NCBI GenBank assembly: GCA_019090795.1
Contig: JAHRVG010000102.1
Location: 1-41,332 of the forward strand
Length of the DNA stretch: 41,332 bases
Direction of reading: 5' to 3'
DNA from: Paracoccaceae bacterium
GTDB lineage: Bacteria; Pseudomonadota; Alphaproteobacteria; Rhodobacterales; Rhodobacteraceae
The notes beneath the pieces are model-generated. The model saw only the letters and a program-made list of their open reading frames with translations. It did no database searches and was not told the origin of the DNA. Numbering within the stretch: position 1 is the first letter of the stretch; every line of letters starts with the position of its first letter. The position numbers were made by a program, and so were the translations under genes. Below are positions 1 through 41,332 of this stretch, piece after piece.

Positions 1-525
1 AGACAGCCCGAGATCATCCCCGGCACCAAGGCTCACCGAAACGACAACCCCGCCGCCATAGACCGTGTCATGACCGCTGCCCAGCCACACGGCTTCAATT
101 CCGGAAATAGCATCGCCAACAGCATCTCCACCGGTAAAACTGCCGGTTCGAAAATTCAAAACATAGTCTTGGGCACCATTGGGGTATCTGTCACCATACC
201 AAAGCAGGTCATCATCCCCATCCCCGCCATCAATTGTGTCAGCACCGGCATCGCCATAGATTGTATCCCGACCGTCGCCCCCGCGCAGCCAGTCATCACC
301 GTTCCCGCCATAAAGCTTATCGCCATCTCCCCCCCCGTCGAGCAGATCATTGCCATCTGCACCAACAAGCGTATCAAAACCAATACCGCCGAACAGGCTA
401 TCGTTGTTTTCGTTACCGGCAAGGTAATCGCTGCCATCATACCCGAAAATCTCAAAATTATCCGTGGTGTTATTGGCCACAAGGCGGTCCCTGTCATCGG
501 TCCCTTTAAGAATAGTTGTTGGCAT
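1..525 (-). CDS. RTX-type calcium-binding repeat protein, N-terminal part (truncated at window edge)
   Basis: The 175 visible codons start at an ATG at 525 and stay open to the window edge, so the C-terminus is missing. From about residue 35 the protein is a run of glycine/aspartate nonapeptides such as DGNDLLDGG, GNGDDWLRGG and GDAGADTIDGG. These are the GGxGxDxxx calcium-binding repeats of hemolysin-type (RTX) proteins, which fold into a parallel beta-roll outside the cell when they bind calcium. There is no N-terminal signal peptide, as expected for type I secretion, whose signal would lie in the missing C-terminus. The first 30 residues (MPTTILKGTDDRDRL) already resemble a degenerate repeat. 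The start has an AAAGG-like ribosome site and a promoter just upstream. The enzymatic or adhesive function, if any, cannot be read from this fragment. Confidence 0.85.
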   Translation of the reverse strand, partial: MPTTILKGTDDRDRLVANNTTDNFEIFGYDGSDYLAGNENNDSLFGGIGFDTLVGADGNDLLDGGGDGDKLYGGNGDDWLRGGDGRDTIYGDAGADTIDGGDGDDDLLWYGDRYPNGAQDYVLNFRTGSFTGGDAVGDAISGIEAVWLGSGHDTVYGGGVVVSVSLGAGDDLGLS

Positions 526-560
526 CGCTCAAACCTTTCCTAAAATCCAATATCAGATGA

Positions 561-589
561 ATTGCAGCTTAACTGGAAAATGCTGTCAA
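561..589 (-). promoter_or_regulatory. Sigma-70-like promoter of the RTX gene
   Basis: Read on the minus strand, TTGACA (584-589) is followed after 17 bases by TGCAAT (561-566), a perfect -35 and a 4/6 -10. The predicted transcript starts about 28 bases before the ATG at 525. The rest of the 526-732 spacer is A+T-rich and has no ORF I would defend. Confidence 0.5.
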
Positions 590-732
590 ATCATAATTAC
601 GGCACGTTAATACTATCTACGAGCGCGTGCCAAAAGACAGCGCTACAGGGTCAGGCTACACTATAAAACCCTCTACTCCCAAAGAAAAATCGCAAGATCG
701 GCATATCCAAAGCTTGTGCGAAACGGTAAGGT

Positions 733-1434
733 TCAACTGCCCCCGATGCGCACAGAAAGCGGCGCAAGACCGGCAATTTCGCAGCTGATCCGGTCGCCGC
801 TGACAACCGGGCCAACCCCGGCCGGGGTTCCGGTATAAATCAGATCACCCGCCGCCAGCGTATAAAAGCGGGAAAGATCAGCAATGATTTCCGGCACGGT
901 CCATATCATATCGGCAATGTCGCCAGACTGGCGCAGCGCGCCGTTCACCTGCAAGGAAATCGCACCAGCGGTGATTGGGCCGCACCCTGCAATAGGCTGC
1001 AAACGCCCTGTGGGGCAGGAGTTCTCCACGTTCTTGGCCACATCCCAAGGCCGCCCCTTGGCCTTGGCACCCGCCTGCAAATCGCGCCGTGTCATATCTA
1101 GGCCCACCGCATACCCCCAGATGTGGCTTTGTGCCTGCTCCACCGCAATCTGAGACCCTGTTTTACCAATGGCAACAACCAGCTCTACCTCATGGTGAAA
1201 GCTGGTCGTTTCTGGCGGGTATGGGATTTCCAGATCATCCTCGGGGGCTGCGTTCACCACAGTTTCCGCCCATTTGGTGAAAAAGAACGGGGCCTCGCGC
1301 ACCGGATCAGCCCCCATTTCTCGGGCATGGGCCGCGTAACTGCGGCCCACACAGAAAACACGATTTACCGGAAAATCATCACCGCCCGTGGTTTTAAGCA
1401 GGGTTATCGGCTTGGCGGGAAAAACAACGGACAT
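733..1434 (-). CDS. Fumarylacetoacetate hydrolase (FAH) family protein
   Basis: A 233-residue protein of the FAH superfamily, metal-dependent hydrolases, isomerases or decarboxylases that act on beta-diketo or oxo-acid substrates. Visible landmarks are the entry motif VFCVGRSYAAHAREMG, the metal-binding HHEVELVV segment (H-x-E-x-E pattern), WGYAVGLDMTRRDLQ, and the C-terminal GDLIYTGTPAGVGPV loop. The length fits the short single-domain group (fumarylpyruvate hydrolase or YcgM-like). I chose the ATG at 1434 because an AGGAG lies eight bases upstream; an in-frame start at 1491 lacks the family N-terminus. It is the last gene of a likely puuD-GNAT-FAH transcription unit. FAH-fold enzymes also serve in ureidoglycolate breakdown, so a link to purine catabolism is possible, but the substrate is inference. 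Confidence 0.85.
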   Translation of the reverse strand: MSVVFPAKPITLLKTTGGDDFPVNRVFCVGRSYAAHAREMGADPVREAPFFFTKWAETVVNAAPEDDLEIPYPPETTSFHHEVELVVAIGKTGSQIAVEQAQSHIWGYAVGLDMTRRDLQAGAKAKGRPWDVAKNVENSCPTGRLQPIAGCGPITAGAISLQVNGALRQSGDIADMIWTVPEIIADLSRFYTLAAGDLIYTGTPAGVGPVVSGDRISCEIAGLAPLSVRIGGS

Positions 1435-1509
1435 AACGGATGCTCCTGCAAAATTCGAAAGGGCTGATTCTGGCAATAGGTGCCACCACACGGATGGCGC
1501 GGACCGGCT

Positions 1510-2040
1510 TCATGATCCCCAAAGGGCGGGTTCCATCCAAGGCTCTGGCAGTGACAACCGCCCTGCGGTCAGTGGCGCACGTCCTGCCAGTAAACTAGAC
1601 TGCCAAGCATCATCGCCGTATTCTTCTGAAAGGGGATACGGCGTCAACACCTGCCGTTCAGTTTGGAAGCCAAACCGGCCGTAGTAAGCAGGATCACCAA
1701 AAACAAAGGCCTGCCTGACCCCCATTGCCCCGAGCCGCGTCAGCCCGTCGTTGACAAGTGCGTTGCCCACTCCCTGTCCTTGATGGTCTGGCACGACACC
1801 AAGCGGAGCAAGAAGCGCCCCTGCACCTTTGTCCCCTTCGTCACCGAAAATGGTAAAAAGCACATGTGCGACCAGCGCCTCCCCCTTAAATGCGGCAAGC
1901 GACAGCACCTGCGCCTCTCCCTCGATTAATCGGGATACAACAGGTCGTAACTCTTCGTCCGGAAAGGCCAAAGGGTAAAGCGCCAGAATCTGTGGCAGCT
2001 CATCCGCTATGGTTTTTCGAATTATCAATTTGTCAGTCAT
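1510..2040 (-). CDS. GNAT family N-acetyltransferase
   Basis: A 176-residue GCN5-related N-acetyltransferase. The acetyl-CoA pyrophosphate loop is visible as VVPDHQGQGVGNALV (the Q/R-x-x-G-x-G/A signature), preceded by the beta-4 strand LLAPLGVVP and followed by AFVFGDPAYYGRFGF, typical of the YhbS-like subgroup. The acceptor substrate cannot be predicted. The start lies 17 bases after the puuD stop and the stop lies 75 bases before the FAH gene, so the three genes are probably cotranscribed. The C-terminal 30 residues (after PYPLSEEYGDD) also look like the YhbS group. No signal peptide is seen, so it is expected to be cytoplasmic. Confidence 0.85.
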   Translation of the reverse strand: MTDKLIIRKTIADELPQILALYPLAFPDEELRPVVSRLIEGEAQVLSLAAFKGEALVAHVLFTIFGDEGDKGAGALLAPLGVVPDHQGQGVGNALVNDGLTRLGAMGVRQAFVFGDPAYYGRFGFQTERQVLTPYPLSEEYGDDAWQSSLLAGRAPLTAGRLSLPEPWMEPALWGS

Positions 2041-2057
2041 ATTGTTTTCTCATGCAA

Positions 2058-3287
2058 TCAAGACCCCTGCGCCACAGCCCCCAAATACCACTTGCGAACC
2101 AAGGCGCGCTCTTCTGGCTCCATAAACGACACATTGGCCGGTGGCATGGCGGTGCTCACGCCTGCGTGCAGATAAATCTCGCGCGCCTGCGCCGCGACCC
2201 GTTCCGGCGTGTCCAGCTTCACAGCTTTGGGTGCCCAGAGGATGCCATCCCAGAACGGCTCATCCGCGTGGCACATGGAACAGCGGCCTGTAATCATGTC
2301 TGACACATCCTCAAAATGCGCCGCTAAAGCAAACCGCTGCGCTTGCGGGGCCATTGCGGTGTCTTCCTCGACCTCAGCTCGGGGAATAGACGACAACCAC
2401 ATAATCAGAACGAACAGCACGGCTGTAACAGCCCAGGTCCATGTCGGGTTGCCCGAACGGGCATGTTTGGAATTGAAATAGTGGCGGATTGTCACCCCCA
2501 TCAAGAACACCAGCGCCGCAATCACCCAGTTATAGGGGGTCGCAAAAGCCAACGGATAATGATTTGACAGCATCAGGAAAATCACCGGCAGCGTCAGGTA
2601 ATTATTGTGGGTCGAGCGCTGCTTGGCAATTTTGCCGTATTTCGCATCCGGAACCCGACCGGCCTGCAAATCCGCAACCACAATGCGCTGGTTTGGCATT
2701 ATGATGAAAAACACATTCGCCGTCATCACCGTGGCCGTTATCGCGCCAAGATGCAAAAACACCGCACGCCCGGTGAACAACTGTGTATAGCCCCAGGCCA
2801 TAGCCACCAGAATAATATAAAGCAGCAGCATCAGGCGGCGGTTATCGTCGCCAAACTTGGATTTGCACAGCAAATCATACGCCACCCACGCAACAGTCAG
2901 CGAAACCAGCGAGGTCAAAATAGCCTGCCACACAGGCACATCCCACACAGCGGCATCAACCAGATACAGCTCTGCGCCACCATAATAGACCAAAAACATC
3001 ATCGCGACACCTGACAGCCATGTCGAATAGCTCTCCCATTTGAACCAAGTCAGGTGTTCGGGCATTTCCGCAGGCGCCACCAGATATTTGCGAATGTGGT
3101 AAAATCCGCCGCCATGGACTTGCCATTCCTCGCCATGCGCCCCTGCGGGCAGGTTTGGCGCTTGCCGCAACCCCAGATCCAGCGCGATAAAATAAAACGA
3201 CGACCCGATCCAAGCAATCGCGGTGATCACATGCAACCAGCGCACGGCAAACATAATCCATTCCCAGATTATCGCGTATTCATACAT
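2058..3287 (-). CDS. puuD: Urate hydroxylase PuuD (membrane domain plus C-terminal cytochrome c)
   Basis: A 409-residue integral membrane protein that matches PuuD, which oxidises urate to 5-hydroxyisourate and passes electrons to the respiratory chain. About eight hydrophobic segments run from residue 10 to 300, with histidines in WLHVITAIAWIGSSF, VHGGGFYHIRKY and FLHLGAITATV. The C-terminal part is a periplasmic-type cytochrome c domain with a CSMCH heme motif near residues 336-340 and a likely axial Met in STAMPPANVS near residue 381. The ATG at 3287 has an AAGGGAG ribosome site six bases upstream. Two palindromes lie upstream and probably control it. The downstream GNAT and FAH genes appear to be in the same operon. 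Length and domain order are normal for the family. Confidence 0.93.
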   Translation of the reverse strand: MYEYAIIWEWIMFAVRWLHVITAIAWIGSSFYFIALDLGLRQAPNLPAGAHGEEWQVHGGGFYHIRKYLVAPAEMPEHLTWFKWESYSTWLSGVAMMFLVYYGGAELYLVDAAVWDVPVWQAILTSLVSLTVAWVAYDLLCKSKFGDDNRRLMLLLYIILVAMAWGYTQLFTGRAVFLHLGAITATVMTANVFFIIMPNQRIVVADLQAGRVPDAKYGKIAKQRSTHNNYLTLPVIFLMLSNHYPLAFATPYNWVIAALVFLMGVTIRHYFNSKHARSGNPTWTWAVTAVLFVLIMWLSSIPRAEVEEDTAMAPQAQRFALAAHFEDVSDMITGRCSMCHADEPFWDGILWAPKAVKLDTPERVAAQAREIYLHAGVSTAMPPANVSFMEPEERALVRKWYLGAVAQGS

Positions 3288-3324
3288 GTGATGCTCCCTT
3301 TTCTGCTCAGCCAGACTACAGATA

Positions 3325-3340
3325 TTTTCCTACGGGAAAA
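3325..3340. promoter_or_regulatory. Palindrome TTTTCC-N4-GGAAAA (proximal puuD operator candidate)
   Basis: A perfect 6-bp inverted repeat, TTTTCC (3325-3330) and GGAAAA (3335-3340), ending 38 bases before the puuD ATG. It shares the TTTCC/GGAAA half-site with the larger palindrome 28 bases further upstream. A weak -10 (TATCTG on the minus strand, 3319-3324) would place this site in the promoter spacer. Confidence 0.5.
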
Positions 3341-3367
3341 CAGAAAAGATCAGGCATCACCCCATTC

Positions 3368-3390
3368 ATTGTTTCCTTTCTGGAAACAAT
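3368..3390. promoter_or_regulatory. Perfect palindrome with ATTGTTTCC arms (distal puuD operator candidate)
   Basis: Nine-base arms ATTGTTTCC (3368-3376) and GGAAACAAT (3382-3390) flank five bases (TTTCT). The core TTTCC/GGAAA is shared with 3325-3340, and the centre-to-centre distance is about 46 bp, roughly four helical turns. This fits a pair of sites for one dimeric regulator upstream of puuD. The regulator is not in this window and I cannot name it. Confidence 0.6.
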
Positions 3391-3433
3391 TATGACGTTC
3401 CCCGCCTGATTGCCCCCTGCAACACCTGCCACA

Positions 3434-3461
3434 TTGACATATCTGTAAAATTTGCTATGAC
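3434..3461 (+). promoter_or_regulatory. Sigma-70-type promoter of the DEAD-box helicase gene
   Basis: TTGACA (3434-3439) is separated by 16 bases from TATGAC (3456-3461). Transcription would start near 3468, leaving a leader of about 80 nt before the ATG at 3549. That is long enough to hold an RNA structure, but I saw no clear hairpin in it. Confidence 0.65.
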
Positions 3462-3548
3462 CCGAGCACCGACGAAAGATGCCAATCTGGGCGTCTGGCC
3501 GCAATGTAATCTGCGGCACCTTTCCAACGCCGTAACATACAGGCCCAT

Positions 3549-4994
3549 ATGACTAATTTTACTGATCTCGACCTCGACCCCAAAATCCTCAAAGCCATCG
3601 AAGACGTGGGATATGAATCCCCTACGCCAATTCAGGCCGAGGCAATTCCATTGGCGCTGCAAGGGCGCGATGTGCTGGGCATTGCCCAAACCGGCACCGG
3701 CAAAACCGCCAGCTTTGTGCTACCGATGCTGAACGCCTTGTCCAAAGGGCGTGCAAGGGCACGGATGCCGCGATCCTTGGTGCTCTGCCCAACCCGCGAA
3801 TTGGCCGCACAGGTTGCTGAGAATTTTGAATCCTACTCAAAATACCTGAAACTGAACATGGCCCTGCTGATTGGCGGCGTCAGCTTCAAGGATCAGGACC
3901 GCAAAATTGATCGCGGTGTGGACGTCCTGATCGCCACACCGGGCCGTTTGCTGGATCATTTTGAACGCGGCAAACTGATGCTGACGGGGGTGCAGATCAT
4001 GGTGGTGGACGAGGCTGACCGGATGCTCGACATGGGTTTTATCCCCGACATCGAACGCATTTTCAAGATGACGCCTTTCACCCGCCAAACCCTGTTTTTC
4101 TCGGCCACTATGGCCCCTGAAATCACGCGAATTACTCAGGAATTTCTGCAAAACCCGGCACGGGTAGAGGTCGCGCGCCAAGCCACCACAGGTGAAAACA
4201 TCACCCAGCGAATTTGCGAATTCAAGGCTTCGAACCGCACAGGCGAAGCCCGCGAAAAACGCGCCTTGCTGCGCGAAATTCTGAAGGGCGAGGAAATCGT
4301 TAACGGCATCATTTTCTGCAACCGGAAATCTAATGTCGACATCGTGATGAAATCACTGAAAAAGCATGGGTTTGATGCGGCAGCGATCCACGGTGATCTT
4401 GATCAAAGCTTGCGTACGCGGGTATTGACCAGTTTTCGCGAAGGTGAACTAAAACTGTTGGTGGCCTCTGATGTGGCGGCGCGCGGGCTGGATGTGCCAG
4501 ACGTGAGCCATGTGATTAACTTTGATGTTCCGATCCATTCTGAGGATTACGTGCACCGCATTGGCCGTACAGGCCGCGCCGGGCGCGATGGCAAAGCGAT
4601 CACCATTGTGATGCCATTCGAACAGAAATACCTCGATGCGATCGAGGATCTGGTCGCGAAGAAAATCGACCGGATGGAAACGCCGAAGCTCGGTTCAAGC
4701 CCTGCACCAAGGCAAGAGCGGGCACCAAAACCGGCCCCGGCACCAAAGCCTGCTCAAAAGACCGAACAACCTGAACCAAAAGCCGAGAAAGCAGAAAAGC
4801 AGCCTCGCAACCGCAATAGTAATCGCGGGTCAGATCGTCGTCAGGACAACCGAATGGTAGGTATGGGGGACCATGTTCCGGCCTTCATCATGCGCGAGTT
4901 CCGTGCCCCCCCGCAAAGTAAAGCGGCAGAGCCTGCCCCCAAGGCGGAACCGGAAAACGGTGACACACCGAACGGCAACGAAGACGCAGCATAA
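3549..4994 (+). CDS. DEAD-box ATP-dependent RNA helicase (RhlE/CsdA-like)
   Basis: A 481-residue RNA helicase. All core motifs are present in order: Q-motif YESPTPIQAEAIP (about 22-34), motif I AQTGTGKT (46-53), PTRELAAQ, TPGRLLD, motif II DEAD (154-157), motif III SAT (185-187), IIFCNRK, ARGLDVPDV and motif VI HRIGRTGRAGR (336-346). It should unwind RNA duplexes using ATP during ribosome assembly or mRNA turnover. After about residue 385 the protein becomes a low-complexity tail rich in Pro, Lys, Glu and Ala, followed by basic RNRNSNRGSDRR, a common RNA-tethering extension in this family. The segment MGDHVPAFIMREF near the end is more conserved-looking and may contact a partner. The gene is monocistronic, with its own promoter and a terminator right after the stop. 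Confidence 0.95.
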   Translation: MTNFTDLDLDPKILKAIEDVGYESPTPIQAEAIPLALQGRDVLGIAQTGTGKTASFVLPMLNALSKGRARARMPRSLVLCPTRELAAQVAENFESYSKYLKLNMALLIGGVSFKDQDRKIDRGVDVLIATPGRLLDHFERGKLMLTGVQIMVVDEADRMLDMGFIPDIERIFKMTPFTRQTLFFSATMAPEITRITQEFLQNPARVEVARQATTGENITQRICEFKASNRTGEAREKRALLREILKGEEIVNGIIFCNRKSNVDIVMKSLKKHGFDAAAIHGDLDQSLRTRVLTSFREGELKLLVASDVAARGLDVPDVSHVINFDVPIHSEDYVHRIGRTGRAGRDGKAITIVMPFEQKYLDAIEDLVAKKIDRMETPKLGSSPAPRQERAPKPAPAPKPAQKTEQPEPKAEKAEKQPRNRNSNRGSDRRQDNRMVGMGDHVPAFIMREFRAPPQSKAAEPAPKAEPENGDTPNGNEDAA

Positions 4995-5000
4995 AAATAA

Positions 5001-5025
5001 GGGCGAGACAATGTCTCGCCCTTTT
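5001..5025. terminator. Bidirectional rho-independent terminator
   Basis: Arms GGGCGAGACA (5001-5010) and TGTCTCGCCC (5012-5021) form a strong hairpin, followed by TTTT on the plus strand and preceded by a run of A that gives U on the minus strand. It sits between the convergent stops of the helicase (4994) and the PCu(A)C gene (5032), so it can serve both. Confidence 0.9.
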
Positions 5026-5031
5026 GCTTAG

Positions 5032-5517
5032 CTATTCGCTGGCTTTTTTCATTTTGGAATGATCCATCTTCATCATCGGCTTGCGCTTCAGATCAACCGG
5101 AATTTCCACGACCATTTCGCCTGCCTTCTCAAAGGTTAAGGTTACTGAGACCTTCTGGTCCTGAACCATTGGGCCGTTCAGCCCCATGAACATCAGGTGA
5201 TCGCCACCACGCGCCAGATGATGCGATTCACCTGCTGGAATCACAAATCCACCTTCGACTTCGCGCATTTGCATCACGCCGTTTTCGGCCTCGATATGGG
5301 TATGGGTCTCGACTTTTCTGGCAATATTCGAAGTCGCCGATACCAAGCGATCATCCTCAGAGCCTTTATTCATGATAGTCATAAAGGCCGCGCCACTTTT
5401 GGCAGAGGCACCGGAGGATCGCGCGTAGGCGTCGTTAATCATGATGCTGCCAGCAAAAGCCGGAACAGCGAGAGATACGGCAGCAACGGCCGTTAGAACT
5501 ACAGATTTGAATGACAT
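5032..5517 (-). CDS. Copper chaperone PCu(A)C family, periplasmic
   Basis: A 161-residue exported protein with a signal peptide ending AFA near residue 22. The mature part fits the PCu(A)C (formerly DUF461) cupredoxin-like fold that carries Cu(I) to the CuA centre of cytochrome oxidase. Candidate ligands follow the family H...M...HxM pattern: H72 and H74, M82 and M84, and H107-x-M109, within THTHIEAENGVMQMR and GGDHLMFMGL. The tail KRKPMMKMDHSKMKK adds a Met/His-rich copper-binding segment. It sits 38 bases downstream of a DUF2946-like gene and is probably cotranscribed with it. A 14-bp perfect palindrome covers its start codon. Confidence 0.9.
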   Translation of the reverse strand: MSFKSVVLTAVAAVSLAVPAFAGSIMINDAYARSSGASAKSGAAFMTIMNKGSEDDRLVSATSNIARKVETHTHIEAENGVMQMREVEGGFVIPAGESHHLARGGDHLMFMGLNGPMVQDQKVSVTLTFEKAGEMVVEIPVDLKRKPMMKMDHSKMKKASE

Positions 5518-5523
5518 GTCATT
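5510..5523. promoter_or_regulatory. 14-bp perfect palindrome over the PCu(A)C start codon
   Basis: AATGACATGTCATT reads the same on both strands and contains the ATG of the copper chaperone (5515-5517). It could be an operator for a metal-responsive repressor or simply chance; no second copy was found nearby. Confidence 0.3.
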
Positions 5524-5555
5524 TCCTTTGGGATGTTTGTTTGAGGGCTTTTAAG

Positions 5556-5897
5556 TCAAACAATCAAAGGCGGACCACGGGCCGAAGGAGAGAGGGTCTG
5601 GCGTCCTTGACCAACCAGAACAGGCAGTCGTTGCAATTGCAAAACACCAACCAGCAGCTGCACGGGCATTTCCGGCGCATTGAACTGCGCCGCAAAAATG
5701 GACATGGCATCGGGGCAAAGCAAAAGCTCCTCCACAGGCTCTCCATCTTCGCCAATGCTCAGGACGATCAAACCGGTGCCGGTACAGATCACCATATCCC
5801 TGCCGGTGTCATGTTGTTCACCGCGCACAACCGCAAAGGTTATGCTGGTAACAACCAGCACAGCCGAAAGAAACAGCGCGTGAAACAGACGTAACAT
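5556..5897 (-). CDS. DUF2946-like hypothetical protein, likely exported
   Basis: About 113 residues from the ATG at 5897; a GTG five codons upstream (5912) would give 118. Neither start has a good ribosome site, so the start is uncertain. The N-terminus is a hydrophobic segment (LRLFHALFLSAVLVVTSITFAVV), a signal peptide or anchor. Two cysteines (VICTGTG and LLLCPDAM) and the proline-rich ending SARGPPLIV resemble DUF2946 proteins, which often neighbour copper-handling genes. The gene precedes the PCu(A)C gene by 38 bases. I infer a role in the same copper supply route, but no catalytic motif is visible. Confidence 0.65.
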   Translation of the reverse strand: MLRLFHALFLSAVLVVTSITFAVVRGEQHDTGRDMVICTGTGLIVLSIGEDGEPVEELLLCPDAMSIFAAQFNAPEMPVQLLVGVLQLQRLPVLVGQGRQTLSPSARGPPLIV

Positions 5898-5932
5898 GGG
5901 CGCAAATTGCACCTACAAGCCCAGAATGGCAA

Positions 5933-5947
5933 GCGCCAAAAAGGCGC
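5933..5947 (-). terminator. Weak hairpin downstream of rnj
   Basis: GCGCC (5933-5937) and GGCGC (5943-5947) flank five A residues, 14 bases beyond the rnj stop. The stem is only five base pairs and no U-tract follows on the minus strand, so it is at best a partial terminator. Read-through into the DUF2946/PCu(A)C pair is possible. Confidence 0.25.
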
Positions 5948-5960
5948 CTACCCCCCTGTT

Positions 5961-7634
5961 TTAATCAACCAAACGATTGATCAGCACCTTGCAAACCGGT
6001 TTCTTGCCAACAAGATCACGACAGACCCGCGACACCACCTTTTGCACCAGACTTTCGACTTCGTCATCCACCGAGCGCCGACGCTGGTTTGCCTTTTCCA
6101 GTTCTTGATCCACCGCTTTTTCGATGCTTTCCTGCAGGCTCATTTGCATAGCAGAAGTTTCCGGCAGGCCCAGCACCTCGGCCCAGCTCTCGCCAAGCAA
6201 TTTGTTGTTCTCAAGCATCACACTCACTACAACAGTGCCCCGTGTGGCCATGCGGATACGCTCCAGCACCACGCCATCATAGGCGCCGATCAACAGCTTG
6301 CCATCCAGATAAATGCGGCCAGTTTCGATGTGCTCGGCAACTTCTGGCGTGTTCCCTGTCAGATCCAACATGGTGCCGTTGGGTGCAATCGCGCTGGCCA
6401 TACCGTTGACTTGCGCCAGCAGCGCGTGTTCACGCAAATGGCGGTGTTCACCGTGGTTCGGGATCACCATTTTGGGCCGCATCAGCGCGTGCATCTCTTC
6501 CAGATCAGGACGGTTGGCATGGCCCGACACATGCACATTGCCGCTGCTATCATCCAGTACCGTCACGCCCATTTCCGAAAACGCATTCATAATGCCGCCA
6601 ACAGACGTTTCATTGCCCGGAATGGTTTTTGAGGAAAACAGGAATGTGTCACCTTCGCGCAAGGTTATCCCGCGATATTTTCCTCGTGCCAACTGCGCCG
6701 AAGCCGCGCGGCCCTCACCTTGCGATCCCGTTACCAGCAACATCAGGTTCTCACGCGGAATATCACGCGCATCCTCCAGATCAATTGTAGGTGGGAAATC
6801 ATGCAGCACTTCGGCAAAATTGGCGTAATCCATCATCTTTTGCATGGAACGCCCTAACACCACAATAGAGCGGCCCGCATCCACACCCGCCTGCGCCAGC
6901 GTTTTCAGCCGAGCCACATTGGAGGCAAAAGTTGTTGCCACCATCATACCACTGGCCTGTTTGATCAGCGCGGAAATATCCGCTCGCAAGCCTGCTTCTG
7001 ACCGCCCGGGAAGCGGTGAAAACACATTGGTTGAATCGCAAATCAGCGCGTGCACCCCCTGCTGCCCTGCAATTTCACGCAACAACGCCGGATTATGCGG
7101 CTCACCCACGATGGGATCGGGATCCAATTTGAAATCACCCGAATGGATCACACGACCGACGGGCGTGTCAATCACCAGCCCGGATGCCTCGGGGATAGAG
7201 TGCGCCACCGGCATAAAGCCGACCGCGAAAGGCCCGACCGAGACCATTTCCGGCCACAGGCCGATCACGTTCACCTGACGGCTGTCTTGTCCGTGTTCTT
7301 CCATTTTGGTGCGGGCCACCGCGCCGGTAAACTTGCGCGTATAGATCGGCGCAGGGATGCGCGAAAACAAGTGCCCGATGGCTCCGATATGGTCCTCATG
7401 TGCGTGGGTGATAAATATCGCGTCCAGACGATCAGCACGGGCCTCGATATAGGCGGTGTCGGGCATGATCAGATCAACACCGGGGGTGCTGTCCATGTTC
7501 GGGAAAGTTACGCCAGCATCCACAAGGATAAAGCGTTCCTTGCCGTGCGGGCCATATCCGTACAGATACATATTCATTCCGATTTCACCTGACCCGCCAA
7601 GGGGGAGGTAAATCAAACGGTTTTTACTACTCAT
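5961..7634 (-). CDS. rnj: Ribonuclease J
   Basis: A 557-residue metallo-beta-lactamase/beta-CASP ribonuclease with endonuclease and 5'-3' exonuclease activity in RNA maturation and decay. Zinc ligands are visible in ITHAHEDHIGAIGHL (HxHxDH near residues 77-82) and HSGDFKLDPDP. The beta-CASP motifs include VTGSQGEGRA and VSGHANRPDLEEM, and the final metal-site His is in VIPNHGEHRHL. Length matches RNase J. The ATG overlaps the coaX stop (ATGA, 7631-7634), so the two are translationally coupled. It is the last gene of the nuo-birA-coaX-rnj run. Confidence 0.95.
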   Translation of the reverse strand: MSSKNRLIYLPLGGSGEIGMNMYLYGYGPHGKERFILVDAGVTFPNMDSTPGVDLIMPDTAYIEARADRLDAIFITHAHEDHIGAIGHLFSRIPAPIYTRKFTGAVARTKMEEHGQDSRQVNVIGLWPEMVSVGPFAVGFMPVAHSIPEASGLVIDTPVGRVIHSGDFKLDPDPIVGEPHNPALLREIAGQQGVHALICDSTNVFSPLPGRSEAGLRADISALIKQASGMMVATTFASNVARLKTLAQAGVDAGRSIVVLGRSMQKMMDYANFAEVLHDFPPTIDLEDARDIPRENLMLLVTGSQGEGRAASAQLARGKYRGITLREGDTFLFSSKTIPGNETSVGGIMNAFSEMGVTVLDDSSGNVHVSGHANRPDLEEMHALMRPKMVIPNHGEHRHLREHALLAQVNGMASAIAPNGTMLDLTGNTPEVAEHIETGRIYLDGKLLIGAYDGVVLERIRMATRGTVVVSVMLENNKLLGESWAEVLGLPETSAMQMSLQESIEKAVDQELEKANQRRRSVDDEVESLVQKVVSRVCRDLVGKKPVCKVLINRLVD

Positions 7635-8410
7635 AAAACTTTTTCTCTTTCGTTCAGAGCCTCGATCAACACCAGACCATGCATGGTCAGGTCGTTTTCG
7701 ATGGCGTCAAATATTTCGGTTCCGCGGTCAAATAGCGGGGCCAGCCCGCCAGTGCCGATGACTTTCATCAAGCGCGGGTGTTCCTCGCGGATTTTGCGAC
7801 AGATGCCTTCTACCAGGCCGACATAGCCCCAGAAAACTCCAGACTGCATACAGGCCACGGTGTTGGTGCCGATTACAACATCTGGTTGGGTAACGTCAAT
7901 ATGCGGTAATGCGGCTGCGGCCTCGTGCAGGGCCTTGATCGACAGGTTTACCCCAGGAGCAATTACCCCCCCGATATAGGCTCCGTCTTGATCTACCACA
8001 TCAAAAGTGGTGGCAGTGCCAAAATCAACCACGATCAGGTCGCCGCCAAAGCGGTCATAGGCGGCGACAGTGTTCACCAGACGATCCGCACCTACATGCG
8101 TGCCCTCATCGACACGCACCTCGACCCCCAGATTGCAATCGGGTTTCCCAACAACCAGTGGGCGACAATCAAAATATTTGTCACACAGCACCCGCATGTT
8201 GAATACCACTTTGGGCACCACCGAGGAAATTACCACGCGGGTGATATTGGTGTCGATCTCGTGCAATTGCATCAGGTGACGCAGCCAGACAAAATACTGG
8301 TCTGCCGTGCGCTCATGTTCTGTGGCACAGCGCCATTCGGCAAGGGTTTTCTGCCCGTCCCAAACCGCAAAAACAGTGTTGGTGTTGCCTACGTCAATGG
8401 CCAGCAGCAT
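7631..8410 (-). CDS. coaX: Type III pantothenate kinase
   Basis: A 259-residue ASKHA-fold kinase that phosphorylates pantothenate, the first step of coenzyme A synthesis. The phosphate-1 motif is AIDVGNTNTVFAVWDG at the N-terminus. Other family marks are GADRLVNTVAAYDRF, the phosphate-2 motif VVDFGTATTFDVVD and the adenosine motif VIGTGGLAPLF. It starts three bases after the birA stop and overlaps rnj by four bases. Placement of coaX between birA and rnj is common in alphaproteobacteria. Confidence 0.96.
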   Translation of the reverse strand: MLLAIDVGNTNTVFAVWDGQKTLAEWRCATEHERTADQYFVWLRHLMQLHEIDTNITRVVISSVVPKVVFNMRVLCDKYFDCRPLVVGKPDCNLGVEVRVDEGTHVGADRLVNTVAAYDRFGGDLIVVDFGTATTFDVVDQDGAYIGGVIAPGVNLSIKALHEAAAALPHIDVTQPDVVIGTNTVACMQSGVFWGYVGLVEGICRKIREEHPRLMKVIGTGGLAPLFDRGTEIFDAIENDLTMHGLVLIEALNEREKVL

Positions 8411-8413
8411 CGC

Positions 8414-9157
8414 CTAGCCCCCCTCGAAATGCACATCGCCTGCGGAAATTTTCCGCAGGCCTTGGGCGGTTTGTAATACAAGTGCACCATGTTCGTCCAG
8501 CGTGGTGAAAACCCCGTGGATGGCCTGATTGCCAACTTGTGCACGCACAGTTTGGCCAAGGTTAGCCGCATGCTGCAACCAATTCGCGCGGATCGGTTCA
8601 AAACCGTAACTGGCCATCTGATCCTCCCGCCGGGCGAATGCGGGGGCCAGTGCATCCAGAAATGTCTCGGGCTGGATCGCCACACCGGTTTCCGCCAGTA
8701 GTGTCTTCGGAGCCAGCGCACCGGGTTCTAGAATGGCACTGGGCGGTAGGGATTTCAAATTCACGCCAATGCCGATAATTAGGCCATCGAAAACAGTTTC
8801 CAACAAAATACCCGCCAATTTACCACCGCGCAGCAACACGTCATTGGGCCATTTCAGGGTGAAAATATCCGCGCGTCCGGTGGTTGCCACCAGCGCATCA
8901 TACAATGCCAGTGCCGCTACAAAGCTGCGCAAAGCCATTTGTGGGGGGGCTGCAACGGGGCGCATCAACAAGCTGGCAGAGAAATTCCCCTTGCCAGTAT
9001 CCCACGCCCTGCCCCGCCTGCCGGTTCCAGCAGTCTGGGTCAGCGCGTGTATCCAAGTAGGGGCGATAATATCCGAGGCCCTGCGGCGGGCCTCGGCCAT
9101 AGTACTGTCCACAACGTCGAGCGTGATCCGGTTAACCCCGTGGGGCCAATCACTCAT
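8414..9157 (-). CDS. birA: Biotin--[acetyl-CoA-carboxylase] ligase
   Basis: A 247-residue biotin protein ligase of the short type, without an N-terminal DNA-binding domain, so it should not be a repressor. The active-site loop is TAGTGRRGRAWDTGKGN, followed by LKWPNDVLLRGGKLAGILLE (catalytic Lys) and IGIGVNLKSLP. A small C-terminal SH3-like domain follows (VRAQVGNQAIHGVFTTLDEHG). It activates biotin as biotinyl-AMP and transfers it to carboxylase carrier domains; the methylcrotonyl-CoA carboxylase alpha subunit at 28726-30663 is a likely substrate. The ATG at 9157 overlaps the nuoN stop as TGATG; a GTG one codon earlier (9160) is possible. Confidence 0.94.
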   Translation of the reverse strand: MSDWPHGVNRITLDVVDSTMAEARRRASDIIAPTWIHALTQTAGTGRRGRAWDTGKGNFSASLLMRPVAAPPQMALRSFVAALALYDALVATTGRADIFTLKWPNDVLLRGGKLAGILLETVFDGLIIGIGVNLKSLPPSAILEPGALAPKTLLAETGVAIQPETFLDALAPAFARREDQMASYGFEPIRANWLQHAANLGQTVRAQVGNQAIHGVFTTLDEHGALVLQTAQGLRKISAGDVHFEGG

Positions 9158-10596
9158 CACTTAAGTAATGCTTCCGCAGCGGCAGCTGCATAGGCCTCCA
9201 GCCCGAACAAGTTGATGATACCGAACACCATAATGGCGGCAGAGGCGATAAGCGTAATGTAATGCAGCGTTGGCATTTTCACCTCAAGCCCGTCGGATTC
9301 CGTGCCAAAGTAAATGTAGTAGATGATACGCAGGTAATAGAATGCGCCGATCACCGAGGCAATCACACCAGCAACGGCCAGCCACGTCATACCCGCATCC
9401 ACTGCCGCTTGTAGAACAAACAGCTTACCCATGAACCCAACCAACGGCGGGATACCAGCAAGCGAAAACATCAGCACCGTCAGCGCCAGCGCGCGCCCTG
9501 GCGACACTTTGGAATATAGCCCCAGTGATCGGATGTCCGTTACCGCGTGGCCGTCCTTCTCCATATTCAGGATGAAAGCAAACGTTCCGATATTCATCAC
9601 CACGTAAATCGCCATGTAGATTAGCAACGCCTGCACACCCTCTACCGTTCCGGATGCCAGCCCCATAAGCGCGAAACCCATATGAGCAATGGAGGAATAG
9701 GCCATCAGCCGTTTGATATTGGTTTGCCCAATCGCCGCAATCGCCCCAAGGAACATCGACACCAGCGACAAGAATGCAATGATCTGCGTCCAGTCGGCCG
9801 TTGCCCCGCCAAAAGCATCATGCATCACGCGGGCAAACAGGCCAGCGGCGGCGACTTTGGGGGCAGAGGCAAAAAAGGCGGTTACAGGGGTTGGAGAACC
9901 CTCATACACATCTGGCGTCCACATGTGAAACGGTGCAGCAGAGATTTTAAAGCCCAATCCGACAGACATGAACACCATGCCAAACACCATACCAAGGCTC
10001 ATGCCCCCACCTTCGACAACGCTACTGATACCGGCAAAATTCGTGGTGCCGGTGGTGCCGTAAACAAAGCTGGCACCATACAGCAACATACCCGATGCCA
10101 ATGCACCAAGGACAAAATACTTCAGGCCAGCCTCGGTTGAGCGCAGACTATCACGGCGAAAGGCGGCGATCACATAAAGTGACAGGGATTGCAGCTCCAG
10201 CCCCATGTAAAGTGACATCAAGTCGCCAGCGCTAACCATCATCATCATGCCGACTGTGGCAAGGGCGATCAGGATAGGGAACTCGAATTTCAGCATGTCG
10301 TTGCGCGACAGATATTCCTTGGACAACAGCAACACCAGACCAGAAGCCCAAAGTATCAGCGTCTTGGCAAAGCGCGAAAACCCGTCGTCAATGAAAGCCC
10401 CATTAAAGGCCGTATGCGCACCCTCGGGCTGCACCGCGATCCAGCCGCCAAGGCCAAACATTAGCAGCGCCGTGACCCAGATCAACACGGATGCCGTGCG
10501 ATCTTTGCCGGTGTAAACCGCAAACATAAGTGCACCCATGGCGTAAATGGCCAGTATCAGCTCTGGCAGGACCGTGTTCAGATCGGTAAATATCAT
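9157..10596 (-). CDS. nuoN: NADH-quinone oxidoreductase subunit N
   Basis: A 479-residue antiporter-like membrane subunit of complex I with about 14 hydrophobic segments. Typical marks are the [20 protein letters not shown] region, [18 protein letters not shown] (with the functional Glu in MGLEL), [22 protein letters not shown] and [15 protein letters not shown] (with a conserved Lys and His). It forms part of the proton-pumping arm. It lies 12 bases after nuoM and its stop overlaps the birA start. Confidence 0.97.
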
Positions 10597-10608
10597 CTCT
10601 GCCGCTCC

Positions 10609-12153
10609 TTAATGTGTTGCTTTGGCGGGCATGGCATCAGCCATTCCCATTGTTGCGGTGTCATAGTTTTCGATCAGTACATCAACGGATGGCCCAATCA
10701 GATCCAGTACCAGCGCCGGATAGATCCCCAGCAGCAAGGTGAAAAAGACCAGTGGGGCCATCATCAGTTTTTCCCGACTGTTCATGTCAGTGATGGTCAT
10801 CAATGACGCCTTTATCAGATCACCAAACACCACGCGGCGATACAGCCACAGGGCATAACCTGCCGACAGGATCACGCCAGTGGTGGCCCCAAAGGCTATC
10901 CACGTGTTCGCCTGAAAAGCGCCGACCAAGGTCAGGAACTCGCCAACGAAACCAGAGGTGCCCGGCAGGCCCACGTTAGCCATGGTAAAGAACATAAAGA
11001 CCAGCGCATAGACCGGCATCCGCATCACAAGACCGCCATAGGCGTCAATCTCGCGTGTGTGCATCCGGTCATAAATCACGCCAACCCCCAGAAACAGCGC
11101 ACCAGAGATAAAGCCGTGGCTGATCATCTGGAAAATTGCGCCATCCACGCCCTGTTTGTTTGCCGCAAAGATACCCATGGTCACGAAACCCATATGGGCA
11201 ACAGATGAATAGGCAATCAGCTTTTTCATGTCTTCCTGCATCAAAGCAACAAGCGAGGTGTAGATAATCGCAATCACCGAAAGGGTCATAACGAAAGTCG
11301 ACAGAACCTCGGTTCCCACCGGAAACATCGGCAAAGAGAAGCGCAAGAAACCATAGCCACCCATTTTCAACAGGATCGCCGCCAGCACAACAGAACCCGC
11401 AGTCGGGGCCTGAACGTGCGCGTCGGGCAGCCATGTATGCACCGGCCACATCGGCATTTTCACCGCAAAGCTGGCAAAGAAAGCGAGGAACAGCATGGTT
11501 TGCAAGCCACCTACAACCGTAATGCCAAGAAGGGTAAAGTCCTCATGTGCAAACTGATGGTTCATCAAAGTGGGAATATCGGTTGTGCCCGCATCATACC
11601 ACATCACCAACATGGCAACCAGCATCAGTACGGACCCCAACAGTGTATAGAGGAAGAACTTGAACGCCGCGTAAACACGATCCTTACCGCCCCAGATGCC
11701 CACAATCAGGAACATCGGGATCAGACCGGCCTCAAACACCACATAGAACAGCACCAAATCAAGGGCACAGAACACCGCGATCATCAGGCTTTCCAAGATT
11801 AGGAACATTACCATATATTCTTTGACACGGTGGGAAACACCCCAACAGGCCAGAATAACGATGGGCATCAGGAAAGTGGTCAGCAGAACGAACAGCACGG
11901 AAATGCCGTCGATGCCCACCTTATAAGTCAGGCCCGCGATCCATTTGTATTCTTCAACCAGCTGGAACCCGGCATCAGACGGATCAAACTCTGTATAGAT
12001 CGCGATTGACACAACGAAGGTCAGCGAGGTCGCCAGTAGGGCAACCAACTTGGCGTTGCGTTGCTCGAATTCGCCGTCTCCCCGCAGGAAGACCAGCAGC
12101 ACCGCAGCGCCGAGCATTGGCAGGAAGGTGACGACGGAAAGAAGATTATCCAT
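10609..12153 (-). CDS. nuoM: NADH-quinone oxidoreductase subunit M
   Basis: A 514-residue antiporter-like complex I subunit. I chose the ATG at 12153, which gives [16 protein letters not shown] and overlaps the nuoL stop as TGATG. The longer in-frame reading only adds antisense-like residues encoded within nuoL. Family marks include [19 protein letters not shown] (functional Glu in the VFEA motif), [19 protein letters not shown] and [19 protein letters not shown] (Lys and His of the proton channel). About 14 membrane segments. Confidence 0.97.
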
Positions 12154-14129
12154 CAGTGTGCCCCCCCGATTGCGAACCATGTGATAATTGCGGCCATACC
12201 GACGAACATCCAGAATGCGTAGTGGAACAGATAGCCGGACTGTGCACGGCCTGCGAGTTTGGTAAACCAAGGGATGATCCCCATGGTGATACCATTAATG
12301 GTGCCATCAATGACGCTGCCATCCCCCTTCTTCCAAAGGAAGCGGCCAAGCCATTTTGCCGGGTTCACAAAGATAAAGTCATACAACTCATCAAAGTACC
12401 ATTTGTTCAATAAGAAAGCGTGCAGATGACGCTGGCTCTGGGCCAGTACTTTGGGCGCGTTGGTGTTCACGATGTAGAAATACCAAGCGGTGACAAAGCC
12501 GATCAACATCGCCCAGAACGGTGCAGTTTTGACCCATGTCGGAACGTTGTGCGCGTCGTGCATGACGTTATTGGTCTCGTGGTTGAAGTATGTTGCAACC
12601 CCAAACCATTCTTCCATGTGATGGCCAAAGAATTCAGGCAGCCAGATCATCCCCGAGAACACCGCACCAAAGGCCAGTACACCAAGTGGGATCAGCATGG
12701 TCAGCGGGCTTTCATGGGCGTGATCATGGGCATGTTTGTCGCCGCGTGGCTTGCCAAAGAAGGTCATGAAAATCAGGCGCCACGAATAAAAGCTGGTGAA
12801 TAGCGCGGCAATTACCAGCATGATAAAGCCATATTGCGCAACACCTGCCCCCGCTGCATAGGCGCTCTCGATGATTGCATCCTTTGAGATGAAACCAGCG
12901 AAACCGATCGAGGTCAGCGGGATGCCAACGCCGGTGATGGCCAGCGTGCCGATCATCATGGCGCCATAGGTCAGCGGGATCTTTTTACGCAGACCACCGT
13001 AACGGCGCATGTCTTGTTCGTGGTGCATCGCGGTAATGACCGACCCTGCGCCCAAGAACAACATCGCCTTAAAGAACGCGTGGGTGAACAGGTGGAACAT
13101 CGCCACTGGATAAGCCCCGATGCCAACAGCCACAAACATGTAACCAAGCTGGGAACAGGTTGAATAAGCAATCACCCGCTTAATGTCATTCTGCACCAAA
13201 CCAATTGTTGCCGCAAAGAAGGCCGTTGAGGCACCGATAAAGACAATAAAGTCAGGCGTGAATGTCGCATACTCCAACAAGGGCGCCATGCGAGACATCA
13301 TAAAGACACCCGCGGTCACCATGGTCGCAGCGTGGATCAGCGCGGACACAGGTGTCGGGCCTTCCATCGCGTCAGGCAACCATGTGTGCAACAACAACTG
13401 TGCAGATTTACCCATCGCCCCGACGAACAGCAGGAAGGTGATAACCTCCAGCGCATTCATTTCCCAGTTCAGGAAGTGGAAGGTCTGATGGCTCAGGCTT
13501 TCTGCGTTATGTGGATCAAGAATTTGCGCAAAGTTGATGCTGTCGGACAGCATAAACAGGGCAAAGATACCCAATGAGAAACCAAAGTCACCGACACGGT
13601 TAACCACAAAAGCCTTGATCGCCGCCGCATTGGCGCTTGGCTTGCGGTAATAAAAACCGATCAGAAGATACGAGGCAACGCCCACGCCCTCCCAGCCAAA
13701 GAACAGTTGCAGCAGATTATCCGCTGTTACCAGCATCAGCATGGCGAAAGTAAAGAAAGACAGATAAGCAAAGAACCGCGGGCGATAGCTCGCGCCCTTT
13801 GGGAAGTTTTCGTCATGGGCCATATAGCCGATGGAATAGAGGTGAACCAAACTGGACACCGTCGTAATTACCACCAGCATGATGGCGGTCAGGCGGTCGA
13901 TGCGGATGGCCCAATCGGTTGAGAGCGATCCGCTCTCGACCCATTTAAACAGGGTAATCACATGCGCATCCGGCCCGTGATACGTCAGGAAAACCACCCA
14001 AGACAAGGTCGCTGTTAGGAACAGCAGCGCCGTCGAGATATAGGTTGCTACGTCTTCACCCAGCATCCGCCAACCAAAGCCGCAAACCAGCGCCCCAACC
14101 AACGGGGCGAAAAGGAGTATTGTTTCCAT
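12153..14129 (-). CDS. nuoL: NADH-quinone oxidoreductase subunit L
   Basis: A 658-residue subunit, the distal antiporter-like module of complex I. Marks include [43 protein letters not shown] (functional Glu), [20 protein letters not shown] and [19 protein letters not shown]. The C-terminal half contains a His-rich cytoplasmic loop ([10 protein letters not shown]) and the long amphipathic-helix region that runs along the membrane arm. Start [14 protein letters not shown] at 14129 has GGAG upstream, six bases after the nuoK stop. Confidence 0.97.
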
Positions 14130-14135
14130 TGTACC

Positions 14136-14441
14136 TTAGCCCTTCATCACATTCACATCTTCCACCGCGATCGTGCCACGGTTACGGAAGAAACAGACCA
14201 GAATTGCCAAGCCAATCGCGGCCTCGGCAGCGGCAACTGTCAGGATAAACAGGGTAAATACCTGCCCGACCAGATCACCGAGGTGGACCGAAAAGGCCAC
14301 CATATTAACGTTCACCGCCAGCAGCATTAATTCAATCGACATCAAAATGATGATGACGTTTTTTCGGTTCACAAAGATGCCGAATATGCCAATCACAAAC
14401 AGGATGGCAGCTACGCCGAGATAGTGTTCCAAGGTTATCAT
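14136..14441 (-). CDS. nuoK: NADH-quinone oxidoreductase subunit K
   Basis: A 101-residue protein with three membrane helices, the Mrp-C-like complex I subunit. Conserved acidic residues lie in [14 protein letters not shown] and in [14 protein letters not shown]. Length and sequence are standard. Its ATG overlaps the stop of the inserted 188-residue ORF (ATGA, 14438-14441) rather than that of nuoJ, which is unusual. Confidence 0.96.
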
Positions 14442-15004
14442 GAATTTGCACCTACTGAATTAGGATAGAAGAGTTTGCATCCGCAAAATGCATCGTATTT
14501 ATCTTTTGCTTTGAACCGGCGAACAATTGCGTCGCCGGACAAATCGACAGGCAGTTTCATTCTGCGCGCGGCCATCACAAAATCGATTAGCGGGTTTGCA
14601 GAATTTAGGCGAAGCCCACCATTTGATGCCAAATACGGTTCGATAACTGTACTTGCAGGACAAGTGGTTCTTGGCTCAGCGGCATCAGCTTTCCCATGCA
14701 CAGTGATCCCCTCGCCAGTTTGGCAATCAGTCACAACGATAGCACTGCCAAAAAGATAGGTAACAATCTGCGTTACCTTGTTATTTCCAGCATCCACCGC
14801 ACGCGCACCGCTACTAAAGTCATTGGGTCCGGCGTTTATGAAACTGCAATCCCTGGCTTGTTTTACCCTCAGGTTTTTTTCGGGCGTCATGATGGAACAA
14901 GCGTAAGCACTGTTACCCAGCAAACCCGTCGCCAAAACAGCAACAAACAAGCCCCGTTCTTTAAAGGCGCGCAACAAATGAGTTATGTTGAAGTTGGTTT
15001 TCAC
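14438..15004 (-). CDS. Unknown exported cysteine-rich protein inserted between nuoJ and nuoK
   Basis: A 188-residue protein I do not recognise. It begins with a GTG directly after the nuoJ TAA (TAAGTG), with AGGGG six bases upstream, and ends in an ATGA overlap with nuoK. The N-terminus has a basic stretch (LLRAFKERG), a hydrophobic core ([12 protein letters not shown]) and NSAYA before the first cysteine, so signal peptidase I cleavage after AYA near residue 35 is likely; it is not a good lipobox. The mature part has six cysteines: the first mature residue, QARDC, VTDC, RTTC and FCGC, enough for three disulfides. The stretch [21 protein letters not shown] may be a helix. Hand-counted G+C is about 48%, against about 56% for adjacent nuoJ. 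Function unknown; location suggests co-expression with complex I. Confidence 0.8.
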
Positions 15005-15619
15005 TTACAACCCCTGCCCCGGTTTCACGTCTTTAAGTTCCATCGCCTTGGCCGGATCACGGTGCATCTGTGCAACCACGCTCTGGCGCTTGATATCTTT
15101 GCGGTGGCGCAGGGTCAGCACAATCGCGCCAATCATTGCAACCAGCAGGATCAGACCAGAGGCTTGAAACAGATAAATGTAATCCGTATAGATCAGCTGC
15201 CCTAACGCGTAGGTGTTATCGGCTTCGGACAGCGTCGGCGTTGGCGATTGCAACAGGTTGCCTGCCTCTCCTGCAAAGGTCCAGTGACCATAGGCCATGC
15301 CCAGTTCCATCAACAGAACCGCGCCAATCAGCGCCCCCATGGGCAGATAGTTGGCGATGCCACTGCGCAGCTCAACAAAATCGACATCCAGCATCATCAC
15401 CACAAACAGGAACAGAACCGCGACTGCACCCACATAAACGATGGCCAATAGCATGGCGATGTATTCGGCGCCCATCAGCACGAACAGGCCTGCCACGCTA
15501 AAGAAGGCTAGGATCAGCCAAAGCACCGAGTGCACCGGATTGCGCGCCAGCACCACCAACAGGCCAGCACCAATGGCCGTTGCGGCAAAGACATAAAAGG
15601 CGAAAAGGGTAATGGTCAT
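15005..15619 (-). CDS. nuoJ: NADH-quinone oxidoreductase subunit J
   Basis: A 204-residue membrane subunit of complex I with five predicted helices. The signature is [44 protein letters not shown] with its conserved acidic residue and flexible helix. A charged C-terminal tail ([12 protein letters not shown] through DVKPGQGL) is typical of alphaproteobacteria. It starts 33 bases after nuoI. Downstream one expects nuoK directly, but an exported ORF intervenes. Confidence 0.96.
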
Positions 15620-15652
15620 ATCACCGGTTCCTTATCTGAAATGCTGAATAGG

Positions 15653-17204
<1,552 letters not shown>

Positions 17205-17213
17205 AACCTGTCC

Positions 17214-17609
17214 TTACACCATCGGAATGCTGTTTGCGGCACATCCTGCCGCAACAACTTCCGCATCTATTGTATGAACCCCGCCCGGGTGAGCATCCGA
17301 CAGGGTATACACCCCGTCGCCCAGCCAGTTGGGGCCTTTTTTATCTACATCGTTACGCACACGGCGCACAAATCCCGCGCCCCGTATCAACGTATATTGC
17401 GCCGCAGCGCAATCGTTAAATGCGATCACATCGTCAATGTTTCGCGCGCCCTGCATTTGCACCCGCACCGAGACCAATTCACCGTCCAATAGGCGCGTAT
17501 TCACCGCGCCATAAGTCGGGTGGAAATCCATCTGCGCCACGTCTTCAGGGTTTGGCGGCACACAAGCCGCCATTGCCATCATGGGGAATATGAGGGCTGC
17601 ACGGTTCAC
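17214..17609 (-). CDS. Small predicted lipoprotein between nuoG and nuoH
   Basis: A 131-residue protein starting with GTG at 17609, which overlaps the nuoG stop (GTGA). The short N-terminus [18 protein letters not shown] looks like a lipoprotein signal with Cys-16 as the lipidation site. The mature part contains Cys residues in FNDCAAAQ and AAGCAANS, an [17 protein letters not shown] stretch and a [12 protein letters not shown] stretch. I recognise no catalytic motif. Paracoccus complex I operons, as I recall, carry an unidentified reading frame at the same place, so this may be a lineage-specific accessory gene. Function unknown. Confidence 0.8.
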
Positions 17610-19624
17610 TCGGCTGCCACCGCTTGGCTGCGCCGTTCAGCCGCGTTCTGCGACAGTTCGGCCATCACTATAGACGCCCGTGCAATCGGGTTGGTCAGAT
17701 AAAAATCTGATACCGCATTCACAAAGCTGGCTTTACCCAATGTGCCGGTTGCCTCGGCCTGCCACTCGTTTTGCACAACCGTGTTCATCTCAGCCAAATG
17801 CGGCACTTCGGCAAACATCGCGGCGCGCAGTGCTGCCAAGCTGTCAAACGGCAGGGTCTGCCCCAATTCCGCCGACAAAGCCCGCAGGATTGCCCAGTTT
17901 TCCCGTGCGTCACCAGGCGCAAAGCCTGCGCGCATCGCCATTTGCGGGCGGCCCTCGGTGTTCACGAATATGCCGCTTTCCTCGGTGTAGGCAGCGCCCG
18001 GCAAGATCACATCCGCACGGTGCGCACCACGATCACCATGGCTGCCTTGATAGATCACAAATGGGCCAGCCTGAATATCGACCTCGTCTGCACCAAGGTT
18101 ATAGACAACCTCCGCATCTGACATCAGCGCATCTTTACCGCCGGTCGTCACAGCGCCCAGATCCATCGCCCCAACACGGCTGGCCGCAGTGTGAAGGATC
18201 ATCAGCTTGCTGTCAGTCTTCGCGGCCAGTTCCATTGCGGCCGCCAATACTGCCGCACCGTCTGCCTCGCGAATGGCCCCCTGGCCAACGATCACGATAG
18301 ACGGCACCTCTAAAACCTTGTCGAACTTCGTGTCCAGAACAGCTGCCAATGCCGCCCTGTCATCGCCCATATGATGGTATTTATAGGTCAAATCAGCAGC
18401 TTCGCCAATTACACCAATATCACAACCACCCGCCCAAGCACGGCGCATACGCGCGTTCAGAACCGGCATTTCACTGCGCGGGTTGCAGCCAATCAGCTGG
18501 ATCATCTGCGCTTCATCAATGTCTGCAATCGTCGCAGTGCCCACATAACCACAGCGGTTGCCCGCAGGAAGTTTGGCACCGTCGGTACGGCATTCAACAG
18601 AACCACCAAGGCTCTCAACCAGTTGTTTCAGCGCATAAGTTGCCTCGGTAGAGGCCAGATCGCCCACCAGCCCTGCAACTTTCTTACCCTTCACCGCCCC
18701 GGCGATTGCGGCAAAAGCCTGATCCCAAGTCGCCGGTTTCAGTTGGCCATTTTTGCGTACGTAAGGTTTATCAAGGCGCTGGCGGCGCAAACCATCCCAG
18801 ATAAAACGGGACTTGTCGGAAATCCATTCCTCGTTCACATCGTCATGGTTGCGCGGTACAATTCGTTTGACCTCGCGCCCCTTGGTGTCAACACGAATGC
18901 TGGCCCCCATGGCGTCCATCACGTCGATGGTTTCGGTCTTTTTCAGCTCCCAAGGTCGCGCATTAAATGCGTAAGGCTTGGAGGTCAGCGCACCCACGGG
19001 GCACAGATCAATGATGTTGCCTTGCAGCTCGCTATCCAGCGTCATGTTCAGGTAGCTGGTAATCTCGCTATCCTCGCCGCGCCCAGTTTGGCCCATTTGC
19101 AGGATACCCGCGACCTCGGAGGTAAAACGCACACAACGGGTGCAGGAAATACAACGAGTCATTTCGGTGCTGACCAGCGGACCGAGGTTCAATTCGGTAG
19201 AGGCCCGTTTAGGTTCGCGGTAACGCGAGAAATCAACGCCATACGCCATGGCCTGATCTTGCAAATCACACTCGCCGCCCTGATCGCAAATCGGGCAATC
19301 GAGCGGGTGGTTGATTAGCAGGAATTCCATCACGCCCTCGCGGGCTTTCTTAACCATCGGCGATTTGGTCTTCACCACAGGTGCCTGACCCTCTGGGCCG
19401 GGGCGCAAATCGCGCACCTGCATGGCGCAAGATGCGGCAGGTTTCGGCGGGCCGCCCACGACCTCTACCAAACACATGCGGCAGTTGCCCGCGATGCTCA
19501 GGCGTTCATGATAACAGAACCGGGGCACCTCGGTTCCCGCCACTTCGCAAGCCTGCAAAATGGTCATCGCGCCGTCAACTTCGACCTCTTTGTCGTCGAT
19601 GATGATTTTTTTCAGGTCAGACAT
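17606..19624 (-). CDS. nuoG: NADH-quinone oxidoreductase subunit G
   Basis: A 672-residue iron-sulfur subunit of the peripheral arm. N-terminal [2Fe-2S] ligands are in [21 protein letters not shown] and the following SCAM; the His-ligated cluster is in [34 protein letters not shown] and [17 protein letters not shown] hold another [4Fe-4S] cluster. The rest is a degenerate molybdopterin-oxidoreductase domain. I chose the ATG at 19624 ([16 protein letters not shown]), four bases after nuoF; the in-frame extension to 19681 lies inside nuoF. Confidence 0.96.
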
Positions 19625-19628
19625 GAGC

Positions 19629-20918
19629 CTACTCCGCCGCAACAGCGGACACGCCGCGTTTATGTTTAATCCGGTCTTCAATTTCGTCGCGGTAATGACG
19701 GATCAGACCCTGAATAGGCCAAGCCGCCGCATCGCCGAGCGCACAAATTGTGTGGCCCTCGACCTGCTTGGTCACATCCCACAGCATGTCGATTTCTTCC
19801 GGCTCTGCTTCGCCCTTCACCAGACGTTCCATCACCCGCATCATCCAGCCGGTGCCTTCGCGACATGGGGTACACTGGCCACAGCTCTCGTGTTTATAAA
19901 ACGCTGACAACCGCCAGATCGCTTTGATCACATCAACTGATTGATCCATCACAATCACCGCCGCAGTCCCGAGGCCAGATTGCTGGCCGCGCAGCCAGTC
20001 GAAATCCATGATTGCCTCGTCACACACGGTGTGGGGCAGCAGTTGCACCGACGAACCACCCGGAATGACGGCCTTGAGGTTACCCCAGCCGCCACGCACG
20101 CCGCCACAGTGCTTTTCCAGCAACTCGCGCAGCGGGATCGACATTTCCTCTTCAACCACACAGGGGCGGTTAACATGGCCGGAAATCGCAAACAGCTTAG
20201 TGCCCGCATTGTTGGGGTTGCCCATGGAGGAGAACCACGCGGCGCCACGGCGCAAAATAGTCGGTACAACGGCGATGGATTCAACGTTATTCACGGTTGT
20301 TGGGCAACCATACAAGCCCGCCCCCGCAGGGAACGGCGGTTTCATCCGCGGCATACCCTTTTTACCCTCAAGGCTTTCCAGTAGCGCGGTTTCTTCACCG
20401 CAGATATAGGCCCCAGCCCCGTGGCTTAAAAACAGATCAAAATCCCAACCGGATTTTGCCGCATTTTTGCCCAGCAAGCCCGCAGCGTAACACTCGTCAA
20501 TCGCCGCCTGCAGCGCCTCGCGCTCGCGAATAAACTCACCTCGAATATAAATGTAGGCGGTATTGGCGTTCATCGCAAAACTGGCAATCAAAGCGCCCTC
20601 AATCAGTGTGTGGGGATCATGGCGCATGATCTCGCGGTCTTTGCAAGTGCCCGGCTCGGATTCATCAGCATTGATCACCAGATAGGACGGGCGTCCATCG
20701 CTCTCTTTGGGCATAAAAGACCATTTCAAGCCGGTCGGGAAACCCGCACCACCACGCCCACGCAGGCCGGACTCTTTCATCTCGGAAACAATCCAGTCGC
20801 GACCCTTCTTAATGATGCCCGCAGTGCCATCCCAGTGACCGCGCTGTCTCGCGCCCGCAAGCGAGCGATCGTGCATGCCATAGATGTTGGTGAAAATCCG
20901 GTCTTGATCCGCGAGCAT
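19629..20918 (-). CDS. nuoF: NADH-quinone oxidoreductase subunit F
   Basis: A 429-residue subunit that binds NADH, FMN and [4Fe-4S] cluster N3. The NADH/FMN loop is [18 protein letters not shown], the FMN-site motif is [19 protein letters not shown], and the cluster motif is [16 protein letters not shown] followed by [13 protein letters not shown]. It accepts electrons from NADH at the tip of the peripheral arm. It starts three bases after the DUF5337-like gene. Confidence 0.97.
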
Positions 20919-20921
20919 TTC

Positions 20922-21158
20922 TTATTCCTTCGTCTGCTGGCCATCACGCCAGACCTGAAACAACACAACCAGCGCCCAAACGAAGGCCGCAATCGCGGCA
21001 AAATCGAATAGAAACGCATACTTTATCGGCAATCCAATTTGTCCGCCGATCCAATTGGCCCCCATCCACAGCACAATAGTGGCAGCGATCACGATCGACG
21101 CGATCTTTGCCTGCTTGCGCGCTGCAAGTGGTTGCTGGACCAATTGTTTTCCTTTCAT
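20922..21158 (-). CDS. DUF5337-like small membrane protein of the nuo operon
   Basis: A 78-residue protein with a basic N-terminus (QQPLAARKQAKIA) and two predicted helices (SIVIAATIVLWMGANWIGGQIG and FLFDFAAIAAFVWALVVLFQVW), ending in a polar tail. Sequence and position between nuoE and nuoF match the DUF5337 group found in Rhodobacterales nuo operons. It may be an assembly factor or an accessory membrane subunit, but nothing in the sequence proves this. It lies three bases before nuoF and nine bases after the helix-hairpin-helix protein. Confidence 0.8.
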   Translation of the reverse strand: MKGKQLVQQPLAARKQAKIASIVIAATIVLWMGANWIGGQIGLPIKYAFLFDFAAIAAFVWALVVLFQVWRDGQQTKE

Positions 21159-21167
21159 GCGACAGCG

Positions 21168-21743
21168 TTAATAAACGCCACCATCCTCAACGCGTTTGGA
21201 GAAATCGGTTTCCCCGCCCGCTGCTAATAATCTCGCCTGACCAACCCAATCGTCGCGGGTTACCCGGCCTTTGAAACCTTCCAGATTTGCATCCACCCAA
21301 GATACTTCATCGGCGCTCCAAGCGGCAATTTGGTCAAAGTGGTAAAAACCCATCTCGTTACACATGATCTCCATCTTCGGGCCGATGCCCTTGATCATCT
21401 TGAGATCGTCCGCCTTGTCATCACGCGCCGCACTCAGGGCTACCGGTTTGACACCTTCATCTTCGTTAGCTCCCCCAATCACTGCGCCGCCAGACTCCTC
21501 GGCAACGTCTGGTGATCCAGTCACAGAACCGGATTCGCCTTCCTGTGACAGACAGAAGTAACTCGGCAACACCCAACCAGCAGAAACAGCGGCAATCAAA
21601 CCAAGTACCAGCACAATGATCATCGGCCAATTGGCCCAAGTGACCAGTATTGCCACTACCAGCAGGCCCAACAGAATTGATACCAACCAACAGATTGCCG
21701 GGCATGAAGCCCCAAAAGATCCTTTACTCCCGTTTCCCATCAT
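21168..21743 (-). CDS. Membrane protein with C-terminal helix-hairpin-helix-like domain shared with NuoE
   Basis: A 191-residue protein (190 if the second of two tandem ATGs is used; AGGGAG precedes both). Residues about 17-58 form two membrane helices (LVSILLGLLVVAILVTW and MIIVLVLGLIAAVSAG). A Gly/Glu/Ser-rich linker follows. Residues 103-191 form a domain beginning LSAARDDKADDLKMIKGIGPK, a helix-hairpin-helix-type IKGIGPK turn. By hand alignment about 53 of 76 positions are identical to residues 270-345 of NuoE encoded just upstream. The domain therefore duplicated within this operon. It may dock this protein to complex I or bind nucleic acid; neither can be decided here. Confidence 0.85.
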   Translation of the reverse strand: MMGNGSKGSFGASCPAICWLVSILLGLLVVAILVTWANWPMIIVLVLGLIAAVSAGWVLPSYFCLSQEGESGSVTGSPDVAEESGGAVIGGANEDEGVKPVALSAARDDKADDLKMIKGIGPKMEIMCNEMGFYHFDQIAAWSADEVSWVDANLEGFKGRVTRDDWVGQARLLAAGGETDFSKRVEDGGVY

Positions 21744-21770
21744 CCGTCTCCCTGGTTAGTGCCTTCACAC

Positions 21771-22838
21771 TCAGCCCTCTTTAGGGGCCTTTTTGGAAAA
21801 AGCAGTCTCGCCCCCGCTAGCAAGGATTCTGGCCTGTTCCGTCCAGTTATCTCGCACGATTCTACCCTTAAACTTCAGTCGATTATCTACCCATTCAATC
21901 TGTTCCGCAGACCAATTTTCGATCTGGTCAAAATGGTAAAAGCCCAAGTCGTTCAACACGCCTTCCAGCTTGGGCCCAACGCCCTTAATCAGCTTCAAAT
22001 CATCCGCACCGCCATCACGCGCAGCGCTCAGAATTTCAGGCTCAGCCTCGGCAACGGTCTGTGTCTCCGCTGGCTTTGTGTCTCGTTTTTTGGTCTCGGG
22101 CTTCTTTGCTACCACATCGGCAGCAGCAGCCTTGCGCACCCAAGGTGTCAGCAAGGGCACTTCGGTGCCGTCAATCCGTTTTATGGTATCGCCAATGTCG
22201 GTGGCCAGTGTCGCAGAGGCATTCAGCGGGGCTTTGCCCGCCTCATACTCGGCCAGCGCAATGGCACCGCCCAAAGGTTCTGCTGCATAACGGCCATTCT
22301 GCGGGCCCGGTGTGGGTACTTTGCCCGCAGCCAGCTCATCCAGAATTTCGTTGAACCGTTCCGCGCTCAGATCCTCGTAGTAATCCTTGCCGACCTGAAC
22401 CATTGGCGCGTTGGTGCAAGCCCCAAGGCACTCGACCTCTTCCCAAGAAAACTTGCCATCTGCCGAAATTTCATGCGCGTTTGCTGCGATACGGTCCTTA
22501 CAAATCCCGATCAGATCTTCCGCGCCACAGATCATGCAGGACAGCGTGCCGCACACCTGAATATGGGCTACAGAACCAACAGGTTGCAGTTGGAACATAA
22601 AGTAGAAAGTGGCCACTTCCAACACGCGAATATAGGCCATACCAAGCATATCGGCGATATATTCCAGCGCAGGCTGCGTAAGCCAGCCCTCTTGCTCCTG
22701 TGCGCGCCACAAAAGCGGGATCACGCCAGAAGCCTGACGGCCTTCGGGGAATTTGGTCAACTGACCTTCGGCCCAAGCCTGATTGGCAGGGGTAAAAGCG
22801 AAAGTCTCGGGCTGAGTATGATGGAGACGACGTAGCAT
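21771..22838 (-). CDS. nuoE: NADH-quinone oxidoreductase subunit E with long C-terminal extension
   Basis: A 355-residue protein, about twice the usual NuoE length. Residues 1-165 form the thioredoxin-like [2Fe-2S] subunit (cluster N1a), with Cys ligands in [11 protein letters not shown] (C-x4-C) and [10 protein letters not shown] (C-x3-C). A linker rich in Ala, Lys and Glu follows ([15 protein letters not shown]). Residues 270-355 form a helix-hairpin-helix-like domain ([16 protein letters not shown]) shared with the next gene. I chose the ATG at 22838 because GAGG lies nine bases upstream and the product begins [17 protein letters not shown], as in related NuoE. The longer frame to 23111 lies inside nuoD. 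Extended NuoE is known in alphaproteobacteria. Confidence 0.95.
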
Positions 22839-22887
22839 TAAATGAACCTCAAACCTGTTTTGGCGGGGTGTAGTCGGATTGCGAAAA

Positions 22888-24099
22888 TCACCGGTCGATC
22901 TCCCCGAACACAACATCCAGCGATCCGATGATCGCGGCGACATCTGCCAGTTGATGCCCTTTGGCCATGTAATCCATCGCCGCCAGATGCGGAAATCCGG
23001 GCGCACGAATCTTGGCTTTGTAAGGTTTGTTGGAACCGTCCGAGACAAGGTAAACACCGAACTCGCCCTTGGGGGCCTCAATCGCAGCGTAAACTTCACC
23101 CGCAGGAACATGGAAACCTTCGGTATAGAGTTTGAAGTGGTGGATCAGTGCTTCCATAGAGGTCTTCATATCGGCGCGTTTTGGCGGCGTCAGTTTCCCC
23201 CGTGCCAGTACATCGCCCGGCCCCTCTGCGTTCATCTTGTCGATGGCTTGCAGCATGATTTTCACGCTTTCGCGCATTTCCTGCATCCGGCACAGATAGC
23301 GATCAAAACAGTCACCGTTCTTGCCCACAGGGATCATGAAATCGAATTCATTGTAGCATTCGTAGGGCTGTGCCCGGCGCAAATCCCATGCCATGCCCGA
23401 GCCGCGCACCATCACGCCGCTAAAGCCCAGATCAAGGGCTTCTTGCTCGCTGACGATGCAGATATCCACGTTACGCTGTTTGAAAATCCGGTTTTCGGTC
23501 AGCAACCCGTCAAGATCATCAAGGAAACCCGGGAAGGTTCCACACCAAGTCGCGATGTCATCCAGCAACGCCTGAGGCAGATCCTGATGCACCCCACCGG
23601 GGCGGAAATAATTGGCATGGAGACGGGCGCCACAGGCGCGCTCGTAAAATTCCATCAACAATTCACGCTGCTCAAACGCCCAGAGCGGCGGTGTCAACGC
23701 ACCAACATCAAGCGCCTGCGTGGTCACGTTCAACAGGTGGTTCAGGATACGGCCGATTTCAGAATAGAGCACCCGGATCAAAGAGCCTCGGCGCGGTACT
23801 TCAGCCCCGGTCAGCTTTTCGATTGCCAGACACCAGGCGTGCTCCTGATTCATCGGTGCTACGTAATCCAGTCGATCAAAATATGGCAGGTTTTGCAGGT
23901 AGGTGCGGCTCTCCATCAGCTTTTCAGTGCCACGGTGCAGCAGGCCAATATGCGGGTCACATCGCTCTACCAACTCGCCGTCCAACTCCAGCACAAGGCG
24001 CAAAACGCCGTGCGCCGCCGGATGCTGGGGACCAAAGTTCAGGTTGAAATTACGGATTTGTTGCTCGTCCGTGGTCGCGTCTTTGAAAGAACCGTCCAT
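22888..24099 (-). CDS. nuoD: NADH-quinone oxidoreductase subunit D
   Basis: A 403-residue 49-kDa-type subunit that forms the quinone-binding site with NuoB. Characteristic segments are [21 protein letters not shown] (quinone-site His), [47 protein letters not shown] and the C-terminal [19 protein letters not shown]. The ATG at 24099 shares its A with the stop of the 36-codon ORF upstream (TAATG), so translation is coupled to the small ORFs. Confidence 0.97.
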
Positions 24100-24209
24100 T
24101 ATTTACGCCCCTTGGCAGCCACTTTGGCTTGTTTGGGTTTGGCCGCAAGCGCAGCCAAAGCCACGCTCAACAGGGTAGCCCCGATCAATATTCCGGTTGC
24201 AAAAGTCAT
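24099..24209 (-). CDS. Small single-helix membrane ORF C (nuoC-nuoD interval)
   Basis: A 36-residue ORF that starts at an ATG overlapping the mini-ORF stop (ATGA) and ends by overlapping the nuoD start (TAATG). It encodes one hydrophobic helix ([21 protein letters not shown]) followed by a strongly basic tail ([13 protein letters not shown]). AAAGGGG lies upstream at a good distance, within the 33-bp repeat. The basic tail should face the cytoplasm. The perfect coupling on both sides supports real translation. No family is recognised. Confidence 0.6.
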
Positions 24210-24238
24210 GCTTTCGCCCCTTTCAACTTGTCGCCGTA
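24206..24238 (-). repeat. 33-bp direct repeat, copy 2 (coupling cassette)
   Basis: Matches 24438-24470 at 29 of 33 positions. It encodes [10 protein letters not shown] and contains a purine-rich ribosome site plus the overlapping stop/start (GCATGA) of ORF C. Confidence 0.85.
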
Positions 24239-24241
24239 CAT
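24206..24241 (-). CDS. Eleven-codon mini-ORF with an ideal ribosome site
   Basis: The [14 protein letters not shown] begins in a TGATG overlap with ORF B and ends in an ATGA overlap with ORF C. Its ribosome site AAGGAGGA (24251-24258) is nine bases upstream, the best one I saw in the window. Ten of its residues copy the C-terminal tail of ORF A ([10 protein letters not shown]). It looks like the detached tail of a duplicated gene that still serves as a translational relay. Whether the peptide has a role of its own is unknown. Confidence 0.5.
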   Translation of the reverse strand: MYGDKLKGAKA

Positions 24242-24441
24242 CACTCGGATTCCTCCTTGAAGGCAACAATCCACAATAAAACCAGCGCAACCACCGGAAT
24301 AATCGCAAATATCGCGACCCATGACGGTATGCCACTGCGCGGCAAAAGCCGCCAAAAAGGAACCACCAGCAAACCAGCCATAACCAGAAGCCAGAGCAAG
24401 CCGCCGCCGCCCATATTGAACCCGTACCCACCAAACATCAT
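24241..24441 (-). CDS. Small two-helix membrane ORF B (paralog of ORF A)
   Basis: A 66-residue ORF starting at tandem ATGs (24441 and 24438) that overlap the stop of ORF A; AAGGGAG lies just upstream. After a Gly-rich N-terminus (FGGYGFNMGGGG) there are two hydrophobic helices separated by PFWRLLPRSGIPSW, and an acidic end (FKEESE). The core aligns with ORF A: PFWRLLPRSG against [10 protein letters not shown], and VLLWIVAF against ILLWLLAY. A tandem duplication is the simplest reading. Relative to ORF A, 23 bases that include a strong ribosome site and a stop codon separate its core from the YGDKLKGAK tail. Function unknown; probably a small accessory membrane protein of complex I. Confidence 0.65.
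   Translation of the reverse strand: MMFGGYGFNMGGGGLLWLLVMAGLLVVPFWRLLPRSGIPSWVAIFAIIPVVALVLLWIVAFKEESE
24251..24258 (-). promoter_or_regulatory. Strong Shine-Dalgarno of the 11-codon mini-ORF
   Basis: AAGGAGGA on the minus strand, within the last codons of ORF B, nine bases before the mini-ORF ATG. It is near-complementary to the 16S anti-SD and is the main support for translation of the mini-ORF. Confidence 0.6.
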
Positions 24442-24470
24442 GATTTCGCTCCCTTCAACTTGTCGCCATA
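24438..24470 (-). repeat. 33-bp direct repeat, copy 1 (coupling cassette)
   Basis: Encodes [10 protein letters not shown] and the stop of ORF A, with AAGGGAG acting as ribosome site for ORF B. The second copy lies 199 bases downstream in the operon. Three of the four differences are synonymous changes and one is Ser/Ala. Confidence 0.85.
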
Positions 24471-24623
24471 TGCCAGCAGCCACAGCAATATCACAGCGCC
24501 CGCAGGCAGGATCAACGCGCCAAACGCGAGGTATTTGTTATAGCCTGCCGCCGGCAACAGCTTGTAAAACGGCGCAATCACCACTGCGGCAGAAATCAAA
24601 TACCAAAAGGCAAGCGTTGTCAC
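24438..24623 (-). CDS. Small two-helix membrane ORF A (paralog of ORF B)
   Basis: A 61-residue ORF with a GTG start overlapping the nuoC stop (GTGA). Two hydrophobic helices ([17 protein letters not shown] and [21 protein letters not shown]) surround a short polar loop [11 protein letters not shown]; the tail [10 protein letters not shown] is basic. It is paralogous to ORF B next to it. The codon-level fit of start and stop to its neighbours argues that it is real. It is likely an inner-membrane protein made together with complex I; no known family is recognised. Confidence 0.65.
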
Positions 24624-25231
24624 TTGGCCGCCTCCGGTTTTTCGTCACCGGGCAGGATGTATTTCGCACCCTCCCATGGCGACATAAAGTCAAACTGGCG
24701 GTATTCCTGAACCAGAGAAACAGGTTCATAAACAACCTTTTTCTCGACTTCGTCATAGCGCAGCTCCACATAACCCGAGGTCGGGAAATCCTTGCGCAAC
24801 GGATGACCTTTGAACCCATAATCCGTTAGGATACGGCGCATATCCGGGTGATTGTCAAACAGGATGCCATACATATCAAAGACTTCACGCTCGTACCAAT
24901 CGGCCGAGGCGTGTACTCCGGTAATACTGGGCACCTGCTCATCTTCGCGGACGTGAGCCTTAACCCGGATACGCAAATTGGAATACATCGACAGAAAGTG
25001 GTAAACCACCTCGAACCGTTTGTCACGATCCGGAAAATCCACCGCTGTAATATCTATCAAGGTCGAAAATCGGGTTTCGCGATCATTCTTGATACACTCG
25101 ACAAACCGCGGCACCGCGGCGCAAGAGACAACAACCGTCAGCTCTCCGACATCATTAACTTCTGCTGACAAAACATCCTGCGAGTTACCCTCTGCCAGCC
25201 GATTGCCCAATTCCTCAAGTGCTTTGGTCAT
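24620..25231 (-). CDS. nuoC: NADH-quinone oxidoreductase subunit C
   Basis: A 203-residue 30-kDa-type subunit of the peripheral arm. The signature is [37 protein letters not shown], here intact around residues 120-158. The N-terminal half contains [27 protein letters not shown]. It starts four bases after nuoB, and its stop overlaps the GTG of ORF A. It is separate from nuoD, unlike the NuoCD fusion of enterobacteria. Confidence 0.97.
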
Positions 25232-25235
25232 AGCG

Positions 25236-25763
25236 CTACCTTACAATCGTGCCGGTGCGGCGAATTTTGCGTTGCAGTTGCAGAATACCATAGAGCAGAG
25301 CTTCCGCCGAAGGCGGACAGCCGGGCACATAGACATCCACCGGAACAATTCGGTCACACCCACGCACAACGGAATAGGAATAGTGGTAATACCCGCCGCC
25401 ATTCGCACAAGACCCCATAGAAATCACGTAACGCGGTTCCGGCATCTGATCGTATACCTTGCGCAAAGCCGGGGCCATCTTATTGGTCAGTGTGCCCGCG
25501 ACGATCATCAAATCCGACTGACGCGGGGAGGCCCGCGGTGCAGTACCAAACCGTTCCAGGTCATAGCGCGCCATCGCGGCATGCATCATCTCAACCGCAC
25601 AACAGGCCAGACCGAAGGTCATCCAGTGCAGCGAACCCGTGCGCGCCCAGTTGACCACATCCTCTAGCGAGGTGACAACAAAGCCCTTGTCGGCCAGATC
25701 ATCATTCAACGCACGCGCAGTGACATCCAGATCAACACCGGCTGTATTTTGTGACGTCATCAT
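25236..25763 (-). CDS. nuoB: NADH-quinone oxidoreductase subunit B
   Basis: A 175-residue PSST-type subunit that holds cluster N2. The ligand motif is [12 protein letters not shown] (tandem Cys), with further Cys in [17 protein letters not shown] and [14 protein letters not shown]. Start: tandem ATGs at 25763/25760, the first overlapping the nuoA stop (ATGA). A longer reading to 25790 would lie within nuoA. Length matches the family. Confidence 0.97.
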
Positions 25764-26125
25764 TCCCATTCCAGCGCCCCTTTCTTCCACTCATAGGCAA
25801 ACCCGATGGTCAGAACGCCCAAGAAAACTATCATTGACCAAAAACCCAAACCAGTCATGGTCTTCAGGCTCACCGCCCAGGGAAACAGGAAGGCAACCTC
25901 AAGATCGAAAATAATGAACAAAATGGCCACTAGATAGAAACGCACGTCAAACTTCATCCGTGCATCGTCGAAAGCGTTGAAACCACACTCATAGGCCGAA
26001 GTTTTTTCCGGATCGGGATTGCGAACTGCCAGAATCACTGCTGCGAGAATCAGCACCACCCCAAGGGCGGTGGCAATCGCAAGGAGGATCAATATGGGCA
26101 AATACTCTCGTAATAGTGCGTCCAA
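25760..26125 (-). CDS. nuoA: NADH-quinone oxidoreductase subunit A (TTG start)
   Basis: A 121-residue three-helix membrane subunit with [44 protein letters not shown]-type sequence, including the conserved YECG loop and the acidic pair in FDLEV. The start codon is TTG at 26125: an in-frame TGA lies two codons upstream and no ATG occurs before residue 59, while GAGGGAG sits six bases before the TTG. The product [14 protein letters not shown] is the normal NuoA N-terminus. It is the first gene of the nuo operon. Confidence 0.95.
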
Positions 26126-26149
26126 AGGTCACTCCCTCTTTGCTCTAGG

Positions 26150-26160
26150 CCTGTGGCCAA
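26150..26160. repeat. Direct repeat CCTGTGGCCAA, proximal copy
   Basis: Eleven identical bases recur at 26208-26218. The copies flank an inverted repeat at 26174-26192 in the nuoA upstream region and contain a TGGCCA palindrome. Confidence 0.7.
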
Positions 26161-26173
26161 TTTTTTTAGCTGA

Positions 26174-26192
26174 CATTAGATTTTTTCTAATG
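26174..26192. promoter_or_regulatory. Inverted repeat CATTAGA-N5-TCTAATG upstream of nuoA
   Basis: Perfect seven-base arms at 26174-26180 and 26186-26192 around TTTTT. It lies between the two CCTGTGGCCAA repeats and just downstream of the candidate nuo -10, where a repressor or an early-leader hairpin would act. Confidence 0.5.
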
Positions 26193-26199
26193 CGCCTCA

Positions 26200-26228
26200 G
26201 ACTTATCCCTGTGGCCAAGGCGGGTCAA
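26200..26228 (-). promoter_or_regulatory. Candidate promoter of the nuo operon
   Basis: On the minus strand TTGACC (26223-26228) is followed by 17 bases and TAAGTC (26200-26205). The -35 is good and the -10 is weak. The distal CCTGTGGCCAA repeat lies within the spacer, as expected for a regulated promoter. The leader to the TTG would be about 70 nt. Confidence 0.35.
26208..26218. repeat. Direct repeat CCTGTGGCCAA, distal copy
   Basis: Identical to 26150-26160. It lies between the candidate -35 and -10 boxes of the nuo promoter. Confidence 0.7.
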
Positions 26229-26365
26229 GCGCAAGCACGCGTTTGATCCCGCTTGAAGACAAGAATTTTCTGCGTTAGCGCACGCCTGTCTCCTTATAGA
26301 TATAAACTTGCGGTCAGCGAGGCTTCCCCCTATCGTTTGGCGTAAACACAGGTCGATATAAAGCA

Positions 26366-27226
26366 ATGCCAGCAAGACTCCCTTACTTGAAAACGCGCAC
26401 ATTCCTGCTCGGAGTCGGGGCACAGAAGGCGGGCACGACCTGGCTCTATTATTATCTCGACAAACATCCCGATGTTTACATGTCGCCGATCAAGGAAATG
26501 CATTTTTTCGGCAACCGTTCGGGGGCCGAGGCCTGGCCGCTCAACAGTTTTCGCAAAAAACTGCGTGAACGCAAGAAACGGCAGCAAGAAAGCAATCCGC
26601 AATCCGAAAAGCCGTTCATTGCCCTGCGCGAACGCATCCGCATGCAAGGAAATATGGCCGCCTATAAGCGGTTCTTTCGCAAACGGGTGGGGAAAAGGCC
26701 TGTCTTTGGTGAAATCACCCCAGCCTACAGCAAGTTGCCCTTAGATGAGCTGCGTTTTGTGCAGGGACATTTCCCGAAAACAAAAGTAATATTCCTGATG
26801 CGCAACCCAGTCGACCGTTTGTGGTCACAGATGCGCTTTTCCGAGCAGTTCAACAACATTGAGGAGCTGGAAAACAGGTTGGACAGTGTTTTGGATCAAT
26901 CGGTGTATGCAGAGCGCGTCGATTACATTAAAACCATTCACAATCTGCGCAACGTGTTTGCCCCCGAACAGGTGCACTATGAATTCTACGAGCATCTGTT
27001 CACCGACGACGCGGTGGTAAGGTTGTGCAACTTTTTAGAAATCCCCTACAAACCGGCGAATTTCTCTAAAAAGCGCAACGTATCAACCAAAGTGCCGCTC
27101 AGCCCGCTGCTCCGCCCCAAGGTGGTCACTGCCCTGCGCGGGCAGTATGATTTTGTGATGCAGGAATTTGGCGACCAGATCCCCAAGAGCTGGATCGAGG
27201 ATATGCAGAATAGCCCCCAACTTTAA
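26366..27226 (+). CDS. Sulfotransferase family protein (PAPS-dependent)
   Basis: A 286-residue cytoplasmic or membrane-associated sulfotransferase. The 5'-phosphosulfate loop is GAQKAGTTWLYYYLDKHPDV, and the 3'-phosphate site is FLMRNPVDRLWSQMRF (R...S pattern), as in heparan N-sulfotransferase-like bacterial enzymes. A basic insert, RKKLRERKKRQQES, lies near residue 75. It would transfer sulfate from PAPS to a glycan or small molecule; the acceptor is unknown. It diverges from nuoA across 240 bases and converges with the HMG-CoA lyase gene, with which it shares TTAA as reciprocal stop codons. The ribosome site is weak. No partner sulfation genes are seen nearby. Confidence 0.88.
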   Translation: MPARLPYLKTRTFLLGVGAQKAGTTWLYYYLDKHPDVYMSPIKEMHFFGNRSGAEAWPLNSFRKKLRERKKRQQESNPQSEKPFIALRERIRMQGNMAAYKRFFRKRVGKRPVFGEITPAYSKLPLDELRFVQGHFPKTKVIFLMRNPVDRLWSQMRFSEQFNNIEELENRLDSVLDQSVYAERVDYIKTIHNLRNVFAPEQVHYEFYEHLFTDDAVVRLCNFLEIPYKPANFSKKRNVSTKVPLSPLLRPKVVTALRGQYDFVMQEFGDQIPKSWIEDMQNSPQL

Positions 27227-28083
27227 TCGTGAACCCCACGCAGAGTTTTGGCAAAAACAGCGGCCGCTGCCAGCTTGTCCAGATCAAGGCCGGTTTCATA
27301 GCCCGCATCGCGCAGCATCAACGCCACCGCGCCAGTGTCCACATTCCCAGCAGCCCCCGGCGCATATGGACAACCGCCCAAACCGCCAACGGATGAATCA
27401 AACACACGCACGCCCAACTCCAGCGAGGCCGCAATATTTTCAAGCGCCCGCCCTGCTGTATCGTGGTAATGTCCCGCCAGTTGATCCACCGGAACCACCT
27501 GTTGCACCGCCTTCAACATAGCCGCGATACTATCCGGCGTGGCCTGCCCAATGGTGTCGCCAACACTGATTTCATAACACCCAAGCGCCAGCAGCTTCTC
27601 GGCCACCTCGGCCACGGCTGCGGGATCGGTTGCACCGTCAAATGGACAATCGGTAACGCAAGAAATATAACCCCGCATCAACATGCCATCCGCCTTGGCA
27701 GCTGCGGCAACATCCACAAAGCGGGCGATACTTTCTTCCACAGTGCAGTTAATGTTGGCCTTGGAAAAGCCCTCAGAAGCAGAGGCAAAAATAGCGATCT
27801 CGTCTGCTTTGGCAGCTTTAGCGCCCTCATAACCGCGAAAATTCGGTGTCAGCGCTGCATAACGTATACCGTCCCGCCGCTTGATCCCCGCCAGCACGTC
27901 GGCGCTATCGGCCATCTGCGGCACCCATTTCGGGGACACAAAGCTGGCAATCTCGATTCGGGAAAACCCGCAATCCGACAACATATCCACCAGCGCAACC
28001 TTGTCCTTGGTGCTGATCTGACGTTTTTCATTCTGCAACCCGTCGCGTGGGCCAACTTCGAAAATTTCGACTGTTTCAACCAT
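27223..28083 (-). CDS. mvaB: Hydroxymethylglutaryl-CoA lyase
   Basis: A 286-residue TIM-barrel enzyme that cleaves HMG-CoA to acetyl-CoA and acetoacetate, the last step of leucine breakdown. Marks: EVGPRDGLQNEKR at the N-terminus (catalytic Arg and metal Asp), the metal-binding H-x-H in AGHYHDTAGRAL, and GLGGCPYAPGAAGNV with the catalytic cysteine. I chose the ATG at 28083 because GAGG lies six bases upstream; an ATG four codons earlier (28095) is possible. Either start overlaps the end of the GST-family gene. Confidence 0.94.
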   Translation of the reverse strand: MVETVEIFEVGPRDGLQNEKRQISTKDKVALVDMLSDCGFSRIEIASFVSPKWVPQMADSADVLAGIKRRDGIRYAALTPNFRGYEGAKAAKADEIAIFASASEGFSKANINCTVEESIARFVDVAAAAKADGMLMRGYISCVTDCPFDGATDPAAVAEVAEKLLALGCYEISVGDTIGQATPDSIAAMLKAVQQVVPVDQLAGHYHDTAGRALENIAASLELGVRVFDSSVGGLGGCPYAPGAAGNVDTGAVALMLRDAGYETGLDLDKLAAAAVFAKTLRGVHD

Positions 28084-28729
28084 TTGGAACCTCATAGAAA
28101 TCTTGTTTGTAGATCAACTCTGCCCCCTCGGGTGGCAAAGCCTTAACAAAGGCAGGCCGCGCCTGCATCCGTTCGAAATAGGCAGCGGCATGGGGGAAAC
28201 TCGCCAGTGGCGCAAATTTTTGAGCCCCAAACAACCCGTAACCGATGTTTGTGTCCACGCCTGAAAACTGATCCAGCACGAATTCGCGCCCCTCTAGATG
28301 CCGGTCCAGCACCCCAAGAAGCACCTCAAGACGTTTGCGTTCCAGTTTCATCAGCACAGGAGAGCGCATTTGCGGCTTGAACAACATCACATGTTGTAGT
28401 GTCAGATTGGCCACCAGCGCCCCGATGGTCTCGGAGAAATGCAGCCATTGCAACCAGACCGGCCAGTCGCTGTCCCCCGCACGCCGCCCCAATTCCGGCG
28501 CATAGGTCGCGCACAGATATTCGGTGATTGCCCCGCTTTCGCTAAGCACCACGTCACCGTCCACCAGACAAGGCACCCGCCCTGCTCCAGACAGTTTCAA
28601 ATATTCCAGCTGGCGCAGATCTGGGCCAATCTGATGAACAATCAGATCAAAAGGCAACCCGATTTCATGCAATAACCACAAAGAGCGCATTGAGCGCGCC
28701 TGCGGAACATGATGCAGAGTAAGGGTCAT
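28076..28729 (-). CDS. Glutathione S-transferase family protein
   Basis: A 217-residue protein with an N-terminal thioredoxin-like domain (LTLHHVPQARSMRSLWLLHEIGLPF, then RVPCLVDGDVVLSESGAITEYL with the cis-Pro and the ESxAI glutathione motif) and an all-helical C-terminal domain. The catalytic Ser/Cys position appears as the ARSMRS segment. It overlaps mccA by four bases (ATGA) and the HMG-CoA lyase gene by eight, so it belongs to the leucine operon. Substrate unknown; detoxification of a reactive pathway intermediate is conceivable but is inference. Confidence 0.88.
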   Translation of the reverse strand: MTLTLHHVPQARSMRSLWLLHEIGLPFDLIVHQIGPDLRQLEYLKLSGAGRVPCLVDGDVVLSESGAITEYLCATYAPELGRRAGDSDWPVWLQWLHFSETIGALVANLTLQHVMLFKPQMRSPVLMKLERKRLEVLLGVLDRHLEGREFVLDQFSGVDTNIGYGLFGAQKFAPLASFPHAAAYFERMQARPAFVKALPPEGAELIYKQDFYEVPNG

Positions 28730-30663
28730 TCGACTTCCTCCAGACGGATCAACAACGCCCCATCGACAACCTGATCGCCGGTTGTGGCGGAAACCTCGGC
28801 CACCACCGCGTCGAACGGGGCCGCCAATGTGTGTTCCATTTTCATCGCCTCCAGCACTGCCAGCGGGTCGCCTTTGGCAACTTTCTGTCCATCGCTTACT
28901 GACACGGATTTAACCAAGCCCGGCATCGGCGCGCGGATCAAACCGTCGCCGCCTTCCTCGCCGCCGTCACGTGCCAACAGATCAACCGCGCCAAAGTGAT
29001 GCGCTGCGGGGGCGAAGACACTGACGCCGCCGCTGTGCGGAACCACACGGATATCGCGTTTGCATCCGTCGACAAACCAGCCATCAAGGCGTTCAACCTC
29101 AACCGTATCCTCGCCAATTTCCACGCGATAGCGGTTTTGCCCCAGACAGATCACGACCGCAGACTGTAGTTCATCACGATAGTTGAACCAGACAGTGCGT
29201 CGTGGTGCTTGCCACAGAGAGAACCCCTCAAACGGTTCGCCCTCACCCAGCCCCGCCAGCGCAATCACCCCGATTGCGGTGATTGTGGCATCGGCTTCTT
29301 CTTCGTGGCTGAGCGCGTCAATGCCGCGATCAATCAGGCCTGTATCAACCTTGCCAACGCTGAAATCCCCGTGGGATGCCAGCTTGGAGAGGAACTGCAG
29401 GTTTGTTACCGCGCCCGACACCTCCATGTGGTCCAGCGCATGACGCAGGGCCTGCAAGGCCTGCACGCGATCCGGCCCGTGTACCACCAGCTTGGCAATC
29501 ATCGGGTCGTAATAAGGTGTAATGGTATCGCCCGAACGCACACCGGTTTCTGCCCGTGCACCCTCAGGAAACGCCAAATGGGTTAGCGTGCCGGTAGCCG
29601 GCAAGAAGCCCTTGGGCACATCCTCTGCATATAGCCGCGCTTCAAACGACCAGCCATCAATTGACAGCTCTTCTTGTTTCTTGGGCAGCGGCTCGCCAGC
29701 TGCGACCTTGAGCTGCCATTCGACCAAATCCTGCCCGGTAATAGCCTCCGTCACCGGATGCTCCACTTGCAGGCGGGTGTTCATTTCCATGAACCAAAAC
29801 CCGTCAACGCGCAGCGGGCCGGAACCATCCACGATGAATTCCACCGTGCCCGCACCGCTGTAACCAATGGCCAATGCCGCCTTAACCGCTGCATTACCCA
29901 TAGCGGCGCGCACATCCTCCGTCATATCGGGTGCCGGCGCTTCCTCGATCACTTTTTGATGGCGACGTTGCAGTGAACAATCCCGCTCAAACAGATGCAC
30001 CGCAGCCCCGTGCGAATCGCCGAACACCTGAATTTCAATGTGTCGCGGATTGGTTACGAACTTCTCAACAAGCACCGCATCATTGCCAAAAGCAGTCTTT
30101 GATTCAGAGCGCGCCGAATTCAGCATCGCCTGAAAATCACCAGCTGCCTCAACCAAACGCATGCCTTTACCGCCGCCACCAGCAACCGCTTTGATCAGCA
30201 CCGGATAGCCAATGGCTTCAGCCTCGGACGCCAGCAGCGCATCATCCTGATCTGCCCCGTGATAACCCGGCACAACCGGAACGCCAGCCTCAATCATCAG
30301 CACCTTGGCCGCGTCTTTCAGGCCCATGGAGCGAATAGCATCACCGCTTGGGCCGATAAACGCTAGGCCAGCCGCCGCGACAGCCTCGGCGAAATCGGGG
30401 TTTTCCGACAAGAAACCATAGCCCGGATGGATCGCCTGAGCGCCGGTATCAAGGGCGGCCTGAATGATCCGCTCCGCCTGTAAATAACTGTCGGCAACCG
30501 GGGCCGCACCGATATGAACGGCCTCATTGGCCAACGCCACATGGCGCGCGGATTTGTCTGCATTGGAATAAACCGCGACCGTACCAATGCCTAGGCGGGC
30601 GCAGGTATCAATAACACGACAAGCAATTTCACCACGGTTGGCGATTAGGATTTTAGTGAACAT
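28726..30663 (-). CDS. mccA: Methylcrotonyl-CoA carboxylase, biotin-containing alpha subunit
   Basis: A 645-residue protein with a biotin carboxylase domain (KILIANRGEIACRVIDTC; ATP-grasp loop KAVAGGGGKGMRLVE; FMEMNTRLQVEHPVTE), a BT linker region and a C-terminal biotin carrier domain with LAVLEAMKMEHTLAAPFD; the biotinylated Lys is near residue 608. It carboxylates biotin for the beta subunit in leucine catabolism. Assignment to methylcrotonyl-CoA rather than propionyl-CoA rests on its place between mccB and HMG-CoA lyase and on ivd upstream. BirA encoded at 8414-9157 should modify it. Confidence 0.94.
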   Translation of the reverse strand: MFTKILIANRGEIACRVIDTCARLGIGTVAVYSNADKSARHVALANEAVHIGAAPVADSYLQAERIIQAALDTGAQAIHPGYGFLSENPDFAEAVAAAGLAFIGPSGDAIRSMGLKDAAKVLMIEAGVPVVPGYHGADQDDALLASEAEAIGYPVLIKAVAGGGGKGMRLVEAAGDFQAMLNSARSESKTAFGNDAVLVEKFVTNPRHIEIQVFGDSHGAAVHLFERDCSLQRRHQKVIEEAPAPDMTEDVRAAMGNAAVKAALAIGYSGAGTVEFIVDGSGPLRVDGFWFMEMNTRLQVEHPVTEAITGQDLVEWQLKVAAGEPLPKKQEELSIDGWSFEARLYAEDVPKGFLPATGTLTHLAFPEGARAETGVRSGDTITPYYDPMIAKLVVHGPDRVQALQALRHALDHMEVSGAVTNLQFLSKLASHGDFSVGKVDTGLIDRGIDALSHEEEADATITAIGVIALAGLGEGEPFEGFSLWQAPRRTVWFNYRDELQSAVVICLGQNRYRVEIGEDTVEVERLDGWFVDGCKRDIRVVPHSGGVSVFAPAAHHFGAVDLLARDGGEEGGDGLIRAPMPGLVKSVSVSDGQKVAKGDPLAVLEAMKMEHTLAAPFDAVVAEVSATTGDQVVDGALLIRLEEVE

Positions 30664-30674
30664 GGTTTTTCCCC

Positions 30675-32282
30675 TTACATCCGGAACACGCCAAACTGCG
30701 TGTCCTCTATTTCGCGATCCAAACAGGCCTGCAGTGACAGCGCCAACACGTCTCGGGTCTGGCGCGGGTCAATCACCCCGTCATCCCACAGCCGCGCCGA
30801 ACCATAGAGCGGATGGCTTTGTTCCTCAAACATATCGAGCGTGGGTTGCTTGAAGTCAGCCTCTTCTTGTGCCGACCATTCGCCGCCGCGCCTCTCGATC
30901 CCGTCGCGTTTCACGGTCGCCAAAACGCCCGCAGCTTGTTCGCCACCCATCACAGATATCCGCGCATTGGGCCATGTCCACATGAAGCGCGGGCTGTAGG
31001 CCCGCCCACACATACCGTAATTCCCGGCGCCAAACGAACCTCCGACAACAACCGTGATCTTGGGAACCTTGGTACAGGCCACCGCCGCCACCAACTTGGC
31101 CCCATGGCGGGCGATGCCCTCGGCCTCGTATTTCTGGCCCACCATAAAACCAGTGATGTTTTGCAAGAAAATCAGCGGCACCTTGCGCTGGCTGCACAAT
31201 TCCACGAAATGCGCGCCTTTCTGCGCACTTTCGGAAAACAGGATGCCGTTGTTGGCGATGATACCGCAGGGCATGCCGTCGATATGGGCAAAACCGCAAA
31301 CCAGCGTGGTACCAAAACGTGCCTTGAACTCATCAAACACCGATCCATCCACCACGCGGCCAATCACCTCGCGGATGTCATAGGGCGTTTTTAAGTCGGC
31401 AGGAACTACACCCAGAATTTCATCAGGGTTCAAAACCGGCGGCACAGATTCCTGATAAGCAAGATCAGCCTCTTTTGGCGGGGCCAGCGCCGACACCGCA
31501 GCACGGGCCAGTTCCAGCGCGTGGGCGTCATCATCCGCCAAATAATCCGCAACACCAGAAAGACGGGTGTGAACATCGCCCCCGCCCAGATCCTCGGCCG
31601 TTACCACCTCGCCGGTTGCAGCCTTTACCAAAGGCGGGCCAGCAAGGAAAATAGTACCCTGCTCCTTAACGATGATTGACACATCAGACATCGCGGGAAC
31701 ATAGGCGCCACCAGCGGTACAGGACCCCATTACCACGGCGATTTGCGGGATGCCTTTGCCAGACATATTGGCTTGGTTGTAAAAAATGCGCCCGAAATGT
31801 TCGCGATCCGGAAAAACCTCATCCTGATTGGGCAGGTTCGCCCCGCCGCTATCCACCAGATAAACGCAAGGCAGATGGTTCTGCTCGGCGATTTCCTGTG
31901 CTCGCAGATGTTTTTTCACTGTTAGCGGAAAATAAGTGCCGCCTTTGACGGTCGCGTCATTGCACACCACCATAACCTGACGCCCGTTCACCAGACCAAT
32001 GCCGGTGATCACCCCCGCACCGGGGGCTGCGTCATTATACACGCCATGCGCCGCTGTCAGGCCAACTTCCAGAAACGGCGACCCCGCATCCAGCAGATTC
32101 GCAACCCGCTCGCGTGGCAGCATTTTGCCACGGCTGAGATGCCGCTCGCGCGAACCCTCGCCACCGCCCTCTGCCGCCTGACGAGCGGCCGCCGCGATAA
32201 CATCTATGGCCGCGTGATGGGCGGTTTTATTGGCCTCGTAAGTTTGGCCAGAGGTGGGAGAATTGGTAGTTAGTTGTGCCAT
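30675..32282 (-). CDS. mccB: Methylcrotonyl-CoA carboxylase, carboxyltransferase beta subunit
   Basis: A 535-residue carboxyltransferase of the crotonase-like fold. Marks: [38 protein letters not shown] (acyl-CoA oxyanion loop) in the first half, and [22 protein letters not shown] (the second oxyanion hole) in the second. Transfers carboxyl from biotin to 3-methylcrotonyl-CoA to give 3-methylglutaconyl-CoA. It starts after a 114-base spacer downstream of ivd and lies 11 bases upstream of mccA. Confidence 0.95.
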
Positions 32283-32360
32283 TTCCGGTCCCCTTCAGGA
32301 GAGTTAGCTTTTCAACATTCTTTGGATGTAATCCGCCCCCGACAAAGGGGCGCAGCAAGC

Positions 32361-32386
32361 ACCCCCATGCATTATTGCAAGGGGGT
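32361..32386 (-). other. Intra-operon hairpin between ivd and mccB
   Basis: Arms ACCCCC (32361-32366) and GGGGGT (32381-32386), plus inner TGCA/TGCA pairs with one A-A mismatch and a four-base loop, begin about ten bases after the ivd stop. No U-tract follows on the minus strand, so it more likely stabilises the ivd end of the mRNA or attenuates downstream expression than terminates fully. Confidence 0.55.
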
Positions 32387-32396
32387 ATTTATCCGC

Positions 32397-33560
32397 TTAT
32401 GCTTGCTCTTTCATCAATTCGCGCCCGATCAGCATCCGGCGAATTTCTGATGTACCCGCGCCGATTTCCATCAGCTTGGCATCGCGCATGATACGGCCCA
32501 GCGGGCTGTCGCTCAGATACCCTGCTCCCCCCATGGCCTGCACACCCTGCACAGAAACTTCCATCGCTTTTTCAGACGCATAAAGAACACAAGCAGCGGC
32601 GTCCTGACGGGTTACGGCACCGCGATCACAAGCACTGGCCACAGCATAAACATAGGCCCGGGAGGAGTTCATGGCCGTGTAGATGTCGGCAATTTTACCC
32701 TGCATCAACTGGAAATTCCCGATGCTTTCGCCAAATTGTTTGCGCTCCACCATATAGGGCATGGTGTGATCCAGCACCGAATGCATAATGCCAACGCCAA
32801 TGCCCGACAGAACCACACGTTCATAATCAAGGCCGGACATCAACACGTTAACACCGCGCCCTTCTTCGCCCAGCACGTTTTCAAACGGCACTTCTACGTT
32901 ATCAAAAATCAGCTCGGCAGTGTTGGACCCGCGCATCCCCAACTTGTCAAAATGCGCGCTTGTGGAAAATCCGGCCATTGTTTTCTCGATCAAGAAGGCC
33001 GTCAGGCCGTGTGGGCCGGCATCTGGGTCGGTCTTGGCATAAACCACCAAGGTATTGGCATCCGGGCCGTTGGTGATCCAGTATTTATTGCCGTTCAAAA
33101 CAAAGCGATCGTTCTTTTTCTCGGCACGCAATTTCATTGAAACCACATCAGATCCGGCGCCCGGCTCTGACATCGCCAGCGCACCTACATGCTCACCCGA
33201 AACCAGCTTGGGCAGGAATCTGGCCTTTTGTTCGGCATTCCCGTTGCGGCGGATTTGATTGATACAAAGGTTGGTATCGGCCCCATAGCTCAGCGCGACA
33301 GAGGCCGAGGCACGGGCGATTTCTTCAACAACTATTGTATGGGCCAGATAGCCCATATCCACGCCGCCAAATTCTTCGGGTACTGTAACACCTAGCAAGC
33401 CCAGCTCACCCATTTCTTTCCACAGCTCCGCAGGAAAAATATTCGCCTGATCAATGTCTCCCGCAATCGGGGCGATACGTTCTTGCGCCCAGCGGTGAAC
33501 CATATCACGTAGGGCTTCGATATCTTCGCCACAGGCGAAATTCATGGATGCGGTGAACAT
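32397..33560 (-). CDS. ivd: Isovaleryl-CoA dehydrogenase
   Basis: A 387-residue FAD acyl-CoA dehydrogenase that converts isovaleryl-CoA to 3-methylcrotonyl-CoA, giving electrons to ETF. Marks: [38 protein letters not shown], and [41 protein letters not shown]-type C-terminus. The Glu in [11 protein letters not shown] occupies the position used as catalytic base in isovaleryl-CoA dehydrogenases, which separates it from straight-chain enzymes. It is the first gene of the leucine operon, with GAGG seven bases before the ATG and a strong promoter/operator upstream. Confidence 0.95.
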
Positions 33561-33582
33561 TGGTAGACCTCGTGGGATTAAT

Positions 33583-33596
33583 TGAACAGTTGTTCA
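33583..33596. promoter_or_regulatory. Perfect palindrome TGAACA-GT-TGTTCA, leucine-operon operator candidate
   Basis: Six-base arms flank a two-base centre, placed directly against the -10 box and covering the predicted transcription start of ivd. The symmetry and position fit a TetR-type repressor that would be released by a pathway acyl-CoA, but the regulator is not encoded here. Confidence 0.65.
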
Positions 33597-33625
33597 TTTA
33601 TAGCGCGGGAATTAAAACCTGTCCA
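33597..33625 (-). promoter_or_regulatory. Sigma-70 promoter of the ivd-mccB-mccA operon
   Basis: TGGACA (33620-33625), a 17-base spacer, and TATAAA (33597-33602) on the minus strand, each 5/6 to consensus. The predicted start is about 30 bases before the ivd ATG. Confidence 0.75.
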
Positions 33626-33716
33626 GATGTTTTCACATAAACGTAATCGCCACCATCTTTAAACGCTTCAGGGAACCAGTTAGGCTTGACCCATATTGCC
33701 CAACACAGGCCTTGCC

Positions 33717-34319
33717 ATGTTTGATTCACACCTGCGTCCGCTGATCGAGCGCGCACTGCATAAAAGTGCGGTAGCGCTGGCGGCTGGCGGGTTGACGGCC
33801 AATTTTTTGACGGGTCTTGGTTTTGGTGCCAGTATGATCGCTGCGATCTGCGTTGCCAGTGGCGCTTTTCCTTTGGCACTGACCTTTGGCTTTGCCTCAC
33901 GGTTGCTCGACGGGTTGGATGGAATGGTTGCACGGCTGCGTGGGCCTACCCTGCTGGGGGGCTATTTAGACATTCTGGCGGATTTCGCTTTTTACGCCGC
34001 CTTACCGCTGGCATTTGTGATTTATGATCCAACAAGAAACGGCATCGCAGGGGCTGCGTTACTGGCCAGTTTCTTTGTCAACGCCACAAGTTTTCTGGGA
34101 TTTGCCGTATTGGCGGAAAAACAAGGGCAGGAAACTGCAGTAAACGGCGAAAAATCCCACTATCACGCCACCGGATTGATCGAGGGCAGCGAAACCATCG
34201 CCTTTTTCACCCTTTGCCTGATCTGGCCCAGCCTGTTTGCTCCACTTGGGCTGGGATTTGCCGGGCTTGCCACGCTAACGGTTTTGCTCCGCGTCTATAC
34301 TGCCGGAAAACTCTTCTAG
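33717..34319 (+). CDS. CDP-alcohol phosphatidyltransferase family protein
   Basis: A 200-residue membrane enzyme with about six hydrophobic segments. The catalytic CDP-alcohol motif D-x2-D-G-x2-A-R-x8-G-x3-D-x3-D is complete: LLDGLDGMVAR, then GGYLDILADFAFY. It displaces CMP from a CDP-alcohol such as CDP-diacylglycerol. The acceptor cannot be read. I chose the ATG at 33717; a TTG seven codons earlier is possible. Its start diverges from ivd. A strong terminator follows the stop. Confidence 0.9.
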   Translation: MFDSHLRPLIERALHKSAVALAAGGLTANFLTGLGFGASMIAAICVASGAFPLALTFGFASRLLDGLDGMVARLRGPTLLGGYLDILADFAFYAALPLAFVIYDPTRNGIAGAALLASFFVNATSFLGFAVLAEKQGQETAVNGEKSHYHATGLIEGSETIAFFTLCLIWPSLFAPLGLGFAGLATLTVLLRVYTAGKLF

Positions 34320-34332
34320 AACACCCCCAAGA

Positions 34333-34373
34333 AGACAAAAGGCCCGTGAATTTCCTTCACGGGCCTTTTGTCT
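34333..34373. terminator. Bidirectional terminator with an 18-bp perfect stem
   Basis: AGACAAAAGGCCCGTGAA (34333-34350) pairs fully with 34356-34373 around a five-base loop (TTTCC). Both strands have a T-rich descending arm. It separates the convergent phosphatidyltransferase and DsrC-like genes. Confidence 0.92.
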
Positions 34374-34392
34374 AATTCCAGTCGTTAAAGGC

Positions 34393-34731
34393 TCAATAAC
34401 CACCCTTGCGGCGGCTTTCCGGCAGGCCGGCAATCCGGCCACCCTGTTTCGACGGATCCCCCGGAAACAGATCATAGAGATCCTTTTGCTTAATCTTCTC
34501 GCCCCACTCGGTGCTCATCGCCTTGAGGATTGTGCGGGTATTGGGCTGCTTTTGCCCGTTATTAAAGTATTCATCGCGTAGGAAATTAATCAAATCCCAA
34601 TGCTTATCCCCAAGTTCAATGTGTTCTTGCGAAGCAATAAAACGCGCCAGATCTTCACTCCAACTGGTGTGGTCTGCCAGATAGCCGTTGCTGTCGGTTT
34701 CGATTGTTTTGCCTTCGAATTCAATTGCCAT
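34393..34731 (-). CDS. DsrC/TusE-family protein lacking both C-terminal cysteines
   Basis: A 112-residue protein of the DsrC/TusE/DsvC fold. The family core is clear: SWSEDLARFIASQEHIELGDKHWDLINFLRDEYF, QPNTRTILKAM, and DLYDLFPGDPSKQ..RIAGLPES. The usual flexible arm, which carries a reactive Cys near KQAC and a second penultimate Cys (GCV), here reads KQGGRIAGLP then RRKGGY with no cysteine at all. It therefore cannot carry sulfur as a persulfide or trisulfide like DsrC or TusE. Cys-less family members have been suggested to be regulatory (an RspA group, as I recall). GGGAG precedes the ATG at 34731. A two-helix membrane protein gene lies upstream in the same direction. Confidence 0.9.
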   Translation of the reverse strand: MAIEFEGKTIETDSNGYLADHTSWSEDLARFIASQEHIELGDKHWDLINFLRDEYFNNGQKQPNTRTILKAMSTEWGEKIKQKDLYDLFPGDPSKQGGRIAGLPESRRKGGY

Positions 34732-34842
34732 GGTGAGCTCTCCCTATGATTTCTAATAGTAGACACCACACATTCAATAAATGCAATGCTTGATTTTAGC
34801 ACACAACCGCATGATCTGCGGCAAGGTAGAATAAAGGTGAGC

Positions 34843-35157
34843 TTAGTCTTTTGTCTGTACCGGAATAACGGCAAGTTCCGGCGTCATCTCGGGAATTACA
34901 GAAATACGATTCTTGCGCCCGCCTCCGAGCTTGTCGTCCTCGGCCATGCGCATAATCACCATAGCGAACTGTACACCGGCAAAAACAATGCCGTTAAACA
35001 TAAACAGCATCAACACTGCAACCCAGCCCAGATCAGAACTGGACACCAGATGCCACAGGTTGGCAATATTGAGATACAGTAGCCCCGTGACAAACAAGGC
35101 GGAGATTGCGAAACCGATCAGTACGTGGCGAATATAAAGACGGACAAGCTCAGGCAT
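34843..35157 (-). CDS. Two-helix hypothetical membrane protein
   Basis: A 104-residue protein, starting at the ATG at 35157 with AGGAG seven bases upstream; the frame stays open to 35202, but without a ribosome site. Two hydrophobic helices (HVLIGFAISALFVTGLLYLN and VAVLMLFMFNGIVFAGVQFAMVIMRM) are followed by a polar tail with KLGGGRKNRISVIPEM. I do not recognise a named family. It lies 49 bases after the DegT-family gene and 111 bases before the DsrC-like gene; a weak CCGCA/TGCGG hairpin (34807-34821) lies in that spacer. It may be cotranscribed with either neighbour. Confidence 0.75.
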   Translation of the reverse strand: MPELVRLYIRHVLIGFAISALFVTGLLYLNIANLWHLVSSSDLGWVAVLMLFMFNGIVFAGVQFAMVIMRMAEDDKLGGGRKNRISVIPEMTPELAVIPVQTKD

Positions 35158-35206
35158 GGGTATACTCCTCTTCCTCTCGCCTAATATATGACCTTTGCGC
35201 ATCGTT

Positions 35207-36400
35207 TCAACTGCGACCTTTCATCACTTCATCGCGAATGATCCGCGCAATCTGGGCACAATCGGAAAGACTAAAAGTCAGGGGGAGGCGCAAATCCAGC
35301 AATCCAGCCAGCACCCGATCAGTTTGCGGTAACTCTTGGGATGGGGCATAGCGCCAGCTGTCGTGGCGTGAGGTGAAACCGCTGGGCTGATCCGCGCCAA
35401 ACCATTTCAACTCAACCCCGCGCGTGGCCACACGGTTGACAAAATCGTGAATAGCCGCGCCGTCCATTTCAGGCAACAGAAACTGAAACGAGGACATCAC
35501 GTAATCCTCATTGCTGGGCCGCTCAACCAAACGCACAGCAGGGACATTGCGCAAACCGTTTTCAACCTCGCGATAGCGCGCATTCCAAGCCTTGCAACGG
35601 GCGGGCAAATCCTTGAGTTGCGGCCGCAAAATCGCAGCCCGCAGGTTGTCCATGCGACCGGAACAATTGGGGGTATCAAGGCGGATATCCTCAAATACCG
35701 CGCTTGGTGCACCTGCAATATGACGATCAAACAGCATATATGACCCCGACAGCATGGTCGCACGCGCCATTATTTCCGCGTTATCCGTTACCAGCAGGCC
35801 GCCCTCTCCTGAGTTCAGGTGCTTAAATGTTTGTGTGGAATAACAACCGACTACCCCCTGCGTCCCGCTAGCGACCCCATTCCATGCCGCTCCCATGGTA
35901 TGGGCGCAATCCTCAATCACCGCGATGCCCGCTGCGTCACAAACCGCCATCAGGGCTTGCATATCCACCAGATGCCCGCGCATATGGCTGAGCATCAGAA
36001 CCCTAGAGCCGGAACTGGCAATTTTCACCTGTAAATCCGTCAGATCCATCACCAGATGATCCGTTACCTCGACAAACACCGGAACCCCGCCAACACTGGC
36101 AATCGCACCTGGAACCGGGGCGAGAGTAAAGCCATTTGTCAGCACTTTGTCGCCGACCCCAACCCCGACTGCCCGCAACGCCGCCGCCAAGGCATAGCCC
36201 CCCGAGGCCACAGCAAGGCAATATGTCGAGCCAGTGAAAGCCGCGAATTCCTGCTCCAGCAATGCGGCTTCGGAAACCTCTCCCGCGACAATATTATAGC
36301 GGTGCAACCTTCCGTGGCGCATCACCCGAACGGCCGCCTCAATCGCTTCTTCGGGAATTGGCTCCTGTTGGGTGAAGTTGCCGGTGAATACTTCGCTCAT
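35207..36400 (-). CDS. DegT/DnrJ/EryC1/StrS-family PLP aminotransferase
   Basis: A 397-residue PLP-dependent enzyme of the sugar-aminotransferase group. The PLP phosphate-binding region is VASGGYALAAAL, the pyridine-N Asp is in VIEDCAHTMG (near residue 164), and the Schiff-base Lys is in YSTQTFKHLNSGEGG (near residue 193). Members typically transfer an amino group to a nucleotide keto-sugar or act in secondary metabolism. The substrate is unknown. Length is usual. It starts three bases after the phosphoglycolate phosphatase stop and is probably cotranscribed with it, across a divergent spacer from glmU-glmS. Confidence 0.9.
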   Translation of the reverse strand: MSEVFTGNFTQQEPIPEEAIEAAVRVMRHGRLHRYNIVAGEVSEAALLEQEFAAFTGSTYCLAVASGGYALAAALRAVGVGVGDKVLTNGFTLAPVPGAIASVGGVPVFVEVTDHLVMDLTDLQVKIASSGSRVLMLSHMRGHLVDMQALMAVCDAAGIAVIEDCAHTMGAAWNGVASGTQGVVGCYSTQTFKHLNSGEGGLLVTDNAEIMARATMLSGSYMLFDRHIAGAPSAVFEDIRLDTPNCSGRMDNLRAAILRPQLKDLPARCKAWNARYREVENGLRNVPAVRLVERPSNEDYVMSSFQFLLPEMDGAAIHDFVNRVATRGVELKWFGADQPSGFTSRHDSWRYAPSQELPQTDRVLAGLLDLRLPLTFSLSDCAQIARIIRDEVMKGRS

Positions 36401-36403
36401 GTC

Positions 36404-37069
36404 CTAGCCTATCATCCGGTCCATAAGATCGGGCAGATCATCGTAGTGATCCAACAGCGCCTCAGGTGCCAGATCACGCACCCCCTGCCCGTCCGGCCCA
36501 AAAGTTACCAGAACGCAAGGCACATCGGCATTTTTCGCCGCATTGCGATCTGTAACAGTGTCGCCAATTAGTGCCGAACGCGTAGCCGAGCCGCCAAGAT
36601 CGGAAATCGTGCGCAACAAATGTTGCGGATCAGGCTTGCGCACAGGCAGGCTATCGGCCCCCAGAAGCGCCCCGAACAAAGGCCGTATCCCCAGATTTGT
36701 CACCAGAGTCTCGGCCAGTCCAACCGGTTTATTTGTGCAAATCCCCAAGCGATAACCGCGTGATTTCAGGGTTTCCAATGCGGCCACGACATTGGGGTAT
36801 AATGTTGTATATGTGTCAATATGATCTGAATAATGGCCTATCAGCCGAGGAAATTCCCTATCAACATCGCTTTCGTCCCATTTTTGATCCAACCGATCAA
36901 ACCCCAGTCGCAGCATTGCACGCCCCCCCGCAAAGGCGGTTTTGGCGTCCTTGACCGGATCCAGCTGCGCGCCTTCACCCATCGTGACAAAACACCCGTT
37001 TGCTGCGGCGATCAAATCCGCACTGGTATCGGCAAGCGTACCATCAAGATCGAAAATCACATTTTTCAT
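36404..37069 (-). CDS. gph: Phosphoglycolate phosphatase, HAD family
   Basis: A 221-residue haloacid-dehalogenase phosphatase. Motif I is VIFDLDGTLADTSADL (nucleophile Asp), motif II is LGICTNKP, motif III Lys is in VRKPDPQHL, and motif IV is LIGDTVTDRNAA. The cap insertion with FAGGRAMLRLGFDRL fits phosphoglycolate phosphatase. It would remove 2-phosphoglycolate formed in DNA repair or by Rubisco oxygenation. I chose the ATG at 37069; the in-frame extension to 37429 is not homologous and overlaps glmU. Confidence 0.88.
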   Translation of the reverse strand: MKNVIFDLDGTLADTSADLIAAANGCFVTMGEGAQLDPVKDAKTAFAGGRAMLRLGFDRLDQKWDESDVDREFPRLIGHYSDHIDTYTTLYPNVVAALETLKSRGYRLGICTNKPVGLAETLVTNLGIRPLFGALLGADSLPVRKPDPQHLLRTISDLGGSATRSALIGDTVTDRNAAKNADVPCVLVTFGPDGQGVRDLAPEALLDHYDDLPDLMDRMIG

Positions 37070-37187
37070 CCGGCATCCATGCCATAGCCTGTAACCAAGT
37101 GAAAGCTTTCTTGAGCATGCCCCCCTTTTGAAGTACGCAAAACCCCTGTAGAACCCCCGAAGGTTAACAAGAACAAAGAGGCGTATT

Positions 37188-38540
37188 ATGCCCGTAGCAG
37201 TGGTTATTCTGGCAGCCGGACAAGGCAGCCGCATGAAATCTGACATGCCCAAAGTTTTGCACAAAGTTGCAGGAGCGCCGTTGTTGGCCCATGCGATGAT
37301 GTCGGGGCAGTCGGTGGATGCCGAACGCATCGTCGTGGTTGCGGGCGTCGGCGCACAACAGGTGGAAGCGTCGGCCAAAGATTTCAATCCGGATGCACGC
37401 GTGGTCTTGCAAAGCGAACAACGGGGCACCGCCCATGCGGTTCAGCAGGCCGGAGCCGCGCTGGCAGATTTTGACGGTGACGTGATTGTTCTTTATGGCG
37501 ACACGCCTTTCGTGACAGCTGAAACCCTGCAAGAAATGCTGGTCGCCCGCACGACGGGTAACGCGGTGGTGGTTTTGGGGTTTGAAGCGGCCAATCCGGG
37601 CCTCTATGGGCGGCTGTTCATCCGTGGAGGAAGCCTAGAGGCCATTATCGAGGCCAAGGATGCCAGCCCCGAACAACTGCAAATCAGCCTGTGCAATTCA
37701 GGTGTTATCTGCGCAGATCGCGCGCTGCTGTTTGACCTGATCCAAGAGGTCGGCAACGACAACGCCAGCGGCGAATATTACCTGACCGATACCGTGGCGC
37801 TTGCCCGCGCCCGCGGGTTGCCCTGCGCGGCAATTTCCTGTGACGAGGCCCAGACTCAAGGCGTCAATTCGCGCCGCGATCTGGCCGCAGCCGAGGCCAG
37901 CTTTCAAACCCGCGCCCGTGCAGGCGCGATGGAAAATGGTGCAACATTGATTGCGCCGCAAACAGTGTTCTTTTCTTTTGACACCCTGATCGGGTGCGAT
38001 GTGGTGATTGAACCAAACGTAGTTTTAGGCCCGGGCGTCACCATCGAGAGCGGCGCAACCATCCGCGCCTTTTCACACCTTGAAGGCTGCCATGTTTCCC
38101 AACACGCCATCATCGGCCCCTATGCACGCCTGCGTCCCGGCGCGGAAATTGGCGATTACGCGCGGGTCGGCAATTTTGTCGAGGTCAAGGCGGCGCTGGT
38201 GGGGGAAGGTGCAAAAATCAACCATCTTTCCTATGTGGGTGATGCGGAAATCGGCGAAAATGCTAATATTGGTGCAGGCACAATCACCTGTAATTATGAC
38301 GGCGTGTTCAAACATAAAACCGTGATCGGCGCGCGTGCTTTTATCGGCTCCAACACGGCATTGGTCGCGCCTGTAAGAATCGGTGACGATGCAATGACCG
38401 GGTCTGGTTCGGTGATTACCCGCGATGTTCCCGATGCCGCAATGGCAATTGCACGGGCGAATCAAGCAAACAAACCAAACCTCGCCCTGCGATTGATGAG
38501 CAAGTTAAGAGCCGCCAAGGCGGCCAAGGTAAAGGAATAA
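37188..38540 (+). CDS. glmU: Bifunctional GlcN-1-P acetyltransferase / UDP-GlcNAc pyrophosphorylase
   Basis: A 450-residue two-domain enzyme that makes UDP-N-acetylglucosamine for peptidoglycan and lipid A. The N-terminal uridyltransferase has VVILAAGQGSRMKSDMPKVLHK and LYGDTPFV. The C-terminal left-handed beta-helix has hexapeptide repeats and the acetyltransferase motifs LRPGAEIGDYARVGNFVEVK and KINHLSYVGDAEIGENANIGAGTITCNYDG. AGAGG precedes the ATG. It lies four bases before glmS, which makes its substrate precursor. Confidence 0.97.
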   Translation: MPVAVVILAAGQGSRMKSDMPKVLHKVAGAPLLAHAMMSGQSVDAERIVVVAGVGAQQVEASAKDFNPDARVVLQSEQRGTAHAVQQAGAALADFDGDVIVLYGDTPFVTAETLQEMLVARTTGNAVVVLGFEAANPGLYGRLFIRGGSLEAIIEAKDASPEQLQISLCNSGVICADRALLFDLIQEVGNDNASGEYYLTDTVALARARGLPCAAISCDEAQTQGVNSRRDLAAAEASFQTRARAGAMENGATLIAPQTVFFSFDTLIGCDVVIEPNVVLGPGVTIESGATIRAFSHLEGCHVSQHAIIGPYARLRPGAEIGDYARVGNFVEVKAALVGEGAKINHLSYVGDAEIGENANIGAGTITCNYDGVFKHKTVIGARAFIGSNTALVAPVRIGDDAMTGSGSVITRDVPDAAMAIARANQANKPNLALRLMSKLRAAKAAKVKE

Positions 38541-38544
38541 TCGC

Positions 38545-40368
38545 ATGTGTGGCATTGTAGGCATTCTTGGTGATCACGAAGCGGCCCCTATTCTGGTGGA
38601 CGCGCTAAAGCGGCTGGAATATCGCGGCTATGACAGTGCGGGGATTGCAACGGTTTATGAGGGACGGCTGGAACGCCGCCGTGCGGTGGGTAAGTTGGTC
38701 AACCTGTCCGACAAGCTGGTGCATGAGCCGTTGCGCGGGCGCGCTGGTATTGGCCACACCCGCTGGGCCACCCATGGTGCCCCCAATACACAAAACGCCC
38801 ACCCGCATCGGGCAGGCGACGTGGCGGTGGTTCACAACGGCATTATCGAAAACTACCGCAGCTTGCGCGATCAACTGAGTGCTGAGGGTATCCAGTTTGA
38901 CACCGAGACAGACACGGAAACAGTGGCCAAACTGTGCATGAGTTTTTTAATGCAAGGCTTGCCCCATGAAGAAGCCGCGCGCAAAACGGTTTCCCTGCTT
39001 GAAGGGGCTTATGCCCTGTGCTTCTTGTTTGACGGTCAAGAAGATCTGTTGATTGCTACGCGCAAGGGTTCGCCGCTGGCGATTGGCCATGGGGATGGTG
39101 AAATGTTTGTTGGCTCCGATGCGCTGGCACTGGCCCCGATGACCCAGCAAGTAACCTATCTGGAAGAAGGCGATTTTGCCATCGTAACCCGCGCGGGCGT
39201 GGAAATCACCGACAGCCAGGGCACGCAGGTCAACCGTGAAATGCGCGCCATTACCACTGCGGAAATGAACACTGACAAGGGCGGGTTCAAACACTTCATG
39301 GCCAAGGAAATCGCGGAACAGCCTGCGGTGCTGGCGGATGCGGTTAAACATTACCTGAACAACGCGGGCGATCAGATTGAAATCCCCGATATGGAGCTTG
39401 ATTTTACCGGTGTGGACAAAATCACTATGGTTGCCTGCGGCACTGCTTATCTGGCCTGCAATGTAGCGAAATACTGGTTTGAGCAGATCGCGCGGTTGCC
39501 CGTGGAACTGGATGTCGCTTCGGAATTCCGTTACCGTGAACCGCCTATGTCAGACAAATCATTCGCCTTTTTTGTCAGCCAATCGGGTGAGACCGCCGAC
39601 ACGCTTGCAGCGCTACGCTATTGTACGCAAAATGTCGCCAAAACCGTGGCAATTGTCAATGTGGCCGAAAGTTCGATTTCGCGCGAGGCAGAAGTATCTT
39701 TGCCAATTTTGGCGGGAGTGGAAATTGGCGTGGCTTCGACCAAGGCATTCACGTGCCAGCTGACCGTGCTGGCTGGTTTGGCGATCATAGCGGCCCGCCA
39801 ACGCGGGCACCTTGATGCAGAATCCGAAGCAGAAATCGTACGTGCCTTGACCGGCCTTCCTGGTTTGCTCAACCACGCATTGGCGCAAGAAGAGGCCATC
39901 AAAACCACCTGCATAGAACTGTCGAATTCCCGTGATGCGCTGTTTCTTGGGCGGGGCCAGATGTACCCATTGGCACTGGAAGGTGCCCTTAAACTAAAGG
40001 AAATCAGCTATATACATGCTGAGGGTTATGCGAGCGGCGAGCTAAAGCATGGCCCCATTGCCCTGATCGACGAAAATATGCCGGTGATTGTGCTAGCCCC
40101 TAAGGATGTGTTGTTCGACAAGACCATTTCCAACATGCAGGAGGTTATGGCTCGCGGTGGCAAGGTGTTGCTGATTACGGACGCCGAGGGGGCCAAAGCC
40201 GCCAGCGAGGGCGTCTGGCACACAATCACAATGCCCACAGTACACCCGATGTTGGCCCCGATCCTTTACGCCATTCCCGCCCAGCTGCTGGCCTATCACA
40301 CAGCTGTGCACAAGGGCACAGACGTAGATCAGCCACGTAATCTGGCTAAATCGGTGACTGTAGAATGA
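38545..40368 (+). CDS. glmS: Glutamine--fructose-6-phosphate aminotransferase (isomerizing)
   Basis: A 607-residue enzyme that makes glucosamine-6-phosphate from fructose-6-phosphate and glutamine. The N-terminal Cys after Met (CGIVGILGD) is the glutaminase nucleophile; RYRGYDSAGIA, GHTRWATHG and the GDVAVVHNGIIENY segment complete the class II amidotransferase domain. Two SIS domains follow (VACGTAYLACN; SQSGETADTLAALRY; GRGQMYPLALEGALKLKEISYIHAEGYASGELKHGPIALI). The protein ends DQPRNLAKSVTVE, the family C-terminal tail. It overlaps the next gene by four bases (ATGA). Confidence 0.98.
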   Translation: MCGIVGILGDHEAAPILVDALKRLEYRGYDSAGIATVYEGRLERRRAVGKLVNLSDKLVHEPLRGRAGIGHTRWATHGAPNTQNAHPHRAGDVAVVHNGIIENYRSLRDQLSAEGIQFDTETDTETVAKLCMSFLMQGLPHEEAARKTVSLLEGAYALCFLFDGQEDLLIATRKGSPLAIGHGDGEMFVGSDALALAPMTQQVTYLEEGDFAIVTRAGVEITDSQGTQVNREMRAITTAEMNTDKGGFKHFMAKEIAEQPAVLADAVKHYLNNAGDQIEIPDMELDFTGVDKITMVACGTAYLACNVAKYWFEQIARLPVELDVASEFRYREPPMSDKSFAFFVSQSGETADTLAALRYCTQNVAKTVAIVNVAESSISREAEVSLPILAGVEIGVASTKAFTCQLTVLAGLAIIAARQRGHLDAESEAEIVRALTGLPGLLNHALAQEEAIKTTCIELSNSRDALFLGRGQMYPLALEGALKLKEISYIHAEGYASGELKHGPIALIDENMPVIVLAPKDVLFDKTISNMQEVMARGGKVLLITDAEGAKAASEGVWHTITMPTVHPMLAPILYAIPAQLLAYHTAVHKGTDVDQPRNLAKSVTVE

Positions 40369-41042
40369 TCACGCCAGAAACCGCCCTTGCGGCCCTTAAA
40401 TCCCACAGCAATCCGGAAAAAGCCGGTCAAATGGCCGCTTATCACAAGGTTGAACGGGAATATCTGGGGGTTAGCAACCCACAGATTGACGCCTGTTGCA
40501 AGGAATGGCGCGCCAGCTGTGATGTGGCCGAGCGCTTGCCAATTTCACAGCACCTTTGGGCCAGTGACATCCACGAAGCGCGGATTGCAGCGGCCAAACT
40601 GCTAACACAAGCACGGATCAAGGACGACGGCCCGGTCTGGGCTGGGATCGCCTCTTGGGTGCCCCAGTTTGACGCCTGGGCCATTGCCGATCACGCCTGC
40701 TCCGCTGGTGCGCGCCGCCTGAGCGCCTATCCGGCGCGGCTGGACGAGGTCGAGGGTTGGACCAGGGACGACTCCCTATGGGTGCGCCGTGCCGCACTGG
40801 TGATCACCCTGCCCTGGACTAAATCAAACCACCCCAAATCCGCAGAGCTGGAACAGAGGGACCGCATCCTCGGCTGGGCGGCCTCTTATGTGCCGGATCA
40901 GCAGTGGTTCATCCAGAAGGCAATTTCGTGGTGGTTACGAAGCCTCTCAAAGCACGATCCGGATCGGGTGCGGGCATTTGTAGAAAAATACGGCGACGGG
41001 ATGAGGGCCTTTGCCCGCAAAGATGCCACCAAATATCTCTAG
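40365..41042 (+). CDS. DNA alkylation repair protein (AlkD/HEAT-like)
   Basis: A 225-residue all-helical protein of the AlkD/AlkC HEAT-repeat group that excises alkylated bases. Marks are YHKVEREYLGVSNPQI at the N-terminus, FDAWAIADHACSAG, DDSLWVRRAALVITLPW (the core Trp-x-Arg-Arg segment) and QWFIQKAISWWLRSLSKHDPD (conserved Lys and Trp pair). Translation is coupled to glmS through ATGA. Its TAG stop shares CTAG with the convergent gene. Confidence 0.87.
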   Translation: MITPETALAALKSHSNPEKAGQMAAYHKVEREYLGVSNPQIDACCKEWRASCDVAERLPISQHLWASDIHEARIAAAKLLTQARIKDDGPVWAGIASWVPQFDAWAIADHACSAGARRLSAYPARLDEVEGWTRDDSLWVRRAALVITLPWTKSNHPKSAELEQRDRILGWAASYVPDQQWFIQKAISWWLRSLSKHDPDRVRAFVEKYGDGMRAFARKDATKYL

Positions 41043-41332
41043 CGAATAAAAACCTGCACTTCAGCCAATTCGGCAAACGGGATACCCAGAACTTGCATCG
41101 CTGCAAGGGACAACTGCGATCCTGCCCCCTTGTTACCTTTCAGGGGCAACAGCGTAACATTGGCGGAATTGCCCAGCTTACTGTAAACGACCCGGCCCGC
41201 GGCCTCTGACTTCACCAAGGGCGTGCGCAACCACAACCCGTCACGATCCAGCAAGCCAAGCGAAATAATGGTGGTTCCCAAATCCTGTTCTGGGCGGGCA
41301 ATCGGGCGGGCAGTTGCCGCTGCTATTTCAGC
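41039..41332 (-). CDS. Truncated hypothetical protein, C-terminal part
   Basis: Only the last 97 residues are present; the frame is open to the window edge, and the internal TTG at 41281 is not needed as a start. Readable segments are LGTTIISLGLLDRDGLWLRT, PLVKSEAAGRVVYSKLG, NSANVTLLPLKGNKGAGSQ and LSLAAMQVLGIPFAELAEVQ. It resembles small conserved Rhodobacterales proteins of unknown role; I am not sure of a family. Its stop overlaps that of the alkylation repair gene. Confidence 0.6.
   Translation of the reverse strand, partial: AEIAAATARPIARPEQDLGTTIISLGLLDRDGLWLRTPLVKSEAAGRVVYSKLGNSANVTLLPLKGNKGAGSQLSLAAMQVLGIPFAELAEVQVFIR

Follow-up and report, generated by a model that had tools for sequence, protein, structure and literature searches.

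The window, by which we mean the whole 41,332-nt stretch of DNA analysed here, is contig JAHRVG010000102.1 (positions 1 to 41,332, forward strand) of the Paracoccaceae bacterium assembly GCA_019090795.1, classified in the Rhodobacteraceae. On its minus strand the complex I genes nuoC and nuoD are separated by 520 nt, counted from the nuoC stop to the nuoD start, and the order there is nuoC, ORF A, ORF B, an 11-codon mini-ORF, ORF C, nuoD. The features discussed below are as follows.

24620..25231, minus strand: nuoC, the upstream partner (Complex1_30kDa, E 2.2e-45), whose stop overlaps the start of ORF A (GTGA)
24438..24623, minus strand: ORF A, 61 aa with a GTG start, a predicted two-helix hairpin membrane protein
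24438..24470, minus strand: first copy of a 33-nt tail repeat, the end of ORF A (its last ten codons and stop), carrying the Shine-Dalgarno-like site of ORF B
24241..24441, minus strand: ORF B, 66 aa, a membrane protein of the B type (the nuoC–nuoD location), predicted to fold as a two-helix hairpin
24252..24258, minus strand: AAGGAGG, a Shine-Dalgarno-like site within the last codons of B, 10 nt ahead of the mini-ORF start
24206..24241, minus strand: the mini-ORF, 11 codons, a probable relic of a junction between the A tail and C and a possible translational relay
24217..24223, minus strand: AAAGGGG, lying within the mini-ORF, a Shine-Dalgarno-like site that serves ORF C (-7.0 kcal/mol)
24099..24209, minus strand: ORF C, 36 aa with a single hydrophobic stretch and a basic tail
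22888..24099, minus strand: nuoD, the downstream partner, whose start overlaps the ORF C stop (TAATG)
26366..27226, plus strand: a Sulfotransfer_3 gene (Pfam E 8.5e-17; profile of interval sulfotransferases, E 5e-58), divergent from nuoA and outside the chain

Stops and starts overlap by 1 or 4 nt at all five junctions from nuoC to nuoD: GTGA between nuoC and A (24623-24620), ATGA between A and B (24441-24438), TGATG between B and the mini-ORF (24243-24239), ATGA between the mini-ORF and C (24209-24206), and TAATG between C and nuoD (24101-24097). The unbroken chain of overlaps described in an earlier, sequence-only reading of this DNA is therefore real. Beyond nuoC and nuoD, a NuoE stretch in the window is repeated in the next ORF at 60% identity (21168-21743 and 21771-23111); NCBIfam matches the repeated stretch to the last part of a NuoE model, the ORF that carries it is followed by a DUF5337 ORF, and a similar arrangement occurs in the relative G409 (locus L273).

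A search with ORF A among 394 genomes of the same family gave matches in 91, the window's own genome counted; for comparison, the N-terminal 100 residues of NuoD match in 379 of the 394. Outside the window ORF A matches 93 places, and in the 29 of these examined for neighbours nuoC lies nearby every time and nuoD in 27, the stretch available for the other two being without nuoD. Within the genus, 30 of 33 genomes have a NuoC match, and among these 30 loci an A gene with the tail YGDKLKGAK occurs in three genomes: the window's, G409 (L033) and G422 (L034). Both relatives keep A and C, C having the same length and nuoD overlap as in the window, and G409 keeps B as well. Frame-breaking changes in relatives, which the sequence-only reading had named as grounds for refutation, are absent from A, B and C in the aligned DNA of G409 and G422. 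Pairwise dN/dS (NG86; window, G409 and G422) is 0.09–0.14 for A and 0.13–0.20 for C, and 0.14 for B between the window and G409. Differences among the three genomes fall mainly at third codon positions, the least clear pair being the window and G422 in C (2, 5 and 12 differences at positions 1–3). The earlier claim that these ORFs are coding thus holds for A, B and C, with no frame breaks and dN/dS of about 0.1–0.2; the comparison shows all three to be real genes under purifying selection, and a non-coding status is ruled out by dN/dS and the codon-position pattern.

AlphaFold2 models of A and B, built from alignments of relatives, have mean pLDDT values of 85.7 and 85.3, with helices at residues 2–25, 30–38 and 40–59 in A, and both proteins are confidently modelled as two-helix hairpins of a single uncurated family. 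Scans of Pfam and NCBIfam placed no family, DUF805 and DUF5684 included, over its cut-off for A or B; the best Pfam match of B was PrgI, at 17.5 bits against a cut-off of 27, and DUF805 was matched by one of 18 hairpin family members, at E 0.16. Purifying selection extends across this family: 245 of 255 pairs have usable dS (0.1<dS<2), with a median dN/dS of 0.17 and a maximum of 0.57, and the 255 pairs together show 3385, 1558 and 7163 differences at codon positions 1–3, figures from non-independent pairs chosen at ≥72% protein identity, which biases them toward low dN/dS. A profile–profile comparison joins the family to 16 small hairpins of other Alphaproteobacteria (probability 98.2, E 4e-14), which come from a class-wide draw; there, 28 of 337 genomes gave matches, counting the window's own genome and one from its family. 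One of eight scanned hairpins from these other Alphaproteobacteria exceeds the DUF805 cut-off, and an RlmN gene is present in 10 of the 28 class-draw loci (three named by NCBIfam, the rest by similarity). Hairpin-like small membrane proteins stand side by side near rlmN in L170, L172, L174, L181, L182, L186, L187 and L190, their relation to A and B being judged by profile and, in L174 and L187, partly by eye. Since several alphaproteobacterial hairpins thus form adjacent pairs, tandem hairpins appear to be a recurring theme.

Searches against solved structures returned no convincing relative. With the sequence of B the best matches were a lectin (E 0.0017, no stretch passing alone) and mammalian NDUFC1 (E 0.28 and 1.1), with A a transporter (E 6.9), and with the family profile nothing up to E 10. 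A fold search with the B model gave 15 matches, none at E ≤ 0.001; hairpin chains of the Rhodobacter sphaeroides RC-LH1 complex were among them (E 8.7–9.9) and provide no evidence. Viral contigs yielded a single doubtful 25-residue match to A.

The sequence-only reading held that A and B are paralogs, that B looked like a tandem duplicate of A, and that the mini-ORF is the tail of B, cut loose and kept as a translational relay. Homology of A and B is confirmed: with A as the query, B is recovered at E 2.2e-7 and 35% identity, and the family profile finds A and B in their own genome and nothing else up to E 10. This homology favours duplication, as does the position of the tail copy directly after B, but B is 80% identical to the B of G409 and 56–72% to eight B-type proteins elsewhere, against 32% to A. 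The two are also far apart in a tree of 115 hairpin proteins with midpoint rooting, where the first node that joins them holds 95 of the proteins and has support 0.09; the nearest relative of the window's B is G409's B, followed by B-type proteins of other genera, and the smallest clade that holds both B proteins includes five others. A and B are accordingly not mutual nearest relatives, and the tail YGDKLKGAK is seen on A alone, no B-type protein among the best 80 of 141 relatives ending in this way. We regard the duplication as very improbable. The same two observations, the distribution of the tail and the distance between A and B in their family, indicate that the mini-ORF is not B's own tail.

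What does follow B is a copy of the end of A. The last 33 nt of A (24470-24438) recur at 24238-24206 with 29 of 33 positions identical, exactly the repeat that had been described. None of 300 dinucleotide-preserving shuffles reaches this value (the best has 24). Among 162 nuoC–nuoD intervals of at least 150 nt, a set that counts some genomes twice, no ungapped 33-mer self-match is higher, the next best being 28; chance is thus not the explanation. An assembly artefact was considered and judged unlikely, the copies differing at four of 33 positions. The mini-ORF itself was seen in the window's genome alone, one of the three with this A gene among 30 congeneric NuoC loci; it is absent from both G409 and G422. 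Gene order in the three genomes is A–C in G422, A–B–C without a tail copy in G409, and A–B–mini-ORF–C in the window. The copy agrees with the A tail of G422 at 31 of 33 positions and with that of G409 at 30, compared with 29 for the A of its own genome, and it is joined to C in the same way as A is in G422. In place of a lost tail of B, then, the mini-ORF is a copy of the A tail fused to C as at the G422 junction, and these likenesses lead us to read it as the remains of an A–C junction.

Most likely, as far as these alignments allow, the mini-ORF is a fossil of an A–C arrangement that was left behind when B came between A and C. In an ancestor, or in a recombining haplotype, A would have been followed directly by C, with the ribosome site of C inside the tail of A as in the sister species G422; once B came to lie between them, one copy of the tail would have stayed with A and the other in front of C. 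B may have taken either of two routes, gain between A and C in the lineage of the window or descent from an ancestral B combined with a recombined, B-less haplotype. A competing history makes A–B–C ancestral: G422 would have lost B by recombination between its two flanking ATGA junctions, and the window would have gained its copy of the A tail before C; the shared ATGA, or a B-less haplotype as exchange partner, might have provided the means. The tree of NuoC and NuoD for 29 of the 30 genus loci gives (G409,(window,G422)), a grouping also counted in favour of the fossil reading, in which G422 is nested; the protein nearest to the window's B is that of G409, and joining the A/B ATGA to the B/C ATGA would produce a junction of the G422 form. 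Against this, support in that tree is just 0.87 and it reflects one locus rather than whole genomes, the two B proteins share their smallest clade with five others, and the fusion of the mini-ORF copy to C already has the G422 form. We consider an ancestral A–B–C order a substantial possibility, somewhat short of an even chance.

Whether the fossil does anything is a separate question. Among eight starts compared (nuoA, nuoB, nuoC, nuoD, A, B, the mini-ORF and C), Shine-Dalgarno duplex energy is strongest at the mini-ORF (-11.4 kcal/mol), followed by A (-9.5), these values using the standard anti-Shine-Dalgarno sequence, which may differ from this genome's 16S rRNA. The sequence-only reading had called this the best ribosome site in the window; it is the best of these eight. 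The AAGGAGG concerned (24258-24252) also encodes K-E-E of B, and its counterpart in G409 stands 7 nt ahead of ORF C; the site therefore did not arise to serve the mini-ORF. If the mini-ORF is disregarded, 31 nt separate the stop of B from the start of C; with it, the overlaps are -1 and -4. Gene pairs joined by ATGA or TGATG are described as coupled by termination–reinitiation in the available text of PMC10666635, and a gap of 31 nt would be expected to abolish coupling on the results excerpted from Huber et al. for E. coli and Haloferax, an expectation that may not hold in the present organism. The ATG of the mini-ORF overlaps the stop of B and its TGA overlaps the start of C, so that a ribosome ending B could restart, read 11 codons and restart at C, and we infer that the mini-ORF would in this way restore the coupling that the gap would be expected to lose. 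Its layout fits that of a minigene or booster, with its own upstream Shine-Dalgarno site (spacing 10 nt), an internal site near its stop and the -4 overlap with C. A role as translational relay is therefore plausible on sequence grounds.

The alternative to such a relay is an inert scar, a 33-nt copy of the A tail that is open and overlapping by accident, with C using its own Shine-Dalgarno site and the 11-mer having no role. The presence of the mini-ORF in a single genome fits this, as does the survival of C's AAAGGGG in usable form (-7.0 kcal/mol), from which C might start without a relay; moreover, the copy has a one-in-three chance of falling in the frame of A, and the overlap then comes free. 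The persistence of -1 or -4 spacing at every junction, the strongest of the eight Shine-Dalgarno sites at the mini-ORF start, and a copy still close to the tails of relatives (30 and 31 of 33) are harder to reconcile with a scar. Taken by itself, the scar falls only a little below an even chance, and between it and a working relay we see roughly even odds. If the relay works, the operon would have absorbed the insertion of a gene without losing the translational coupling of subunits of a large complex, the scar itself having become the link.

The junction between nuoC and nuoD is variable well beyond these three genomes. Among the best 80 of 141 relatives, a B-type match lies between the two genes at all 78 named loci that could be evaluated (76 confirmed by position and two by inspection; the other two of the 80 have nuoC, with nuoD not in the stretch); Roseovarius, Mameliella, Marivita, Jannaschia and Tranquillimonas are among the carriers. 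Of 99 intervals drawn from the family, 17 are bare, 38 contain at least one hairpin, 50 contain a sulfotransferase (17 of these have both), and 11 have neither yet are at least 40 nt long. This family draw was non-random, consisting of 99 entries near the top of a NuoD-similarity ranking of the 394 genomes plus G245, chosen for its two known hairpins; G236 and G344 (both partial) and G116 (already seen in L003, with a hairpin and two sulfotransferases) were passed over, two of the 100 loci gave no interval, and the window was added to make 99. Leaving out the window and G245, hairpins occur in 36 of 97 intervals and sulfotransferases in 50 of 97. The 30 intervals of the genus comprise 18 bare, seven with neither kind of gene and five with a hairpin, G120 (L051, L073) and the window being counted in both the family and genus sets. 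In the congeners L036, L041, L045 and L048 the junction is occupied by other short ORFs (36–53 aa), which look hydrophobic on visual inspection and resemble ORF C in kind.

In 38 intervals holding a lone hairpin, the first start is at -4 after nuoC in 35 and the end is at -1 before nuoD in 34; at bare junctions nuoC and nuoD overlap by -1 in 29 of 35. The overlap geometry is kept whether the junction is bare or filled, and by this measure the junction acts in Rhodobacteraceae like a cassette site, which small co-translated genes would enter and leave with the chain of overlaps unbroken. The nuoC–nuoD interval of L165 (G493), a locus from another alphaproteobacterial family, likewise holds a hairpin relative, so this location may be old or may have been reached twice.

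The second class of genes at this site was unexpected. Sulfotransfer_3 genes lie inside nuoC–nuoD in the 50 family-draw intervals counted above (L067, L076 and L083 are examples), and the window's own gene at 26366-27226 is homologous to them by the profile match already listed. A sulfotransferase divergent from nuoA is found in the window and in four of five further genus loci (L273 being the exception), and in eight of 18 evaluable loci among 20 more from the genus, one of the eight being in two pieces. Position and homology associate Sulfotransfer_3 genes with the complex I locus. A search of titles and abstract openings found no paper on such a link, and nothing on sulfotransferases or small ORFs located in the nuoC–nuoD interval, older operon papers being outside its scope; nor do the accessible portions of PMC8115037 mention either in that position. 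The wider result is this cassette site with its sulfotransferases, a larger finding than the relay.

Their location, overlaps and hydrophobicity suggest that A, B and the single-helix microprotein C most likely serve complex I as small accessory or assembly factors, which would be made in step with the hydrophilic-arm subunits NuoC and NuoD. The hairpins are evidently not needed for complex I, as they are missing from 61 of the 99 family-draw intervals (17 of them bare) and from 25 of the 30 in the genus (18 bare). They might instead be unconnected to the complex, the junction serving as a permissive and well-expressed landing site, as it would for the sulfotransferase genes. Such a site would explain the patchy presence of hairpins, its sharing with sulfotransferases (50 of 99) and the related hairpins that other Alphaproteobacteria carry close to rlmN (10 of the 28 loci of the class draw); it accounts less well for the restriction of B-type proteins to nuoC–nuoD in the loci examined (all 78 that could be evaluated, among the best 80 of 141 relatives), and for the want of a third hairpin copy in the window's own genome. 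We hold a mere landing site to be possible, on balance doubtful. The sequence search of the PDB gave no convincing relative (mammalian NDUFC1 appeared at E 0.28), and it bears on complexes from species other than those shown here as carriers. For the Paracoccus denitrificans complex I structure, the parts of PMC11522691 available to us name NDUFS4, NDUFS6, NDUFA12 and a PIMT as extra subunits, which would count against accessory subunits of the hairpin kind if P. denitrificans carries a hairpin gene.

Taken together, the evidence makes it fairly probable that the junction is a cassette site holding the complex I accessory hairpins A and B together with C, all under selection, and that the mini-ORF is an A–C fossil that restores coupling. 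The fullest version has three parts: a natural ribosome relay built from wreckage that runs from B through C to nuoD, a clade-specific accessory or assembly role in complex I for A, B and C, and a cassette site, shared with sulfotransferases, whose ATGA ends would allow genes to be exchanged with translational coupling retained. As a whole we think it unlikely. The mitochondrial ancestor is assigned to the Alphaproteobacteria, and the cassette site names concrete candidates for small complex I accessory factors in this group; the named carrier strains (Roseovarius, Mameliella, Marivita) allow these candidates to be tested.

Several known systems invite comparison. The small, DUF805-like hairpins of other Alphaproteobacteria are likewise two-helix membrane proteins and often tandem, but they occupy other loci, many beside rlmN, whereas A and B lie between nuoC and nuoD. 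The complex I operons of Paracoccus denitrificans and Rhodobacter capsulatus contain unidentified reading frames between nuo genes, and so share the presence of extra ORFs with the operon described here. For the mini-ORF, the closest parallels are short ORFs placed ahead of a gene. The bicistronic design resembles synthetic short-ORF boosters. In such boosters, as set out in the available part of PMC13255528, a short nonsense ORF likewise carries an internal ribosome site and stops next to the target start, one construct consisting of AUG plus ten codons; they are designed parts in E. coli, whereas the mini-ORF is natural and embedded in a chain of six overlapping ORFs. In the minigene mg2 of the axe-txe operon, too, a tiny ORF that has a ribosome site of its own precedes an operon gene and acts in cis, but mg2 has two codons and stops 15 nt before txe, compared with 11 codons and a -4 overlap here (PMC8708949). 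Termination–reinitiation gene pairs show the same -1 and -4 overlaps and the same need for short distances if coupling is to occur (PMC10666635, from the text available); the difference is that here the chain would run through an 11-codon ORF copied from the tail of an upstream gene.
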